64,000 bases of DNA from Dehalobacter sp. CP (GTDB taxonomy: Bacteria; Bacillota_B; Desulfitobacteriia; Desulfitobacteriales; Syntrophobotulaceae): assembly GCA_009910795.1 (NCBI GenBank), contig VMEE01000052.1, forward strand, positions 1 through 64,000, read 5' to 3'. Numbering within the stretch: position 1 is the stretch's first letter; every line of letters starts with the position of its first letter. The notes under the pieces are model-generated. The model did not search any database and was not told the DNA's origin. It saw nothing but the letters and a program-made list of their open reading frames with translations. This document shows positions 1 through 64,000 of this stretch, one piece after another. A program made the position numbers and the translations under genes.

Positions 1-440
1 AAGCTGAATTTTTCTGGGATTTCGTTACTTAGAGACGCTCAGATAAGCTTTCCTGGCAGTTTGGCGATAAGTTCTCGGCTTTTTCTCTTGTTTGCCGTTA
101 GCACTGCGAAGGGTATCGATGATCTCTTCGAGTTTTTCCCTGGCTTCAAGTCAGATATTTGATATCCGACGGGATGCAGGTAGCATCCAGAATCAAGGTT
201 CCTTGATTTGCTTGGGGTTCATTCGAAGGTGCTTCTTCTGTTGCTTTCTCGGCATTCACATTGCCGGAACCACCCTGATGATCATTGTGATCGTCGTTGT
301 CATCTTTCTTGGCTTCAGCGTTGTCATCTACTTGCCCCTGTATCAATGCCTTAGCAATACGCTCGTTGATCTCCTTCAGGCGTTCTTTCTTGAACCGTTT
401 ACGAGATTGTGCACTATGTATCTTATGTTACATAGAGTTT
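1..440 (-). pseudogene. Transposase remnant, IS1182-like DDE type
   Basis: Read leftwards, this stretch encodes the middle of a transposase: a basic segment (AQSRKRFKKERLKEINERI), then an acidic low-complexity linker, then the block GTLILDATCIPSDIKYLT and LEAREKLEEIIDTLRSANGK, which I recognise from IS1182/IS5-like transposases. It is broken. About 20 bases are missing where the usual DLSLLNEA should join the two blocks (near 148), which shifts the frame, and a TAA at 25-27 replaces a sense codon further on. The upstream end is lost near 440, at a TAA in the same frame. The other end runs off the window. The family call rests on the conserved motif; the exact IS group is uncertain. Confidence 0.7.
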
Positions 441-514
441 AGATTTTTTTGATATAATTAAAACAAATATGTGGCTAAATAACGTAAATATCTGTAATAG
501 GATTTGAGGTAAAC

Positions 515-1735
515 ATGAAAAACAGAGTTATCTATATCATCGCGATTGTTTCTTTAGCAATCGCCTTGTGTACCAGTTGGATCATACCGGTGAAAGAACA
601 GCTGCCATTAGTTAAAGAAGTCCTCCCGGAAGCGCAATCTTTCAATAAGATTGCGTCTTCTCCGCTTACCTTTGAAGGGAAAATCCAAACGCAAGGAGGA
701 CAGGAAGAGACGATTGGCTATGTTGTAATAGACCAAGCGCATGCCTATGGTGGGCTGATTAAAATAGTCACGGGCATTGACCCCCAAGGCAAAATAGTAG
801 GGGCTGTGATCGCAAATCATAAGGATACTCCCTCCTTTATTCAAATCCTTAACGACCACAAGTACCTTAAACAGTTTATTGGCAAGAGTATTGCAGATCC
901 CTTAAGTATAGAACAGGATATCGATAGAGTATCAGGAGCCACCTATTCATCGAGAGGAATTGCCAAAGCAATCTCTCAAGGTAGTCATGCAGTGGCTAGA
1001 AATCAATTCGGCTTAGATGTTCAGGGTGAGATTGTACCTTTTCAATTCGGACTTAAAGAGATTTCTGTTCTGTCTTTAGTTGTACTGATGCTCATAGGCG
1101 TGGTAGTTAAGTCTAAGAAATTAAGATGGGTGACGCTGATAGGCAGCTTGGTGTTTATCGGGTTCCAATTCAATACACCGATCTCGTTAGCGAACGTTGC
1201 TGCTCTTTTGATGGGGAATTTTCCTTCTATGCGAGAGAATTTAGTATGGTATGTACTCTTAATCGGAATCCCTATTATTACCTTTATTCTAGGCCGGAAT
1301 GTCTATTGTTTTTGGCTCTGTCCATTTAGTGCATTTCAGGAGATTATGGCAAAAATTGGTGGTGGCAACTTCAAGTGCTGTAATAAAGTCATAGAGGCGA
1401 AGGCTGCGAAAATAAAATATGTACTCGTTTACGTCGCTTTGTTAGGAGCATTATTATTGAAGTCACCCGGTTTTGCAGGCTATGAGCCTTTTGCTACCTT
1501 GTTCGGTTTGCAGGGATTCGGTATTCAGTGGTTTATCCTCCCAGTCGTGATATTTACTTCGTTATTTATCAGTAGATTCTGGTGCAGATTCTTTTGTCCG
1601 GGCATGGTAATCAATGAAGTCATATTGAAGCTGAGAAAGATTGTAGGAATAATCAAAGGAAAAATGACGAGACCAAGTGAGAATAGCGGCACTGTAGGAG
1701 CAGACCAGATTACACCCAGGAATGAGGTGTTATAA
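515..1735 (+). CDS. rdhC: RdhC/CprC/PceC-like membrane FMN-binding protein (NosR/NirI family)
   Basis: The 406-residue protein matches the size and layout of the C subunit found in reductive dehalogenase clusters. An N-terminal membrane anchor (about residues 5-25) is followed by an extracytoplasmic FMN-binding domain with the flavinylation motif SGAT at 140-143 (Thr143 is the expected FMN-phosphothreonine site). About five further membrane segments follow, carrying two CX3CP motifs (Cys265/Cys269 and Cys357/Cys361), the signature of this subfamily. Characterised PceC binds FMN covalently and is thought to pass electrons from menaquinol to the dehalogenase. No rdhA, rdhB or CprK-type regulator is in the window, so it is an orphan copy, enclosed by broken insertion sequences. 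A TATAAT lies at 453-458. The start ATG has a weak GAGGT site. Function as a working dehalogenase partner is inferred only. Confidence 0.85.
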   Translation: MKNRVIYIIAIVSLAIALCTSWIIPVKEQLPLVKEVLPEAQSFNKIASSPLTFEGKIQTQGGQEETIGYVVIDQAHAYGGLIKIVTGIDPQGKIVGAVIANHKDTPSFIQILNDHKYLKQFIGKSIADPLSIEQDIDRVSGATYSSRGIAKAISQGSHAVARNQFGLDVQGEIVPFQFGLKEISVLSLVVLMLIGVVVKSKKLRWVTLIGSLVFIGFQFNTPISLANVAALLMGNFPSMRENLVWYVLLIGIPIITFILGRNVYCFWLCPFSAFQEIMAKIGGGNFKCCNKVIEAKAAKIKYVLVYVALLGALLLKSPGFAGYEPFATLFGLQGFGIQWFILPVVIFTSLFISRFWCRFFCPGMVINEVILKLRKIVGIIKGKMTRPSENSGTVGADQITPRNEVL

Positions 1736-1842
1736 TGAACTCCAAACTAAAAGCCAAAGACGCCTTATTTTTGGTACTGATTAGTTCCGTGGTTATAATG
1801 ATCTTAATAAGTTTATATCAGGTATTTAAGTCTATTTCTTAG
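1735..1842 (+). CDS. 35-residue single-pass membrane peptide coupled to rdhC
   Basis: The ATG shares its A with the stop of the upstream gene (TAATG), and GAGGTG lies 7-12 bases before it, so translational coupling is likely. The peptide begins MNSKLKAKDA, then has one hydrophobic segment of about 20 residues (LFLVLISSVVIMILISLYQV), and ends FKSIS. It is basic at the N-terminus, so it probably sits in the membrane with the N-terminus in the cytoplasm. It does not resemble the roughly 100-residue RdhB anchor, which has several membrane segments. I do not recognise a family. It could be a small accessory subunit of the RdhC-like protein or a truncated remnant. Confidence 0.55.
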   Translation: MNSKLKAKDALFLVLISSVVIMILISLYQVFKSIS

Positions 1843-1900
1843 ATAGGAATTTTGATATATAGACTGTGAACGCCGATGTGAATTTGTAGTTTTTCGCCGG

Positions 1901-2397
1901 TTAAATTTTATAGGTTTGTAGCAGTGGGCGGATACCGATTTTATCGAGATTATCCAAAAAACTAAGGTCGTCTAGAGAGATGAAAACATCGGGATCATTG
2001 TTTAATTCAAGTTTTCCGTATCCCTGAAGTTCGTACATTACGGATAAAAGATGTTTACCCATGATCAGTCTGGCTAATTTGCAGTATCCGATTTTTTCTG
2101 TGCGATGCCAGGCGTATTTTCTGATGATTTCGAAGAATATTTCATAAATATGTCCATGTTTTCCGGATAGATTTCTGAGTGCTCGCTCTATCTCTGTCTG
2201 TTGACTCGCACCGAGCATTTTCTTATCCGGCTGGTTGAATACAGTTTTAAAGAGAGAGCTGATCCTGGCATTATAGCAGGTATTCAGGAATTCGCTGTCG
2301 GTATAGACTTGGATTAACCGTACCAGATCTGCCATAAAGTACGGGGCATTCTAGAAGAAAATCCCTCAGTTCTCATTGCTTGGTAGTAGATGGTCAT
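1901..2397 (-). pseudogene. Frameshifted gene of unknown function
   Basis: A good start (AGGAGT then ATG at 2397-2395) opens a frame beginning MTIYYQAMRTEGFSSR that stops after 27 codons. A second frame, open from an ATG at 2335 to a stop at 1901, continues for 144 residues. The two overlap and differ by one frame, so a single indel near 2318-2350 probably split one gene of about 165 codons. The longer piece is mostly alpha-helical in character, soluble, with no metal-binding motif and no membrane segment. I do not recognise its family. Its position between two decayed insertion sequences fits a gene under decay. Alternatively the 144-codon part alone is expressed. Confidence 0.45.
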
Positions 2398-2583
2398 CTC
2401 GATCACTCCTTTCGTACCTTAATCATAGCATCTTATATTTAGAGTGACTCCTGTCTAGGGGTTCACCCCAACGTTTGACATAGAGTCATAAAAAGATACT
2501 GCCAATAGTATAATGATAAGCTCCCCTTTGAGTAGACACCTGAAATAACAAAAATTCAGGACTACGTAAAGGGGAGTTTTTCT

Positions 2584-3268
2584 ATGGGAAGAAGAGTTCA
2601 TTATGAAAAGAAATTGGAAGCAGTAGAAAAATACAAGCGAGGAGATGGAACCCAGGATAGCATAGCACGGGAATATGGAGTAAAAAAGCTAGTTTTCAGC
2701 AATGGATAGCAAACTATGAGTCCATGGGTCCATCTGGGCTAGGACTCCAAAAGACAAATAACAGATACAGTTTGGAACTTAAAACCACAGCCGTAGAAGC
2801 TTACATCCGGGGTGAAGGAAGCCTATTGGAGATATGTAAGAAGTTTAGCCTCCGTGGTAAAGCACAACTTCTAGATTGGATAAAGATGTATAATGGTCAT
2901 AAAGATTTTCAGGCTACCAGAGGCCGAGGTAGAGGAAGAGGTATCTATATGACCAAAGGACAGTTGACCACGTTAGATGAACGAATTGAAATTGTCAGTT
3001 ACTGCATAGCCAAAGGTAAGGACTACAGCGCAGCAATAGACAAGTATGAGATATCCTACCAGCAGATATATAGCTGGGTACGAAAGTATGAGGTAAAGGG
3101 AGTAGACGGCCTTATCGACAAACGAGGGAAAAACAAGCCGATGGATGAAATGACTGAAGTCGAACGCCTTCGAGTAGAGAACAAGATGCTCAAAGCCGAG
3201 AACAAACAAAAAAAATGGAAATTGCTGTGTTAAAAAAAGTTCAGGAGATCGAAAGGAGGCGGGGCTAA
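2584..3268 (+). pseudogene. IS3-family orfA (DNA-binding), frame-disrupted
   Basis: The first part (MGRRVHYEKKLEAVEKYKRG) and the longer part starting near 2682 (FQQWIANYESMG, then NRYSLELKTTAVEAYIRGEG) form one protein with two helix-turn-helix repeats and a leucine-rich C-terminal helix (EVERLRVENKMLKAE). They are joined through a -1 shift at A AAA AAG (2682-2688), which is either a lost A or a slippery heptamer. A second shift at the A run near 3208 moves the reading frame to MEIAVLKKVQEIERRRG, ending at 3268. The family normally has one frameshift, between orfA and orfB, so the first one inside orfA is probably decay. Confidence 0.75.
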
Positions 3269-4154
3269 GCGGCGTCCGGCAGGAAAGCTTTACCTAGCTG
3301 TAAAGGAGTTGCACGAAAAAGAAAGATACCCGGTAGAAAATATTTGTAGGATATTAGACCTGAATAGGTCATCCTATTACAAATGGCTTCACCGCAGCAA
3401 GAGTGCCTGTGAGTATGAGAACGAAGATCTTCTTCACAAGCTTGGTTATCTTTACGCAGAATTTAACGGAATATATGGATACCGGAGACTGACAGATGAA
3501 CTGAATGCCCGGTACAAGACCAACTACAACTACAAGCGTATATACCGTCTTACCCAACTGGTGAGATTAAAAGCAGTTATCCGCAGAAAACGTCCGCAAT
3601 ACTAACGTTCCACGCCGGAAGTTACAACTGAGAATATTCTTAATCGTGACTTTATAGCTAAAAACCTTAACGAGAAATGGTTGACTGACGTTACGGAATT
3701 CAAGTATGGAGATCATTCAAAGTTGTATCTGAGCGCTATCCTTAATCTTAAAGATAACGCTATTGTCTCTTTCACCATGGGCCGGAGTAATAATAACCAA
3801 CTCGTATTTGACACCTTCGATTTGGCCATTTCCAGATACCCTAACGCTCACCCGCTATTCCATAGTGACCGAGGTTATCAATATACAAGTAAACAATTTA
3901 GAACCAGATTGGATAGAGCTGGAATGAAACAAAGCATGTCCCGTGTTGGCCGCTGCATCGACAATGGCCCTATGGAAGGCTTCTGGGGTATTCTCAAATG
4001 TGAGATGTTCTACCTTGGAAACTTCAGGGATTATGACAGCCTTGCAGCAGCCATTGAGAGCTACATATATTTTTACAACTACAAACGACGGCAAAAAAAG
4101 TTAAATAAATTGGCTCCAATGACCTATCGCCAGTTGCTCGAAAATATTGCATAA
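3230..4154 (+). pseudogene. IS3-family orfB transposase (DDE), premature stop
   Basis: The frame reads KLYLAVKELHEKERYPVENI, the HTH_21 segment with YGYRRLTDEL, then a rve integrase core: the first Asp in WLTDVTEFKYGD, the second in FHSDRGYQYTS and the Glu in GPMEGFWGILKCEMFY. The order and spacing of the catalytic residues fit IS150-type transposases. A TAA at 3603-3605 interrupts the frame between HTH_21 and the catalytic core, in a stretch otherwise continuous (RKRPQY, stop, RSTPEVTTENIL). The enzyme should be inactive unless the stop is read through. Confidence 0.85.
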
Positions 4155-4290
4155 AAAACTGGACCCCATTTTTGACGAAGTCCAGTGATAGCGAATTTCA
4201 TTTTTTCATCTGTCTACTTGACAGGGAGCGGTTCATAAGACTATCAGCAGTATCTTTTTGGTTTAGAGTTACGCTTGAAGCTCTTTATGC

Positions 4291-4791
4291 CTATTCGGCA
4301 TGCGGAATATCCAGGAAGCTGGATGCGGCATTGATCTGGGCAAATTCCTTGAACATTTGTTCCTTGAGTCGCGGGAAAACGGCCTTAATCTCCTCGGACA
4401 GGTCCATGCCCCATTCCAGACTCTTCGGCTGAACACCGTAGATAAGGGTTTGGGGAGTATTCCCCAGGATGTCCGCCAGGGCAAGAACTTCCAGAATGCC
4501 CACCTGATGAAACGATACTTGGTACTTCTCCGGGAAAACCCGGATATCTTCCGGACAGAACCGGAAGACACTGCCAGGCTCTGTCTGGGCGTTAATAGCA
4601 TCCACAATGATCAAGAAATCGGTCTCTTTGATCAGATGGACCAGTTCCAGACCGGCTGTTCCGCCTTCCAGCAGCTCGACATTGTCAGGAAGTTCTTCGG
4701 GCTTAAATTCATTTAAAAACTGAACGCCTAACCCTTCGTCACTTAGCAAAACGTTCCCTACGCCCATCAGCATAATTTTTGGTGGAGTCAT
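4291..4791 (-). CDS. hyaD: [NiFe]-hydrogenase maturation endopeptidase (HyaD/HybD family)
   Basis: The 166-residue protein removes the C-terminal tail of the hydrogenase large subunit after nickel has been inserted. It opens with the family signature MLMGVGNVLLSDEGLGVQFL, whose acidic residue helps bind nickel, and carries the conserved segments ELLEGGTAGLELVHLI and DAINAQTEPGSVFRF. The substrate is very probably HyaB, encoded two genes upstream, whose C-terminus keeps a cleavable tail. The gene is last in the operon and is separated from hyaC by 115 bases holding a strong hairpin. The start ATG follows GGAAAGGA with somewhat long spacing. Confidence 0.93.
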   Translation of the reverse strand: MTPPKIMLMGVGNVLLSDEGLGVQFLNEFKPEELPDNVELLEGGTAGLELVHLIKETDFLIIVDAINAQTEPGSVFRFCPEDIRVFPEKYQVSFHQVGILEVLALADILGNTPQTLIYGVQPKSLEWGMDLSEEIKAVFPRLKEQMFKEFAQINAASSFLDIPHAE

Positions 4792-4820
4792 ACGTGAAGT
4801 CCTTTCCTAAAAAGTTTCGT

Positions 4821-4859
4821 AAAGTAAAGCTAGTAATACGATGATACTAGCTTTACTTT
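4821..4859. repeat. Perfect 15-bp inverted repeat between hyaC and hyaD
   Basis: AAAGTAAAGCTAGTA at 4821-4835 is exactly complementary to 4845-4859 with a nine-base loop. In the transcript (minus strand) it lies after hyaC and about 30 bases before hyaD. No clean U-run follows, so it is more likely a pausing, processing or mRNA-stabilising hairpin than a full terminator. It would let the structural genes be expressed above the protease. Confidence 0.6.
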
Positions 4860-4906
4860 TAATATTATACGCAATATGATTGAACTAAATTTTCAGCCTG
4901 CAAATA

Positions 4907-5530
4907 TCAGCCTTTTATGACCGATTGATTTGCTTTGTTAGCGTCGCCCTTTTCTTTCTTACCGGTTTTACCGAAGAACATCAGAAAGAACGCATCCTTA
5001 GCTTCAGTAAAGACAAGGTAAACATGAACAAAGATGATCGCTATAAACAACCACATCACAACATAGTGGATCCCTCTGACTGCAGCTAGGCTGCCAAGTG
5101 CTTGAGCAGCTCCTGAGAACTTCATCGGCAGATATAGAATGATCCCGGTGATGGCCTGAAAGACAGCCAGGACTGGTAATGCAATATAGGCACATTTCTG
5201 AAGCCCATTGTACTTGTTGGTCTTTGGATGTTCCTTACTGATAAACAGATAATATTTAATCTGGGGGATAAAAGTCTTCAGATCTAGTTTGTTCAGGAAA
5301 AACTCCTTATAATCTTTATTTTTCCCGAAAAAGGAGACATAGAAACGTACAATCCCGTTGATCACCAGAATGTACATGAAGATAAAGTGGAGATTTCTGG
5401 CGACATTCATATTGGCTCCCTGGAAAGGAGCATGGATGACAAAACCGGTCGAGATCAGGACCGCAAAGGTAATTAAGTTTATCCAGTGAGAGATTCGCTG
5501 AATAAGCGGATGATCAGATGCTTTAGCCAT
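4907..5530 (-). CDS. hyaC: [NiFe]-hydrogenase cytochrome b subunit
   Basis: The 207-residue membrane protein receives electrons from the hydrogenase small subunit and passes them to menaquinone. It shows four hydrophobic segments and the haem b-type motifs of the family: HPLIQRISHWINLITFAVLI near the start, NLHFIFMYILVINGIVRFYV, and GIHYVVMWLFIAIIFVHVYL. The histidines in these segments are the expected haem ligands. The start was placed at ATG 5530 (MAKASDHPL) because AGAGGGA lies just before it; an upstream in-frame methionine would overlap hyaB. The C-terminus is lysine-rich and cytoplasmic. It is cotranscribed with hyaB, 20 bases upstream. Confidence 0.92.
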   Translation of the reverse strand: MAKASDHPLIQRISHWINLITFAVLISTGFVIHAPFQGANMNVARNLHFIFMYILVINGIVRFYVSFFGKNKDYKEFFLNKLDLKTFIPQIKYYLFISKEHPKTNKYNGLQKCAYIALPVLAVFQAITGIILYLPMKFSGAAQALGSLAAVRGIHYVVMWLFIAIIFVHVYLVFTEAKDAFFLMFFGKTGKKEKGDANKANQSVIKG

Positions 5531-5550
5531 TTTTCGTTCCCTCTCTTTCC

Positions 5551-7116
5551 TTAGAAGCCGATATGGTGTTTCTTGATTTCGTTGCTTTGCGGATCGATTA
5601 GGTGAATTGCACAAGCCAGACATGGGTCGTAGGAACGGATGACACGGACGACATTAATCGGATTGTCCGGATCTGGTACCGGTACCCCAATCATGGATTT
5701 GTCAACCGGGCCTAAAACGCCGTTTCCATCTGTCGGTGAAAAGTTCCAAGTCGAGGGGACGACCATTTGGTAATTTGCTGTTTTATGGTCTTCAACTTTA
5801 ATCCAGTGGCCAAGCGACCCGCGGGCAACTTCAATCAAGCCTGCACCCTGACCGCTTGCGGGGATTTCCCAATGATCGGTATCATGGATCTTAAAGTTCG
5901 GCTTGCCCATTTCAGCAATGAGGGAATCGACCCATTCGAGCATTTTCTTAGCCATAAGAATGGTTTCCACCGCCCGGGCGGCATGACGGGCGACAGCGCC
6001 GGGCTTGATGTTATATTTCGTAATAACGTCCATAAGCACTTTCGGCTGCATGACGAGCATACGGGCGAGCGGTCCGACTTCCATCGGTTTGCCGTCATAG
6101 CGCGGTGCTTTGACATAGGTATACGCGTCCTTCTTATCCAAATCAATAACAGTGTCTTCCTCATAAGGAGTTCTGCCTTTGTCGCTCTTGTACCAGGCGT
6201 GCGTGATATCTTCAGTAATTTTGCCACTATTGAGCTCATGAATCGTTCCAAAGTTATTATCAAGAACGATACCTGGTGTAAATAACAAGTCTTTTCCTTC
6301 TGCATCTCCGGCAAAGCCGCCATAAGACATGTAATTGCCATGACTGCCGCCAACGCCGGCCTGAGCCAAAGGCAGAAGCGGCCCGGTCCCGAAGGTCAGG
6401 ACATCCTGGAGGTAGACATTTTCAACGAAGGCGATCTGCTCCATCAGCATGGAACGGTATTGGAAGACTTGTTCCAAAGTAGGCAGTATTGTGACGCCGC
6501 CGACGACGATCGAGGATTGGTGCGGTTGTTTGCCGGCGAATATCGCAGACATTTTCTTGGCTTTTGCCTGCATTTCTAAGGCTTTCAGGTAGTGCGCAAC
6601 AGCCATCGTAACGAGTTCAGGATCGCTGACACAATATTGATCAGGATTGTAACGGGGTGTCAGAGGCGCTGTATCGTTAGCTGCAACCAGTTTTAAAATC
6701 TTATCTTTTACGCCGTTTAAACCGGCGTCATTGCCTTTGTACTGGGCAATGGCCATGACATCCAGATAGTCCAAGGCAGATAGATGATAAAAATGGAGCG
6801 GATGGTCATGCAAGAGCGTTGCGCCGTAAATCAGATTGCGAATAAGACGGCCGCCATAGGGGACTTCGGCACCAAAAGCAGCGTCCAAAGCCAGCGCGGA
6901 AGCTAAACCATGGACTGTCGAGCAGACGCCGCAGGCACGTTCCGTAACATAACTGGCATCTCTGGGATCACGACCGATAACCAAGTTTTCAAGGCCCCTG
7001 TACATAGTGCCTATGACACGGGAGTTAGAGACGACACCATTTTCGATCTCTACTTCTATTTTTAAGTGGCCTTCAATACGGGTAATGGGATCAATGACAA
7101 TTTTTTGTGCAGACAT
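5551..7116 (-). CDS. hyaB: Uptake [NiFe]-hydrogenase large subunit
   Basis: The 521-residue protein holds the NiFe(CN)2CO active site that oxidises H2 on the outer face of the membrane. The N-terminal motif RACGVCSTVH supplies Cys62 and Cys65; the C-terminal motif DPCLACAIH supplies Cys499 and Cys502. After His505 comes a 16-residue tail beginning LIDPQ, which HyaD would cut off. The protein has no signal of its own and should travel folded with the Tat-targeted small subunit. The pairing with a cytochrome b and a Tat small subunit indicates a group 1 membrane-bound uptake enzyme, as used in hydrogen-dependent respiration. It starts three bases after hyaA ends. Confidence 0.96.
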   Translation of the reverse strand: MSAQKIVIDPITRIEGHLKIEVEIENGVVSNSRVIGTMYRGLENLVIGRDPRDASYVTERACGVCSTVHGLASALALDAAFGAEVPYGGRLIRNLIYGATLLHDHPLHFYHLSALDYLDVMAIAQYKGNDAGLNGVKDKILKLVAANDTAPLTPRYNPDQYCVSDPELVTMAVAHYLKALEMQAKAKKMSAIFAGKQPHQSSIVVGGVTILPTLEQVFQYRSMLMEQIAFVENVYLQDVLTFGTGPLLPLAQAGVGGSHGNYMSYGGFAGDAEGKDLLFTPGIVLDNNFGTIHELNSGKITEDITHAWYKSDKGRTPYEEDTVIDLDKKDAYTYVKAPRYDGKPMEVGPLARMLVMQPKVLMDVITKYNIKPGAVARHAARAVETILMAKKMLEWVDSLIAEMGKPNFKIHDTDHWEIPASGQGAGLIEVARGSLGHWIKVEDHKTANYQMVVPSTWNFSPTDGNGVLGPVDKSMIGVPVPDPDNPINVVRVIRSYDPCLACAIHLIDPQSNEIKKHHIGF

Positions 7117-7119
7117 TCC

Positions 7120-8199
7120 TTACTCCTCCTTATGTCCATGGTCTTTTTTGCCTAAACGGCCGGTTGCCGCCGTAGCTGCAAGATGAACGGCAAGGCCTGC
7201 AACGGCAACGCCTCCGATAATCTTGCCGGTAGCATCAGCATTGATTTGGCCGATGCCGGGAAGTTCAAAGCCTTCTTGTTTGTTATAAAGAGGACTGAAG
7301 GTTTTAAAGAATCCTGCCTCTGAACAACCGGAACATGGTGAACCGGCGTTGATACAGAAGTTGGTATTGTCGTTGTACCAAACCTGTGCGCAGTCGGTAT
7401 ACGTCTTCGGGCCTTTGCAGCCTTTCAGGAGCAGACAATAGTCTTTTTGGGCGGGGTCATTCCAGTCTTTCAGATAGTTGCCGGCTTCAAACTGGCCGCG
7501 GCGCGGGCAGTTGTCATGAAGCAGCTTACCGTAGAAAACGACCGGGCGGGCCTGATCATCCAAAGGCGGGACCGTGCCATAGGTCAGGTAGTAAACAATC
7601 GTTCCAAGCATGGTGGCCGGTTTGACCGGACAGCATGGAAGATTGATGACAGGGGTTGAAATATTGTTTTGTTTCAACAGTTCACGGACGCCGACAGCGT
7701 CAACCTCACAGGCTCCGGGAATTCCAGCGCCATCGGTTGCGCAGCTGCCGACAGCAATAATGGCTTTAGCTTTCTTGGAAGCTTCCAGGACGGTTTCCCG
7801 GAAAGGTTTGCCGCCCACCATGCAATACCTGTCTTCCTTCGAGGGGATAGCTCCTTCGACAACGAGCACAAAGTTTTCTTTCAGGGCCTCCTGATAAGCT
7901 TCCTCGGCCTTATAGCCGGAAGCCGCCATAATGGTCTCATGATAACGGATCGAAAGCATATCCAGGACCACTTCGGCTGCCGACGGATTCAGTGTCGCCA
8001 AAAGTGACTCGGAACAGCCTGTGCATTCCATTCCATGAAGCCATACGACCGGCGGTTTGTCCAAGGCAGTCTCAACAGCCTGAGTGACCTTGGGAGATAC
8101 TGCAGCAGGGAGACCTAAAGCTGCCGTAGTCGCAGTCATCAGTTTCAAAAAGCTGCGCCGGGATACTCCTCTTGCTGCCAGAGCATCAAATGTGTTCAT
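7120..8199 (-). CDS. hyaA: Uptake [NiFe]-hydrogenase small subunit, Tat-exported
   Basis: The 359-residue protein carries the FeS clusters that take electrons from the active site. It begins with a twin-arginine signal (SRRSFLKL at 13-20, then a hydrophobic run and PAAVSP). The mature part starts with VVWLHGMECTGCSE, whose Cys59 and Cys62 bind the proximal cluster. More cysteines follow in GSCATDG, LPCCPVKP, the LLKGCKGPKTYTDC segment and GSPCSGCSEAGF. A C-terminal hydrophobic helix (GGVAVAGLAVHLAA) anchors it to the membrane beside HyaC. It is the first gene of the operon, about 170 bases downstream of a sigma-54 promoter. Confidence 0.96.
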   Translation of the reverse strand: MNTFDALAARGVSRRSFLKLMTATTAALGLPAAVSPKVTQAVETALDKPPVVWLHGMECTGCSESLLATLNPSAAEVVLDMLSIRYHETIMAASGYKAEEAYQEALKENFVLVVEGAIPSKEDRYCMVGGKPFRETVLEASKKAKAIIAVGSCATDGAGIPGACEVDAVGVRELLKQNNISTPVINLPCCPVKPATMLGTIVYYLTYGTVPPLDDQARPVVFYGKLLHDNCPRRGQFEAGNYLKDWNDPAQKDYCLLLKGCKGPKTYTDCAQVWYNDNTNFCINAGSPCSGCSEAGFFKTFSPLYNKQEGFELPGIGQINADATGKIIGGVAVAGLAVHLAATAATGRLGKKDHGHKEE

Positions 8200-8376
8200 T
8201 CTGCAATTCCTCCTCTACATGTCCAAAAAATAACATTCTTTCTTAAATATAAAATAGGATAAAAATTATAAATATTTAGATAATATATATTCGTAAAAAT
8301 ATATTATTGCGGTGAGCAATATACGAAAAAATCATCCAAATATATATAAAGTTTATCTATTTTCCAAATTAATAAA

Positions 8377-8392
8377 TGCAAGAAGCGTGCCA
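8377..8392 (-). promoter_or_regulatory. Sigma-54 promoter of the hya operon
   Basis: On the minus strand the sequence is TGGCACGCTTCTTGCA, which agrees at every defined position with the sigma-54 consensus TGGCACG-N4-TTGCA (-24/-12). It lies in a non-coding 353-base region upstream of hyaA, pointing at it. Transcription would start near 8366 and give a leader of about 165 bases. Such promoters need an enhancer-binding AAA+ activator; one is encoded at 46731-47720. Confidence 0.85.
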
Positions 8393-8486
8393 AAACATAA
8401 AACGACTGAAAAACTTGCAAATAAGCCAATACGAAAAAATTATAGCTAGATCAAAATTATTAAAATAGACAAAATATTTATCTTTC

Positions 8487-8503
8487 TGATACGGATTGTA
8501 TCA
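8487..8503. promoter_or_regulatory. Palindrome upstream of the sigma-54 promoter, candidate activator site
   Basis: TGATACGGATTGTATCA has perfect six-base arms around a five-base centre. It sits about 95 bases upstream of the -24 element of the hya promoter, the normal distance for an enhancer-binding protein. The rest of the 8200-8552 stretch is very AT-rich with no gene in it. That the palindrome binds the activator is inferred from its position only. Confidence 0.5.
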
Positions 8504-8552
8504 TCTAAAGAGACATAAGACCTTGCAAAAATACAACTTAAGGTTAATGCAA

Positions 8553-8849
8553 TCAATAAAGATGTTCCTGTAATTTAAATTCCGGGTAATTCAACGTGCC
8601 GTTATTCATTCCATAAATACCATAAAACATGATGCAGATGACGATGATGATCCAAACAATTGTTTTCATAATGGAGCTCTTGTTAATCAATAAACTGACA
8701 CCGGCACCAATCAATAGAAGAGGCCAAAGCTTCCTGAGTGATAGGAAAAAAGCCCCGATGATCGAAAACGAAAAAACGTCAAGATTACTAAGCAGCCAGA
8801 TTACACCGACCAGAATGATCACTGCACCCAGAGCAATGTTTTTTTTCAT
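8553..8849 (-). CDS. DUF5668/LiaI-like small membrane protein
   Basis: The 98-residue protein has three or four hydrophobic segments (ALGAVIILVGVIWLLSNLDV, LWPLLLIGAGVSLLI, TIVWIIIVICIMFYGIYG). The block beginning GAVIILVGVIWLL and the central LRKLWPLLLIGAGV are typical of the LiaF/LiaI transmembrane domain linked to envelope-stress systems. It overlaps the upstream PspC gene by four bases (ATGA), so the two are translated together. The role is inferred as membrane-stress sensing or buffering; the biochemical activity is unknown. Confidence 0.75.
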   Translation of the reverse strand: MKKNIALGAVIILVGVIWLLSNLDVFSFSIIGAFFLSLRKLWPLLLIGAGVSLLINKSSIMKTIVWIIIVICIMFYGIYGMNNGTLNYPEFKLQEHLY

Positions 8850-9262
8850 TGATGATCTCTCCTTGCAAACAATACGTAAACGCCAACAGCAATCAAACCT
8901 ATAGGCAGCAGGATGTCAATGTCAAACCAGTCAAAGAGTCTGTCTGACAAAAATACAACACCAACAATGATCAGCGCAATACCAAATACTTTAAAGCTTT
9001 TGTCTTTATTGATGGCCTGATTATGATCATTATTTGGAATATCTGCCGAGTCGGCATAGTTATGAGAACTGTCGAATGAGCCAAAAGGTTTTTGAGGAAT
9101 CACTATCCAGCAAACGAGATAGGCAAGAATTCCAATCCCAGCAAAAAATGCGAGCAACCAGATAATCCGTACAATCGTAGGATCTATTTCGAAATATTCC
9201 GCAATTCCAGAGCAGATCCCTGCAATCATTTTGTTTTGAGACCGATAGATTTGTTTACCCAT
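8846..9262 (-). CDS. PspC-domain membrane protein
   Basis: The 138-residue protein starts with a clear PspC domain: IYRSQNKMIAGICSGIAEYF, EIDPTIVRIIWLL and a transmembrane segment ending CWIVIPQKP. After a hydrophilic linker rich in Asn and Asp come two more hydrophobic segments (FGIALIIVGVVFL, LPIGLIAVGVYVLF) resembling the DUF5668/LiaF fold. PspC proteins sense or transmit membrane damage. The start ATG follows GGAGGAT. Upstream, 9263-9560 holds no gene; I see only AT-rich intergenic sequence there. Confidence 0.88.
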   Translation of the reverse strand: MGKQIYRSQNKMIAGICSGIAEYFEIDPTIVRIIWLLAFFAGIGILAYLVCWIVIPQKPFGSFDSSHNYADSADIPNNDHNQAINKDKSFKVFGIALIIVGVVFLSDRLFDWFDIDILLPIGLIAVGVYVLFARRDHQ

Positions 9263-9560
9263 GACCCATCCTCCTTAATCCAATTCAAAAGGAACTTCCT
9301 TGATGGTTTAGCATCTTCACGGAATCAAAAAGTCATTTCTTCATAAATCTATGGATTCTCATCGTTTATATTCCAGCGAGTCTATTTTGAGAGCACCATC
9401 TGTTCTGGGTATTAATATTCCATTGTGATTTCATAACACTATATTAACACGAAGGACAGAAAGTGGGTAGAAAAATTTATATTATTTTTATAATAACTTC
9501 AAACGGCAAGGTAGACAATGAATAATAACCCCCTCAGATGGAAAAATAATTCTGCTGAAT

Positions 9561-12500
9561 TTGTTTGAGGGGGAATGTAATCTGGATTCGCATCATCACA
9601 GAATCACTGACAAAGATAAGAATAACCTTCGTGTTGGGATAGACATAGGTTCCACCACTGTTAAAATCGCTGTCTTAAATAAGGAAGGCGTCCTGTTGTT
9701 CAGCCGGTATACCCGGCATTATTCGGATATCTGGAGCACGTTGCAAAGGCTGGTGGATGAGGCCGGTCAGAAATATGCGGCATTTTCGCTGACAGTGGCA
9801 ATCACAGGTTCAGGCGGACTGGCTGTGGCTGAACAGCTGGACATTTCATTTATTCAGGAGGTCATTGCCGGAAGCAAAGCAGTGGACCGTTATTTGCCAG
9901 GAACGGATGTTGTCATTGAGCTTGGCGGAGAAGATGCCAAGATAACCTTTTTTGACAAGGGGTTTGATCAGCGGATGAACGGGATTTGTGCGGGCGGAAC
10001 CGGCGCTTTTATTGATCAAATGGCTGTCCTGTTAAAGACGGATGCGGCTGGTCTGGATGCGCTGGCTGCCCAAAGCCGGGTTATCTATCCGATTGCCGCC
10101 CGATGCGGGGTTTTTGCCAAAACCGATATTCAACCTCTCTTAAACGAAGGAGTCCGCAAGCAGGATATCGCAGCTTCGATCTTCCAAGCAGTTGTGAATC
10201 AAACCATCGGAGGGCTTGCCTGCGGTCATAAAATCAAAGGAAAAGTTGGCTTCCTCGGAGGACCGCTTCACTTCCTGCCGCAGTTGCGGGTACGGTTTCA
10301 GGAAACGCTGGGGTTGAAGGATGAAGATATGATTGTGCCGGAAAATTCCGAAGTTTATGTAGCTATTGGAGCTGCCCTCGCCTCCACTCAGGAAAAAGAT
10401 ATTACATTTGAGCAGCTTGGTCAGAAATTGAAAACAGACATAAAAAAGCTTCAGTATGAAACAGCCAGACTTGATCCGCTTTTTGCAGATGAAGAGGAAT
10501 ACCGCGCGTTTGTAAGACGGCATGCCCAAAATATTGTCAGCACAAATCAGCTGGAGACGTACCAGGGCCAATGTTTTTTAGGTCTGGATGTAGGATCCAC
10601 CACGACAAAAGCTGTTTTAATCGATCCGCAAGGCACCCTTCTTTATTCCGCCTATACCAATAATGAAGGCAACCCCTTGGATTCAGCAGTCAATATTCTG
10701 AAAGAACTATACAACAGGCTCCCGGAAAACACAAAAATTGCTTATTCTGCCGTGACTGGCTACGGAGAAAAACTGGCTCAGGCAGCTCTTTTTTTTGATA
10801 TGGGGGAAGTCGAGACCATTGCTCATTACACAGCTGCCAATCATTTTCTGCCTGGAGTCAACCTGATTCTGGATATCGGCGGACAGGATATGAAATGCCT
10901 CAAAGTAAAGAACGGTGTGATTGAAAATATTATGCTAAATGAAGCCTGTTCATCCGGCTGCGGTTCTTTTATTGAAACATTTGCGAAGTCACTGGAAATG
11001 AATGTGGCGGATTTTGCCCGCAAAGGACTTTTGGCTCAAAATCCTGCCGATTTAGGATCAAGATGTACCGTTTTCATGAATTCCAAAGTAAAACAGGCCC
11101 AAAAAGAAGGCATGACGGTCGCGGATATTTCGGCAGGATTATCCTACTCCGTGATCAAAAACGCGCTCTATAAAGTAATTAAGTTAAAAAGCTCTGAGGA
11201 ATTCGGTGAAAAGGTTATTGTCCAGGGAGGAACTTTCCTGAATGATGCTGTGGTTCGCAGCCTGGAACGGACCATCGGCCGAGAAGTCGTCCGTCCGGAC
11301 ATTGCAGGTCTCATGGGAGCCTTTGGTGCGGCTCTCCTGGCCAGGAACGCCTGGCGGGAGGGAGTGGTTACGTCGCTGCTTTCCCCAGAGCAAATTAATA
11401 ACTTTTCGGTGGAAGTTAGCGCAGCCCGTTGCAAAAACTGTCAGAACCACTGTTTGCTTACGGTCAACTGTTTCGGCGACGGGCGCAGGCACATCACAGG
11501 AAACCGCTGCGAAAAAGGATCGGAACGCGGTCAGACAGATGAAATTCCGGATCTCTATGCCTATAAACTGAACAGGATCTTTAATTATACACCGCTGGCC
11601 GAAGAGAAAGCAGTCAGAGGAACCATCGGGATTCCAAGGGTTTTGAATATGTTTGAGAATTATCCTTTTTGGTTTACCTTTTTCACCCGTCTTGGTTTCC
11701 GGGTCGAGCTGTCGCCGGTTTCCACTCGGAAGGTTTATGAGGCGGGCATGGAAACAATTTGTTCCGATACCGTTTGTTATCCTGCCAAACTTGTTCACGG
11801 TCATATCGTGTCATTGATTAAACAAGGCGTGAAACTCATATTTTATCCCTGCATACCGAAGGAGAGAAAAGAAATAACCGAGGCGGACAACTGTTTTAAT
11901 TGCCCAGTGATCAGCGCTTATCCGGAAGTGATCAAAGCCAATATGGACGCGTTGAAGCAAAGCGGTGTCCGATTCTGGAATCCTTTTCTTCCTTATGAAG
12001 ATAAAAAAATGCTTAGCAAGAGATTATATGAAGAGCTGAAACATTTAGGCATGACTTTTGCAGAAATCAACCAGGCCGTTGACGCAGCCTGGAATGAAGA
12101 TCTGAATTTCAAACGGGATATCCGCAAAAAAGGAGAAGAGGTCTTGCAGTGGCTCGCTGAAACAGGAAACCGCGGGATTGTCCTTTCCGGCAGGCCTTAC
12201 CATATGGATCAGGAAGTCAACCACGGCATACCTAAAGTCATCACGGCCTTAGGGATGGCAGTGCTTACCGAGGATTCGGTGGCCCATCTCGGAAAAGTTA
12301 CCAGGCCGCTCCGGGTGCTGGACCAGTGGATGTACCATTCCCGGCTTTACGAAGCAGCAGATTTTGTTGCCGTACAACCGGAGCTCGAACTTGTCCAGTT
12401 AAACTCATTCGGCTGTGGGCCGGATTCGATTGCCGCGGAACAAGCCCAGGAAATTTTACATAAAGCCGGTAAAATCTATACCATGATTAAAATAGATGAA

Positions 12501-13835
12501 GTCAGCAATCTGGGTGCGGTCAGAATAAGGCTCCGCTCGCTTAAAGCCGCGATGGATGCCAGAATAAAACATGATCATTCGATAGAGGACCGGGCAAAGG
12601 AGCCGAATGCCGCTCTCAGACCAATATTTACCAAGGAAATGCGTAAAACACATACCATTCTTGCTCCGCAGATGGCGCCGATTCATTTTGAATTTGCCCA
12701 GGAGGTCGCCCGTTCGGAGGGATACCGTTTTGAAGTACTGGCCAAAGTCGAGAAAGAAGATATTGAAGAAGGCCTGAAATATGTTAACAACGATTCCTGT
12801 TATCCTTCGGTCATAATTATTGGGCAGCTGTTAAGAGCGTTAAAATCCGGAAGATACGATCTGAATAACACCTCGGTCATTATAACCCAGACGGGGGGAC
12901 CCTGCCGGGCCAGCAATTATTTGGGGCTGTTAAAGAAAGCGCTTCAGGTCTCAGGACTGGAGCACATTCCGATACTCTCGCTCAATGTCGCAGGTTTGGA
13001 GAAAAATCCCGGATTTAAGTTGACGGTCTCCATGGCGGTCAAAGCAATTATGGCCATGCTTTACGGAGACCTGCTGATGAAGGTTTTCTACAGGGTAAGG
13101 CCTTATGAAGCAAATGCGGGAGAAGCGGATCAGCTTCTGAGAAAGTGGATAGATATCTGCAAGATCAATGTTGCCAATGGAGACCGCAGCTCATTTCGTG
13201 AAAACCTGAAGGGTATTGTTCGGGATTTTGAAAATATTGAAATTATTCAGCAGAGAAAACCACGGGTTGGACTGGTTGGGGAGATCCTTGTAAAATTCCA
13301 CCCTGCGGCGAATAACAACATGGCCGAGTTTATTGAAAAAGAAGGCGCAGAAATGGTAGTTCCGGGGCTGATGGAGTTTTTTCTTTACTGCTGCTACGGA
13401 AAGGAATTTAATTACAGATATCTTGGTGGGAAACAATCTTCCAGAGTCATCGGAAATCTGTTGGTCAAGTATATAGAAAGCTATCGTGAAGATTTAAGGG
13501 CTGCCTTAAAGAATAGTAAAAGATTCGATATCCCGCCGACGATTCAGGAGATGGCGGAAAGTGTCAAACCGTTCCTTTCCCTGGGCAACCAAACCGGTGA
13601 GGGCTGGCTGCTGACTGCGGAAATGGTGGAATTGATCAAAAGCGGCGCCAACAATATTATTTGCATGCAGCCGTTTGCCTGTCTGCCGAATCATATTACC
13701 GGCAAAGGTATGATCAAGACCCTGAAAGAGCGGTATCCCCAGACCAATATTGTTGCTGTGGATTATGATCCCGGGGCCAGTGAAGTGAACCAGATCAATC
13801 GAATTAAACTGATGCTGGAGAGAGCTTTTGGCTGA
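9561..13835 (+). CDS. Giant fused 2-hydroxyacyl-CoA dehydratase activase (BcrAD/BadFG x2 + DUF2229 + HgdB-like)
   Basis: The 1424-residue protein joins two activase ATPase domains, a DUF2229 domain and a dehydratase-like C-terminus. The first ATPase starts at [11 protein letters not shown] (about 25) with [10 protein letters not shown] and [13 protein letters not shown]; the second starts near 340 with [23 protein letters not shown] and [11 protein letters not shown], whose cysteines would bind a shared [4Fe-4S] cluster. DUF2229 begins near 690 ([16 protein letters not shown]). Such fused proteins are common in Clostridia, but the substrate is unknown; ATP-driven low-potential electron transfer is assumed from HgdC and BcrAD. 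The start is unclear: TTG at 9561 has no good ribosome site, while GAGGGGG at 9567-9573 would suit a start at CTG 9582. No ATG precedes the first domain. Confidence 0.88.
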
Positions 13836-13968
13836 ACCTTTCGCTCTATTCTGCCTGTTGTTTTAAGTGCCTGTTTTTTTATAAATTTAAGTATCTTATC
13901 TTTGGCTCTTGTGCTAAGATAGTGTGGGAAGATTTCACCAGGTCATGATAAAGGAGGAAGTAAAGACT

Positions 13969-14586
13969 GTGTCAAAAAAAGAAAACGACTTTTTTGTACT
14001 CATGAAAGAAAATGCGCAGCTTATTTGCGAAAGCTCGCTGGTATTAAAAGAAGCAGTTAAGGATCCCGACACGTTCCCGGTTAAGATGAAGGAACTTATT
14101 GATTTGGAACACCGTGCCGACGACATTACCAACAAGATCATTGACAACCTGAATAAGACACTGGTGACGCCAATGGACAGGGAAGACCTCTACTCGTTGG
14201 CGACAAACATGGATGATATTATTGATTTCATTCAAGGTGCCTTGGAACGGATGATCATGTATAAAGCGAAGCCGCCCCACTCCGGGGTTGAAGAGTTGAT
14301 TCGGGTTCTGGATGACTGTATTCATATTATTAAAATATCTGTGGACAACCTTCCCAATATTCGCACCAAATTAAATCTTATTCTTGAAAACACAGAAAAA
14401 ATTCATAAACTGGAAAGCGAGGGAGATCGTTTATACCGGAGTGAAGTAGGCAAGCTGTTTGAAAATGAAAGCAATCCGATTGAAATCATTAAATGGAAAG
14501 AAATACTGGAACATTTGGAAGACGCCACAGACCGATGTGAAGATCTTGCGCTTGTGATCAAAGGGGTCGTATTAAAATATGTCTAG
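13969..14586 (+). CDS. DUF47/PhoU-like phosphate transport regulator
   Basis: The 205-residue, almost wholly helical protein belongs to the DUF47 (YkaA-like) group, related to PhoU. Telling segments are LMKENAQLICESSLVLKEAV, DLEHRADDITNKIIDNLNKT with metal-binding acidic residues, and VTPMDREDLYSLATNMDDII. The GTG at 13969 was chosen as start because AAGGAGG lies 11 bases before it. Its stop overlaps the start of the Pit gene by eight bases, the usual pairing, and it probably controls that transporter. I do not see a Pho box upstream. Confidence 0.9.
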   Translation: MSKKENDFFVLMKENAQLICESSLVLKEAVKDPDTFPVKMKELIDLEHRADDITNKIIDNLNKTLVTPMDREDLYSLATNMDDIIDFIQGALERMIMYKAKPPHSGVEELIRVLDDCIHIIKISVDNLPNIRTKLNLILENTEKIHKLESEGDRLYRSEVGKLFENESNPIEIIKWKEILEHLEDATDRCEDLALVIKGVVLKYV

Positions 14587-15589
14587 TCTGCATATTGCAT
14601 TATTTGTTGTCGTACTATTTGCGTTGGCATTTGATTTTATCAACGGATTTCATGATACTGCCAATGCCATAGCTACTTCGGTTTCGACAAGAGCACTTAC
14701 GCCAAGAACCGCAATCATTATGGCCGCGGTACTCAATTTTATTGGCGCGATGTACAGCACAGGAGTTGCCAAGACCATTGCAAAGGACATTGTAGATGCG
14801 AACAGCGTCACTTCCGAAGTGATGGTCGCTGCACTGATCGGGGCGATTTTCTGGAATCTTTTGACGTGGTATTTTGGCATTCCAAGCAGTTCTTCCCACG
14901 CCATTATTGGGGGAATCCTCGGAGCCGGGATCGCTGCAGCGGGACTCGGTATTGTCCAGGGGGCCGGCATCAAAAAAATTATCTTGGCGCTGCTGTGCTC
15001 ACCGCTCGTCGGCATGGGACTCGGTTATCTGATCATGACCATTCTATTTTACCTGTTCCGCAATAAAGCGCCGATGAAAACGAACAGTATCTTCCGGAGG
15101 CTGCAGATGGTTTCAGCCGCACTCCTTGCGTTTAACCATGGTTCCAATGACGCGCAGAAATCCATGGGTATTATCACGCTGGCGCTTGTCGCTGTGGGGG
15201 TACAGTCGACGATGGATGTTCCGCTCTGGGTAAAGCTCCTGTGCGGATTAGCCATTGCTTGTGGTACAGCAGTGGGCGGTTGGAGAATCATTCATACGCT
15301 TGGTGCTAAAATCTTTAAAATTGAGCCGATCAACGGATTTGCCGCAGATTTGTCATCCTCGATCGTTATCTGGGTAGCGACGGCGTTTCCGGGTCTCCAT
15401 CTGCCGGTCAGTACCACGCACGTGGTATCCGGTTCCATTATGGGAGTAGGCGCTGCCAAACGTATTTCGGCCGTGCGCTGGGGTGTTGCGCAGCAGATGC
15501 TGACTGCCTGGTGTCTGACGATTCCTTCCACGGCAATCGTTGCTGCTCTGTCTTATCATCTAATTACACTGGTGGAGAGAATTCTCTGA
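14579..15589 (+). CDS. pit: Low-affinity inorganic phosphate transporter, PiT family
   Basis: The 336-residue protein has ten or so membrane segments and the two signature repeats of the PiT family: DFINGFHDTANAIATSVSTR near the start and LLAFNHGSNDAQKSMGIITL in the second half, with PVSTTHVVSG near the end. It moves phosphate as a neutral metal-phosphate complex with protons or sodium. It is translated from within the end of the DUF47 gene. The length is typical for the short bacterial form. Confidence 0.93.
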   Translation: MSSLHIALFVVVLFALAFDFINGFHDTANAIATSVSTRALTPRTAIIMAAVLNFIGAMYSTGVAKTIAKDIVDANSVTSEVMVAALIGAIFWNLLTWYFGIPSSSSHAIIGGILGAGIAAAGLGIVQGAGIKKIILALLCSPLVGMGLGYLIMTILFYLFRNKAPMKTNSIFRRLQMVSAALLAFNHGSNDAQKSMGIITLALVAVGVQSTMDVPLWVKLLCGLAIACGTAVGGWRIIHTLGAKIFKIEPINGFAADLSSSIVIWVATAFPGLHLPVSTTHVVSGSIMGVGAAKRISAVRWGVAQQMLTAWCLTIPSTAIVAALSYHLITLVERIL

Positions 15590-15766
15590 TCTAATATTCT
15601 AACGTAAGATACTGGAGTTTTGCATCTTATATCGGATAAGTCCTAGCTGATGTTATAAATGCTTTAAACAATCAGGAAAATAGATGTGTAGATTCAGTCA
15701 TCTTTTTTGATCCTCAGGAGGGTAAGGATTACTCGTCTGGGGATAGCTTCTTTTTCATCAGGGCTA

Positions 15767-15795
15767 TTGAATAATTATGCATGATGAAGTATAAT
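15767..15795 (+). promoter_or_regulatory. arg operon promoter with overlapping ARG box
   Basis: TTGAAT (15767-15772), a 17-base spacer and a perfect TATAAT (15790-15795) form a sigma-A promoter 38 bases upstream of argF. The sequence TGAATAATTATGCA at 15768-15781 matches the ArgR/AhrC half-palindrome TGAATwwwwATTCA at 13 of 14 positions and covers the -35 element. Binding of ArgR with arginine would block RNA polymerase. This is read from the sequence; ArgR itself is not in the window. Confidence 0.8.
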
Positions 15796-15832
15796 AATAC
15801 AGTACTGCGTATTATTAAGATGAAGGAGAATA

Positions 15833-16780
15833 ATGATGGTTCAATTAAACAAAGACAGGTTTAAAGGCAGAGATTTTATTACACTGAATGCTTTCACAGC
15901 AGAAGAAATCTCATATATGGTTGACGTCGCTATGGAATTGAAGGCTGAGAGAAATACCGGAATTCCCCACCCTGTCCTGCAGGGAAAGGTTTTGGCGATG
16001 ATCTTTACAAAATCTTCGACGAGAACCAGGGTGGCATTTGAGGCTGGTATTTATCAGCTCGGCGGCTCCGGAATGTTTTTGAGCGCCCGCGATATCCAGC
16101 TGGGACGCGGTGAACCGATCCAGGATACAGCAAGGGTCTTGTCCAGGATGGTCGACGGTATTATGATCAGAACGTTCAGCCATCAGGAGGTTCTTGATCT
16201 TGCCGAGCATTCCTCTGTGCCGGTCATCAATGGCTTGAGCGATTTTCTGCATCCGACACAAATTCTGGCCGACCTTTTGACTATTAAAGAAACAAAAGGC
16301 AAGATTCAGGGGCTGAAATTGACCTATATCGGGGACAGCAATAATGTGGCAAATTCCCTGCTGCTTGGCGGCAGCAAGATGGGCATGAACATTGTGATTG
16401 CTTCACCTCAGGGATACCAGCCGGTTCCGGAAATTATGGATCTGGCTTGGAAGAATGCATCTCTCAGCGGAAGTACGGTGCAGGTCGTCGAAGATCCTGT
16501 GGCGGCTGCCAGGGGAGCGGATATTCTCTATACCGATGTCTGGGCCAGTATGGGACAAGAAGAAGAAAGCGAAATCAGGAAGAAAATTTTTGCACCGTAC
16601 CAGATCAATGACGAGGTGCTTGGGGCAGCTCATCCTGAAGCGATCGTCATGCACTGTCTGCCTGCCCACCGCGGAGAAGAGATCACCGACAAAGTGATCG
16701 AAGGTCCTCAATCCGTGGTATTCCAGGAGGCTGAAAACCGGCTTCATGCCCATAAAGCGATTATGGCGCTGGTCATGTAA
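15833..16780 (+). CDS. argF: Ornithine carbamoyltransferase
   Basis: This enzyme makes citrulline from ornithine and carbamoyl phosphate in arginine synthesis. The 315-residue protein has the carbamoyl-phosphate motif SSTRTRVAFE, the HPTQILADL segment and the ornithine-side motif HCLPAHRGEEI that includes the catalytic cysteine. Two adjacent ATGs (15833, 15836) are possible; AAGGAG at 15823-15828 is better spaced for the second. It is first in argF-argG-argH, 26 bases before argG. Confidence 0.96.
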   Translation: MMVQLNKDRFKGRDFITLNAFTAEEISYMVDVAMELKAERNTGIPHPVLQGKVLAMIFTKSSTRTRVAFEAGIYQLGGSGMFLSARDIQLGRGEPIQDTARVLSRMVDGIMIRTFSHQEVLDLAEHSSVPVINGLSDFLHPTQILADLLTIKETKGKIQGLKLTYIGDSNNVANSLLLGGSKMGMNIVIASPQGYQPVPEIMDLAWKNASLSGSTVQVVEDPVAAARGADILYTDVWASMGQEEESEIRKKIFAPYQINDEVLGAAHPEAIVMHCLPAHRGEEITDKVIEGPQSVVFQEAENRLHAHKAIMALVM

Positions 16781-16806
16781 TAATTATAAAATAAAGGAGA
16801 CAGCGT

Positions 16807-18012
16807 ATGGCTAAAGTAGTACTTGCCTATTCAGGCGGACTGGATACGTCCATCATTATTCCATGGCTGAAAGAAAACTATGGCTATGAGGTTGTCGCGA
16901 TGGCGGCAGATTTGGGACAGGGAGAGGAACTGGAACCTCTTCATGAGAAGGCTGCTAAAACCGGAGCCACCAAATTGTATATTGAAGATTTGAGAGAAGA
17001 ATTCATTACGGATTTCATTTATCCGACACTTCAGGCTGGAGCCGTGTATGAAGGCAAATATCTTCTGGGAACATCCTTTGCGCGTCCGCTTATTGCCAGA
17101 AGGCTTGTGGAGATTGCCGAAAAAGAAGGCGCAGTTGCTGTTGCGCATGGCGCGACAGGGAAAGGCAACGATCAGGTCCGCTTTGAACTGGCTGTCAAAG
17201 CACTGAATCCTGATCTGAAAATTATTGCTCCGTGGAGAGAGTGGGACATCAAATCGCGGGATGATGCGATTGATTATGCCAAAGAACGCGGAATCCCTGT
17301 CCCGGTTACCAAGGACAGACCGTACAGCATGGACCGTAACCTGTGGCATTTAAGCCATGAAGGCGGTGACCTCGAAGATCCCTGGAATGAACCGAAGGAT
17401 GATATTTATCTACTTGGGGTTTCCCCGATGCAGGCACCGGACCAGGCCGCGTATGTGCTGATCGATTTTGAGAAGGGCATACCGGTAGCTGTAGATGGGG
17501 AGAAACTTGCACCGATTCAGCTGATCGAGAAATTGAATGCCCTGGGCGGCAAGAATGGAATCGGGATTGTCGACATGGTCGAAAACAGGCTTGTCGGGAT
17601 GAAGTCGCGCGGGGTATATGAGACTCCCGGCGGGACAATTCTCTATGCCGCGCATCAGGCGCTGGAACTGTTAACCCTTGACCGTCAGACCCTGCATTAT
17701 AAGGAACAAATTGCGCTGAAATATGCGGAGATGGTCTACGATGGTGTCTGGTATTCACCGCTGAGAGAAGCACTTGATGCGTTTGTAAAAGTTACACAGA
17801 AAAATGTTACCGGAACCGTCAGGATGAGACTGTATAAAGGAAACTGTACACCGGTAGGGATAAAATCCCCTTATTCACTGTATAATGAAGAATTCGCAAC
17901 GTTTGGCGAAGATGCAGTCTACAACCAGAAAGACGCAGAAGGCTTTATTAATCTGTTTGGACTGCCTCTTAAAGTCCGCGCTTTAATGGAGAGAAAATCA
18001 GGCTTACGTTAA
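16807..18012 (+). CDS. argG: Argininosuccinate synthase
   Basis: The enzyme joins citrulline and aspartate with ATP to give argininosuccinate. The 401-residue length is typical. The N-terminal PP-loop AYSGGLDTS binds [16 protein letters not shown] and [12 protein letters not shown] are conserved substrate-binding segments, and the C-terminus has [14 protein letters not shown]. It follows argF at 26 bases with its own AAGGAG site and is the second step-specific gene of the arg operon. Confidence 0.96.
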
Positions 18013-18053
18013 TCATGATGCGCAACGGTGCGCGAGCATAGATTTGCGGGCAT

Positions 18054-18103
18054 AGAACACAAGGATGTCAATTGTCTAAGCACATTGCGCATTCTTGTGT
18101 TCT
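18054..18103. repeat. Inverted repeat between argG and argH
   Basis: Arms AGAACACAAGGATG (18054-18067) and CATTCTTGTGTTCT (18090-18103) pair at 13 of 14 positions around a 22-base centre. There is no U-run afterwards, so it is not a standard terminator. It occupies most of the 145-base argG-argH gap and may stabilise, process or attenuate the message. No promoter is obvious here. Confidence 0.5.
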
Positions 18104-18157
18104 GTCATATTGTTGCGTTATACTATACTTAATTTTGATTCGGAAGGAGTTAAACCA

Positions 18158-19540
18158 ATGAAACTTTGGGGAGGACGTTTTGAGAAAGACACCGATTCCC
18201 TGGTCGAAGATTTCCACTCATCGATCTCATTCGACCGGCGCCTCTATAAATTTGATATTATGGGCAGCATCGCTCATGCCGGAATGCTCGGCAAAATAGG
18301 TATCCTGTCAGCCGAAGAAACGGAGAAAATAATAGGGGGACTGGAATGTATTCTGGCGGATATTCAGGCGGGAAGGGTTGAATTTGAAGTCGGAGCCGAA
18401 GACATCCATATGAACGTTGAGAAACTACTTACGGAGAGAATCGGTGATGCCGGTAAAAAGCTCCATACCGGCCGCAGCCGGAATGATCAGGTTGCGCTGG
18501 ATTTTCGGCTGTTCTTAAGAGAAGAAATCGACAACACCAAAGATCTCCTCACTGCGCTGCTGGAAACCTTGCTTGACTTGTGTTCCGAACATCTTAAGAC
18601 TTGGATGCCCGGATATACCCATCTGCAAAAGGCCCAGCCGATCACCCTGAGCCATCATCTTATGGCCTATGTCCAAATGTTTTTGCGCGATCTGGGACGG
18701 CTCGGAGATACTCGCAAGAGACTGAACCTCTCCCCGCTCGGATCGGGTGCGCTGGCGGGTACGACCTTTGCTTTGCGTCGGGAAGAAGTAGCTGCTGAAC
18801 TGAATTTTGACGGCGTCACGCTCAACAGTTTAGACGGCGTCAGCGATAGAGATTTTGCTTTGGAATTCCTGGCAGCGGCATCTATCATGATGATGCATCT
18901 GAGCAGGCTGTGTGAAGAACTGATCATCTGGTCGAGCGGCGAATTCTGTTTCGTTTCGATTGATGATGCCTATGCCACCGGATCGAGTATTATGCCGCAG
19001 AAGAAAAATCCTGATGTCGCAGAACTCGTCAGAGGGAAAACCGGCAGGGTGTATGGGGATCTCATAACACTGCTCACCGTTATGAAAGGACTTCCTCTGG
19101 CTTATAACAAAGATATGCAGGAAGACAAGGAATGTGTGTTTGATGCTGTGGACACCATCCAAAAATCGCTGCTGGTTATCCGGCCGATGCTGGCTACCAT
19201 GAAAGTGAATGCCGATATTATGGCAAGGGAAGCTAAGAAGGGCTTTACCAATGCCACAGACCTGGCTGATTATCTGGCTAAGAAGAATGTTCCTTTCCGC
19301 GAAGCCCATGCGATTGTGGGCAGGCTGGTACTGGAATGTTCCCACAGGGGCTGTTCGTTGGAGGATCTGACGCTGGAAGAACTGAAAACAGTATCCGAAT
19401 TCTTCGAGGAAGATCTTTATGAGGCTATTTCTCTTCAAACCTGCGTTCAGAAGAGGAGCGTTACCGGAGGTCCTGCACCGGAGGCTGTTCAGACAGCGAT
19501 ACAGTTTAGTAAAGAAACTCTGGATCAACTCAGGTGGTAA
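18158..19540 (+). CDS. argH: Argininosuccinate lyase
   Basis: The enzyme splits argininosuccinate into arginine and fumarate. The 460-residue protein carries the fumarase/aspartase superfamily signature GSSIMPQKKNPD, with the active serine loop, and the substrate segments MNVEKLL and HTGRSRNDQVA. The ATG at 18158 (MKLWGGRFEKD) is the standard start and is preceded by GGAAGGAG; in-frame upstream codons are not supported. It closes the arg cluster. Confidence 0.96.
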   Translation: MKLWGGRFEKDTDSLVEDFHSSISFDRRLYKFDIMGSIAHAGMLGKIGILSAEETEKIIGGLECILADIQAGRVEFEVGAEDIHMNVEKLLTERIGDAGKKLHTGRSRNDQVALDFRLFLREEIDNTKDLLTALLETLLDLCSEHLKTWMPGYTHLQKAQPITLSHHLMAYVQMFLRDLGRLGDTRKRLNLSPLGSGALAGTTFALRREEVAAELNFDGVTLNSLDGVSDRDFALEFLAAASIMMMHLSRLCEELIIWSSGEFCFVSIDDAYATGSSIMPQKKNPDVAELVRGKTGRVYGDLITLLTVMKGLPLAYNKDMQEDKECVFDAVDTIQKSLLVIRPMLATMKVNADIMAREAKKGFTNATDLADYLAKKNVPFREAHAIVGRLVLECSHRGCSLEDLTLEELKTVSEFFEEDLYEAISLQTCVQKRSVTGGPAPEAVQTAIQFSKETLDQLRW

Positions 19541-19750
19541 AAAACAATTAAGAAAACAATCAAGTGTAAATTTAGCACGAATAATGGTACATTTTGCTGC
19601 CTTCAGAGTATTAATCAAGAAATTTTAAGAATATGTTAAGAATATGTAATTAGAATGTAAAAATTGTGAAAATAACAAATAGCCGGCGATGCTGAAATGA
19701 CGGTACATAGCAAAGAATGCTGACAGAATCCAACGGTCATCTTAAAATTT

Positions 19751-19780
19751 TGTGGATAAAAATGTGGATATTGTGGATTA
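19751..19780 (+). promoter_or_regulatory. Three adjacent DnaA boxes
   Basis: TGTGGATAA (19751-19759, the exact complement of TTATCCACA), TGTGGATAT (19763-19771) and TGTGGATTA (19772-19780) lie in the same orientation within 30 bases. The surrounding 19541-19893 gap is very AT-rich and holds no gene. Such clusters titrate DnaA or make a nearby gene respond to replication state. No dnaA or dnaN gene is nearby, so this is not evidently the chromosome origin. Confidence 0.65.
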
Positions 19781-19893
19781 AGTTAAAAGAATGGGTTTTA
19801 AAAAAATATAAAATTTAAATTTTATGTCTAAACTTTTGATAAATATTTGAATGATCATTAAACTATTGTGAAATAAAAAAGGAGGCCGTACCG

Positions 19894-20667
19894 GTGTGGA
19901 GTACTGAAGAAATACTGGAACGCCAAAAGCAGGTTGTGGAATGGCTGCGCGAGAAAAATACTGAGGCAAATACCAAAGGTTTGGTCTGCGGAATTTCCGG
20001 CGGTGTAGATTCTGCGGTGGTGGCAGCTTTATGCAAAAAAGCATTTCCTGATTACTGCCTTGGTGTGATCATGCCATGCCAATCAAATCCTGCGGATCGC
20101 GAGGATGCCTATTTGATTGCAGAGACCCTTGGGATGGAAGTGATCGAGATTGATCTCGGGGAAGCGCATGCAGCCATTTATGACCAGATGAAGACCGCTT
20201 TAAAAGCTAATCAGACGCCTCTGAATATTCAGCAAGCAGGACAAGGGAACCTTAAAGCACGGCTCCGTATGTCTACGCTGTATACGGTAGCCAATATCAG
20301 GGAGTATCTGGTTGTCGGGACAGACAATGCCCCTGAGAGCTATACCGGATATTTTACGAAATATGGGGATGGCGGCGTGGACCTCCTGCCGATCGGCTCA
20401 CTTACCAAGACGGAAGTAAGAGCCTGGGCAAGGGCACTGGGCCTGCCGGAAAAAATAGCTTCCAGAACACCGACTGCTGGTCTTTGGCAGGGACAGACCG
20501 ATGAGGGAGAGATGGGTTTTTCCTATGATCTTATCGATAAATATCTTTTGGGAGAAAAGATTCCTGACGATGTTGTCGCCAAAATTGAAAGACTGCATAA
20601 AATGAGTGAGCATAAACGGCAATTGCCCCCAACCATCGAATTAGAAAAACCGGAGAGGTTGGATTAG
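19894..20667 (+). CDS. nadE: NAD+ synthase, ammonia-dependent
   Basis: The enzyme amidates nicotinic acid adenine dinucleotide with ammonia and ATP to give NAD+. The 257-residue protein has the PP-loop SGGVDSAVVAALC near 32, the NAPESYTGYFTKYGDGG segment and the conserved end (TPTAGLWQGQTDEGEMGFSY). It lacks a glutaminase domain, so it uses free ammonia. The GTG start at 19894 is supported by GGAGG eight bases upstream. The next gene begins directly after its stop. Confidence 0.94.
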   Translation: MWSTEEILERQKQVVEWLREKNTEANTKGLVCGISGGVDSAVVAALCKKAFPDYCLGVIMPCQSNPADREDAYLIAETLGMEVIEIDLGEAHAAIYDQMKTALKANQTPLNIQQAGQGNLKARLRMSTLYTVANIREYLVVGTDNAPESYTGYFTKYGDGGVDLLPIGSLTKTEVRAWARALGLPEKIASRTPTAGLWQGQTDEGEMGFSYDLIDKYLLGEKIPDDVVAKIERLHKMSEHKRQLPPTIELEKPERLD

Positions 20668-21246
20668 ATGAAACTACGGATCGGATTAGATATAGACGGC
20701 GTCGTCGCGGACAGTTTTCCTGTGTTCACAGAAGAACTCAACAGGCAATACGGCAAAAATATTATGGAAATTGACAATGATGATATGTCGAAAATCTACA
20801 ACGTTGACTGGAATGAACTTGACACCTTTTTTGACAAAAATATGGAAGTTCTCTTCTCAACACCGGAGCCGGTCAAAGGGTCAGTCGAGAGCATCGTTTC
20901 CTTAACAGAAGCAGGGCATGAAATCATTTATGTGACAGCCAGAAAGCCGGGGGCTGAGGAACTAATCACAAAAAAATGGCTTGAAGAAAAACAAATCCCC
21001 CCGGGTGAAAAGATATTCACAGGGGGGCTCAGCAAGACCATTGCGGTCAAGGAACACGGTATTGATGTGTTCGTCGATGACTTTATTTCCAATTCAGTGG
21101 AGATCGTTTCCATGGGCATTCCGGTGCTACTGATGGATGCGCCTTATAACCGCGGAAATCTTCCGGAAGGTGTCATCCGCTGTTATGACTGGAATGATGT
21201 TGTATGTCATATTGAGCAATTCAGCAGGAACGGTATTAGCCGGTGA
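20668..21246 (+). CDS. HAD-family 5'-nucleotidase-like phosphatase
   Basis: The 192-residue protein has the HAD nucleophile motif LDIDGVVADS, the second motif in EIIYVTARKPG and the acidic third motif in HGIDVFVDDFISN. The layout matches the NT5C/YorS-like nucleotidases (NIF-like HAD), which dephosphorylate nucleotides, though the substrate cannot be read from the sequence. It begins on the base after the nadE stop, so the two are translationally linked, and it may act in nucleotide salvage or NAD turnover. Confidence 0.8.
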   Translation: MKLRIGLDIDGVVADSFPVFTEELNRQYGKNIMEIDNDDMSKIYNVDWNELDTFFDKNMEVLFSTPEPVKGSVESIVSLTEAGHEIIYVTARKPGAEELITKKWLEEKQIPPGEKIFTGGLSKTIAVKEHGIDVFVDDFISNSVEIVSMGIPVLLMDAPYNRGNLPEGVIRCYDWNDVVCHIEQFSRNGISR

Positions 21247-21304
21247 AGAATATTTTTTTACTTAACGCGCGTGCCATATCTATGCAAGTTTACGAATAAT
21301 AAGA

Positions 21305-22072
21305 TCAAATCTTGAAGAACAGGTATTCCTCGTAAGTGAGATGCTGTTCATAGAGTTTCGTGGCCAGGTCTTGTCCGATATAGCGAAGATGCCAAGGTTC
21401 GTAGGTATATTCCGTCAGGTATTCTTTGCCCTTCGGGTAGCGGATGATAAAACCGAAACGATGAGCGTTATCTTTCAGCCAGACATATTCGTCCGTATCT
21501 CCAAATGTCTCTTCCAGACCGAAGTTAACGCTCTGGCAGGATACATCCATTGCCAGGCCGGTTTGGTGTTCACTTTCACCGGGTCTCGCACTGATTTGGT
21601 TGGCTTTTTCCTCGGTTCCGTACCGCCGGGTAAAACTCGCAAATAAATCTTGCTGCGTTTGATAGGAGCGGTAGCCTGATACACCATAAAGAATTACACC
21701 ATTTTCTTTCGCAGCAGAAAATAATTCCTCGAGCTTCGCAGCAGCTTCCTGACGCAGCATTCTTTTCTCAGCTTTTTCCTCAAAAGTAAAAGAAATGTTG
21801 ACTTCAACCAGATCCGGTGGAACATAATCGGAGGGAAGCTGATTTTGTTTATTCACTAAAACAGCGATGCTGGCAACATCGTGATAATTTATCGCCTCCT
21901 TACTCGCAGCGCCGATTCTTAGCATAAAGGTATCAATCGGAACGTTTTCTGCGGATGTTTGCGAACCCTGAGAATCAGGGGAAGCATCAGGAATGCTCAT
22001 TTGAATACAACCGCTTATGAAAAAAATCCCAAATAGAATGACAAGCAAAGAAAAAATCAACTTATTTTTCAT
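21305..22072 (-). CDS. VanY-type D-alanyl-D-alanine carboxypeptidase lipoprotein
   Basis: The 255-residue protein trims terminal D-Ala from peptidoglycan stems outside the cell. It starts with a lipoprotein signal (KLIFSLLVILFGIFFISGC; lipid at Cys). The peptidase M15B domain has YGVSGYRSYQTQQ, the zinc-binding SEHQTGLAMDVS (His and Asp) and the third ligand in YEPWHLRYIG. The ATG at 22072 was chosen because CAGGAG precedes it and gives a normal signal peptide. It is downstream of murC on the same strand, which fits a cell-wall role. Confidence 0.93.
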   Translation of the reverse strand: MKNKLIFSLLVILFGIFFISGCIQMSIPDASPDSQGSQTSAENVPIDTFMLRIGAASKEAINYHDVASIAVLVNKQNQLPSDYVPPDLVEVNISFTFEEKAEKRMLRQEAAAKLEELFSAAKENGVILYGVSGYRSYQTQQDLFASFTRRYGTEEKANQISARPGESEHQTGLAMDVSCQSVNFGLEETFGDTDEYVWLKDNAHRFGFIIRYPKGKEYLTEYTYEPWHLRYIGQDLATKLYEQHLTYEEYLFFKI

Positions 22073-22123
22073 CGTTTCTCCTGTATGAATCATTGAAGTT
22101 ACTCAGCGGTCAGGAAACAGCGC

Positions 22124-23479
22124 TCAAGAGACCAAGTTTTGCCCTACTTTGTAAATATCACCGGCTCCGAGCGTAATAACGAGATCGCCTTCTTCCAGGG
22201 TTTGGTCAAGATAAGAACTGATTTCGTCAAGCGTTGGAAAATAACGGGTGGTAATTCCTTTTTCTTTCATCAAGTCGGCAAGTTTTGCTGAAGAGATCGG
22301 GTTGACTCCAGCTTTTTTTTCGCGCGCCGAGGAAAAAATTTCTGCCAGCAAAACCTCATCGGCATCCTGAAAGGCCTGAGAAAACTCATAAAAAAGTTTT
22401 TCAGTCCGGCTGAAGGTATGAGGCTGAAATACTGCCCGGATTCTTCTGTCGGGATAGGAAAGCCTTGCTCCGTCCAGGGTCGTTTGGATTTCTGTCGGGT
22501 GATGGGCATAATCGTCAACAATAACTGCCCCGTGTTTTGTGCCAAGACGTTCGAATCTTCTTTTGGTACCATTAAAGCCGCTCAGCGCCTGAAGCACGGT
22601 ATCCAACGATATTCCGAGCTGAGAAGTCAGGGCTATGGCAGCTAGGGCATCCAGAATGTTATGTTTTCCTGAAACAGTCAAATGCAGCTTACCTATATTT
22701 TTTTTATTCATCATCACATCGAAACAGCTTCCGTCATTATCGAAAACAACGTTTGCAGCGCTGACATCAGCATCGGCCGAGAAACCAAAAGTTGTAACCG
22801 TTGCTCTGGTCTTAATCCTATCTATATTCGGATCGTCATGCCAGATAATCAGATTGCCCTCAGCAGGCAGCTTGCAGGCGAGTTCGGAAAAAGCGCAGAC
22901 CACATCATCCAAATCCTTAAAATAATCGGGATGATCCAGTTCCATATTGGTAATAATCAGGTGCTCGGGAGAGTAATTTAAGAAGTGCCTCCGGTATTCG
23001 CAGGATTCGGCTAAAAAAAGTTCTCCCTGACCGGCATGGGCGTTGCCGCCAATACAGGGCACGTCGCTGCCTACGACAATCGTAGGGTCCAAACCTGCAT
23101 CAAGCAGGATTTTTCCAGCCATGGCAGTTGTCGTAGTCTTGCCGTGAGTCCCAGTTACACAGACTCCTTTTTTCTTGGACATCAGTTTGCTCAGAAATTG
23201 AGGGTAAGTCAGTACCGGTATGTTAAGCTCTTTGGCCCGGCTAATCTCAGGGTGACTGTCGCAGTAAGCGGCAGAGGTGACAACCAAATCAGCGCCGACA
23301 ACATTCTCTGGGTCAAAGTTCAGGACCTCAATGCCTGCCTTCTCTAATACAACGTCTGTAAAAAATCTTTGCGGCACATCGGATCCGGTAATCACGGCAT
23401 CTTCTATCAACGGTGTAATCTGGGCAAGGGCGCTCATCCCGGTTCCTTTTATGCCAACAAAATGAATATGTAATTGCAA
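22124..23479 (-). CDS. murC: UDP-N-acetylmuramate--L-alanine ligase
   Basis: MurC adds L-alanine to UDP-MurNAc, the first amino acid of the peptidoglycan stem. The glycine-rich HFVGIKGTGMSALAQ, the ATP loop VCVTGTHGKTTTTAMAG, and the domain 3 segments GTKRRFERLG and VDDYAHHPTEI are all present. The start is probably TTG at 23479 (then LHIHFVGIKG), since GGAAAG lies 9 bases before it, giving 451 residues; the longer frame adds an unsupported extension. Mpl is a less likely alternative, since Mpl would act on a peptide. Confidence 0.92.
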   Translation of the reverse strand: MQLHIHFVGIKGTGMSALAQITPLIEDAVITGSDVPQRFFTDVVLEKAGIEVLNFDPENVVGADLVVTSAAYCDSHPEISRAKELNIPVLTYPQFLSKLMSKKKGVCVTGTHGKTTTTAMAGKILLDAGLDPTIVVGSDVPCIGGNAHAGQGELFLAESCEYRRHFLNYSPEHLIITNMELDHPDYFKDLDDVVCAFSELACKLPAEGNLIIWHDDPNIDRIKTRATVTTFGFSADADVSAANVVFDNDGSCFDVMMNKKNIGKLHLTVSGKHNILDALAAIALTSQLGISLDTVLQALSGFNGTKRRFERLGTKHGAVIVDDYAHHPTEIQTTLDGARLSYPDRRIRAVFQPHTFSRTEKLFYEFSQAFQDADEVLLAEIFSSAREKKAGVNPISSAKLADLMKEKGITTRYFPTLDEISSYLDQTLEEGDLVITLGAGDIYKVGQNLVS

Positions 23480-23760
23480 TGTGCATCTTTCCTTCCGGTA
23501 TTCTATTCCTATTACATTATACCCAAATATCTTGAAAAAGGTATCTGTCAATACGTAAATCAAAGATATTCTTCCTGAAAACAGTTAACATGAGAATTAG
23601 AGCTGTTCAGCCTTCCAACAATGCCATTAACCTCAAATCGGTAGGGAAAAGCCGCATTTAATATTATAATACAAATACGACTAAAATATAAGATTTATAC
23701 GCATTTTACAGCTTAGTCTATAACTGCAATGTTTTGTCACAAGAAGGGAGGAAAAACGCA

Positions 23761-24126
23761 ATGTCCGGATATGCAGCACTACCTGACTTTGAAATCTTAA
23801 ATGGCCGGGAGCTTGACGGTCTTATCGTTAATGATAAATTTGTAAGTTATTACCAAGTAGAGTCTGCTCTTTATAATTATCCCAAAGTGTTCGAAGCAGG
23901 TGTCATCGTTAACAGCCAGGATGGTGAAAGCGTGATCCTCAAAGTATATCTTGCGCTCGAAGATTCTTTTTCGGCGAAGGAAGAAAGAGAACAATACTGC
24001 TCGGCGGTAGAACAGTACATCAGAAACAGTTTTTCATTTAAAATGCCCATCCGGGTTTTAATTCGTGAAAAACTACCAATGACCAGATCTGGGAAAATCC
24101 TACGCTCTGTTCTTCGTGATTATTAA
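23761..24126 (+). CDS. Free-standing C-terminal domain of an ANL adenylate-forming enzyme
   Basis: The 121-residue protein corresponds to only the mobile C-terminal domain (AMP-binding_C) of acyl-CoA synthetases. It starts after the hinge (LNGRELDGLIVNDKFVSYYQ), includes VESALYNYPKVFEAGVI, and ends with KLPMTRSGKILRSVLRDY, where the lysine in SGKILR is the catalytic residue of motif A10. The N-terminal ATP-binding domain is absent, both in the gene and in the sequence before it. GGGAGG precedes ATG 23761, so it is probably expressed as is. It may complete a separate N-terminal half elsewhere, or be a remnant. Confidence 0.8.
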   Translation: MSGYAALPDFEILNGRELDGLIVNDKFVSYYQVESALYNYPKVFEAGVIVNSQDGESVILKVYLALEDSFSAKEEREQYCSAVEQYIRNSFSFKMPIRVLIREKLPMTRSGKILRSVLRDY

Positions 24127-24160
24127 GATAAAATATTTATAATTGAACCAAATTTAAACC

Positions 24161-24190
24161 AAAAAAAGACCTTCTTATAAATTGAAGGTC
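24161..24190 (-). terminator. Intrinsic terminator, minus strand
   Basis: On the minus strand, GACCTTC and GAAGGTC (24190-24184 and 24174-24168) form a seven-pair stem followed by seven U (24167-24161). It would end leftward transcripts such as that of the MFS gene, giving a 3' region of about 400 bases. The plus strand has no U-run after the stem. Confidence 0.7.
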
Positions 24191-24415
24191 AAAAAATGAG
24201 ACTAAATGAGTAAAACGAAGACAATATAATAATAATCATAAAATACACAAAAATCAATAAATAATATAACCAGATTATCCATCTTAAACCATAATACCGA
24301 CGAAATTGTGGTTTGATTTATAACTGGAAAAAATTAATATTTTGATTTAAATAAAACAATCGAGAATCAACAAATCAAAATCAACCTGCGAATATTATTG
24401 TCTGAAGCTGCAAAA

Positions 24416-24520
24416 GATAGTATTGGGAAAAGGGAAATACCGTAAGGTAAATAACCTTTTTCGAAGGCTATCCGCCCTGTAGCGGAAACAGATACCCGGT
24501 CAGTTAAGCTACCGGGTATC
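24416..24520. ncRNA. Candidate structured RNA element, unidentified
   Basis: Nested complementary segments are packed here. GATAG (24416-24420) pairs with CTATC (24468-24472). Inside lie TACC-GTAA-GGTA (24438-24449, a GNRA-like tetraloop) and CCTT-TTTCG-AAGG (24455-24467). Next come CCGC-CCTGTA-GCGG (24472-24485) and a perfect ten-pair stem (24491-24500 with 24511-24520). No gene covers 24127-24580. The strand is uncertain: no downstream plus-strand gene follows, while on the minus strand it would lie in the 3' region of the MFS gene. I compared it by eye with cobalamin, c-di-GMP and ydaO riboswitches and could not place it. Confidence 0.4.
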
Positions 24521-24580
24521 TTCATGATCACCATGTACGGCCTAATGCCGCAGTGTCATGGATAACAAGGAGCACAAACT

Positions 24581-25996
24581 TTATGCCTGATTATTATGGA
24601 CGTGGATTTTACCGCGGGAGAAAGAGAAGAAAATACCAACAGCACAAAGGCAGGCTGAGATCAGAAAAGCAAGGCGAATACTCTGTATAAATTGCGGATA
24701 GTTTTCAGGGGTAATCTGGTTTTTGCCGACAAATATGGAAATCAGCAGCGTAGCTGTAGCCATACTCAGCATCTGACCGAGAACCCTCATCACAGATACT
24801 GAGGCGGAGGCAATCCCGTAATAATGCTTATCTACGGAACTCATGACTGCATTGGTATTCGGAGAAGAGAATAAGGCAAATCCAATACCCAGCACCGTCA
24901 AAGCAGCGATGATCAGGAACAGAGAAGTATGCGGGCCGATAAAGGAAAGAAGAAACAAGCCTGCGGCGGTTCCAGCCATGCCCAAAGAGGCAATATTGGC
25001 AGGTTCTTTTTTATCGGAAATACGTCCGGCCAAAGGGGAAATTAAAGACTGGATAATAGGTTGGATGATCAGGATGATTCCAGCATGTTCTGAAGACATA
25101 CCCTGGACGTACTGCAGATATAGACTCAGAAGAAAAGTTGCGGAGTACGATCCAGCATAATTGATCAATGCTGCGACGTTGGAAAAAGCAAAAACCCGGT
25201 TATCCTGAAAAAGCCTGATTTCTAACACGGGATTCGGGACCTTGAGCTGGCGTTTCACAAAGAAAACAAAACAAACAATGCTGAAGAGGATCAGGATAAT
25301 CCCGAGAATATCGGGTAAAATGCTCGAACCATAGATAAGCGCAATCAGGGTAACGGCGAAGATCATACTGCCTGGAATATCCAGTTTATCATTTTTGGCA
25401 TCGGCCCAATCGCTCTTGACATATGTAATCGTTAAAACCGTGATCAGGACCCCCAAAGGAACCAATACCAAAAAAATGCTTCTCCAGCCCCAATACTCGG
25501 TTAAGAATCCGCCTAGAAAAGGCCCGACAGCAAGTCCTACATATATGGCTGAAACATTAAAGCCCAGGGCTTTGCCGCGTTCCTGTGGTGGAAAGACCGA
25601 GGTGATCAGCGCCATTCCCGCAGTTGCGATCATCGATGCACTAATTCCCTGCAGGACTCTCATCACGATTAATAGTTCAATATTTGGGACAAAACCTGAG
25701 ATTAACGTAAATGCAGTAAATGAAATTATCCCCCATTTATAAAGCCTGGTCCGGCCAAGGATGTCGGCGAATTTGCCGATAGGAAGAAGAAACACAGCCG
25801 AAGACAACAGGAAAGATGTCGCAATCCAGCTTAAAACGACAGCATCTGCTGCAAATTCCTTTTGAATTGCAGGCAGCGCGATATTGATCGATGAAATCAT
25901 AAATGGAGTCAGAAAAGAACCTGCGGTTGCCATAAACAAAAGGGTGCGCTTAACCGTTTTGCTGTCATCGTGGGTGTGGTCATGACGTTCGTTCAT
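24581..25996 (-). CDS. MFS multidrug exporter, DHA2/EmrB-QacA type
   Basis: The 471-residue protein has the fourteen-helix plan of DHA2 exporters. Motif A-like LLPIGKFADILGRTRLY lies in the loop after helix 2, and motif C-like GLAVGPFLGGFLTEYWGWR ends helix 5. It would pump drugs or toxic metabolites out by proton exchange. The start ATG at 25996 (MNERHDHTHDD) has AAGGAG seven bases before it; the longer reading is not needed. The His/Asp-rich N-terminus is unusual but short. No regulator gene is adjacent, so the substrate stays unknown. Confidence 0.9.
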   Translation of the reverse strand: MNERHDHTHDDSKTVKRTLLFMATAGSFLTPFMISSINIALPAIQKEFAADAVVLSWIATSFLLSSAVFLLPIGKFADILGRTRLYKWGIISFTAFTLISGFVPNIELLIVMRVLQGISASMIATAGMALITSVFPPQERGKALGFNVSAIYVGLAVGPFLGGFLTEYWGWRSIFLVLVPLGVLITVLTITYVKSDWADAKNDKLDIPGSMIFAVTLIALIYGSSILPDILGIILILFSIVCFVFFVKRQLKVPNPVLEIRLFQDNRVFAFSNVAALINYAGSYSATFLLSLYLQYVQGMSSEHAGIILIIQPIIQSLISPLAGRISDKKEPANIASLGMAGTAAGLFLLSFIGPHTSLFLIIAALTVLGIGFALFSSPNTNAVMSSVDKHYYGIASASVSVMRVLGQMLSMATATLLISIFVGKNQITPENYPQFIQSIRLAFLISACLCAVGIFFSFSRGKIHVHNNQA

Positions 25997-26168
25997 AAAT
26001 ACTCCTTTTTGGTACATTTTTTGACCCTTGTTCCTTTTATTAAAACAAAAACACAAGTCCTAAATTATTATAAATGATTGTTTCTAAATCGTAAATTAAT
26101 GTTTTGATGTATAAATTTTACATTTTAACGACATCCTATTAATAATTAACTTTTTAAGGAGGTTGTAC

Positions 26169-26402
26169 ATGAATATCTGGCAGAAGATTGCCCTTGCAAT
26201 TATTATCATCGGGGCCATTAACTGGGGAATGATTGGCTTTTTCCAATTTGATCTTGTCAATGCCCTCCTCGGGGGGATCAGTCCGCTCCCTCCGAGAATC
26301 GTCTATGCGCTGGTCGGACTCAGCGGCCTGTATTGCATCACACTCTTATTCGTACCGAATCGCGAATATGAGAGAGAAGGACGGATCCAGCATAATCCTT
26401 AA
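26169..26402 (+). CDS. DUF378 small membrane protein
   Basis: The 77-residue protein has two hydrophobic helices and the DUF378 signature IAGAINWGMIG-like segment (here IIIGAINWGMIGFF), followed by DLVNALLGG and a second helix in RIVYALVGLSGLYCI. ATG 26169 is preceded by AAGGAGG with six-base spacing. The family is widespread in Firmicutes with no known function. A very strong bidirectional terminator follows at once. Confidence 0.88.
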   Translation: MNIWQKIALAIIIIGAINWGMIGFFQFDLVNALLGGISPLPPRIVYALVGLSGLYCITLLFVPNREYEREGRIQHNP

Positions 26403-26428
26403 CGAGTCGGCAAAATTACTTAATAAGT

Positions 26429-26480
26429 CCGACAGGAAAAAGGAACCGAGTATCTCGGTTCCTTTTTCCTGTCGGGTTTT
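26429..26480. terminator. Bidirectional intrinsic terminator, 22-bp perfect stem
   Basis: Bases 26429-26450 are exactly complementary to 26454-26475 with a three-base loop TAT. A GTTTTAG run follows on the plus strand, and the stem itself ends with long A and T runs. It separates the DUF378 gene from the convergent PrsW gene and can stop transcription from both sides. Confidence 0.88.
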
Positions 26481-26523
26481 AGTCTGCATTTACAATGGTG
26501 ACAGAACATAGGTGTACAGTCTT

Positions 26524-27297
26524 TTATTCAGCAGGTTGTCGGGCGGGAATTTTTTGGTATTTTTCCCTCGATTCTTTGTAATACCTGTTAAGTTTCCTAA
26601 GATTAACCGTCCACAGGTAAATGATATACGGTAAAAACAGCGTAAGCAGAATCGGAATTTCCGACATCAGAATAAAGTCAAAAAAACCGTGAAGCAGGAT
26701 AGGAACATATAAGGATTTTCTGAGGTAAGCTCTTTCAAGATGAGGATGATTGGAGAACTTTGCCAGGGAAAGGTAGTATCCCATCGTCACACCAAGCAGC
26801 ACGTGGGTCGGCACTGAGAATATTCCTCTGGAAAGGCCTACATACGGGTTGGCTGAAAAGTTTACAAGGACATACATGATGTTCTCGACTGTTGCGAAGC
26901 CAAGCGCGGCAAATACGGCATAGACAATTCCGTCTAGTTTTTCATCAAACGCCGGATTCCGATAGACTGTCCGCAGGACGACTGCCCTTTTGAAAAATTC
27001 TTCGGTCAGTCCCGCAACGACAAAGGCATTGAAAAAAGCTGCCGCTACCCCGGTAAAGATGTTCACGGATGTCAGAAATTTTTCAAACAGCACGATCGGG
27101 ATGACTGCCAGCGCTCCCAGGATAAAAACTTTTATAAGAAGATACAAAGGCTCTTTATCGAAACGGTCGGTATAATAGACTGCCAGGGCTAGAGCAATGA
27201 CCGGAGTAAGTGCAATTACCAATATTCGCAGATCTAATAGCAAAAAGACCACATCCTTTTTTGTAAGTTTATCTCCTGTGAAGTACATCTTCAACAT
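26524..27297 (-). CDS. prsW: PrsW-family intramembrane protease
   Basis: The 257-residue membrane protein has about eight helices and the catalytic pattern of PrsW: a glutamate pair in AGLTEEFFKRAVVL, the FATVENIMYVL segment with Glu-Asn, HVLLGVTMGY and HGFFDFIL with conserved histidines. Characterised PrsW cuts an anti-sigma factor at site 1 to release an ECF sigma factor. No anti-sigma gene lies next to it, so the substrate here is unknown. The start ATG at 27297 lacks a strong ribosome site; a start a few codons later is possible. Confidence 0.88.
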   Translation of the reverse strand: MLKMYFTGDKLTKKDVVFLLLDLRILVIALTPVIALALAVYYTDRFDKEPLYLLIKVFILGALAVIPIVLFEKFLTSVNIFTGVAAAFFNAFVVAGLTEEFFKRAVVLRTVYRNPAFDEKLDGIVYAVFAALGFATVENIMYVLVNFSANPYVGLSRGIFSVPTHVLLGVTMGYYLSLAKFSNHPHLERAYLRKSLYVPILLHGFFDFILMSEIPILLTLFLPYIIYLWTVNLRKLNRYYKESREKYQKIPARQPAE

Positions 27298-27452
27298 GTA
27301 AGCAGCCTGAATATGTTAAATTTTATTATTTGCAGCCGGAGCATTAAACATTCCTTATAAATTTTCTCATTTTCCCACATTTTTGATTATTTTACCCTTA
27401 ACAAATTATTTTTCTTATGTTATACTGTTAAAGCTTATGGGTTACCAAACAT

Positions 27453-27527
27453 GCCGATGTGGCTCAGGGGTAGAGCAGCTCACTCGTAATGAGCAGGTCG
27501 TCGGTTCGATTCCGACCATCGGCTCCA
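27453..27527 (+). tRNA. tRNA-Thr (anticodon CGT)
   Basis: A full cloverleaf is visible. Acceptor arms GCCGATG and CATCGGC pair perfectly, the D arm is GCTC/GAGC, and the anticodon stem GCTCA/TGAGC encloses the loop CTCGTAA with anticodon CGT. The T arm GTCGG-TTCGATT-CCGAC is standard, and TCCA with an encoded CCA ends it. It reads ACG codons. Confidence 0.97.
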
Positions 27528-27538
27528 CAAGTATTAAG

Positions 27539-27570
27539 ACCTCTAGGGTTTTTCCTTGGAGGTTATTTTT
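27539..27570 (+). terminator. Terminator of tRNA-Thr
   Basis: ACCTC (27539-27543) pairs with GAGGT (27559-27563), with AGG/CCT continuing inside, followed by TATTTTT. It starts twelve bases after the tRNA. Confidence 0.7.
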
Positions 27571-27813
27571 GTGTTTGTATGCGTATTGTGTGCCAGGAAA
27601 ATTTACAATTTATTAATAGTTTTTTACTCAGTTTTACAAATCGACCTTTGAAGTTAACCTTTTTTACTTGTGCATGAAAACATGCACCAAAACGCAAGAT
27701 TTTTTAATAAAAGCTTATGCATGTACTATTTTAGCGCAAAATACCATTGATTACCAAGGTTCATGCAGGTTTTGATAGTTTTGAGCAGCCCCTATTTTAC
27801 TAATTGCTAAAAT

Positions 27814-27847
27814 AAGCAACAAGTGGAACGCATCTGGTTGCTTTTTT
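27814..27847 (+). terminator. Intrinsic terminator with no gene before it
   Basis: AAGCAAC (27814-27820) pairs with GTTGCTT (27837-27843), followed by a run of T to 27847. The 240 bases before it hold no gene; a second perfect seven-pair hairpin, GTGCATG-AAAA-CATGCAC, is followed shortly by ATTTTTT near 27700. This could mark the end of a small untranslated transcript, or be leftover sequence. Confidence 0.5.
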
Positions 27848-27863
27848 AATATTTGAATTTATT

Positions 27864-28148
27864 CTAAATGTCATCCTTTTGGCTCCTGCTTCGGAATGCT
27901 CCTATGTCCCGATCAGTGAGCTGGTATTGTGATTTCTCAAAATTGAAGTTCAGATCGAAGGACTTTAGTTTCCCGCATCGATCTTCAATATTCTGTACAA
28001 TTTTTGTAGTAGTTTCGCTCAACATAAGACATAGATCGTCTTTTGTAAATCCATTTTTTCTGATTATCATTTTGCAGCCCTTTACTAATATATTTATAGA
28101 CAGAGTTTCCTGTGAAAGTGGTAATCCTTCATCTGGATAGGCATAATA
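27864..28148 (-). pseudogene. 5'-truncated hypothetical gene remnant
   Basis: Reading leftwards, a frame is open from just after a TGA at 28151-28149 to a TAG at 27864. It gives about 94 residues, including YPDEGLPLSQETLSINILVK and FTKDDLCLMLSETTTKIV. The only ATG lies a third of the way in and has no ribosome site. The overlapping frame upstream gives QNVTIDIMPIQMKDYHFHRK, so a frameshift may have split a longer gene. I do not recognise the family. Confidence 0.3.
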
Positions 28149-28194
28149 TCAATGGTGACATTTTGGTTTGCTATAGCCAATGCAAAAAAGATGG

Positions 28195-28224
28195 AATAAT
28201 GCATGATAATCCATGATAATGCAT
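28195..28224. repeat. Short direct repeats upstream of the hyd promoter
   Basis: Three near-copies of ATAATGCATG (the middle one ATAATCCATG) follow one another, ending about 20 bases before the -35 element at 28246. Direct repeats at this position may be a binding site for an activator; the third copy continues as GCATAG. Nothing else is visible in this stretch. Confidence 0.35.
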
Positions 28225-28245
28225 AGAACCATACCTAGAACTGTC

Positions 28246-28274
28246 TTGACAACATAAAGAATACATGATAGATT
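28246..28274 (+). promoter_or_regulatory. Sigma-A promoter of the hydrogenase-maturation operon
   Basis: A perfect -35 TTGACA (28246-28251) and TAGATT (28269-28274) are separated by 17 bases. Transcription would start near 28281, leaving a 190-base leader before the first gene. That leader is structured and contains a terminator. Confidence 0.65.
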
Positions 28275-28280
28275 TTAGTT

Positions 28281-28414
28281 TAATTAAATTGCAATGTATC
28301 TGCTCACAACTCGTTTGTCTGGAGATACAAGGCTCGTTTTTTACCCGACCGCAAGGTATATCCGAGTGGAAAGGCGCTCATCCGGCATGTGTGTTTTCTT
28401 TTTTTGCCGTTTTG
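28281..28414 (+). promoter_or_regulatory. Structured leader with alternative helices, candidate riboswitch
   Basis: Helix 1 pairs ACTCG (28309-28313) with CGAGT (28363-28367). It encloses two small hairpins: TTGT/ACAA (28315-28318 with 28327-28330) and GACC-GCAA-GGT (28347-28357, a GNRA tetraloop). A competing helix pairs GAGTG (28364-28368) with CGCTC (28375-28379), using the same bases. A terminator stem follows at 28415. Mutually exclusive helices before a terminator are the hallmark of a riboswitch or attenuator. I cannot match it by eye to a named class. A protein-binding leader is also possible. Confidence 0.5.
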
Positions 28415-28448
28415 CTCCCTTTCCGTGGCTTGCGGAAAGGGAGTTTTT
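28415..28448 (+). terminator. Attenuator-type terminator in the hyd leader
   Basis: CTCCCTTTCCG (28415-28425) pairs perfectly with CGGAAAGGGAG (28433-28443) with a seven-base loop, followed by TTTTT. It lies only 24 bases before the first gene and downstream of the operon promoter, so it must be bypassed for expression. Confidence 0.85.
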
Positions 28449-28471
28449 GATTTTTAAAGGAGGCCAAACCT

Positions 28472-28723
28472 ATGAACAAAAGAATTGGTATTATCGGCAT
28501 TGTGGTTGAAGATCTCTCTTGTGTGGAGCATATCAATGCGATTCTGCATGAATATGCCGGACTGGTCGTCGGACGGATGGGAATTCCCTACGGAGAACGG
28601 GGCGTATCAGTTATCTCGCTGATTGTCGACGGCAGTAATGATGAAATCAGCGCGCTGACCGGCAAACTGGGCAGAGTCTCCGGCGCGTCCGTTAAATCCA
28701 TGATTACAAAAAGCAATAAGTAA
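28472..28723 (+). CDS. TM1266-type iron-only hydrogenase system regulator (ACT-like)
   Basis: The 83-residue protein is a single ACT-like domain related to the regulatory half of NikR: MNKRIGIIGIVVEDLSCVEH, INAILHEYAGLVVGRMGIPY and VISLIVDGSNDEISALTGKL. The TM1266 family is named for its position beside [FeFe]-hydrogenase maturation genes, as here. It has no DNA-binding helix-turn-helix, so it may act by binding a small ligand or another protein. AAAGGAGG precedes the ATG. Its role is inferred from the genomic neighbourhood. Confidence 0.9.
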   Translation: MNKRIGIIGIVVEDLSCVEHINAILHEYAGLVVGRMGIPYGERGVSVISLIVDGSNDEISALTGKLGRVSGASVKSMITKSNK

Positions 28724-28741
28724 TTTGAAGGGACGCAAAAT

Positions 28742-30193
28742 ATGAATTTTTTTGATAAATATCAAAAGGAATTCGAGGAGTACGACAAGCTTGACCATGA
28801 TTTTATTAACGACGACAAGATATGGGAACAGCTGAACAAATGGCACAACCCGTCTAGAGAAGACGTGCGTCGCGTGCTAAAAAAAGCGGAGCAGTGTGTA
28901 CGGCTCGAGCCGGAGGAAACAGCGATTCTTATCCAAAACAAGGATGAGGATACGATACAGGAGATGTATGAACTTGCCCATCAGCTGAAAGAAGAGGTTT
29001 ACGGAGACCGTATCGTGTTTTTCGCGCCGCTTTATATCAGCGATGAATGCGCGAACAACTGCAAATACTGTGGTTTCCGCTCAAGCAACACGGCGATGCA
29101 CCGCAAAACGCTCAGTATGGATGAAATCGAGCAGGAAGTGCGGATCATGATAGAAGAAGGCCAGAAACGTACTGTACTCGTTTATGGCGAATCTCCCGCA
29201 ACCGAAGTGGATTTCATGTGCGATACGATCAAAAAAGTCTACAGCGTAAAAGCACAGCACGGTGAAATCCGCCGCGCAAACATTAACTGCGCGCCGCTCA
29301 CCGTCGAAGAGCTGAAAAAACTTCAGGAAGTCGGTATCGGCACGTTCCAGGTCTTTCAGGAAACCTACCACCATGAAACTTATCATAAAATACATCCGGC
29401 CGGGACCATCAAGGGGCATTACCGCTGGAGACTTTACTGTATGGACAGGGCACAGAAGGCCGGCATCGACGATATTGGACTCGGCGTTTTGTTTGGCCTG
29501 TACGACTGGCGTTTTGAGGTCATGGCCCTTTTATACCATACCATTCATCTGGAGGAAACTTTCAACGGTGTGGGACCGCACACAATCTCATTCCCCAGAA
29601 TTACTTCGGCAACCGGTACGCCGTTTTCCGATCACCCTGAGTATGCGGTCAGCGACAGCGACTTCAAAAAACTTGTTGCCGTCTTGCGCCTGTCCGTCCC
29701 ATATACTGGCATGATTTGTACTGCACGTGAACCGGAAAAAGTGCGCAGGGAGGTAATCTCGTTTGGGGTTTCACAGATCGATGCTGGAACGCGCATTGGC
29801 GTCGGCGCTTATGCACAGTCCAAGGATGCAAACCAGCTTCCCGACAAAGAGCAGTTCTCCATCGGCGATTCGCGTGCACTGGATGATGTTATCGGCGAAA
29901 TATGCGATATGCAGTTTATCCCCTCTTTTTGCACGGCATGCTACCGTGCAGGCCGTACGGGAGAACATTTTATGAAGGTCGCAAAATCCAGGTTCGTACA
30001 TAACTACTGCATACCGAACGCCATTTTCACGCTGAAGGAATACCTGCTCGACTATGCGTCGGATGAAACAAGGGCCAAAGGCGAAAAAGTTCTCAAACAG
30101 CATGTCGAGCGGTTTAAAGGTGATCCAGCCTACGACACGATACTTGAGAATTTAAAGCGGCTGGAAAAAGGCGAACGTGATTTACGCCTGTAG
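28742..30193 (+). CDS. hydG: [FeFe]-hydrogenase maturation radical SAM enzyme HydG
   Basis: HydG splits tyrosine to make the CO and cyanide ligands of the H-cluster, releasing p-cresol. The 483-residue protein has the radical SAM motif CANNCKYC (CX3CX2C), the ThiH-like barrel and, near the C-terminus, the second-cluster cysteines starting in SFCTACYRAGRTGEHFM, which define HydG and set it apart from ThiH. It follows the TM1266 gene by 18 bases and is nine bases before hydE. No [FeFe]-hydrogenase structural gene is in the window. Confidence 0.95.
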   Translation: MNFFDKYQKEFEEYDKLDHDFINDDKIWEQLNKWHNPSREDVRRVLKKAEQCVRLEPEETAILIQNKDEDTIQEMYELAHQLKEEVYGDRIVFFAPLYISDECANNCKYCGFRSSNTAMHRKTLSMDEIEQEVRIMIEEGQKRTVLVYGESPATEVDFMCDTIKKVYSVKAQHGEIRRANINCAPLTVEELKKLQEVGIGTFQVFQETYHHETYHKIHPAGTIKGHYRWRLYCMDRAQKAGIDDIGLGVLFGLYDWRFEVMALLYHTIHLEETFNGVGPHTISFPRITSATGTPFSDHPEYAVSDSDFKKLVAVLRLSVPYTGMICTAREPEKVRREVISFGVSQIDAGTRIGVGAYAQSKDANQLPDKEQFSIGDSRALDDVIGEICDMQFIPSFCTACYRAGRTGEHFMKVAKSRFVHNYCIPNAIFTLKEYLLDYASDETRAKGEKVLKQHVERFKGDPAYDTILENLKRLEKGERDLRL

Positions 30194-30202
30194 GAGAAGT
30201 CT

Positions 30203-31291
30203 ATGGATTTAAGTCTAAAAGACCCGGAAGGGTTCTCAAAATGGATGAATTCAGCAGTAAAAAAGGAACTTTCCGATATTATCCGGTATTTTTTTGAGGA
30301 AGCAACGGCAGAAGAATGGTCGGTGATGTCCTCTTATGCAAATGAGCTGCGGGAAAAATATTATGGCAAAAAGGTTTACTTTAGGGGGCTGATTGAGTTT
30401 TCCAGCTTTTGCAGGAACGATTGTTTCTACTGCGGACTTTGCAGAAGCAACCGAAGTGCCAAAAGGTACCGTTTGACGCCGGAGGAAATTTTTGATTGCT
30501 GCCGGACGGGCTATGATCTGGGTTTTCGCACCTTTGTGCTGCAAAGCGGCGAAGATAAGTATTTTACAGACGCGCGGCTGTGTCACACCATATCAGGGAT
30601 CAAGGAGTTTTTTCCGGATTGTGCGGTGACCCTTTCAATGGGAGAGCGAAGTTTCGCTTCCTATAAATACCTATTCGATGCCGGGGCTGACCGGTACCTT
30701 CTGCGTCACGAAACGGCCGATGAGGCCCATTACGTCAAACTACATCCGTCGGAACTCAGCTTAAAAAATCGCAAACAGTGCCTATATCATCTAAAGGAAA
30801 TCGGCTATCAGGTCGGAGCCGGCTTTATGGTGGATTCTCCTTTCCAGACCTTCGATACACTGGCGGAGGATTTTCTGTTTCTGAGAGAACTGAAACCCCA
30901 AATGATCGGCATCGGTCCGTTTATTCCGCAAAAGGATACAAGGTTCCGGGGTTATTGCACGCCGTCCTCCAGTCGGACATTGGCCCTGCTGTCCCTTATC
31001 CGGATCATGCTGCCGAAAACCCTTCTGCCTGCTACTACAGCGCTCGGCACCATCGACCCCCTGGGGCGTGAAAAAGGACTAAAGGCCGGTGCCAATGTCG
31101 TCATGCCCAATCTTTCCCCGGTTAAGTACCGCAGGGATTATGCTTTATATGATAATAAAATCTGTACCGACGAAGAGGCGGCCGAATGCCTTTCCTGTCT
31201 TGCACGGCGTATTACGTCGGTCGGTTATATACCTGATTTTTCACGCGGGGACTATATAGACTTTTTAGGGAAGGATTCATCATGCGGATAG
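30203..31291 (+). CDS. hydE: [FeFe]-hydrogenase maturation radical SAM enzyme HydE
   Basis: HydE is thought to act on the HydG iron-CO-CN-cysteine product to build the diiron precursor. The 362-residue protein shows the radical SAM motif CRNDCFYCGLC in an FSSFCRN context, then VLQSGEDKYFTDARL and the LRHETADEAHYVKLHP segment typical of HydE. Related PylB and BioB are less likely given the neighbours. It overlaps the following aspA gene by ten bases. Confidence 0.93.
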   Translation: MDLSLKDPEGFSKWMNSAVKKELSDIIRYFFEEATAEEWSVMSSYANELREKYYGKKVYFRGLIEFSSFCRNDCFYCGLCRSNRSAKRYRLTPEEIFDCCRTGYDLGFRTFVLQSGEDKYFTDARLCHTISGIKEFFPDCAVTLSMGERSFASYKYLFDAGADRYLLRHETADEAHYVKLHPSELSLKNRKQCLYHLKEIGYQVGAGFMVDSPFQTFDTLAEDFLFLRELKPQMIGIGPFIPQKDTRFRGYCTPSSSRTLALLSLIRIMLPKTLLPATTALGTIDPLGREKGLKAGANVVMPNLSPVKYRRDYALYDNKICTDEEAAECLSCLARRITSVGYIPDFSRGDYIDFLGKDSSCG

Positions 31292-32697
31292 AACAAGACA
31301 TGCTGGGTGAGATGCAAATCAGTGACGGCGCGTATTATGGAATTCACACGGCGCGCGCGATGCAGAACTTCAAAATTACGGGCGTGCCGATTCACGCCGC
31401 GCTGGTTGACGCACTGGTATGCGTCAAAAAGGCCGCGGCAATTACAAACCGCGACATCGGCGCTTTGGACGGAAATATTGCGGGCGCGATCATAGCGGCA
31501 TGTGACGAAATCCTTTCGGGTGCACTGATGGATCATTTTGTTGTTGACTGCATGCAGGGCGGAGCGGGCACCTCCGCAAATATGAATGCAAACGAAGTGA
31601 TCGCGAACCGTGCCATCGAACTGCTTGGCGGACGCAAGGGCGACTATACCCTTGTTCATCCACTGGATCATGTAAACTTTCATCAATCGACAAACGACGT
31701 GTTTCCAACCGCAGTGCGCATCGCTGCTATTCGCCTGCTTATGCCTGTTACGGAGCAGTTTGCCGCGCTGCAAACCGCGCTTCAGGATAAGGAAGAGGAA
31801 TTCTCCGATATCTTAAAGGTAGGCCGAACGCAGCTTCGGGACGCAGTTCCCGTCACGCTCGGTCAGGAATTCGGAGCGTGGGCACAGGCCGTTTCACGCG
31901 ATCGCTGGCGGCTTTATAAGGCGGAGGAACGGCTCCGGCAGGTCAATATCGGAGGAACTGCCGTGGGAACCGGAATAAACGCCTCCAAAGCTTATATTTT
32001 CGCAATGATCGAACGTCTGCGGGAGCTCACGGGAATCGGCTTGGCACGGGCTGAATACATGATGGACCCTACGCAAAACTGTGACGTATTTGTCGAGGTT
32101 TCCGGCCTTTTGAAAGCGGCGGCGGTCAGCCTTACAAAAATTGCGAATGACTTACGGCTTTTGTCCTCGGGTCCGTGCGCGGGAATCGGCGAAATTGTTT
32201 TACCCGCCATACAGGCCGGCTCCTCGATCATGCCGGGCAAAGTCAATCCAGTGATGTGTGAAGCCGTAAATCAGGCAGCTTTTCAAATCATGGCGGACGA
32301 TATGGCGGTAACTCTGGCGGCACAGGCGGGGCAGCTTGAATTGAACGCCTTTTTGCCCCTGATTGCAAAAAACCTATTTGACATGCTTGATCTGCTTGGG
32401 TCTGTTCTTCCCCTCTTCATCGGCCGTTGCATCAGAGGAATTCAGGCTAACAGGGAAAGCTGCCTGCAAAAACTGAACGATAGCTTTACCCTGGTAACGG
32501 CTTTGAGCGGATACATCGGGTATGACAAAGCGTCCGAAGTTGCTGCCCTGTGTCGAAAAACAGGCAAATCGGTAGGGGAAATCGTGCTGGAACAACACCT
32601 GATGGACAAACAGATGCTGAATGAAATTTTAAAACCAGAACGGCTTACGTCACCCGGAGCCGCAATGGAAAAGGAGAAAGGGCAATGGAAAATATGA
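31282..32697 (+). CDS. aspA: Aspartate ammonia-lyase in the hyd maturation operon
   Basis: The 471-residue enzyme should convert aspartate to fumarate and ammonia. It has the superfamily signature GSSIMPGKVNPVMCE with the catalytic serine loop, HQSTNDVFPTA and the DPTQNCDVFVE segment typical of aspartases and close fumarases. It overlaps both hydE (10 bases) and hydF (13 bases), so it is part of the maturation operon. This arrangement recurs in Clostridia. Ammonia release may feed the bridging amine of the H-cluster; that link is an inference. Another small amino acid as substrate cannot be excluded. Confidence 0.88.
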   Translation: MRIEQDMLGEMQISDGAYYGIHTARAMQNFKITGVPIHAALVDALVCVKKAAAITNRDIGALDGNIAGAIIAACDEILSGALMDHFVVDCMQGGAGTSANMNANEVIANRAIELLGGRKGDYTLVHPLDHVNFHQSTNDVFPTAVRIAAIRLLMPVTEQFAALQTALQDKEEEFSDILKVGRTQLRDAVPVTLGQEFGAWAQAVSRDRWRLYKAEERLRQVNIGGTAVGTGINASKAYIFAMIERLRELTGIGLARAEYMMDPTQNCDVFVEVSGLLKAAAVSLTKIANDLRLLSSGPCAGIGEIVLPAIQAGSSIMPGKVNPVMCEAVNQAAFQIMADDMAVTLAAQAGQLELNAFLPLIAKNLFDMLDLLGSVLPLFIGRCIRGIQANRESCLQKLNDSFTLVTALSGYIGYDKASEVAALCRKTGKSVGEIVLEQHLMDKQMLNEILKPERLTSPGAAMEKEKGQWKI

Positions 32698-33932
32698 ACG
32701 CAACACCTATGGCAAGCCGGTTTGCTATAGGGCTTTTCGGAAAGAGGAATGCCGGGAAATCCTCTCTTATCAACGCTATCACCGGGCAGGACATTGCGAT
32801 TACTTCCGATGTGCCGGGGACGACGACGGATCCCGTTTATAAGGCTATGGAGCTTTTGCCGATCGGGCCGGTCGTATTGATTGATACCGCAGGACTCGAT
32901 GACGTGGACGGACTTGGAGCGCTACGTGTTGAGAAAACCTATGAAGTTTTGCGGAAATGTAACCTCGCAATTGTTGTCGCTGATGTACAGTTAGGCATCT
33001 CGGAGTTTGAGGTAGAATTTATAGAACAACTCAAACGACGAAAGATTCTGGCCGTTTGCGTACTGAATAAATGCAACAAAGGAGTGCCTGACGCAGGCGA
33101 GCTTGAGAAGCTGAAAGAGCTTGCCGGGATCCCGCTGATATGCGCAAGCACAATAAACGGATTTGGGATTGATGAAATAAAAAAGCAAATCGTTGCAAAT
33201 TCTGGACTTGAGGATGCGGAACCGGCGTTGGTCAGCGATTTGATCCACGCGGGCGACATTGCCGTACTAGTGACACCCATCGACAAGTCGGCTCCCAAAG
33301 GTAGGCTGATACTTCCTCAGCAGCAGATGATCCGCGATATCATCGAAAGCGATGCGATGGTGATCGTAACAAAAGAGCACGAGCTCAAGCTGACGCTCGA
33401 ACGTTTAAAGACGCCCCCCGCCATCGTGATTACGGATTCACAGGCCTTTCTTAAAGTGTCCGCGGACACCCCTCCCGGGATTCCCATGACATCGTTTTCA
33501 ATTCTGTTCGCACGGCAAAAGGCGGACCTCGCGGAAATGGTGCGGGGTGTCAGGCGCATTGAAAAGCTGGCCCCTGGGGACAAGGTTCTCATTGTCGAGG
33601 GTTGTACCCATCACCGTCAGTCGGACGACATCGGTAAAGTAAAAATCCCGCGCTGGATACACCAGATCGCGGGCGGAGGAATTGAATTTGAATGGGCAAG
33701 CGGCGCCTGTTTTCCAAAGGATATCTCCGGATATGCCGTGATCATCCACTGCGGCGGCTGTATGTTGAACCGCAGGGAAATGCAGTACCGCGTGCAAAAA
33801 GCGCGGGAATGTGGCACATCAATCACGAATTACGGAATATTGATTGCATACGTAATGGGCATTCTCCCAAGGGCATTAAGGCCCTTTCCCTCCGCAAGTC
33901 TGGCTTTGGAAGAAGTTGAGCCGATTAAATAA
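32685..33932 (+). CDS. hydF: [FeFe]-hydrogenase maturation GTPase HydF
   Basis: HydF is the scaffold on which the diiron subcluster is assembled and from which it is handed to the hydrogenase. The 415-residue protein has an N-terminal GTPase domain (FGKRNAGKSSLINAITGQ, DTAGLDD, LNKCN) and a C-terminal FeS domain with CTHH (CxH) followed about 50 residues later by HCGGC (CxxC), the known cluster ligands. The order TM1266-hydG-hydE-aspA-hydF with overlapping ends indicates a single unit. Confidence 0.96.
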   Translation: MENMNATPMASRFAIGLFGKRNAGKSSLINAITGQDIAITSDVPGTTTDPVYKAMELLPIGPVVLIDTAGLDDVDGLGALRVEKTYEVLRKCNLAIVVADVQLGISEFEVEFIEQLKRRKILAVCVLNKCNKGVPDAGELEKLKELAGIPLICASTINGFGIDEIKKQIVANSGLEDAEPALVSDLIHAGDIAVLVTPIDKSAPKGRLILPQQQMIRDIIESDAMVIVTKEHELKLTLERLKTPPAIVITDSQAFLKVSADTPPGIPMTSFSILFARQKADLAEMVRGVRRIEKLAPGDKVLIVEGCTHHRQSDDIGKVKIPRWIHQIAGGGIEFEWASGACFPKDISGYAVIIHCGGCMLNRREMQYRVQKARECGTSITNYGILIAYVMGILPRALRPFPSASLALEEVEPIK

Positions 33933-34002
33933 GCAAACATTTAACATGAATTGGAATGCGGACAACTTATATCCAACCCGGGGGCTACCGGCGACAACCT
34001 TG

Positions 34003-34671
34003 TTAAATATGCATGCGTTTGGCTAGTTCTGCCTTGATATTTTCCCCTTGAAAGATCAGGATCGCAGACAGGAATATGATGCTGACGGCAACAGAGATTA
34101 CAGAAGGGTATAGCACATGAATCCAGTCAAACAAGAGGAATATTACCGGAATGATGCCGAGAAGACCATCTAACAGAAAATAAGTAATGTAATCCCTGGC
34201 CCTGAGCTTCATAATTTTCGCTGTTACATACAGCACGAACATAGCGGAAACAAACAAAATAGGAACAACAAAGTCTAGGGACCAGCCCCGCCAGCCGGTT
34301 CCCCAGTCCCAGACAACACTAAGAAAAGATAAAATGGTTACCTGCCACATGATATTCTTGGTAATATGATGTCTTTTCTTAATGACGATAATCAAACTCA
34401 GCCACATGCTGATGAGACCGAATAAAGCAAAAACAGGCCAGTTTATACTCGAGGGAAATAACGCATAGACCACAAAACTGACGACCAGAGCAACGACAGA
34501 GGCAAAAATCATAATCCGCAGGGCTAGGTGCCGTTCATAGAACGGAGGAACCACCGGATAGATTTCCTGCTGACCGCAGGCACCATCGTCTCCCGGCAGA
34601 ATATTTCCGCATAGGGGACAATCCTTTTTATTACCGCGTACGCGGACCTGGCAGTGGCTGCAATATTGCAT
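34003..34671 (-). CDS. DUF6320 zinc-ribbon membrane protein
   Basis: The 222-residue protein begins with a zinc ribbon (YCSHCQVRVRGNKKDCPLCG: two CxxC pairs) and continues with about six hydrophobic segments. The layout matches the DUF6320 family, whose members often lie beside acyltransferase-like genes. It is the last gene of a three-gene minus-strand unit and starts 26 bases after the acyltransferase. Function is unknown; a membrane-bound partner of the acyltransferase is a guess from context. Confidence 0.75.
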   Translation of the reverse strand: MQYCSHCQVRVRGNKKDCPLCGNILPGDDGACGQQEIYPVVPPFYERHLALRIMIFASVVALVVSFVVYALFPSSINWPVFALFGLISMWLSLIIVIKKRHHITKNIMWQVTILSFLSVVWDWGTGWRGWSLDFVVPILFVSAMFVLYVTAKIMKLRARDYITYFLLDGLLGIIPVIFLLFDWIHVLYPSVISVAVSIIFLSAILIFQGENIKAELAKRMHI

Positions 34672-34697
34672 AAAGATGATCCTCTCTGTTTACTCAA

Positions 34698-35981
34698 TTA
34701 AAGATTGCTTGTAATTTCAATGTCGATGCCTTTTTCCGAAAGGAACTCAAAAAAAGTTCGTTGGATTTCAGTTTCCCGGAAGGGTGAACTAAAACTCACA
34801 GACAGCCTGTCATTGTAGGAGCATATGCTGATATGAGGCATCCTAGCGCTGCTGCAGAGGCTAAACTGCCGAATATAGCGTTTGAATTCCTCTGGAAGCA
34901 AGATTTGACCAATATTCGTTATTGCCGCAGTGATCCCCCTGTCAGCAATTTTACTGGCCAGGCGCAGCGAATAATCCTTGAAAGGTAAAGGAATAATCCG
35001 GGTAAGAAGATTCTTTTCAATTGACATTAATTGATTTAAGTGTTGATTTAAGCTTTCTGCAGTAAGCTCTTTTCGAAAGTCCTCGCTTACGCCTCGAATC
35101 ACGTCTTGAAAATCGAAGCTTTCTTGACCAAAGGCATAACCAATATTCATCGTGCTAAAAAAATTTCTGGTTGTTTCAGATTGGAAAAAATTCCGCAAAT
35201 TAATCGGGACGGACAAAACGACGGGATCATTCTTCGTGCGTACAGGTCTTTCTTTATGTAGGGCATAAATAAACAAGGCGGCAATAAAAACAGTCAAAGT
35301 AGCATTATATTCATGTGCTAATCCCAAAGCTGCCTTGGCAGACATCGAACCTTCGATTACTTTCACTTTGTTTTCATCCAGCCTGGTTCCACGGATGCGA
35401 TAAGTCCGGGCCGTTTTTGCTTTGTTCGGGTTATCCATCAGCTTCAGAATATCTAGATCCCGGCCTTCAAAATACCTGCCGAAACTGTCATCCATTTTTT
35501 CGCTGATCGAGGCGTTTGGCTTGAATTCAGGGATTTGGTCCGCAGAGGCTTCCTTATGCCGCAGCCGGATATACTGATAGACCAGGGTTCTCATGAACCA
35601 GAGCGCCCCAGTACCGTCAGATAAAGCATGAAAAATTTCCAGATTGATTCTGTTGTGGTAATAGGACACCCGGAAAAGCAAATTCTTTCTGTCATCAAGA
35701 TAGATCGGAGCACAGACCGGATCAGACTCCCTTTCAACTACCGGATGCAGGTCGCTGGTCTGAAAATAATACCAGAATACGCCTTTCCTTAAGACGGATT
35801 TGTAAAACGGAAAATAATCCATCGTAATATTCAGGGCTTCCTGCAACATTTCAGGATCTACAGCGTTATAGAGTTCACAGGCCAGCCGGAATACTTTCGT
35901 GTCTTTATTGCTGCATGTTGCCGGAAAGATCTTAGAGGCATTATCCAGTCTAGTCCACTCAACGCTCTTTCGCTGTCTCAT
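34698..35981 (-). CDS. Condensation/alcohol-acetyltransferase-like acyltransferase
   Basis: The 427-residue protein belongs to the CoA-dependent acyltransferase fold. It has the active-site motif HALSDGTGA (HxxxDG) near residue 135, in the frame EIFHALSDGTGALWFMRTLV, and the second-half segment LSVPINLRNFF that corresponds to the DFGWG region. It resembles alcohol acetyltransferases and stand-alone condensation domains that esterify lipids or polyketides. No carrier protein or polyketide genes are nearby. AAAGGTG precedes the ATG. The substrate cannot be read from the sequence. Confidence 0.78.
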   Translation of the reverse strand: MRQRKSVEWTRLDNASKIFPATCSNKDTKVFRLACELYNAVDPEMLQEALNITMDYFPFYKSVLRKGVFWYYFQTSDLHPVVERESDPVCAPIYLDDRKNLLFRVSYYHNRINLEIFHALSDGTGALWFMRTLVYQYIRLRHKEASADQIPEFKPNASISEKMDDSFGRYFEGRDLDILKLMDNPNKAKTARTYRIRGTRLDENKVKVIEGSMSAKAALGLAHEYNATLTVFIAALFIYALHKERPVRTKNDPVVLSVPINLRNFFQSETTRNFFSTMNIGYAFGQESFDFQDVIRGVSEDFRKELTAESLNQHLNQLMSIEKNLLTRIIPLPFKDYSLRLASKIADRGITAAITNIGQILLPEEFKRYIRQFSLCSSARMPHISICSYNDRLSVSFSSPFRETEIQRTFFEFLSEKGIDIEITSNL

Positions 35982-36061
35982 TCGATCACCTTTCTGATAT
36001 CGTACTATGTTAATCCTAAAATTAGAATATTGAGAATCTGCTCGTCATCATATTATAATTT

Positions 36062-36988
36062 TTAGGTTGACAATGTACTGTCATCTAAAAAAGAATTAAT
36101 CACCTTATAGCATGTGATGAGGTGCTCCGTGTTCCATGCTAGCGAGAAGAAACCATGAACCGCGTCTTTCATTCGGTATATCCTGACATCGTTGCCGGAT
36201 TCCCTCAGACGTATTCCATAAGCCTCCCCCTCATCGCGGAGTGGGTCAAATTCAGCCGTGATAATCAGTGTCTGGGGCTGATTCGATAAATCTTTGGCTA
36301 AGAGTGGTGCCGCGTAAGGGTTGTTGCGGTCTTCTTCTCTTTGAACATATAGATCCATATAATCCTGAATGCGTTTGGCAGTTAATATATAATCTGTACC
36401 ATTCTCCCGTATAGACGGAAATGGAGAGCTTGGGCTATGATCAATATAGGTTGCGGGATAGATGAGTATTTGACGGGGGGGCAGAAATTCACCCCTGTCT
36501 CTGGCCATTAAAGACACGGCTGCTGCCAGATTGCCGCCCGCACTGTCCCCAATCAAGGTAATATCCTTGGGACTGCATTGCAGTAGATCATGGCGTAAGG
36601 ATAACTCCCTGGCAACATGATAACATTCCTCAATGCCGGCTGGGAAGGGGTTTTCCGGCGCTAAAAGATAATCTACGGAAATAACCGTATGATTGGTCTG
36701 ATCCGCCATTTTGGCACAGACATTGGTGTAGGAATCAATATCTCCAGTAACCCATCCTCCGCCGTGAAAGAAGATTAGAACTCTGGGGATTTCTTGGTTT
36801 TCAGGACGAAAAATCCGCACCGGGATTTCTCTTGAAGCAACAATGATCTTATGGTCCAATAAATTGTACAGCGGCTTAAAATATGGATGTACAACCTTCT
36901 GGACTTTCCGGTAGATCTTATAGGTCTTCTTAATATTTACATCCGGATAGGACAGTGCTTTTAAAAGCCTTTTTCTGAAGCGTTTCAT
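36062..36988 (-). CDS. Alpha/beta hydrolase, hormone-sensitive-lipase (family IV) esterase
   Basis: The 308-residue protein has the oxyanion motif FFHGGGWVTGD, the nucleophile elbow GDSAGGN and, near the end, DAVHGFF with the catalytic histidine; the acid is probably in EFDPLRDE. These define the family IV esterases that act on short acyl esters. A basic amphipathic N-terminus may touch the membrane. It is first in the unit with the acyltransferase and DUF6320 genes (80 bases apart), so it may remove or transfer the group the acyltransferase adds. Confidence 0.88.
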   Translation of the reverse strand: MKRFRKRLLKALSYPDVNIKKTYKIYRKVQKVVHPYFKPLYNLLDHKIIVASREIPVRIFRPENQEIPRVLIFFHGGGWVTGDIDSYTNVCAKMADQTNHTVISVDYLLAPENPFPAGIEECYHVARELSLRHDLLQCSPKDITLIGDSAGGNLAAAVSLMARDRGEFLPPRQILIYPATYIDHSPSSPFPSIRENGTDYILTAKRIQDYMDLYVQREEDRNNPYAAPLLAKDLSNQPQTLIITAEFDPLRDEGEAYGIRLRESGNDVRIYRMKDAVHGFFSLAWNTEHLITCYKVINSFLDDSTLST

Positions 36989-37137
36989 TGAACGACCTCT
37001 CTTTCTCTGTGCTATCCTATCCTGATTCCATTATAATCGAAAAACGCAAGTCTATCGATTATAATTCCACATTCGCTGGCGGCAATTTGTTCCCTTATTT
37101 GATGCTTGTCCATATACTGATGAAGGGGGGGATTGGA

Positions 37138-37656
37138 ATGAATGATCCCTGCGATTTGAACCATCAGATAAGGACACAGCGTCTGGCCCTCCAAATAGCG
37201 AGGAATTTAGGTATTGTCAAGGAGGAACAATTAAAGCCAATTAGTATTGCTTCACGACTTCACGATATTGGGAAAATAAGCATCCCCTCAGACATTCTCC
37301 TGAAACCCGGAAAATTAACTGATTCAGAATTTGCGGTGATCCGGATGCATCCCGAAATTGGTTGTGCGGCAATATCTAGGGTCAATTTCCCATGGCCGAT
37401 CGCTGAAATCATTCTTGAGCACCATGAAAATATGGATGGCTCGGGGTATCCCCGCGGTTTAAAGGGGCAGGAAATACGATTTGAAGCCAAAATTATCAGA
37501 GTTGCGGATACAATCGATGCGATGGCAAGTGATAGAGCATACAGGGCAGCCCAGCCGAAGCAGGAAATCATTTCGGAGTTAAACCGCGGAAAAGGACTCA
37601 TTTATTGCAAGGAAATCTGCGAAGCTGCGATAGCCTATCTGACAGCCGAATCATAA
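37138..37656 (+). CDS. Minimal HD-GYP phosphohydrolase
   Basis: The 172-residue protein is essentially a bare HD-GYP domain. It has LHDIGKISIPSDILLKPGKL, the GYP signature HHENMDGSGYPRGLKGQEI and ADTIDAMASDRAYRAAQP. Such domains degrade cyclic di-GMP or related dinucleotides; they are usually attached to a sensor domain, which is absent here. The ATG at 37138 follows GGGGGGAT with seven-base spacing; the longer upstream reading has no start support. The gene is divergent from the esterase unit. Confidence 0.88.
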   Translation: MNDPCDLNHQIRTQRLALQIARNLGIVKEEQLKPISIASRLHDIGKISIPSDILLKPGKLTDSEFAVIRMHPEIGCAAISRVNFPWPIAEIILEHHENMDGSGYPRGLKGQEIRFEAKIIRVADTIDAMASDRAYRAAQPKQEIISELNRGKGLIYCKEICEAAIAYLTAES

Positions 37657-37706
37657 TGAAATAATAAAAAAATTCAAAAATAATAATTAAAATGAAGAGA
37701 AAATAA

Positions 37707-37760
37707 GCCCAAAGAAATACCAGACAGCATGTATTATCTGGTTTTTTCTTTGGGCGAATC
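37707..37760. terminator. Long hairpin terminator after the HD-GYP gene
   Basis: GCCCAAAGAA (37707-37716) pairs with TTCTTTGGGC (37746-37755), and ACCAGA (37719-37724) with TCTGGT (37737-37742) inside it. Short U-runs lie within and after. It can act for the HD-GYP gene and for the leftward small genes. Confidence 0.7.
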
Positions 37761-37780
37761 TTTTGCCGGGCAGCTGGTTC

Positions 37781-37924
37781 TTACTTGCTTTTTTTAAAAG
37801 CCAATAAGACCAGTTCTTCATTGTTTGCTTTGTATTGAGAATTCAGGGTTGATTCAGTTTGTTTGACCTGATTCAGCTGAGTCTGATCAAGTTGGGCAAA
37901 ATCCATATGCATGACACTGTCCAC
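37781..37924 (-). CDS. 47-residue hydrophilic small protein
   Basis: GTG at 37924 is preceded by AAGGAGG with nine-base spacing. The protein (MDSVMHMDFAQLDQTQLNQV, then KQTESTLNSQYKANNEELVL and LAFKKSK) is rich in Gln, Asn and Leu and likely forms one amphipathic helix with a basic end. It starts 20 bases after the stop of the small membrane gene upstream, so both are probably one unit. I do not recognise a function; it does not look like a known toxin or antitoxin. Confidence 0.65.
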   Translation of the reverse strand: MDSVMHMDFAQLDQTQLNQVKQTESTLNSQYKANNEELVLLAFKKSK

Positions 37925-37943
37925 GGCTTAAGACCTCCTTAAA

Positions 37944-38138
37944 TTAAAAGCGGTGTTCATATAAGTCAATCCCGCCCAATATCATATGGGCTAGACCAAA
38001 CCCGATGATTCCTGCACTGATTAAAGGATATACTTCCCTTTTGTTCATACCGTTTTTTTTCATATCTTTGACCCTTAAGGCAACACCGGCTGCTGTGACT
38101 GCAGTTCCTAATGCGCTGGGTATCAAGCCTTCCCGCAT
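37944..38138 (-). CDS. 64-residue small membrane protein
   Basis: The ATG at 38138 (MREGLIPSAL) fits the AGGAGGG site seven bases before it better than the ATG at 38144. The sequence has two hydrophobic stretches (ALGTAVTAAGVALRV and LISAGIIGFGLAHMILGG) separated by a basic loop KDMKKNGMNKRE, so it is probably a two-helix hairpin in the membrane. The end is acidic-basic (DLYEHRF). No known family came to mind. It precedes the 47-residue gene. Confidence 0.65.
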   Translation of the reverse strand: MREGLIPSALGTAVTAAGVALRVKDMKKNGMNKREVYPLISAGIIGFGLAHMILGGIDLYEHRF

Positions 38139-38252
38139 CGTCATTCCCTCCTAAATTAAAATTCTATCTTTAGCTTTAACCAATTTAGCAAATTTTATTA
38201 GCTGTCTTTAAATGAAATTTTTTGACAATTGATAGAATCTCTAACTTAGATA

Positions 38253-38276
38253 GAAAAATACCCCTGCGTCCAGGGG
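38253..38276 (-). terminator. Terminator of the MazG-like gene
   Basis: On the minus strand CCCCTG-GACG-CAGGGG (38276-38261) is followed by TATTTTTC. It lies about 180 bases after the gene. The remainder of 38145-38450 is AT-rich with no gene visible. Confidence 0.6.
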
Positions 38277-38450
38277 CATTAGATAAGTTTGCGCCAAGTC
38301 TAATTAAATATGTATCTCAGCCTACTTTAGCATAATAAAATATTGATGGTCAATAGATTTTGCCAAGTACTGGGTATGGTGAATAAAAAATATTTTACTA
38401 ATTACAGAAAAAGGTATAAAATGGTACTTGTTGTAAATGCGCCCGGCTAG

Positions 38451-38774
38451 TCATTCCGGCTGTTTTCTGGTCCAGCGGTTGCTATCCCGGAGACGGTATT
38501 TTTCCATCATTCCTTCAAAGGATTTTTCAAGGTCTATCTGAAGCGAATTGGCCATACATATGATGATGAACAGAATGTCGGCCATTTCCAACGCAAGATC
38601 ACCCTCCTGCTCGGACGGTTTCTTGGGTTTTTCTCCGTAACGATGATTAACCTCTCTGGCCAGCTCGCCAACTTCTTCGATCAGCCGGAGCATCATCGAA
38701 GAGGGCTGCCAGTAACCTTCTTCAAATTGGGAAATCCAATTATCGACTTCTTTTTGCCAATCTTTGATATCCAT
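38451..38774 (-). CDS. MazG-like nucleotide pyrophosphohydrolase
   Basis: The 107-residue protein is a single all-alpha NTP-PPase domain. Metal-binding acidic residues appear in RLIEEVGELAREVNHRYG (ExxE) and DLALEMADILFIIICMAN (ExxD). Such enzymes cut non-canonical or excess nucleoside triphosphates to monophosphates. The ATG at 38774 (MDIKDWQKEV) is better than the upstream reading, with GGGAGT before it. Length and motifs match the short MazG-like group in Firmicutes rather than full two-domain MazG. Confidence 0.9.
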   Translation of the reverse strand: MDIKDWQKEVDNWISQFEEGYWQPSSMMLRLIEEVGELAREVNHRYGEKPKKPSEQEGDLALEMADILFIIICMANSLQIDLEKSFEGMMEKYRLRDSNRWTRKQPE

Positions 38775-38899
38775 CGCGAACAGTACTCCCTTGCAGTTTA
38801 TTGTAAGTTCAATTTTAAGGGAATTTTTCCTGTCGGGCAAGGAATTTAGGGATTAATGTAGAATCATGATCCATTGATCTATTTTTAAGGAGTGAGACA

Positions 38900-39727
38900 G
38901 TGGCATATCTGCAGACGTTTGCACAAATGGTTCAATGGAAAGATTTCGTAGATATTGTCGTTGTCGCGATCATTATCTATCAATTGCTTATGTTGATTAA
39001 AGGAACAAGGGCCGTCCAATTAATCAAGGGTCTTTTTGTGTTTATGGTCATCTCTCTGATTGCGAGGCAGCTTGGTCTGACGACGCTGAACTGGATGGTG
39101 GAAAAAGTCTGGACCATGCTGGTTGTTGCGCTGCCTGTCGTTTTTCAGCCTGAGTTAAGAAGGACCCTGGAACAGATTGGTAGAGGTAAGTTTATTACCA
39201 TGCACCCGGCGACAACCGGACCTGAGGAGTATAAGAAGCTGATCGAGGAAATTGTCAGGTGCAGTCAGGTTTTATCGCAAAGCCGTATTGGCGCTTTGAT
39301 CGTCCTTGAAAAAACAACCGGGATTCAGGAATATGTTGAGACCGGTGTTAAAATTGATGGGGTTGTCTCTTCAGAGTTCCTGGTTAACCTATTTATTCCA
39401 AAGTCGCCGCTCCATGACGGCGCGGTGATTATCCGTGGGGACAGAGTTGCGGCTGCAGGTTGTTTTTTACCTTTGACCCAGGATAATGGACTGCAGAAGG
39501 ATTTGGGGACCAGACACAGAGCTGCTTTAGGGCTTTCAGAAGTATCAGATGCGCTGGTTATCATCGTATCTGAAGAAACTGGTGTCGTTTCTACGGCAAA
39601 AAACAGCAGGCTCACCCGCTTCCTCGATGAAAAGAGCCTCCGCGATCTTTTAAAGAATGAGATCCTGGTCGAAAAAGCTTCCGGGCACAATCTGTTCCGA
39701 AGAGGTGACAACAATGCCAATACGTGA
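38900..39727 (+). CDS. cdaA: Diadenylate cyclase CdaA
   Basis: CdaA makes the second messenger c-di-AMP from two ATP at the membrane. The 275-residue protein has three N-terminal membrane helices (to about residue 75) and a DAC domain with HDGAVIIRGDRVAAAGCFLP (DGA motif) and LGTRHRAALGLSE (RHR motif), both catalytic. The GTG start has AAGGAG nine bases before it. It overlaps cdaR by 14 bases. The cda-glm order is the usual Firmicute arrangement tying c-di-AMP to cell-wall precursor supply. Confidence 0.96.
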   Translation: MAYLQTFAQMVQWKDFVDIVVVAIIIYQLLMLIKGTRAVQLIKGLFVFMVISLIARQLGLTTLNWMVEKVWTMLVVALPVVFQPELRRTLEQIGRGKFITMHPATTGPEEYKKLIEEIVRCSQVLSQSRIGALIVLEKTTGIQEYVETGVKIDGVVSSEFLVNLFIPKSPLHDGAVIIRGDRVAAAGCFLPLTQDNGLQKDLGTRHRAALGLSEVSDALVIIVSEETGVVSTAKNSRLTRFLDEKSLRDLLKNEILVEKASGHNLFRRGDNNANT

Positions 39728-40961
39728 TATTTTACGGCGAAACCTTGGATATAAAGTGATCTCTCTGGTCCTGGCGATTGTTTTCTGGGTATGGCTGACC
39801 AGCCAGAATAATTCCTCGATTTTTTCAAAGAATATTGATACCCGGCAGCTGGTGTTTTACAACCAGCCCTCCAATATTGGGATCATATCGCCGGTTCCGA
39901 CGATTACGATCCGAATTGACAGTTCCTCCCAAGAAAGCAGTGTCAAAGACCTGGTTGCTTATGTCGACCTCAAAGACGCTGTAGCCGGGGAATCCACCTA
40001 TGATGTTCAAATTAATGCACCGCAAGGTATAAAAGTTGTAGAAATCAGTCCGAAAACAGTGACATTAAAGCTGGATCGGCTTGAAGACAAGATTGTCAAG
40101 GTTCAGGCCAACGTTAAGGGTGAACCGGCTTCCGGCTATGAGGCAGGCGAACTGTTATTCACTCCTTCCGTGGTGAATGTACGGGGACCTGCATCGGTCC
40201 TGGCCAACCTTACAAGCGTCACCGTCGATGTAGAATTTACAGATCTCACAGAGAGCAAAAGTGTGGTTAGGCCGGTCTACTTTACTGATAACCAAAATGC
40301 AGGGATTTTTGACGCGAATCCGTACCCTACACTGCAGGCTTTTCCCGATACTGTTGAGGTAATCATGCCGGTATATGCAAAAGGGACGGCGAGTAAAACT
40401 GTGCCGCTCCGGGTGGCAACTAAAGGGACACCTGCGGATGGAATGGAAGTACGGCTCGTGACTCCGCTTCCGTCACAGGTTCAGCTCGTTGGTAAAGAGG
40501 AAGAACTTAAAGCGGTCGAATATTTAAATCTTGGGACTGTTGATATCAGCGGAATTACCAGCACCAAAACCATTAATGTTTCCCTGAATTCAATTGTTTT
40601 GCCTAAAGGAGTGTCTTTCAGTAAGGGAACCAAAATCAGCGTCATGGTTTATGTCGGTGCCAAAGCGGAGAATGAGATCCTGAAAGCGATACCGGTCGGG
40701 ATTAAAAATATTCCCGACGGACTGACTGCTGATAACATTCAGCCGATCGATGTCACGGTCAGCGGATATCCGGATATTCTTAAAGCGCTGAAACAAGAGG
40801 ATATTTCCTGTTGGATAGATGCTAAAGGCCTGAAAGAAGGGACATACTCCGACGTATTGGTACTGTGGGAAGTCCCATCTGGGGTGACAATGGTTAGCAT
40901 ACCCAAAGTGCAGCTTGTTCTGAAGGCAAGCACAGCAACTTCCGGAGATAATAAAGAATAG
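39714..40961 (+). CDS. cdaR: CdaA regulator CdaR (YbbR domains)
   Basis: The 415-residue protein has one N-terminal membrane helix (YKVISLVLAIVFWVWL) and then about four YbbR repeats outside the cell (for example VNVRGPASVLANL, VTVSGYPDILKAL). CdaR binds CdaA and tunes its activity. The ATG at 39714 (MPIRDILRRN) lies in the end of cdaA with AGAGGTG before it. A three-base gap separates it from the flavoprotein gene downstream. Confidence 0.93.
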   Translation: MPIRDILRRNLGYKVISLVLAIVFWVWLTSQNNSSIFSKNIDTRQLVFYNQPSNIGIISPVPTITIRIDSSSQESSVKDLVAYVDLKDAVAGESTYDVQINAPQGIKVVEISPKTVTLKLDRLEDKIVKVQANVKGEPASGYEAGELLFTPSVVNVRGPASVLANLTSVTVDVEFTDLTESKSVVRPVYFTDNQNAGIFDANPYPTLQAFPDTVEVIMPVYAKGTASKTVPLRVATKGTPADGMEVRLVTPLPSQVQLVGKEEELKAVEYLNLGTVDISGITSTKTINVSLNSIVLPKGVSFSKGTKISVMVYVGAKAENEILKAIPVGIKNIPDGLTADNIQPIDVTVSGYPDILKALKQEDISCWIDAKGLKEGTYSDVLVLWEVPSGVTMVSIPKVQLVLKASTATSGDNKE

Positions 40962-40963
40962 AG

Positions 40964-42580
40964 TTGGATAGATTGAATCTGATTTGGTCGGATCTAAAGC
41001 TGCCTGTGGACCAGGACGAGGGGGAACTGCCGTATATTCTGGCCCGCAGATTAAGAGTGTCACGCGAAAAGATCAATAACCTGCGGATACTACGGCGTTC
41101 TGTTGACGCACGCCAAAAGCCGGAGCTTTTTTTTGTTTATACCGTTGAGTTTTCTGCGCAGATTTCCGGTCCGGAATTAAGAAAAGCAATGGTCCATTAT
41201 CCGCGGCTGAAAGAAAAAGTGTTTGTCCCGGAGCACCCGCTAAATGGCTACCCGGCGTCCAAACTTGCTTTCCGGCCGATTGTGGTGGGGACAGGACCTG
41301 CCGGATATTTTGCTGCGTTGGCCCTGGCCCGGAAAGGCTACAGGCCGCTGGTGTTGGAACGTGGAGACAAAGTTGAAGACAGAAGCGGAACAGTTGAACG
41401 CTTTTGGAATACAGGAACCCTCGATCCGGAGAGTAATGTCCAATTTGGGGAAGGCGGTGCCGGGACATTTTCCGATGGCAAGCTGACCACCCGGATTGAT
41501 GACCGAAGAGTACGGGAAGTATTGGAAAGTTTTGTGGAATTCGGAGCCAGCCCCGAAATTCTGTATGCGGCCAAACCACATATCGGAACCGATATACTGA
41601 AGAAGGTCGTCGCGGCAATGCGGGCTAAAATTGAAGCTTTGGGCGGTGAGGTGCTCTTCCGGACCAAAGTGACCGGTTTGAAGACCGTCAACAATCAACT
41701 GGAGGCTGTGGAGATCGATGGCGCGGAGACGATCCCGGCTGAAACGGTGATTCTAGCAGTCGGACATAGTGCGCGGGACGTTTATCAGTTCCTGAAGGTT
41801 CTTGGCGTGCAGCTAGAAGCGAAGCCTTTGGCGGTCGGCCTGCGAATCGAGCACCGGCAGGAATATGTCAACCTGACTCAATATGGGGGCCCTTTCCACG
41901 CTCGGCTAGGTCCGGCAGACTATCAGCTGACCTATAAAGATATAAGCAGCGGCCGAGGCGCTTATACGTTTTGCATGTGCCCCGGCGGACAGGTGATTGC
42001 GTCTTCTTCCGAAGACGGAGGGATCGTCACCAATGGGATGAGTAACTTTTCCAGGGACACTGCCATTGCGAACAGTGCGGTTGTTGTGACAGTCAGTCCG
42101 AAGGACTTTGCTTCTAGCGACCCATTAGCAGGGATTGATTTTCAGAGAGAATGGGAGCAGAAGGCTTTTCTGGCCGGAGGAAGGAATTACTGGGTACCCG
42201 CTCAGTCGGTACAGGATTTTTTGCGGAATCGGCTGACTAAGGAATTTCCGCTTGTACCGACGTACCGGCCGGGATATACATCGGTGGATCTGCATACGAT
42301 TTTGCCGGATGAAATCGGCTGCGTGCTCAAGAGAGCCCTGCTGGCCTTTGATCAGAAAATGAAAGGTTTTGCCGGTGTCGAGGCCACACTTTCTGGAATC
42401 GAATCCAGAACGAGTGCACCTGTCAGGATCCTGCGCAATGAATCAGGCCAGTCCGTAAACCTGAAAGGTCTGTTTCCGGCAGGAGAAGGAGCTGGGTACG
42501 CCGGCGGGATCACCAGTTCGGCGGTCGATGGACTCAGGGCTGCCGAAAAATTGATGGCGCAGTATGCGCCCAAAGAGTAA
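40964..42580 (+). CDS. COG2509-type FAD-dependent oxidoreductase
   Basis: The 538-residue protein belongs to the uncharacterised FAD-dependent dehydrogenases of COG2509. An N-terminal cap of about 100 residues (SREKINNLRILRRSVDAR) is followed by the dinucleotide motif VVGTGPAGYFAALALARKGY, the FGEGGAGTFSDGKLTTR segment and the C-terminal FAD signature LFPAGEGAGYAGGITSSAVD. The reaction is unknown. It starts with TTG three bases after cdaR (an alternative TTG lies at 40973), so it is read with the c-di-AMP genes. It is not part of the canonical cdaA-cdaR-glmM set. Confidence 0.88.
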   Translation: MDRLNLIWSDLKLPVDQDEGELPYILARRLRVSREKINNLRILRRSVDARQKPELFFVYTVEFSAQISGPELRKAMVHYPRLKEKVFVPEHPLNGYPASKLAFRPIVVGTGPAGYFAALALARKGYRPLVLERGDKVEDRSGTVERFWNTGTLDPESNVQFGEGGAGTFSDGKLTTRIDDRRVREVLESFVEFGASPEILYAAKPHIGTDILKKVVAAMRAKIEALGGEVLFRTKVTGLKTVNNQLEAVEIDGAETIPAETVILAVGHSARDVYQFLKVLGVQLEAKPLAVGLRIEHRQEYVNLTQYGGPFHARLGPADYQLTYKDISSGRGAYTFCMCPGGQVIASSSEDGGIVTNGMSNFSRDTAIANSAVVVTVSPKDFASSDPLAGIDFQREWEQKAFLAGGRNYWVPAQSVQDFLRNRLTKEFPLVPTYRPGYTSVDLHTILPDEIGCVLKRALLAFDQKMKGFAGVEATLSGIESRTSAPVRILRNESGQSVNLKGLFPAGEGAGYAGGITSSAVDGLRAAEKLMAQYAPKE

Positions 42581-42664
42581 GAAAAGTTGGAAAGTCCAAA
42601 AAAATAAACCAATTTACAGTATATATAACCTTAAGTTGACTGGAAATGAAAGGGGAGCTTGAAT

Positions 42665-44011
42665 TTGGCCAGACTTTTTGGAACGGATGGAGTCAGAGGA
42701 AAAGCAAATACGGAGCTTACGCCGGAGCTTGCTTTCAAACTTGGAAAAGCAGGAGCCTACGTTTTGGGAAAAAGGCAGGAAAAAGCCAAAATTGTCATTG
42801 GCAAGGATACCCGGATATCAGGAGATATGTTGGAGGCAGCGCTGGCAGCAGGTATTTGTTCGATGGGAGTCGATGTACTGAAGGCTGGAGTCCTTCCAAC
42901 GCCGGGCATTGCATTTTTGACGCGGACGTTGGAAGCAAGTGCCGGTGTTGTCATTTCGGCGTCGCATAACCCTTATGAGGACAACGGTATTAAATTTTTT
43001 GCCGGAAGCGGATTCAAACTTTCGGACGAGTTGGAAGATGAGATTGAAGATACACTGAAGAGGATTGATGAGCTGGAATTACCTTCAGGCGGTGACATTG
43101 GCAGCATTGTGGAAGTCGAGAATGCGTCGGAGAAATATGCCGCATTCCTGAAAAAAACCTCCGTATCCCTGAAAGGGCTTAAAATCATTCTGGATTGCGC
43201 CAATGGCGCGGCTTATGAAGTGGGCCCAAAAGTACTGGCCGATCTCGGTGCTGAGGTCATACCACTCTATAACCAGCCTGACGGGATCAATATTAATGTT
43301 CACTGCGGTTCGACGCATCCGGAAGCGCTCGCTAAAGAAGTCCTGCAGCATGGTGCGGATCTCGGGCTGGCCTGTGACGGAGACGCGGATCGGATCATTG
43401 CTGTTGATGAGAACGGCAATATTCTTGATGGCGATGCGATCATGGTGATCTGTGCGCGAGCCCTGAAAGACAAAGGGAAGCTGGCCCATGATTCGCTGGT
43501 TGTAACCGTGATGAGTAACATGGGACTGCATAAAGCTCTCCGCAAAGCTGGCATCCGGATCCTTGAGACCAAGGTCGGGGATCGCTACGTCATGGAGAGA
43601 CTGCTGGAATCTGGCGCAATCCTCGGTGGGGAACAGTCCGGCCACCTTATTTTTCTGGAACACAATACGACGGGTGACGGGCTGCTCTCTGGTCTGCAGC
43701 TGTTGTCCGTAATAAAAGAGAAAAAAGCCAAGCTGTCCGAGCTGGCCAAACAAATGAAACGATTCCCGCAGGTCCTGGTAAATACCAGCGTCGGTAATAA
43801 AGACAAGATTATGCAGAATGAGCAAGTGAATCTGAAGGTCAGAGAGGTTCAGGAAAGCCTGGGCGAGGACGGCAGGATCCTTGTTCGTCCGTCCGGTACG
43901 GAGTCTCTGATCCGGGTCATGCTGGAAGGACCGGACCAGCAGGAGCTAACCAGGCTGGCTGAAGAAGTCGTCAAGGTGGTCAGGATTGTCGATCAGAATG
44001 ACCTTGGCTGA
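42665..44011 (+). CDS. glmM: Phosphoglucosamine mutase
   Basis: GlmM turns glucosamine-6-phosphate into glucosamine-1-phosphate for UDP-GlcNAc. The 448-residue protein has the standard start [12 protein letters not shown], the phosphoserine loop [16 protein letters not shown], the metal loop CDGDADR and the sugar and phosphate loops GGEQSGH and [12 protein letters not shown]. The TTG at 42665 was chosen because GGGGAG lies seven bases before it and this gives the usual N-terminus; TTG 42659 is too close. GlmM is known to interact with CdaA in other Firmicutes. Confidence 0.95.
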
Positions 44012-44258
44012 AAAGGGTTAGAACCCTTTGACGGAAAATGTAATAGAATAAAAATGTAATAGACCGGCACCAACCAAGTTTTCTTTCAGATAATCTTCAG
44101 ATGATCTTGAGAAAATAAGTCTGTACCTATTTTCTCATATGGATTATAATAGGAAAGTCGGAAGCATTGCTGGTCTGTTACATTGATAGATAATTGACTG
44201 CTTATGAGGAGATGGTTGGGAAATAGGTCAGGGATTAAAAAATGAATAGTGGATGATT

Positions 44259-44287
44259 TTGACGGTTTACAGTATACAGTTTACACT
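44259..44287 (+). promoter_or_regulatory. Candidate promoter of the glmS ribozyme transcript
   Basis: TTGACG (44259-44264), a 17-base spacer and TACACT (44282-44287) lie upstream of the ribozyme. Transcription would begin about 20 bases before the cleavage site. Each box differs from consensus by one and two bases. Confidence 0.5.
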
Positions 44288-44312
44288 GCGGATTTTTCCG
44301 CACAAAAAATGT

Positions 44313-44545
44313 AGCGCCAGAGCCCATTTGGGTTGACGAGGAAGAGGTTAATCGAAGTTTTCGGCGGGTGCCTCTCGGTGGCTTGTCATCGTTAGATTCG
44401 TTGCAAATCCGGAAAGCAATTTCCGGGACAAGAGCGGATCAAACAGGAAGAAGGTTTTCTTCGCGGAATCCCTTTAGTTGTCCGTACTTTCCTACGCCCG
44501 ATTGCGAAGCAGTTGGGAAAGAAGTCACGAACAGGATTAAAAGGT
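44313..44545 (+). ncRNA. glmS ribozyme: glmS ribozyme (GlcN6P-activated self-cleaving riboswitch)
   Basis: The conserved core is plain: AGCGCCAGAGCC at the cleavage site, then GTTGACGAGGAAGAGGTTA, ATCGAAG and TCGGCGGGTGCCTC, in the order of the family. Cleavage is expected between A44313 and G44314. Glucosamine-6-phosphate acts as cofactor, and cutting exposes the downstream message to decay, so GlmS represses itself. The 3' limit is approximate; helices P3 and P4 occupy 44390-44545. It lies in the 719-base gap before glmS. Confidence 0.95.
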
Positions 44546-44616
44546 CTTGACTTGTTTTGATTTGTCTTGCCTTGTTATATCTTCTCTCACTTTATGTTTG
44601 TATGTTAGAGATTTGT

Positions 44617-44640
44617 AGCCGTCCTTGACGGCTATTTTTT
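44617..44640 (+). terminator. Intrinsic terminator between ribozyme and glmS
   Basis: AGCCGT (44617-44622) pairs with ACGGCT (44628-44633) around CCTTG, followed by ATTTTTT. It lies downstream of the ribozyme and only about 90 bases before glmS, so it may attenuate glmS. Confidence 0.7.
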
Positions 44641-44730
44641 ATGGCTGACGAAAATATAATGTTATAGACACGTCATGAATGAGACAACAACTAAAAAATT
44701 ATTAAATTTTAAACGAGGAGAACAAAAAAC

Positions 44731-46560
44731 ATGTGTGGTATTGTAGGATATTTTGGAGAGAAATCGGCTGTTCCGATTTTGGTTGAAGGTCTAAGAAAGC
44801 TTGAATATAGGGGATATGATTCCTCGGGCATAGCGGTCATGGAAGAAGGCGGGATCCGGATCACCAAGAGTGTTGGGAAACTTGTCAATTTAGAGGAAAA
44901 GCTAAGCAACCGCACTTACAATGCAAAAATCGGAATCGGCCATACTCGGTGGGCGACGCACGGCAGACCGTCTGATGTGAATGCTCACCCTCATATGGAC
45001 TGCCATGGAGACTTTGCCGTTGTACATAACGGAATTATTGAGAATTATCTTGAGCTTAGAGAATGGCTGACTGCGGAGGGACATCTTTTCCGTTCTGAAA
45101 CGGATACGGAAGTGCTGGCTCATCTGGTCGAACATTTTTATAAAGGGGATCTCCAGGACGCAGTCAAAAAAATGCTGGCCAAGGTAGAAGGGTCCTATGC
45201 AGTCGTCGTTTTGAGCTATAAGAATCCCGATATTATGGTTGCAGCCCGCAAAGACAGTCCGTTGATCGTCGGTATTGGAGACGGAGAATATTTTGTCGCG
45301 AGCGATATCCCGGCTGTACTTAAATATACGAGAAAGACGTACATCATGGAAGACGGGGAAATGGTGACCGTCTCGGCCAAAGGTTTGAAGTTCTGCGATT
45401 TTACGACAGGCGAATGTATTGAAAAGAGTGTCTTTGAAGTCACTTGGGATGCTGTGGCAGCCGAAAAAGGCGGTTACGAGCACTTTATGCTAAAAGAGAT
45501 TTTTGAACAGCCGAAGGCCCTGCGGGACACGCTGGCCGGAAGACTGAACCACGACCATGTTGTGCTGCAGGAAGTGGATCTTACCCCGAAAGAGGTTGCT
45601 TTATTCAATAAAGTAGCAATTGTTGCCTGCGGAACTGCGTATCATGCCGGACTGATCGGCAAAGGGCTAATTGAACACTGGGCCAAAATACCGGTCGAAG
45701 TCGATATCGCTTCGGAGTTCCGGTACAGAGCGCCTTTGATTGATGATAAAACCCTGGTCGTTGTAATCAGCCAGTCGGGAGAAACGGCCGACACCCTGGC
45801 AGCTTTGCGCGAATCCAAAAAGAAGGGAGCCAGAGTTATCGCAATCACCAATGTCGTCGGCAGCTCCGTGGCTAGGGAAGCACACGATGTGATCCACACC
45901 TGGGCGGGACCGGAAATTGCCGTGGCCTCGACGAAAGCTTATACGACTCAGATCGAAGGAATGATCCTGCTTGCACTTTATCTTACGCAGGCCAAAGGAA
46001 CCATGCCGAAGGAATGGATCACCGAAATTATTTCCGAACTTGGCAAAATTCCTGATAAAGCGGAGATTATTCTCAAAGAAGGAGCTGAACGCATTAAGAC
46101 CCTAGCCAGGTACTTTGAAGAAGTGAGCAGCGCATTCTTCATCGGGCGCGGCCTGGACTGGGCAGTTGCGCAGGAAGGTTCTCTGAAACTTAAAGAAATC
46201 TCGTATATTCACGCTGAAGCCTATGCTTCAGGTGAGTTAAAGCATGGCACGCTCGCGCTGATTACAGAGGATACACCGATCATCGCGCTCGCAACCCAGA
46301 GAGACCTGTACGAGAAAACGGTCTCGAATGTGATCGAGGTTAAGGCCAGGGACGCCAAGGTCATTGGGTTTACGTTTGAAGGAAATACCGATTTATACAA
46401 GTCGGTTAATGAAATATTCTATATCCCGGAGACTGTCAATGAGCTTGCTCCGATCTTAACGGTGATTCCACTGCAGCTTCTGTCCTACTATGTTTCTGTC
46501 GCCAGAGGGAACGATGTCGATAAGCCCAGGAACCTGGCTAAATCAGTGACGGTTGAGTAA
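44731..46560 (+). CDS. glmS: Glutamine--fructose-6-phosphate aminotransferase
   Basis: GlmS makes glucosamine-6-phosphate, the entry point to amino sugars. The 609-residue protein begins MCGIVGYFGE with the catalytic Cys after the initiator Met; the glutamine amidotransferase half contains GHTRWATHGRPSDVNAHPH. The isomerase half has two SIS domains (ISQSGETADTLAALR; ASTKAYTTQ) and ends DKPRNLAKSVTVE, as in all family members. It is controlled by the ribozyme upstream. Confidence 0.97.
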   Translation: MCGIVGYFGEKSAVPILVEGLRKLEYRGYDSSGIAVMEEGGIRITKSVGKLVNLEEKLSNRTYNAKIGIGHTRWATHGRPSDVNAHPHMDCHGDFAVVHNGIIENYLELREWLTAEGHLFRSETDTEVLAHLVEHFYKGDLQDAVKKMLAKVEGSYAVVVLSYKNPDIMVAARKDSPLIVGIGDGEYFVASDIPAVLKYTRKTYIMEDGEMVTVSAKGLKFCDFTTGECIEKSVFEVTWDAVAAEKGGYEHFMLKEIFEQPKALRDTLAGRLNHDHVVLQEVDLTPKEVALFNKVAIVACGTAYHAGLIGKGLIEHWAKIPVEVDIASEFRYRAPLIDDKTLVVVISQSGETADTLAALRESKKKGARVIAITNVVGSSVAREAHDVIHTWAGPEIAVASTKAYTTQIEGMILLALYLTQAKGTMPKEWITEIISELGKIPDKAEIILKEGAERIKTLARYFEEVSSAFFIGRGLDWAVAQEGSLKLKEISYIHAEAYASGELKHGTLALITEDTPIIALATQRDLYEKTVSNVIEVKARDAKVIGFTFEGNTDLYKSVNEIFYIPETVNELAPILTVIPLQLLSYYVSVARGNDVDKPRNLAKSVTVE

Positions 46561-46623
46561 TATGAAGGGTATTTGGCAATCCTACGGAAGATACTGAAAA
46601 AGCCAGCCAAATAAAGTTATTTA

Positions 46624-46664
46624 GCAAAAAAAAGTAGCCCCCTGAATGCGGGCTACTTTTTTGC
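46624..46664. terminator. Bidirectional terminator between glmS and the sigma-54 activator
   Basis: GTAGCCC and GGGCTAC, extended by long A and T runs (GCAAAAA... and ...TTTTTTGC), form a strong stem with a nine-base loop. Runs of T follow on each strand, so it serves both convergent genes. Confidence 0.85.
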
Positions 46665-46730
46665 TCTCAACCTATTGCCGTTTTCCAACGGAAGCTCTAT
46701 AACTAGGGCGTTTGCGTGTCCTGGTATATT

Positions 46731-47720
46731 TTACTTAAGACCATACTCCTTAATTTTTCTGTACAATGTTGATTTTGATAAGCCCAGCTCTCTGGCCGCT
46801 TCATCTTTGTTTTTGTTTTTACACAAAGCATGCATAATGGCTTCTTTTTGTATATCCCTTAAAGGCAGCGGGTCATTGCTTTGTGTTACACTCACGGTGG
46901 TTTGCCTGTGTTTGATTTCATTCGGAAGGTCTCCGATATTCAGTATGCCGTTTTTGGCTTTAAAGACCGCATACACCATCGCATTTTTTAACTGCCTGAT
47001 GTTTCCGGGCCAGGTATATTCCACAAGCGCTTTATAGACCTCAAAACTTAATTTGGGTGGTTCACATTGTAGTTCTTTACTGATCTGATCCAAAAAATAA
47101 TGCGCGAGCAGGAGAATATCCTTTCCTCTGTCCCGCAGCGGGGGGATGTCAATCGCTAAAACGGATAAACGGAAATATAGATCGCTTCGAAATGTTTTTT
47201 CCTGTACCATTTGAAACAGGTTCTGGTTAGTTGCGGCGATAAGTCTGAAGTTTACCGTGGTGTACTTGCTGCTGTTAATCCTGACGACTCTTTTGTCCTC
47301 GAGGACACGTAATAATACAGGCTGGACTTCCAAAGGCATATCCCCGATTTCATCCAAAAACAAAGTTCCACCATTGGCAGCCTCTATTTTACCGGGCTGA
47401 CCGTTTTTGTTGGCTCCGGTAAAAGCTCCTCCTTCATAGCCGAATAATTCACTTTCAATTAAATTTCTGGGTATAGAAGCACAATTAAGGGCGACAAAAG
47501 GTCCTTCAGGACAATAATCATGATGAATTGCCTGAGCAAATATCTCTTTTCCTGTCCCGCTTTCACCATTCAGCAGAACATTATATGTAGACTTGCTGAT
47601 ATTCCTGGCAAAATCAATGGCCTGTACGATAGGCCGGCTTTTCCCGACAATGGCCTCAAAAGTATGAATGGTGTCATGATTAAGTTGAGATTGTTTTTCA
47701 ATTCTTTCTTGAGATAACAT
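46731..47720 (-). CDS. Sensorless sigma-54-dependent activator (PspF-like)
   Basis: The 329-residue protein is an AAA+ enhancer-binding activator: Walker A NGESGTGKE (52-59), the sigma-54 contact GAFTGA (98-103), Walker B FLDE (121-124) and a Fis-type helix-turn-helix at the C-terminus (DEAARELGLSKSTLYRKI). It lacks a receiver, PAS or GAF domain; only about 22 residues precede the AAA+ domain, and AAAAGGAG before ATG 47720 supports this start. Activity must therefore be set by a partner protein, as for PspF, or by level. Candidate targets include the hya promoter at 8377-8392. Confidence 0.92.
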   Translation of the reverse strand: MLSQERIEKQSQLNHDTIHTFEAIVGKSRPIVQAIDFARNISKSTYNVLLNGESGTGKEIFAQAIHHDYCPEGPFVALNCASIPRNLIESELFGYEGGAFTGANKNGQPGKIEAANGGTLFLDEIGDMPLEVQPVLLRVLEDKRVVRINSSKYTTVNFRLIAATNQNLFQMVQEKTFRSDLYFRLSVLAIDIPPLRDRGKDILLLAHYFLDQISKELQCEPPKLSFEVYKALVEYTWPGNIRQLKNAMVYAVFKAKNGILNIGDLPNEIKHRQTTVSVTQSNDPLPLRDIQKEAIMHALCKNKNKDEAARELGLSKSTLYRKIKEYGLK

Positions 47721-47907
47721 GAAAATTCCGGCTCCTTTTATTTTGTCGATTAGATGCTTAGGGTCAATATTATCATTATCTGAAAATTATGTCAATTCAA
47801 ATTTTACCCAGATGTTATAATCATCTATCAATAAAATTTGCCTTGTAAGACACTTAAGTAATATAATTATCTGGAAAAAGCTGTTACTGGGTAAGGAGGT
47901 TATCCCA

Positions 47908-48261
47908 TTGTCAACCTATCATGCAGCGGCATGGATGGTGCCTGCAGAAAGCGGCCTAAAAAAGAAACATGTCCAGAAGGTGCTCGCGCTTTTGCCGGAG
48001 GACTGCGAACTGGTCCCGTTTGAGATTCATGGTAATAACTCCTCGGCGTATGGTTTTGCGACCATTGAGGTTATTGACGAAGAGGAAAACGGTCTGGAGA
48101 CGATCGTCGATCTGCTGGAACCGCTTGTCGAAGACTGGACGGAGGATTCTTCCGACTGCACATTAGACTTGCCGGGCGGAAAGCAGACCTATATCGGCTG
48201 TGACTACCGTACAGTAATGGTTAGCGGAGTAGATCCGCAACCGCACAGTCATCATAATTAA
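47908..48261 (+). CDS. Hypothetical acidic protein
   Basis: The 117-residue protein starts at TTG 47908 behind AAGGAGG. It has an acidic middle (EVIDEEENGLETIVDLLEPL) and a tail with PQPHSHHN that could bind metal. The fold looks like alternating strands and helices. No family is recognised. It is divergent from the sigma-54 activator gene, about 190 bases apart. Confidence 0.65.
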   Translation: MSTYHAAAWMVPAESGLKKKHVQKVLALLPEDCELVPFEIHGNNSSAYGFATIEVIDEEENGLETIVDLLEPLVEDWTEDSSDCTLDLPGGKQTYIGCDYRTVMVSGVDPQPHSHHN

Positions 48262-48295
48262 AATCGTTTAAGAGTAACAAGATACAGATATTTGA

Positions 48296-48472
48296 TTGAA
48301 CAAGGTCAAGATCGTTGGCTATGCTGCGAAACCAATTGCTGAGCGGCTAAAGAAAAAGGAGGAAATCTGAATTCCTCCTCCTGAAGGATATTTTGTTAAA
48401 AACTCTGAAGGACCACTGAAAAATGGTGAGTTGGAACGTGCTGCCAACTGGGTGAAGCAAGTAATATCGTAA
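48296..48472 (+). pseudogene. C-terminal remnant of a flavodoxin-family protein with an in-frame TGA
   Basis: One frame reads NKVKIVGYAAKPIAERLKKK, EEI, a TGA (48368-48370), then IPPPEGYFVKNSEGPLKNGE and LERAANWVKQVIS before a TAA at 48470. The GxFVKxSEGPLKxGELERA pattern is that of the C-terminus of some flavodoxin-family proteins, as far as I recall it. The N-terminal flavin-binding part is absent, because a TGA closes the frame just before TTG 48296. The internal TGA lies in the loop of an AGGAGGAA/TTCCTCCT hairpin. It is most likely a decayed gene end. Confidence 0.5.
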
Positions 48473-48520
48473 GTCATTTTTGCTTAAAAAGTATATTCCT
48501 GCGGTATAACTGAACGGACG

Positions 48521-48859
48521 TTACCCAAGGGTAATTACTTTCTCAGCCTCGGCCATAATATCCATATTCAGATACATGTTGCCGATTTCACCTACCTTGA
48601 CCTGATCCTTAAGGTTGTAGAAGTCCAGGCAGATGCCACAGGCATAAATGGTAACCCCTTTATCGACTAAAGTCTTTAAAATGTTCAGAACTGGGGCATC
48701 TGCTGTGACCAGCTTGACGCCCTCGTGCAGGAATAAAATATGAGAGGGCAAATGGTCTCCCTCGCTCAGACTGTAGAGATAGGAATACATTAATTTCTCT
48801 CCTAGGATTTCTTCACCTTTACCGAAACCTTTACTTGTAACCAACAATACGTAACCCAT
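48521..48859 (-). CDS. DsrE-like protein of the YedF selenium-metabolism group
   Basis: The 112-residue protein has the DsrE/DsrF fold: MGYVLLVTSKGFGKGEEILG, ILFLHEGVKLVTADAPVLNI and TIYACGICLDFYNLKDQVKV, with a cysteine pair (CGIC) suited to carry sulfur or selenium. It matches the C-terminal half of YedF; the TusA-like N-terminal half is missing. ATG 48859 follows AAAGGAGC. Neighbours DUF3343 and a cysteine-desulfurase-like gene on the same strand fit a chalcogen-transfer role. Confidence 0.82.
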   Translation of the reverse strand: MGYVLLVTSKGFGKGEEILGEKLMYSYLYSLSEGDHLPSHILFLHEGVKLVTADAPVLNILKTLVDKGVTIYACGICLDFYNLKDQVKVGEIGNMYLNMDIMAEAEKVITLG

Positions 48860-48964
48860 AAAAAATGCTCCTTTCAATCCCCAATATTTATTTATACACA
48901 AAGACAAGAACCATTCATCTTAAATCCAAAATTTAACATGATCCCTGAAGCAAAAAAATAATCA

Positions 48965-49195
48965 TCAATCCATACGGACAGCTTTGAGTGGGAGAATGTC
49001 ATACTGCTCCAAATACGCTTCAACGCCCTGCTGGTCGGAGCAGGTGATCTGGATCGCGAGCCCGCAGCCCTGGTTAATTGAGGGAGGGATCGGTATCAAG
49101 ACAAAAGGCCAGCTGCCTGAATTCAAAAGATCTTCTGCTTCAAGCGTCTGATGAACGGAACTGAAAACAAGGGCGACATTTTCCGAACTTGTCAC
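48965..49195 (-). CDS. DUF3343 putative Se/S carrier-like protein
   Basis: The 76-residue protein matches DUF3343: VALVFSSVHQTLEAEDLLNS and LIPIPPSINQGCGLAIQITC, with the conserved cysteine in NQGCG. Such proteins usually sit beside YedF and selenocysteine lyase-like genes, as here, and are thought to carry selenium or sulfur. Its start overlaps the stop of the aminotransferase gene by four bases. Confidence 0.85.
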   Translation of the reverse strand: MTSSENVALVFSSVHQTLEAEDLLNSGSWPFVLIPIPPSINQGCGLAIQITCSDQQGVEAYLEQYDILPLKAVRMD

Positions 49196-50334
49196 ATTGA
49201 ACCTCCCAATATGGTGTTTAAAGCAGCCAATAACGCCGCTATATCTGACTCTGCTTGAGAATAATTGATACTGATGCGCAATGCTCCGCGATCAATGGTT
49301 CCGGCTGTTTGATGGGCTAAGGGGGCGCAATGCAGTCCCGAGCGGGTAACAATATCAAAGCAGCGGTCCAGCTCCAGAGCCACGCTATCAGGGGTATGAT
49401 TCCGGAAAACACAGGACACCAGGCCGACTCTTGCATTGATGTCACGGGGCCCGAGAATTTGGATTTCCGGGATATGTTCCAATCCTTCAAGCAGGATAGA
49501 CATCAGTTGAAGTTCATGGCTGCGGATATTAGGGAGGCCCTCATGCAATATGAATTCTACCGCAGCCCCGAGGGCCGCGATTCCCGGGATATTCCGTGTG
49601 CCACTTTCCATCCCTTCCGGCCAGATATCCGGTTGTTCAAGGGTCAGGGAATGAAGGCCTGTCCCTCCATAAATCAGGGGATTTAAAACAAGATCTGGCC
49701 TGGCATAGTATCCGCCAACCCCTTGAGGCCCCGACAGGCTCTTATGGCCGGTAAAGGCTAAAAAATCGATGTGCTGGTCTTCCACGTCAATTGGTATCAC
49801 GCCGGCAGTCTGGGCCGCATCCACCATAAACAGGCAATGGTGCGCTTTAGCGATTTGCCCGAGCTGTTTGATCGGCAGAATCGTACCCAGCACATTCGAA
49901 GCATGCGTAAAACAAAGCAGGCGGGTATTGGGCTGAAAATTAGATTCCACGATAGCGGGATCCAAAAAACCCTCCCGGCTGCACGGAACAATTGTATAGG
50001 AAATTCCGCTCTTTTTGAGATATTCCAGCGGACGGACAACGGCATTATGTTCAAGGGAGCTGATCAGAACATGATCCCCAGTCTGAAGAAGTCCATGAAG
50101 TCCCACATTGAGCGATTCGGTGATATTCTGCGTAAAAACAATTCTCTCAGTACTTGCGATGCCAAACAAGCGGCTTAAAGCCTTTCTGGTATGAAAAAGC
50201 TCCCGCCCGGCGCGCAGAGAAGATTGATTGACACCGCGTCCGGCACTCCCTCCCTGACGCAGGACCCGGTCATGGGTTTCGTAGACCACCTCGGGTTTCG
50301 GCCAGGAAGTTGCGGCATTATCAAAATAAAGCAA
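49192..50334 (-). CDS. Cysteine desulfurase-like class V aminotransferase (CsdB/SufS type)
   Basis: The 380-residue PLP enzyme should release sulfur or selenium from (seleno)cysteine. It starts MLYFDNAATSWPKPEVVYE, has the PLP-lysine in FLAFTGHKSLSGPQGVGGYY, the HNAVVRPLEYL segment and a cysteine near the end in RSGLHCAPLAHQTAG (the persulfide site). The family annotated as cysteine desulfurase family protein often occurs with DUF3343 and YedF and with selD. SelD is not in the window. Confidence 0.88.
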   Translation of the reverse strand: MLYFDNAATSWPKPEVVYETHDRVLRQGGSAGRGVNQSSLRAGRELFHTRKALSRLFGIASTERIVFTQNITESLNVGLHGLLQTGDHVLISSLEHNAVVRPLEYLKKSGISYTIVPCSREGFLDPAIVESNFQPNTRLLCFTHASNVLGTILPIKQLGQIAKAHHCLFMVDAAQTAGVIPIDVEDQHIDFLAFTGHKSLSGPQGVGGYYARPDLVLNPLIYGGTGLHSLTLEQPDIWPEGMESGTRNIPGIAALGAAVEFILHEGLPNIRSHELQLMSILLEGLEHIPEIQILGPRDINARVGLVSCVFRNHTPDSVALELDRCFDIVTRSGLHCAPLAHQTAGTIDRGALRISINYSQAESDIAALLAALNTILGGSM

Positions 50335-50462
50335 TTCCGTCTCCCCTTATCATATGGATTTAATATGACTTATTTTAGCATAGGGACATTGGATTTGCAT
50401 CTTCTCCCGGCAGAATCTGCTATCTCTAATTCCGATCGGTCCTACTGTCAAGTATTTAAGAC

Positions 50463-50549
50463 ATCAATCGATGCCCGAATTCAATTGTCGTTTATAATTC
50501 AATTGATGCTCCGGAATTTAATCGATGTTCTGAATCTAATTGAATTATT
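50463..50549. repeat. Degenerate tandem repeat, three copies of about 25-30 bases
   Basis: Related segments beginning AATCGATGCCCGAATTCAAT, AATTGATGCTCCGGAATTTA and AATCGATGTTCTGAATCTAA follow one another in the 337-base gap between the desulfurase gene and the RluA gene. The rest of 50335-50671 is AT-rich with no gene evident. Confidence 0.4.
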
Positions 50550-50671
50550 ATTAATCAAAAGATAAACTGATACCAGTATCATGGTACTATGGTTTCCTGT
50601 TAGACATCATTAAGCTCGCGGACAAAGGTAATGAAGGAAAGCATGGTCAAAAGACATGAGAGAGGGACCTT

Positions 50672-51565
50672 ATGAAGAAATTCCAAACATTTCGGATTAC
50701 GGAAGAACATCAGGGCTTGACTGTCGAGCAGTATTTGAAAAGTATTGTACAATGTTCCGGCAGAAAAATTCAAAAGTTGACCAGAGCAGGCGGAGTACGT
50801 CTCAATAAAAGAAATGCTTATCTTCAGAAAAAGATAAAAAGCGGGGACATCTTGGATGTTCTCGTTTTGGAAGATCAGTTCTTTGGGGTTAAGCCTGAGC
50901 CGGGATTGATTGACATTTTGTTTGAAGATCCGGCACTTATTATTTTATATAAACCAGCCGGCATGTTGGTGCATCCAGCAGGGCAAACAACCGGCGGAAC
51001 GCTGGCTAACTATCTGGCGGAGTACTTTCGGGAAAATGGCGAGACAATTACCATTCGTCCTTTACACCGTCTGGATCGGGATACTACAGGCTGTGTGGTA
51101 TTTGCCAAAGATGCACGAACCCAGTCTGAACTGGAAAAACAGTTACAGGATGGGAGGCTGAAAAGAAAATATTACGCAGTGGTCCGGGGAAGAATTGAGC
51201 CGCCATCCGGTTCTGTTGACGCATCGATCGGACCGCATCCAACGCTGCCGAACCGGCGGGCTGTTCATGATCAGGGGGAGCGTGCGCTTACCCATTACAA
51301 TACAATCAAGACTTTTGAAAATTATTCTCTGTTGGAGCTTACCCTTGAAACCGGAAGAACGCACCAGATTCGCGTTCATCTCTCCTCACTTGGCCATCCT
51401 GTGCTCGGAGACAGAATGTACGGGAAGCGCTCCTACCTGATACCCAGACAGGCCTTGCATGCCAGATCCGTCTCGTTTTGCCATCCCGTGGACGGAAAGT
51501 TAATTGAAATACAGGCCCCTGTTTCGCCTGATTTGGAAAACCTAATCAGCCATCTTTCTTTATAG
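50672..51565 (+). CDS. RluA-family pseudouridine synthase
   Basis: The 297-residue protein converts uridine to pseudouridine in rRNA or tRNA. An N-terminal S4-like RNA-binding domain (VEQYLKSIVQCSGRKIQKLT) precedes the catalytic domain with RPLHRLDRDTTGCVVFAKDA, where the Asp in HRLDRDTTG is the catalytic residue, and ends with ETGRTHQIRVHLSSLGHPVLGD, split here for length: GRTHQIRVHL is the diagnostic part. Which of RluA, RluC or RluD it equals cannot be told. GAGAGGG precedes the ATG. Confidence 0.93.
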   Translation: MKKFQTFRITEEHQGLTVEQYLKSIVQCSGRKIQKLTRAGGVRLNKRNAYLQKKIKSGDILDVLVLEDQFFGVKPEPGLIDILFEDPALIILYKPAGMLVHPAGQTTGGTLANYLAEYFRENGETITIRPLHRLDRDTTGCVVFAKDARTQSELEKQLQDGRLKRKYYAVVRGRIEPPSGSVDASIGPHPTLPNRRAVHDQGERALTHYNTIKTFENYSLLELTLETGRTHQIRVHLSSLGHPVLGDRMYGKRSYLIPRQALHARSVSFCHPVDGKLIEIQAPVSPDLENLISHLSL

Positions 51566-51582
51566 TTTTTGGGGAGTGACTT

Positions 51583-51669
51583 TTACCACCACCAGGTTCT
51601 GTAACGGTATCTCGGCCTGTATGCGCCAATGAAAAGGGGAAGTCCCAAAGGAAAACCGAAAAAGAACAT
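51583..51669 (-). CDS. 28-residue aromatic/arginine-rich peptide
   Basis: ATG 51669 has AGAGGTG six bases before it. The peptide begins MFFFGFPLGLPLFIGAYRPR and ends YRYRTWWW. A hydrophobic half is followed by an Arg-Tyr-rich, Trp-ended half, a composition typical of short membrane-surface or spore-associated peptides in Firmicutes. It is too short to identify. The rest of 51566-51869 is AT-rich without genes. Confidence 0.45.
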   Translation of the reverse strand: MFFFGFPLGLPLFIGAYRPRYRYRTWWW

Positions 51670-51869
51670 GCTATTCACCTCTTTTTATATTGGTAAATAT
51701 ATCCATTTTTAATATATGTTCATAATGCCTAAAAATTATCTTGTCTATGATACCGGTCGTTTTGTTTCTTTATCCAAAAGGTAAAAAGGACAAAAGGATT
51801 AAGATGTTTCGAAAATTATGTTAAGATGTTCCTAAGATCAAAAAGAAAATTACTGAATGGGGGAGAAAA

Positions 51870-52439
51870 ATGAAAAAGACAGCTATTGTATTGGGAATTA
51901 TCCTGATTCTAATTATGATCATTGGAGGTTCTTTGATTGGCAGCTATAACAGTCTGGTGACTGCTGATGAAAATGTAAAAAGTAAGTGGAGCCAGGTCGA
52001 GAACCAGCTGCAGCGTAGAATGGACCTGATTCCAAATCTTGTGGCAACAGTCAAGGGATATGCTGCGCATGAAAATGAAGTGTTTACCGCTATCGCGGAT
52101 GCGCGCTCAAAACTGGCCGGAGCCCAGACAATCAATGAAAAAGTAGCAGCGGACGATGAACTGAGCAGTGCCTTGTCTAGATTGCTGGTGATCGTTGAGA
52201 ATTACCCGGATCTGAAAGCAAACCAGAACTTCATCGCCCTGCAGGATGAACTGTCCGGGACTGAGAACCGCCTGACAATCGCCCGTCAGGATTATAATGA
52301 GGCTGTTCAAACGTTCAATACTTCCATCAAGCGTTTTCCGAAAAATATTATTGCAGGGATGTTTAATTTTGAAAGCTACACTTACTACGAGGCTGAGGAA
52401 GGAGCAGAGAAGGCTCCGGTAGTAAACTTTGGCGAGTAG
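51870..52439 (+). CDS. lemA: LemA family protein
   Basis: The 189-residue protein has one N-terminal membrane helix (IVLGIILILIMIIGGSLIG) and a helical LemA domain with YNSLVTADENVKSKWSQVEN, LQRRMDLIPNLVATVKGYA and the end MFNFESYTYYEAEEGAEKAP. LemA proteins occur with TPM-domain proteins, as here, and are linked to envelope functions of unclear kind. It has a GGGGGAG site, and the next gene starts ten bases after its stop. Confidence 0.94.
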   Translation: MKKTAIVLGIILILIMIIGGSLIGSYNSLVTADENVKSKWSQVENQLQRRMDLIPNLVATVKGYAAHENEVFTAIADARSKLAGAQTINEKVAADDELSSALSRLLVIVENYPDLKANQNFIALQDELSGTENRLTIARQDYNEAVQTFNTSIKRFPKNIIAGMFNFESYTYYEAEEGAEKAPVVNFGE

Positions 52440-52449
52440 GAGGACAGAA

Positions 52450-53214
52450 ATGACAAAGAAACTCCTTTCCGTATTCCTGGCTGTGTTTTTACTGACGGCA
52501 GGGGTTTGCCCTTCTCTGCTGGCATTGACACTGCCGGCCAAGCCGGCAGCGGATATTTATGTACAGGATTATGCCGGTATGCTGGCAGATACAACAAAAC
52601 AGGAAATTCTCAGAATTGCCGCTACTCTGCATGAAAAAACCTCGGCTCAAATCGCCGTTGTGACGGTGGATTCCCTGGAAGGCAGCACGGTTGAGGAGTA
52701 TGCCAATAAACTGTTTCGGGCCTGGGGCATTGGAGATCAGGAAAAAGACAACGGTGTATTGTTCCTGATCAGCAAAGAGGACCGGGAGCGAAGAATCGAA
52801 GTGGGCTATGGTCTGGAAGGTAGGATTAATGATGCCAAAGCTGGTCGTTTTCTGGACCAGTCTACACCGTACTTCCAGGATGGGGATCACGACGGCGGCG
52901 TCTATCTGGTATTTAATCTCCTGGTCGCTGAGGTCTGCGAGGAGTATGGTATTGATGACCTGGGGGCATCGGAGGAATTAGCAGCTGAAGAATCATCAGG
53001 ATTTGATTATGACTGGATCATCATCCTAATTGTGTTCATTGTCATCATTTACCTTAACAGTCGCAACAGAGGCAAACGGAGCGGCAATTTCCGCGGTCCT
53101 TTCGGGGGAGGATTCGGAGGCGGATTTGGAGGAGGCTCTTCCGGCGGTGGTTTTGGTGGTGGCGGGTTCGGAGGCGGTTCTTCTGGGGGCGGTGGATCGT
53201 CCCGGGGGTGGTAG
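52450..53214 (+). CDS. TPM-domain membrane protein (YgcG family)
   Basis: The 254-residue protein has a signal peptide (LLSVFLAVFLLTAGVCPSLL), a TPM domain (VQDYAGMLADTTKQEILRIA; VTVDSLEGSTVEEYANKLFR; IEVGYGLEGRINDAKAGRFL), one membrane helix (WIIILIVFIVIIYL) and a long Gly/Phe/Ser-rich tail. TPM proteins are thought to act in membrane protein quality control or acid-phosphatase-like reactions. ATG 52450 is preceded by TAGGAGGA. The pair with lemA is conserved in many bacteria. Confidence 0.9.
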   Translation: MTKKLLSVFLAVFLLTAGVCPSLLALTLPAKPAADIYVQDYAGMLADTTKQEILRIAATLHEKTSAQIAVVTVDSLEGSTVEEYANKLFRAWGIGDQEKDNGVLFLISKEDRERRIEVGYGLEGRINDAKAGRFLDQSTPYFQDGDHDGGVYLVFNLLVAEVCEEYGIDDLGASEELAAEESSGFDYDWIIILIVFIVIIYLNSRNRGKRSGNFRGPFGGGFGGGFGGGSSGGGFGGGGFGGGSSGGGGSSRGW

Positions 53215-53285
53215 TGAAGTGTACTAAAAGTGTTCAAACAAAGATCATATGAAATATTGTTAGCATGGGTAAGGGGGTGCATAAA

Positions 53286-54206
53286 ATGGGAAAGATTTAT
53301 AACGGCTTGACGGAACTTATCGGCGGCACGCCGCTGGTAAGACTTCATCATATCTCTGCCGGAATCAATGCGGAGGTAATTGCGAAGATTGAATCGTTCA
53401 ATCCTGGTGGTAGCATCAAGGACAGGATTGCTTTGAATATGATTTTGGATGCCGAGAAAAAAGGCCTCATGACAAAGGATTCGGTGATCATTGAACCGAC
53501 CAGTGGTAATACCGGCATTGGCTTGGCTTTTGTTGCAGCGGCCAAAGGGTACCGGTTGATCCTGACCATGCCGGAAACAATGAGTGTAGAGAGGCGGAAG
53601 CTGCTTCAGGCTTACGGTGCTGAAGTCATCCTGACGCCAGGTTCGGAAGGGATGACAGGTTCAATTAAAAAAGCAGCGGAGTTGGCCCGGGAAATCCCAG
53701 GATCCTTTATTCCCCAGCAGTTTGAAAATCAGGCCAACCCTCAAATTCATCGGGAGACGACGGCTGAGGAAATCTGGGCCGATACAGATGGCAAAATAGA
53801 CATTCTGGTTGCCGGAGTTGGAACAGGAGGCACGCTTACAGGTATAGGAGAAGTTCTGAAGGTGCGTAAACCTGAACTAAAGGTGATCGCAGTGGAACCT
53901 CAAGGCTCTCCGGTCCTCTCAGGGGGCAGACCGGGTTCCCACAACCTTCAGGGAATTGGAGCAGGGTTTGTTCCCGGAGTTTTAAACCTTGACCTCATTG
54001 ATGAAATATTCCAGGTGACGGATCAGGAAGCGTATCGGACGGGACGAGAACTGGTGAAAAAAGAGGGAATGTTGGTCGGCATTTCTGCCGGTGCAGCCGC
54101 TTTTGCTGCCCTGGAAGTTGCCAAACGTCCGGAAAATGAAAGGAAAATGATTGTAGTCATTTTCCCGGATACTGGTGAAAGGTATATCAGTACTGAAATG
54201 TTTTAG
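53286..54206 (+). CDS. cysK: Cysteine synthase (O-acetylserine sulfhydrylase)
   Basis: The 306-residue PLP enzyme makes cysteine from O-acetylserine and sulfide. It has [12 protein letters not shown], the PLP-lysine in [33 protein letters not shown] and the phosphate-binding [21 protein letters not shown] 53286 was preferred over the GTG-like reading upstream because AAGGGGG precedes it. It is followed by metY, so both direct sulfhydrylation routes are grouped. Confidence 0.95.
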
Positions 54207-54294
54207 GATAAATAAAAAATAGAAAATAATTGCAAATTTAAAAAACATATGAACATATGAACATATATAAAATATCTAAGGAGAGAAACCATTT

Positions 54295-55578
54295 ATGAGC
54301 AAAAATAACTGGAAATTTGATACGTTGCAGGTTCATGCCGGTCAGGTGTCTGATCCTACAACAGGTTCAAGGGCCGTGCCCATTTATCAGACAACTTCGT
54401 ATGTATTTAAAGATACGGATCATGCGGCCAAATTATTCAGTCTGGAGGAGTCCGGCAATATCTATACGCGGATGATGAATCCGACGACAGATGTCCTGGA
54501 AAAGAGGATTGCAGCGTTGGAGGGCGGAGCTGCTGCAATTGCGACAGCATCCGGATCGGCCGCTGTCACGTACGCGATCTTAAATATTGCCGGAGCTGGA
54601 GATGAGATCGTGTCTGCCAATACATTGTATGGCGGAACCTATAATTTGTTTTCAACTACGTTAGCCAGACTTGGTTTAAAAACCACGTTTGTAAATCCTG
54701 ATGAGCTGGAGAATTTCCGGACTGCCATCACCGAAAAAACAAAAGCGGTCTATATTGAAGCCCTTGGCAATCCGGGTATCAATATTGTCGATATTGAGGC
54801 TGTGGCCCAAATCGCGCATGAAAATGGTATCCCGCTGATTATCGATAGCACATTTGCATCACCTTACCTTCTCAAACCGATTGAATTCGGCGCGGATATT
54901 GTTGTGCATTCCGCAACGAAGTTTATCGGCGGACATGGTACGACAATCGGGGGACTGATCATCGATTCCGGAAAATTTGACTGGTCGGCAAGCGGCAAGT
55001 TCCAGGGGATGACCGAGCCTGATCCGAGCTATCATGGCCTAAAATACTTTGAATCACTTGGGCCACTGGCCTATATTTCCAAGATACAGTTGCAGCTGCT
55101 CCGGGATACGGGAGCAACAATCAGCCCGTTTAATTCGTTCCTTTTGCTTCAGGGCCTTGAGACTTTGTCGCTTCGGGTTAGACAGCATGTAGAGAATACC
55201 AGAAAAGTCGTTAATTTCCTCCAGAGTCATCCCTGTGTCTCCTGGGTCAATTACCCCGAACTTGAAGGAAACAAATACCATGACTTAGCTAAAAAATACT
55301 TTCCGAAAGGAACCGGTTCGATTTTTACCTTTGGGATTAAGGGCGGTATCGACGAAGGCAAAAGCTTTATCAATAACCTGGAGCTGTTCTCTTTGCTCGC
55401 GAATGTTGCCGATGCTAAATCTCTTGTCATTCATCCGGCCAGCACGACCCATGCCCAGCTGTCTGAACAAGAACAGCTTGCTTCCGGCGTAACGCCGGAT
55501 ATGATCAGACTGTCCATCGGCATTGAGGATGCCGAAGACATTATTGCCGATTTGAAGCAGGCACTTGATAAAATTTAA
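54295..55578 (+). CDS. metY: O-acetylhomoserine sulfhydrylase (aminocarboxypropyltransferase)
   Basis: The 427-residue PLP enzyme makes homocysteine from O-acetylhomoserine and sulfide. It begins [20 protein letters not shown], has [20 protein letters not shown], the PLP-lysine segment [14 protein letters not shown] and the end [15 protein letters not shown]. The length and motifs match MetY rather than MetB. AAGGAGAG lies before ATG 54295. The 88-base gap after cysK has no SAM riboswitch that I can see. Confidence 0.95.
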
Positions 55579-55605
55579 GTGAGCCATAAAGTATTATGTA
55601 TGTAT

Positions 55606-55710
55606 ACGGGACGTAATCTAACCGCTCTTCGGCAAATAGCGCCCTTCTGGCGCTATTTAGCCCCGCTTCACATCCATGTTACGCTTGGGCGCGGTTAGAT
55701 TATATCCCGT
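55606..55710. ncRNA. Three-way-junction inverted repeat between metY and lysR
   Basis: Outer arms at 55606-55625 and 55691-55710 (beginning ACGGGACGTAATCTAACCGC) pair at 18 of 20 positions. Inside are a perfect hairpin AAATAGCGCC-CTTCT-GGCGCTATTT (55634-55658) and a GCCC/GGGC stem (55660-55663 with 55687-55690). A T-rich stretch follows on the plus strand. It may act as a terminator for the convergent genes, but this branched structure is larger than needed. A small RNA or a miniature mobile repeat are alternatives. Confidence 0.5.
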
Positions 55711-55776
55711 TTATATTTTTAGAAGTGATAGATGGTTTCCAGGGTCATAAATTTTTATGCAGTCTAAAATGCCAAG

Positions 55777-56697
55777 TTAGTCAGGCAAAGATGCATATTG
55801 ATTCGAAACAAGACCGGCTGATTTCAGGCAGAAGTGAATAAAAGTTTCTGCCCAGGGAGACAGGGTTCTTTTTTTATGGTGGGCAAAATAGAACATTCTT
55901 TTCTCGGGCAGTTCAGCAAGTTCATAGGCATTGATCTGTCTACTTTTGACATAATCCAGAGCGGCTATGCCTGAAATAATTGAGATGCCAATTCCTTCCT
56001 TGACACTTTCTTTAAGAGCTTCAAGGTTGTCGCAGTAGCCGGCAACCTGTAAGTCAGAAAGCGTAATGCCTGATGTATGCAGCATTTGGACGATATTTGC
56101 ATGGGTACCCGAATCTGACTTCCGAAAAATAAAAGGGTAATCTACCAATTCAGTGATGGAAATATGATTGTTTAAACGAATGCTGATGGGTGTGATTAAG
56201 ACCAGCTTTTCTTGCAGAAAAGGAATAAAAGTCAACTGATCCTCATGGTATTGTTTACCCAGCACGCCGATTTCGACATCCCCGTTCAACAGCTTGGCTG
56301 CAACAATTTCCGAACCGCTCTGGTTAAGGACAAATTGAATTCCTTTATACTCCCCTAAGAATTTGGCCAATAAAGTTGGAATTGCATATTTAGCCGGAAC
56401 ACTGCTGGCCGCAATATGTAGATGGCCGTCAATTTTTGCAGTCCAGCCTTTCATTTCCCATAGCGCCCTGTCTTTTACATTGAGTATTTCCCTGGCCCAT
56501 GGATATAATTTCTCCCCAAAAGGTGTTAAGACAATTTCCTTTCCAAGCCGGTCAAACAGTTTTTGACCAAAGTAGTGCTCCAGATTGCTTATATGCGTAC
56601 TGACCGTCGACTGGCTTAAAAAAAGACTTTGGGCAGCCTTAGAAAAGCTGTTTTTTTCCGCTACTTGTGTAAAAATCTCCAATTGATGCAATAACAT
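55777..56697 (-). CDS. LysR-family transcriptional regulator
   Basis: The 306-residue protein has an N-terminal winged helix (LEIFTQVAEKNSFSKAAQSL, FLSQSTVSTHISNLEHYFGQ) and a periplasmic-binding-like effector domain. The LysR group closest in pattern is CysB/CbbR-like (HLHIAASSVPAKYAIP). It is divergent from the activase/dehydratase pair and likely regulates it in response to a pathway metabolite; metY on the other side is also possible. Confidence 0.93.
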   Translation of the reverse strand: MLLHQLEIFTQVAEKNSFSKAAQSLFLSQSTVSTHISNLEHYFGQKLFDRLGKEIVLTPFGEKLYPWAREILNVKDRALWEMKGWTAKIDGHLHIAASSVPAKYAIPTLLAKFLGEYKGIQFVLNQSGSEIVAAKLLNGDVEIGVLGKQYHEDQLTFIPFLQEKLVLITPISIRLNNHISITELVDYPFIFRKSDSGTHANIVQMLHTSGITLSDLQVAGYCDNLEALKESVKEGIGISIISGIAALDYVKSRQINAYELAELPEKRMFYFAHHKKRTLSPWAETFIHFCLKSAGLVSNQYASLPD

Positions 56698-56933
56698 AAA
56701 AAAAATTCACTCCCTGCAGATAGGATAGGCTGTTAGTCTTTGCTTTATCCGTTAGTCCGTTAAACGTTAATGATTTTATATTATCGTTATTATCGATAGA
56801 TAGCAATCCTATTTGAAGATAAAAAGTATTTCAAGAAAGATCTGATGCTTGCTATAATAAAGTAATTTAAAAGCTTAAAGCAGAGGGAATTAATGCTTAA
56901 TCAATTATTGAAAAGGTATGCTGGAGGCCCGAA

Positions 56934-57698
56934 ATGAAATGGACAGTGGGTATCGACATCGGGTCCGTATCAACCAAAGCAGTTCTTTTTAATGGAGAAC
57001 AGGTTGATTCAAAAATTATTCCGAGCGGCTGGAGCCCTTCCCAGGCAGGGCAGGAGGTTCTGGAGCGTCTGCTGAAGCCGCAGGAACTGACCCGTGATGA
57101 TATTAGCTTGCTTGTCGGTACAGGCTATGGCCGTATTCAACAAGGAATGTTTGATAAAACGTTTAGTGAGATTACCTGCCATGCCCGCGGTGTACATTAT
57201 CTGTTACCGGAAGCCTGCGGGCTGATTGATATCGGCGGTCAGGACAGCAAGGTGATTGGCTTTGGCGAAAAGGGCAAAGTTGAAGACTTTGTGCTGAACG
57301 ACAAATGCGCGGCCGGGACCGGAAGGTTTCTGCAAGTAACCGCCCAAACACTGGGTCTGGAGGTTTCGCAGTTATCCGATCTCGCCAAAGATGCCGATCC
57401 GGCTGACATTAACAGTATGTGCGCGGTATTTGCCGAATCAGAAATGATTGGCTTGCTGGCGCAGGGCATTACTATCGAAAGTATTGTCGCCGGTTTGTTA
57501 AAGTCCATAGCGAAACGCATCAGCGTGATGGCTGGGAAAATCCATTTTCAGGATACCGTTGCTTTTTGCGGCGGGGTAGCTCAGAACCAGGTGCTTAAAG
57601 ACCTGCTTAGTCAGGAAATAGGATGCAGGCTGGCTGTGCCGCCGAGCCCTCAGGCTGTAGGGGCTTTGGGAGCTGCAATCCTGGGCTATGAATTATAA
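56934..57698 (+). CDS. 2-hydroxyacyl-CoA dehydratase activase (HgdC/YjiL type)
   Basis: The 254-residue ATPase transfers an electron, with ATP hydrolysis, to its dehydratase. It has GIDIGSVSTKAVLFNGEQ, GTGYGRIQQGMFDKTFSEIT, LIDIGGQDSKVIGFG and the cluster-binding DKCAAGTGRFLQ and INSMCAVFAESEMIGL: the two cysteines bind a [4Fe-4S] cluster between two subunits. It precedes the dehydratase-like gene by 19 bases. Length and motifs match HgdC, in contrast to the giant fused form at 9.5-13.8 kb. Confidence 0.92.
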   Translation: MKWTVGIDIGSVSTKAVLFNGEQVDSKIIPSGWSPSQAGQEVLERLLKPQELTRDDISLLVGTGYGRIQQGMFDKTFSEITCHARGVHYLLPEACGLIDIGGQDSKVIGFGEKGKVEDFVLNDKCAAGTGRFLQVTAQTLGLEVSQLSDLAKDADPADINSMCAVFAESEMIGLLAQGITIESIVAGLLKSIAKRISVMAGKIHFQDTVAFCGGVAQNQVLKDLLSQEIGCRLAVPPSPQAVGALGAAILGYEL

Positions 57699-57717
57699 AA
57701 GAGGAGGAACAAGAAAA

Positions 57718-58860
57718 ATGCGAGCTCAAACAATGGCTTACTTCGACCAGCTGATCCCTAGTGGGATGGTCATGGCCAAGGAGGCCAAGGAACAAGGCAG
57801 AAATGTAGTAGGGTATTATTGTGTATTTTCCCCGATAGAACTTATCGAGGCTGCAGGGGCAGTGCCAGTTGGGCTTTGTGCAACCAAACAGGAACCGATA
57901 GCCGAGGCGGAAAAAGTACTGCCGCGTAATCTCTGTCCACTGGTCAAATCCAGTTACGGCTTTGCTGTAAGCGGCAAATGTCCCTTTTTTCATTTTGCAG
58001 ATATCGTCCTGGCCGAAACGACCTGTGACGGCAAGAAAAAAATGTACGAGCTGCTGGCGGAGCATAAACCGATGATCGTGCTGGATATTCCGAATAGCTC
58101 CAATCTGGAAGACAGACAGGTCCATTGGGTCAAACAAATTTACCGAGCCAAGGATTATTTTGAAAAGAATTTAGATGTCAAGATCAGCAAAGAAAAACTT
58201 GCTGAGGTCATCAGGACCTACAACGAGGAAAGAAAGCTCTTAATGGAACTGGTTAGTCTCAATAAACTGCATCCAACTCCAATTTCAGGTACAGACCTGC
58301 TGAAAGTGCTGTGGGGAAGAAGCTTCCAGTTCAAACGCGATGAATACACTGCCAAGGTTAAGGAATTGATTGCTGAACTAAAAGAAATGACAGCAAAAGG
58401 TGAAGGTGCTTCCCAATCTTCCAGCAAACGGATACTCATTACAGGCTGTCCGACGGGTACCGGACAGGAAAAAGTCATGCAGGTTATTGAAGAAGCAGGC
58501 GGAGCGATTGTGCTGCAAGAGTCCTGCAGCGGCATTAAAGGTCTGGTTGATCTTGTATCTGAGGAAATGGATCCGTTCGAAGCCCTGGCTGAAAAATACA
58601 GCAAGATCCCGTGCTCCTGTAGTTCGCCGAATACCGGTCGCTTTGAACTGCTAAGCAGGCTCGTTGAAGAATACAACGTTGACGGGGTTGTAGATATCAC
58701 CCTCCAGGCCTGTCATACGTACAATATTGAGTCTTATTCGATCAAGGAACATTTGAAAAAGAACCATAATATCCCGCTTCTGCAGATTGAAACAGACTAC
58801 AGCGATGCTGACCGCCAGCAAATCAAACTCAGAGTCGACGCATTTCTGGAAATGCTGTAG
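57718..58860 (+). CDS. 2-hydroxyacyl-CoA dehydratase D-subunit-like protein (YjiM)
   Basis: The 380-residue protein is of the HgdB/BcrC/YjiM family. Segments include GYYCVFSPIELIEAAGAVPV, NLCPLVKSSYGFAVSGKCPF, the ETTCDGKKKMYELL block and CHTYNIESYSIKE near the end; conserved cysteines would bind an FeS cluster. A second subunit (HgdA) is absent, as in yjiLM pairs, so the substrate is unknown. ATG 57718 follows GAGGAGG. It is probably the partner of the activase upstream. Confidence 0.9.
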   Translation: MRAQTMAYFDQLIPSGMVMAKEAKEQGRNVVGYYCVFSPIELIEAAGAVPVGLCATKQEPIAEAEKVLPRNLCPLVKSSYGFAVSGKCPFFHFADIVLAETTCDGKKKMYELLAEHKPMIVLDIPNSSNLEDRQVHWVKQIYRAKDYFEKNLDVKISKEKLAEVIRTYNEERKLLMELVSLNKLHPTPISGTDLLKVLWGRSFQFKRDEYTAKVKELIAELKEMTAKGEGASQSSSKRILITGCPTGTGQEKVMQVIEEAGGAIVLQESCSGIKGLVDLVSEEMDPFEALAEKYSKIPCSCSSPNTGRFELLSRLVEEYNVDGVVDITLQACHTYNIESYSIKEHLKKNHNIPLLQIETDYSDADRQQIKLRVDAFLEML

Positions 58861-58895
58861 AATACCAAATTCTCTTCAATTGCTGCTAATTAATG

Positions 58896-58956
58896 AAACC
58901 CACTTTCTCCTGCGAACATAGATCATCTAACATCGCAGGAGAAAGTGGGTTTTTGG
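58896..58956 (+). terminator. Terminator after the dehydratase gene, 20-bp perfect stem
   Basis: Bases 58896-58915 are exactly complementary to 58933-58952, with a 17-base loop and a T run (TTTTT from 58951). It separates the dehydratase unit from csoR. Confidence 0.9.
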
Positions 58957-58983
58957 TATTAAGGTAAAACCAACACAACACGG

Positions 58984-59047
58984 TTGACTTATTATGATCG
59001 GCATATTATGATTACCTTATCCCCTCCCCCACAGGGAGGGGATAAGG
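58984..59047 (+). promoter_or_regulatory. csoR-copA promoter with GC-rich palindromic operator
   Basis: TTGACT (58984-58989), 17 bases and TATGAT (59007-59012) form the promoter. Just after it, CCTTATCCCCTCCC (59015-59028) and GGGAGGGGATAAGG (59034-59047) make a perfect 14-base palindrome around CCACA, covering the start site near 59019. The C-run/G-run palindrome resembles the operators of CsoR, so copper would relieve repression here. Since transcription begins inside the left arm, it acts as DNA rather than as an RNA hairpin. Confidence 0.7.
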
Positions 59048-59057
59048 AGGTAATTAA

Positions 59058-59324
59058 TTGAACACCCAAAAAAAACAAGCCCTTCAGGCTTTAAAAACAG
59101 CTCAGGGCCAAATTGAAGCGACAATTAAGATGATTGAAGAGGGAAGGTATTGCGTCGATGTATCAAATCAAATCCTTGCGACACAATCTCTCTTGAAAAA
59201 AGCAAATTTGCTGATCCTGAAACAGCATATGGACCACTGTGTAACCGAAGCTTTCGAACAGGGTAACGGCAGGGAAAAAATTGATGAGATCATGGCAATC
59301 CTGGCAAAGGTGACCAATAAATAA
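59058..59324 (+). CDS. csoR: Copper-sensing repressor CsoR
   Basis: The 88-residue helical protein binds Cu(I) and then releases its operator. The ligand residues are all present: Cys32 (GRYCVDV), His57 and Cys61 (KQHMDHC), in the spacing of CsoR. Its TTG start follows AAGGAGG at eight bases. It lies directly upstream of copA and copZ. The Cys-His-Cys set favours copper over the nickel sensor RcnR. Confidence 0.94.
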   Translation: MNTQKKQALQALKTAQGQIEATIKMIEEGRYCVDVSNQILATQSLLKKANLLILKQHMDHCVTEAFEQGNGREKIDEIMAILAKVTNK

Positions 59325-59418
59325 AGGCCAATAAATACAAAATAAATACAATAGGTAATAAATTTGACAAAAAAATAGATAATTATATGAGGGTTAGATC
59401 ACTGAAAAGAGGTATACG

Positions 59419-61665
59419 ATGATGGAAAAGTCGCTGAAAATAGAAGGGATGACCTGCACATCTTGCGCAAAGGCTGTCGAAAGAGCCGTACGGAAACTGC
59501 AGGGCGTTGAAGAGGCCAATGTTAATTTTGCCACAGAGAAATTAAGCATCCGCTATGAACCCTCCCTGCTGCGTGTTTCAGATATCAAAAAGACCGTTGA
59601 AAAAGCCGGATACAGCGCTCTGGAAGAAGCAAAGATTGATGAAGACAAAGAAAAAAAAGAAAGGGAAAGAAAAGCTCTCTGGCGGAGGTTTGTGCTGTCC
59701 GCTATCTTTACGGCTCCGCTTCTAAGTATTACGATGGGACATATGTTTGGCAGTGCTGTTGGCTTTCATTTGCCGGAAATGATTGATCCGATGATGAATC
59801 CTTTAAACTTCGCCCTTATCCAGCTGATTCTTGTTCTGCCTGTGGTGATCGCAGGCTATAAGTTCTTTACCATTGGGTTAAAAACACTGCTCAAGGGAAG
59901 TCCGAATATGGATTCGCTCATTGCAATGGGTACTTCGGTAGGGTTCATTTACGGAGTTTTTGCAGTCTTTCAGATTTTTAGGGGAAATACAGAATATGCG
60001 AATCATCTGTACTTTGAAGCAGCAGGTGTGATTTTGACACTGATTACACTGGGCAAATATCTGGAATCTGTAACGAAGGGCAAGACGTCGGAAACGATTA
60101 AAAAGTTGATGGGGCTTGCACCAAAAACAGCCATCATTATCCGGGATGGGAAAGAAATTGAGATCCCGATCGAAGAAGTGGAGACGGGAGATATCATCTT
60201 TGTAAAGCCTGGAGAGAAAATGCCTGTTGACGGCAATGTCGTTGAAGGGAGCACGTCCGTGGATGAATCCATGCTGACAGGAGAAAGCATTCCGGTAGAA
60301 AAGAATCCCGGGGATGCGATCATCGGGGCCAGCATTAATAAAAACGGAACCATCAAATATGTGGCAACCCGAATCGGTAAAGATACGGCCCTCGCGCAGA
60401 TCATCAAATTGGTTGAGGAAGCACAGGGCTCCAAAGCGCCGATCGCAAAGCTGGCCGACGTGATTTCCGGTTACTTTGTACCGGCGGTGATGGGAATCGC
60501 TCTGCTCTCGGCTTTAGGATGGTATTTTATTGGTGGGCAGTCCGCGGTCTTTGCACTGACTATTTTTATCTCGGTACTCGTTATCGCCTGCCCCTGTGCT
60601 CTGGGGCTGGCCACACCAACCGCGATCATGGTCGGAACAGGCAAAGGCGCCGAATATGGGGTCTTGATCAAGAGCGGAGTAGCCTTAGAAACGACACATA
60701 AAATTAATACCATCGTTTTTGATAAAACGGGTACGATCACAGAAGGGAAACCTAAGGTCACAGACGTTATTACCGCGGCTGGGATCAGTCCAAACGATCT
60801 GCTGCAGCTTGCCGCCTCTGCCGAAAAAGGGTCGGAGCATCCGCTTGGAGAAGCGATTGTCAGGGAGGCTGAGGATAAGAAGCTTAGCTTTAAGAAACCA
60901 GATGTGTTCAAGGCAATTCCCGGTCAGGGGATCGAAGTACAGATCGAAAACAGAGCTATGTTGCTTGGCAACAAAAAGATGATGGGCGAAAGGAAAATAT
61001 CTCTTCTTCACTTCGAGGGAACCTCGGATCAATTGGCCAGAGAAGGCAAGACTCCGATGTATATTGTGATCGACAACACTTTAGCTGGAATTATCGCTGT
61101 AGCCGATACGGTCAAAGAAAACAGCAGTAGGGCGATTGAGATCCTCCACAAAATGAATATTGAAGTTGTCATGATTACCGGTGACAACCAAAGAACGGCC
61201 GAGGCTATCGCCAAATTGGTCGGAATCGATAGAACGCTGGCTGAAGTCCTGCCTCAGGATAAGGCAAACGAAGTGAAAAAGCTCCAACAGGAAGGCAGGA
61301 AGGTCGCCATGGTCGGCGACGGTATCAACGACGCTCCGGCCCTCGCCCAAGCAGATATCGGGATAGCGATCGGCTCAGGTACGGACGTCGCGATGGAATC
61401 CGCGGATATTGTCCTGATGCGAAGTGATCTGCTTGACGTTTCGGCTGCAATCCAGTTAAGTAAAAACACAATTAGAAATATTAAACAAAACTTATTTTGG
61501 GCATTTGGTTACAATATCCTTGGAATTCCAATCGCTATGGGAATTCTGTATATCTTTGGAGGCCCCCTGCTGAATCCTGCTATTGCTGCCGCTGCCATGA
61601 GCTTCAGCTCGGTGTCGGTATTGCTGAATGCGCTCAGGTTAAAAGGATTCAAGCCTGTAAAATAA
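59419..61665 (+). CDS. copA: Copper-exporting P-type ATPase CopA
   Basis: The 748-residue pump exports Cu(I). One N-terminal heavy-metal domain has GMTCTSC (Cys13, Cys16). It continues with an eight-helix P1B-ATPase: TGES in the actuator (about 287), the metal site ACPCALG (CPC, about 391), phosphorylation loop DKTGT (about 435), SEHPLGEA and [11 protein letters not shown] (about 633). The CPC, plus the cop neighbours, identify it as Cu(I) type. The start has AAGAGGT before ATG 59419. It is cotranscribed after csoR. Confidence 0.96.
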
Positions 61666-61705
61666 AGATCTATTACAAATCAATCATTACGAGAGAGGCA
61701 ACATT

Positions 61706-61921
61706 ATGAAAAAGAAAATTGAGATCGAAGGCATGAGCTGCAGCCATTGCGTCAATCATGTCAAAGAAGCTTTGAGTGAACTTGCGGGTGTAACAGGTGT
61801 CGATGTCAATTTGGACGCGAAGACGGCTGTGTTGGAAGGGACCGATGATATTCAGGAGGGAGCCATTAAACTGGCAATCGAGGATGTCGGTTACGAAGTG
61901 GTTGGAATCATGGATCTTTAA
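61706..61921 (+). CDS. copZ: Copper chaperone CopZ
   Basis: The 71-residue protein is a single heavy-metal-associated domain with the metal loop GMSCSHCVNHVKEAL. It carries Cu(I) to CopA in the cytoplasm. It starts 40 bases after copA with a GAGAGG site and ends the csoR-copA-copZ unit. The ferredoxin-like pattern (VNLDAKTAVLEG) and length are standard. Confidence 0.95.
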   Translation: MKKKIEIEGMSCSHCVNHVKEALSELAGVTGVDVNLDAKTAVLEGTDDIQEGAIKLAIEDVGYEVVGIMDL

Positions 61922-62000
61922 AATCAACAGTAAGTTTTCCTGTGATTCCCGCGTTGGATACAGGTACAGATGGAAAATAGTATTTTTACAAGGAGTCATT

Positions 62001-62771
62001 ATGCAAAATCAGTTTTCGCGGACGGAATTGTTGACTGGACAGGAAGGCCTGTCAAAGCTTCAGAACAGCAAAGTGACTATTTTCGGGTTGGGCGGGGTAG
62101 GCTCCTATACGGCCGAAGCTCTGGCCAGGGCCGGTATAGGCGCTTTTAAGCTTGTTGATTTTGATGAAATTTGCCTGACAAACATCAACCGGCAGCTTCA
62201 TGCGCTGCATTCGACGATTGGCAAGTCTAAAGTGGATGTAATGAAACAAAGGATGCTGGATATCAATCCCAAAGCCAAAATAGAAACCTTCCAGTCCTTT
62301 TATCAGGAGGAAGGTGCCGAAGGCTTCTTTACCGAGAAACCGGACTATGTGGTTGATGCAATTGATACGGTCAAAAGCAAAGTGAGTCTGGCCAAAGAAT
62401 GTCGCCGTAGAGGAATTCTGCTCATTTCCTGCATGGGGGCCGGCAATCGTTTCGATGCGCTCAGTTTCCGTGTTGCTGATATATCCAAGACCAGCGGCTG
62501 CCCGTTAGCCAAAGCGGTGCGCAAACTTCTGAGGAAGGAAGGAATTACGGAAGGATTCAAAGTTGTTTTCTCTCCTGAGCCGGCCCTGAAGCCGCTGGAG
62601 CAGGAAAATAGCTGCGCGTCCAATTGTATTTGCCCCAGCGGTGATGCTCACTGTTCCCTGAAAAGTCAGATTCCCGGCAGTATTTCTTACGTTCCGTCCG
62701 TGGCTGGTCTGCTGATGGCTGGGGAAGTTGTCCGGGATATTCTCGGGAATGCTATTTGTGGTCATCCCTAA
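62001..62771 (+). CDS. tcdA: tRNA threonylcarbamoyladenosine dehydratase
   Basis: TcdA cyclises t6A37 in tRNA with ATP. The 256-residue E1-like protein has the ATP-binding FGLGGVGSYTAEALARAGIG, the LVDFDEICLTNINRQLHALH segment and VDAIDTVKSKVSLAKECRRR. The C-terminal part with NCICPSGDAHCSLKS shows cysteines. ATG 62001 follows AAGGAGT; an upstream in-frame reading overlapping copZ has no start support. It is closer to TcdA than to ThiF or MoeB, because of the ARAGIG and NINRQLHA pattern. Confidence 0.9.
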   Translation: MQNQFSRTELLTGQEGLSKLQNSKVTIFGLGGVGSYTAEALARAGIGAFKLVDFDEICLTNINRQLHALHSTIGKSKVDVMKQRMLDINPKAKIETFQSFYQEEGAEGFFTEKPDYVVDAIDTVKSKVSLAKECRRRGILLISCMGAGNRFDALSFRVADISKTSGCPLAKAVRKLLRKEGITEGFKVVFSPEPALKPLEQENSCASNCICPSGDAHCSLKSQIPGSISYVPSVAGLLMAGEVVRDILGNAICGHP

Positions 62772-62905
62772 CCTGGTTGTAAAAGGGTTCTGCGAATCAA
62801 TTGATCCGACGATAGCTTCTTTGAGAAACGCCTTGCATTTCTGGAAGGGGAAGCAGGTGCGATCGCCTGTGCATTGAAATGCACTGGAAACAATCTAAGA
62901 TCTCA

Positions 62906-63913
62906 TTAGGCGACTGCGCCGCCGCAGCTGGAACCGCTGCCGGCCGTACAGGCGTAGCAATGGTTATTGATGCGGATTTCACGTTTCTTAAAATCTGCCG
63001 GGGAAAATCTGGAGATATGCCTGGGGTTGCACGCCAGCCCCAGCATTTGATTAAAATCGCAGTCATAGGCGTATCCGTCCCAACTTACGGAAATTTGATT
63101 CCGGCACATCAGATTGTTCAGGGTAGATGCATTAAATGTATTGGCCAGTCTTTCCATATATTGCTGCAAATTGCCTGATGTTTGCAAGAAGGTTAAAAAT
63201 CTGCCAACCGGAAAATTGGCCATAGCAAATAATTTATGAAAAGAGACCTCATACTGACTGAGAAGGACCCGGCGGTAGTCTGCTTCGAGTGACTGCTGTG
63301 CTGCAGGAAGAAAAGCACCACCCGGATTATAAACCAAATTGAGTTTTAAATGACTGTTTTCTTTACCGTAACCAAGTTTATTTAAGTTTGATAACACCTG
63401 AATCGATTTTTGGAAAACCCCGCTGCCTCGTTGGCGGTCGGCGTCCTTTTCGCTGTAGTAAGGCAGGGAAGAAATCAGCTCGACCTGATGCGCGGCAAAA
63501 AATTCAGGTAAATGAGCATATTCAGGCTGGTCCAACAACGTCAGGTTCGTCCTCAACATGATATGGTACTTCAATTGTGCTGCTTCCCGAATCAGCCAGC
63601 ATAAATTCGGATTGAGTTCCGGAGCACCGCCGGTAACATCCAGAACTTTGATATCATTGTCTGACATGACCTGAAAACAGGCAGCCATGGTTTCCTTTGA
63701 CATCGACTCGGTTCGATGAGGGCCAGCCTCCACATGGCAGTGTTTGCATCCTAAATTGCAGACCTTGCCGGTATTGACTTGCATGGTTTCGATTGTCGAA
63801 CAGCTTAATAAGGGATAAGTATTGACTTCTTTGACTTTTTCGGCAAACGGTTTAATTGTATCCAGGCTTTCCAAACATAAGAGCTGGGCGTTTTGATGAT
63901 CTGTCAATTTCAT
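62906..63913 (-). CDS. arsS: Arsenosugar biosynthesis radical SAM protein ArsS
   Basis: The 335-residue enzyme has the radical SAM motif CNLGCKHCHVEAGPHRTE (CX3CX2C), DVTGGAPELNPN, and a DUF3641 C-terminus with RNQISVSWDGYAYDCDFNQM and HCYACTAGSGSSCGG. ArsS adds a deoxyadenosyl group to dimethylarsenite to start arsenosugar formation. The gene after it on the strand (partly in the window) is of the matching peroxidase-like family. The strong GAGAGGAG precedes its start. Confidence 0.9.
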   Translation of the reverse strand: MKLTDHQNAQLLCLESLDTIKPFAEKVKEVNTYPLLSCSTIETMQVNTGKVCNLGCKHCHVEAGPHRTESMSKETMAACFQVMSDNDIKVLDVTGGAPELNPNLCWLIREAAQLKYHIMLRTNLTLLDQPEYAHLPEFFAAHQVELISSLPYYSEKDADRQRGSGVFQKSIQVLSNLNKLGYGKENSHLKLNLVYNPGGAFLPAAQQSLEADYRRVLLSQYEVSFHKLFAMANFPVGRFLTFLQTSGNLQQYMERLANTFNASTLNNLMCRNQISVSWDGYAYDCDFNQMLGLACNPRHISRFSPADFKKREIRINNHCYACTAGSGSSCGGAVA

Positions 63914-63930
63914 TATGTCGCATGCTCCTC

Positions 63931-64000
63931 TCAGAATTTCAGCTTGCTCACAATATTCTTTGCCTGCACACCATGCACCAGCGTAGCACCGCCGCGGATT
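63931..64000 (-). CDS. Arsenosugar-associated peroxidase-like protein, C-terminus only
   Basis: The window keeps the last 22 codons (IRGGATLVHGVQAKNIVSKL, KF, stop). The RGGATLVHGVQ motif ends the arsenosugar biosynthesis-associated peroxidase-like proteins (carboxymuconolactone decarboxylase fold). It lies 17 bases upstream of arsS, so both are likely read together. Confidence 0.7.
   Translation of the reverse strand, partial: IRGGATLVHGVQAKNIVSKLKF

Follow-up and report, generated by a model that had tools for sequence, protein, structure and literature searches.

Little is known about how cells match the assembly of the H-cluster to need. A leader that bears on this matter precedes the maturation operon in a 64,000-nucleotide stretch of DNA from Dehalobacter sp. 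CP, referred to below as the window. Downstream of this leader, the genes run in one direction on the forward strand, in the order TM1266-HydG-HydE-AspA-HydF. The first (28472-28723) encodes a TM1266 family protein (TIGR03959/PF21699), a candidate RNA-binding regulator, whose score of 109 bits against TIGR03959 exceeds the curated cut-off of 60.8 and places it in the family; its Shine-Dalgarno sequence, AGGAGG, was recognised by eye at 28458-28463. It is followed by HydG (28742-30193; TIGR03955, 506 bits), HydE (30203-31291; TIGR03956, 520 bits), an aspartate ammonia-lyase family protein, AspA (31282-32697; NF008909, 678 bits), and HydF (32685-33932; TIGR03918, 544 bits). The surroundings of the leader include a tRNA gene upstream (27453-27524, forward strand) with a terminator-like stem on its 3' side (27538-27564), and a homologue of PrsW-like intramembrane proteases on the reverse strand (26524-27297), which at 180 bits falls below the model cut-off of 225. 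Taken as a whole, the material presented below is best explained, with some reserve, by a cis-acting attenuator of the maturation operon for which TM1266 would be the effector, and the leader probably lets the cell lower the output of the proteins that build the [FeFe]-hydrogenase active site.

Architecture of the leader

A preliminary description of this DNA had proposed a switch-like leader in which a promoter, mutually exclusive helices, a GNRA hairpin and a terminator precede the first gene. The two ends of this arrangement have been recovered, namely a sigma-70-like promoter at 28246-28274, with TTGACA (28246-28251) separated by 17 nt from TAGATT and a TG before the -10 element, and a strong intrinsic terminator of 14 pairs at 28414-28449, with its stem at 28414-28444 followed by a T-run and with CCTTTCCGT contained in its 5' arm. 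Leaders of TM1266 genes in relatives fall into types, of which the window represents type A, and in 16 type-A loci including the window the best upstream promoter site has at least 10 of the 12 consensus letters in 10 cases and an exact TTGACA in 8. Between promoter and terminator, three hairpins follow one another. P1 (28291-28333; GC..TGTATC / GATACA..GC; alignment columns 3-12 with 38-47) occurs in type-A leaders only. The core hairpin (28345-28373), a putative anti-antiterminator recognised by sequence comparison, reads CCGA-CCGC-aaggtatatccga-GTGG-AAAG, and its 3' strand, GTGGAAAGG (28366-28374), is complementary to the 5' arm of the terminator and would act as the antiterminator strand. 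P3 (28375-28393; CGCTCAT / ATGTGTG) has one mismatch in the window, and an alternative pairing of CGGCA (28383-28387) with TGCCG (28405-28409) is possible in its region.

When folded as a single sequence, the whole leader of the window is more stable than all of 200 shuffles (z -3.15), whereas the leader without its terminator is matched by 40 of 200 (z -0.76). This indicates that single-sequence folding says little and that comparative evidence is what counts. In an alignment of 17 type-A rows, 93.3% of the cells of the drawn structure are paired, compared to 89.7% in shuffled alignments and at most 60% in slid versions, and 8 pairs carry changes on both sides compared to 4.1 in shuffles, a count reached by 3 of 500. 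P1 is paired in 95.6% of cells, with both-sided changes in three pairs, and P3 in 88.8%; the structure that RNAalifold itself derives for the 5' part misses P1 and was rejected. The number of pair types did not rise above that of shuffles, being equalled in 146 of 500 for the 17 rows and in 234 of 500 for the 31-row hairpin alignment considered below.

The helices drawn in the preliminary description have fared differently from its promoter and terminator. All of its short words occur at the places given (ACTCG at 28309-28313, CGAGT at 28363-28367, GAGTG at 28364-28368, CGCTC at 28375-28379 and CC-GCAA-GG at 28349-28356), and the pairings assigned to them are not convincingly borne out by relatives. 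For ACTCG/CGAGT, 49.3% of cells can form the helix, as many as after a slide of -2 columns; a weak signal is left over, with 4 both-sided-change pairs (reached by 13 of 500 shuffles) and a covariation score that 22 of 500 shuffles attain, which was not judged enough since the slid version pairs as often. GAGTG/CGCTC shows no both-sided change and is paired in 68.2% of cells compared to 68.8% when shuffled, and the GNRA hairpin does not stand out as a conserved unit (88.7% versus 88.2%). Mutually exclusive helices do appear in another form, in which the core hairpin competes with the pairing of its own 3' strand to the terminator 5' arm, so that the notion of a switch-like leader is retained as a conserved attenuator before the maturation operon and its helices have been redrawn. 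This anatomy, together with its competing pairings, can be put forward with high confidence from comparison of the sequences.

The core hairpin and the genes it precedes

The core hairpin follows the layout C-Y-R-A, four letters, R-A-R-G, a loop, Y-Y-R-A, four complementary letters and R-A-A-G. Both strands thus read YYRA-N4-RARG, giving a helix with a dyad in which R-A lies opposite R-A on either side of four Watson-Crick pairs, the pairs being bracketed by tandem purine mismatches. Stem letters vary widely, with CCGC/GCGG, UUGC/GCAA, CUGC/GCAG, UUAC/GUAA, CGCC/GGCG, GUCA/UGAC and CACG/CGUG among those seen. A descriptor of the hairpin matches 49 of 101 non-redundant TM1266 leaders, compared to a mean of 2.9 and a maximum of 9 in 100 rounds of shuffling; the set was obtained from 108 leaders by removal of near-duplicates or too-short ones, with L031, L033 and L035 left out as repeat contigs of L005, L008 and L006. 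Four of the 101 leaders (L021, L023, L028 and L029) contain tandem hairpins. Applied to the reversed sequence of all loci then in the set, as a control, the descriptor matches 8 times per 2.75 Mb. A looser version is deceived by a tandem 21-nt repeat (CCTAAGCGTAGAGGATGACTC) at L039 6360-6440.

Since the descriptor itself demands pairing, the search was repeated with the unpaired letters alone. This returned 60 matches in 54 of the 101 leaders, and all four pairs are present in 48 of the 60. When pairing was not assumed, 21 of 30 distinct stem pairs proved fully complementary, compared to a mean of 3.2 and a maximum of 9 for shuffled partners. In the 31-row hairpin alignment, 97.7% of core cells are paired (87.4% when shuffled) and covariation is 0.465 (0.249 when shuffled), with a count of both-sided-change pairs that is equalled by 33 of 500 shuffles. 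Free folding of the 40-nt core by standard energy rules does not choose the core hairpin; this fits a hairpin that needs the help of a binder, and a wrong model would give the same result. The remaining 52 of 101 leaders lack the descriptor hairpin (47 of 101 by unpaired letters alone). Some of these TM1266 genes are, by eye, plainly not first in their operon, which explains part of the absences and not all.

The distribution of the hairpin follows the maturation genes. In 1.53 Mb of fetched DNA, read on both strands and holding some stretches more than once, 87 distinct strict hairpins were found, each counted once, and 82 of them lie within 500 nt before maturation genes: 71 before TM1266, 8 before HydG, 2 before HydF and 1 before HydE. 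The 5 located elsewhere look like background, and three-pair variants before AspA (L145) and at the start of HydF (L332) fall outside the 87. Because the fetched DNA is enriched for maturation genes, 391 whole genomes were also searched with the letters-only pattern, which matched in 90 genomes and gave 103 rows, those marked '?' having never been fetched and being counted as no hyd or unfetched. Four stem pairs are present in 22 rows, 16 of which precede TM1266 (11), HydG (4) or HydE (1), and a maturation gene follows 9 of the 19 rows with three pairs and 5 of the 62 with two or fewer (Fisher p 1.5e-8 for four pairs versus two or fewer); the rows of G556, G440, G528 and G474 were placed beside TM1266 by coordinates, not by reading the DNA. 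Rows that do not pair are to be expected, given that the reversed pattern, used as a control, also matches in some genomes. Among 30 HydA loci, whose flanks may miss some HydA starts, the hairpin is found in three only, where TM1266 follows. In L120, one operon carries hairpins both before TM1266 (1522-1551) and before HydG (1978-2008); the first has its own terminator, and a terminator-like stem is seen by eye 3' of the second as well.

Alignment of leaders from relatives and a covariance model had been suggested in the preliminary description, and both disclose a conserved leader. TM1266 is present in 38 of 61 related genomes and in 124 of the 196 genomes sampled from one class; for the species collection, the best 80 of 175 TM1266 loci were kept. 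Type A is characterised by GCAAUGUAUC...GAUACAGGGC, ACCYGACCGCAAGGU..YCCGAGCGGRAAGGCGCGCAU...AUGUGUG and then a CUCCCUUUCCG terminator, and has been found under the record titles Peptococcaceae, Desulfotomaculum, Caproicibacter, Sinanaerobacter and Lutispora as well as in Hydrogenedentes-labelled MAGs, with a divergent core in MAGs labelled Spirochaetes and Holophagaceae. Leaders outside type A keep the hairpin alone. The covariance model, R1, matches once per genome in 10 of the 82 genomes searched in the class. Of the 26 genomes that supplied the fetched loci, 20 have matches, and the two adjacent ones in G406 are apparently pieces of one element. In another class, it matches once in each of 8 of 391 genomes; seven matches precede TM1266 and the eighth (G718, L145) precedes AspA. 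A phylum-wide sample, for which few candidates were scored per genome, yielded matches in 3 of 329 genomes, all three already known. No exact match to one strict pattern was found on viral contigs, and no pattern match on plasmids.

Other leader forms have been encountered before TM1266. A further type, CUGACACCGAGGGUUCG(C/U)CCCGAGG.., occurs in L334, L335 and L336; in L334 and L335 its stem can pair only if shifted by one letter, which is why the strict descriptor misses it. Leaders in L061, L062, L066 and L100 look related by eye; their apical part is longer and different, and their ends are GGAAAGACGGU-like. In L119 (1143-1423, reverse strand) TM1266 breaks off after 29 residues and runs directly into HydF sequence, apparently not in frame; this deletion or assembly error places the leader before HydF.

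The leader, for which the preliminary description had found no known class, matches no family of Rfam 15 at gathering cut-offs; the matches of the window lie elsewhere and comprise the tRNA and a glmS ribozyme (44302-44450, forward strand, 104.7 bits). Leaders of relatives, of three types (8 loci and 14 loci), likewise match no Rfam family at the gathering cut-off. The best score on the leader, 25.8 bits compared to a cut-off of 65, belongs to the PyrG leader (RF02371), the paired part of the match being the terminator, whose stem has similar letters; in contrast to that class, the unpaired 5' part aligns inside the leader (from 28374 on) and not at the transcript start. PyrR RNA (RF00515) reaches 19.3 bits compared to a cut-off of 54. 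The molybdenum/tungsten cofactor riboswitch (RF01055) has no match on the leader of the window or on those in the 8 and 14 loci; it shares short words such as GCGGAAAGG with the leader but differs in architecture. In L050 (6122-6238; Desulfotomaculum copahuensis), an RF01055 riboswitch lies downstream of the TM1266 gene at a distance of about 2 kb. The T-box (RF00230) has no match on the leader of the window, and the same scan finds one elsewhere in L098. Among the titles and beginnings of abstracts listed in literature searches, none reports an RNA leader of hyd maturation genes or an RNA-binding TM1266. The terms 'hydrogenase' and 'TM1266' are absent from a motif-discovery paper (PMC11109978) and from two others (PMC8632094; PMC6429828); the supplementary motif lists of all three may hold an unnamed entry. 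The RNA switch is conserved, and apparently undescribed, in bacteria filed under several phyla.

Competing pairing and the direction of control

The relationship between hairpin and terminator was compared in 45 cases, hairpins without a downstream terminator scoring 16 and repeated pairs having been left out. In 32 of the 45, the 3' strand of the hairpin is the best 16-nt window of the upstream leader against the terminator 5' arm (top 5% in 34), which suggests that the hairpin works as an anti-antiterminator; in the other 13, another window matches the arm equally well or better. Strands paired with their own arms average -11.6 kcal/mol compared to -8.9 for cross pairs, and the own pair is better than the mean cross pair in 34 of 45 (Wilcoxon p 9e-5). 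Against letter-shuffled terminator arms, the 0.05 level is reached in just 22 of 45, and complementarity is slight in L077 (-3.4 kcal/mol), L106 (-3.8) and L057 (-4.7). In the window, the energies are -13.0 kcal/mol for the strand/arm duplex (from row L001, which has the same hairpin and terminator), -8.6 for the bare core hairpin and -22.7 for the terminator.

The direction of control is suggested by a second arrangement. In seven copies, the hairpin ends 8-14 nt before the start codon and its purine strand occupies the place of the Shine-Dalgarno sequence; these copies precede HydG (L325, L326, L327, L331 and L211), HydF (L332) and TM1266 (L103). In these copies, closure of the hairpin would mask the ribosome site, and considered together with the terminator copies this makes it likely that the closed hairpin is the OFF state in both. 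In the proposed mechanism, a core hairpin that holds (28345-28373) would allow the terminator (28414-28449) to form, and transcription would stop before TM1266. If the hairpin opened, its 3' strand GUGGAAAGG would pair with the terminator 5' arm CCUUUCCGU and RNA polymerase would continue. TM1266, possibly loaded with a metal or an H-cluster-related ligand, would stabilise the hairpin as a dimer bound to the dyad-symmetric helix, in which both strands carry YYRA-N4-RARG, and the maturation pathway would in this way repress itself through PyrR-like autoregulation.

In operons controlled by PyrR, the regulator is encoded first and extra intercistronic sites occur. The RAT hairpin of the Bgl/Sac (LicT) antiterminator proteins is short, with two similar internal loops that suit a two-fold symmetric protein, and resembles the core hairpin in this; it differs in that RAT overlaps the terminator and its binding leads to antitermination, whereas the core hairpin opposes an antiterminator. 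The closest systems are the PyrR mechanism of the Bacillus pyr operon, where an anti-antiterminator hairpin gives the OFF state when stabilised, and the Bgl/Sac (LicT) antiterminator protein family (PMC4347634). The arrangement of PyrR type, with an anti-antiterminator hairpin set against an antiterminator before a terminator, is found here by sequence comparison, and the likeness extends to a small regulator (a candidate in this case) in the first gene and to extra copies in some operons. The RNA sequence and the protein family are different, some hairpin copies overlap the Shine-Dalgarno sequence, and binding by TM1266 is a prediction. What is new would be the RNA motif, its likely partner and the two output modes, while attenuation governed by a protein or ligand is a known way of working.

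TM1266 as candidate effector and the alternatives

TM1266 is filed as a 'putative regulator' and is the sole gene of the operon so filed rather than as an enzyme or GTPase. Its secondary structure follows the order beta-alpha-beta-beta-alpha-beta (mean pLDDT 95), six positions are basic in 92-100% of 109 sequences, and one sequence relative, 2nzc, is found among solved structures. Among NCBIfam models it otherwise matches just the NF002169 nickel regulator, in its C-terminal part and at 19.6 bits with a cut-off of 111. NikR consists of a sensing half and a DNA-binding half, and the match makes TM1266 look like the sensing half without the DNA-binding half. A helix that has dyad symmetry and variable stem letters, and that stays tied to the maturation genes even when these lie apart, is more in keeping with a protein, most likely TM1266, than with a small-molecule pocket; TM1266 is encoded on another contig in G718, where the hairpin precedes AspA, in G430 (HydF) and in G491 (HydE).

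Genomes that lack TM1266 offer a comparison. Of the 72 genomes of the class without a TM1266 match, of which 20 were listed and the rest identified by gaps in the genome numbering, 70 were taken, with HydG in 25 and HydF in 25, and the hairpin was detected in 1 of their 54 loci (29 HydG, 25 HydF). Among the 30 best-scoring TM1266 loci, 11 carry it (Fisher p 3e-5), a comparison that sets TM1266 loci against HydG/HydF loci, and so not like with like, and in which loci of one genome are not independent. Per genome, a narrower pattern is found at maturation genes in 17 of 124 genomes with TM1266, counted by hand, compared to 0 of 25 lacking TM1266 and having HydG (p 0.08). The one exception, L244, is a convincing HydG hairpin in a draft genome without a TM1266 match (G438), on a contig that ends inside HydF; it looks genuine and counts against TM1266 as effector. 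The co-occurrence of hairpin and TM1266 may also reflect just an operon that travels as a unit. Binding of the hairpin by TM1266 as effector is an even proposition.

Should no protein be involved, the core hairpin, with P1 and P3 in type A, would be a riboswitch, in line with the ligand-sensing RNA of the preliminary description, and would bind a metal or a small molecule such as SAM, tyrosine, iron or an H-cluster precursor. The switch architecture without an Rfam match, the conserved purine mismatches, which could form a ligand site, the tandem copies and L244 agree with such a reading, which is nevertheless rather unlikely, considering that in a motif of about 30 nt the letters of the stem vary freely and neither a junction nor a pocket is conserved, that all of the strict hairpins except the background-like few precede maturation genes, and that the hairpin is nearly absent from the HydG/HydF loci of genomes lacking TM1266. 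Less probable still is binding by another RNA-binding protein or a general factor, for which L244 and the roughly half of TM1266 leaders without a hairpin speak; against it, the hairpin accompanies TM1266 and the partner genes across records that bear the labels of several phyla, and no other gene of the operon is filed as a regulator.

A constitutive leader without a switch, either a partial, unregulated terminator or a DNA operator (for example for Rex) with conserved letters, is very improbable: hydG of Clostridium thermocellum is listed with a Rex DAP-seq peak (PMC8457756), but compensatory stem changes and complementarity to the terminator arm act at the RNA level, and the conserved flanks are direct and not inverted repeats, unlike a symmetric operator. 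Attenuation by ribosome stalling on a leader peptide can practically be dismissed, as the reading frame that starts at ATG 28294 loses its start codon in 4 of 17 rows, where a G-C pair is replaced by A-U (columns 8 and 42), and, by eye, shifts frame with differing loop lengths.

Under the reading with TM1266 as effector, a wider proposal may be advanced, to which slightly less than an even chance is given. The YYRA-N4-RARG dyad hairpin would define a new class of RNA operator in several phyla, with TM1266 as its reader, a NikR-C/ACT-like protein that lacks a DNA-binding domain and would sense the state of H-cluster assembly and shut off HydE, HydF, HydG, AspA and itself, through attenuation in some genomes and through hiding of the Shine-Dalgarno sequence in others. 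If this is true, the TM1266 family would gain a function and an RNA target, one more protein family would join the short list of RNA-binding bacterial attenuator proteins, and the leader would provide a reporter for H-cluster biosynthesis, useful for work on biological hydrogen.
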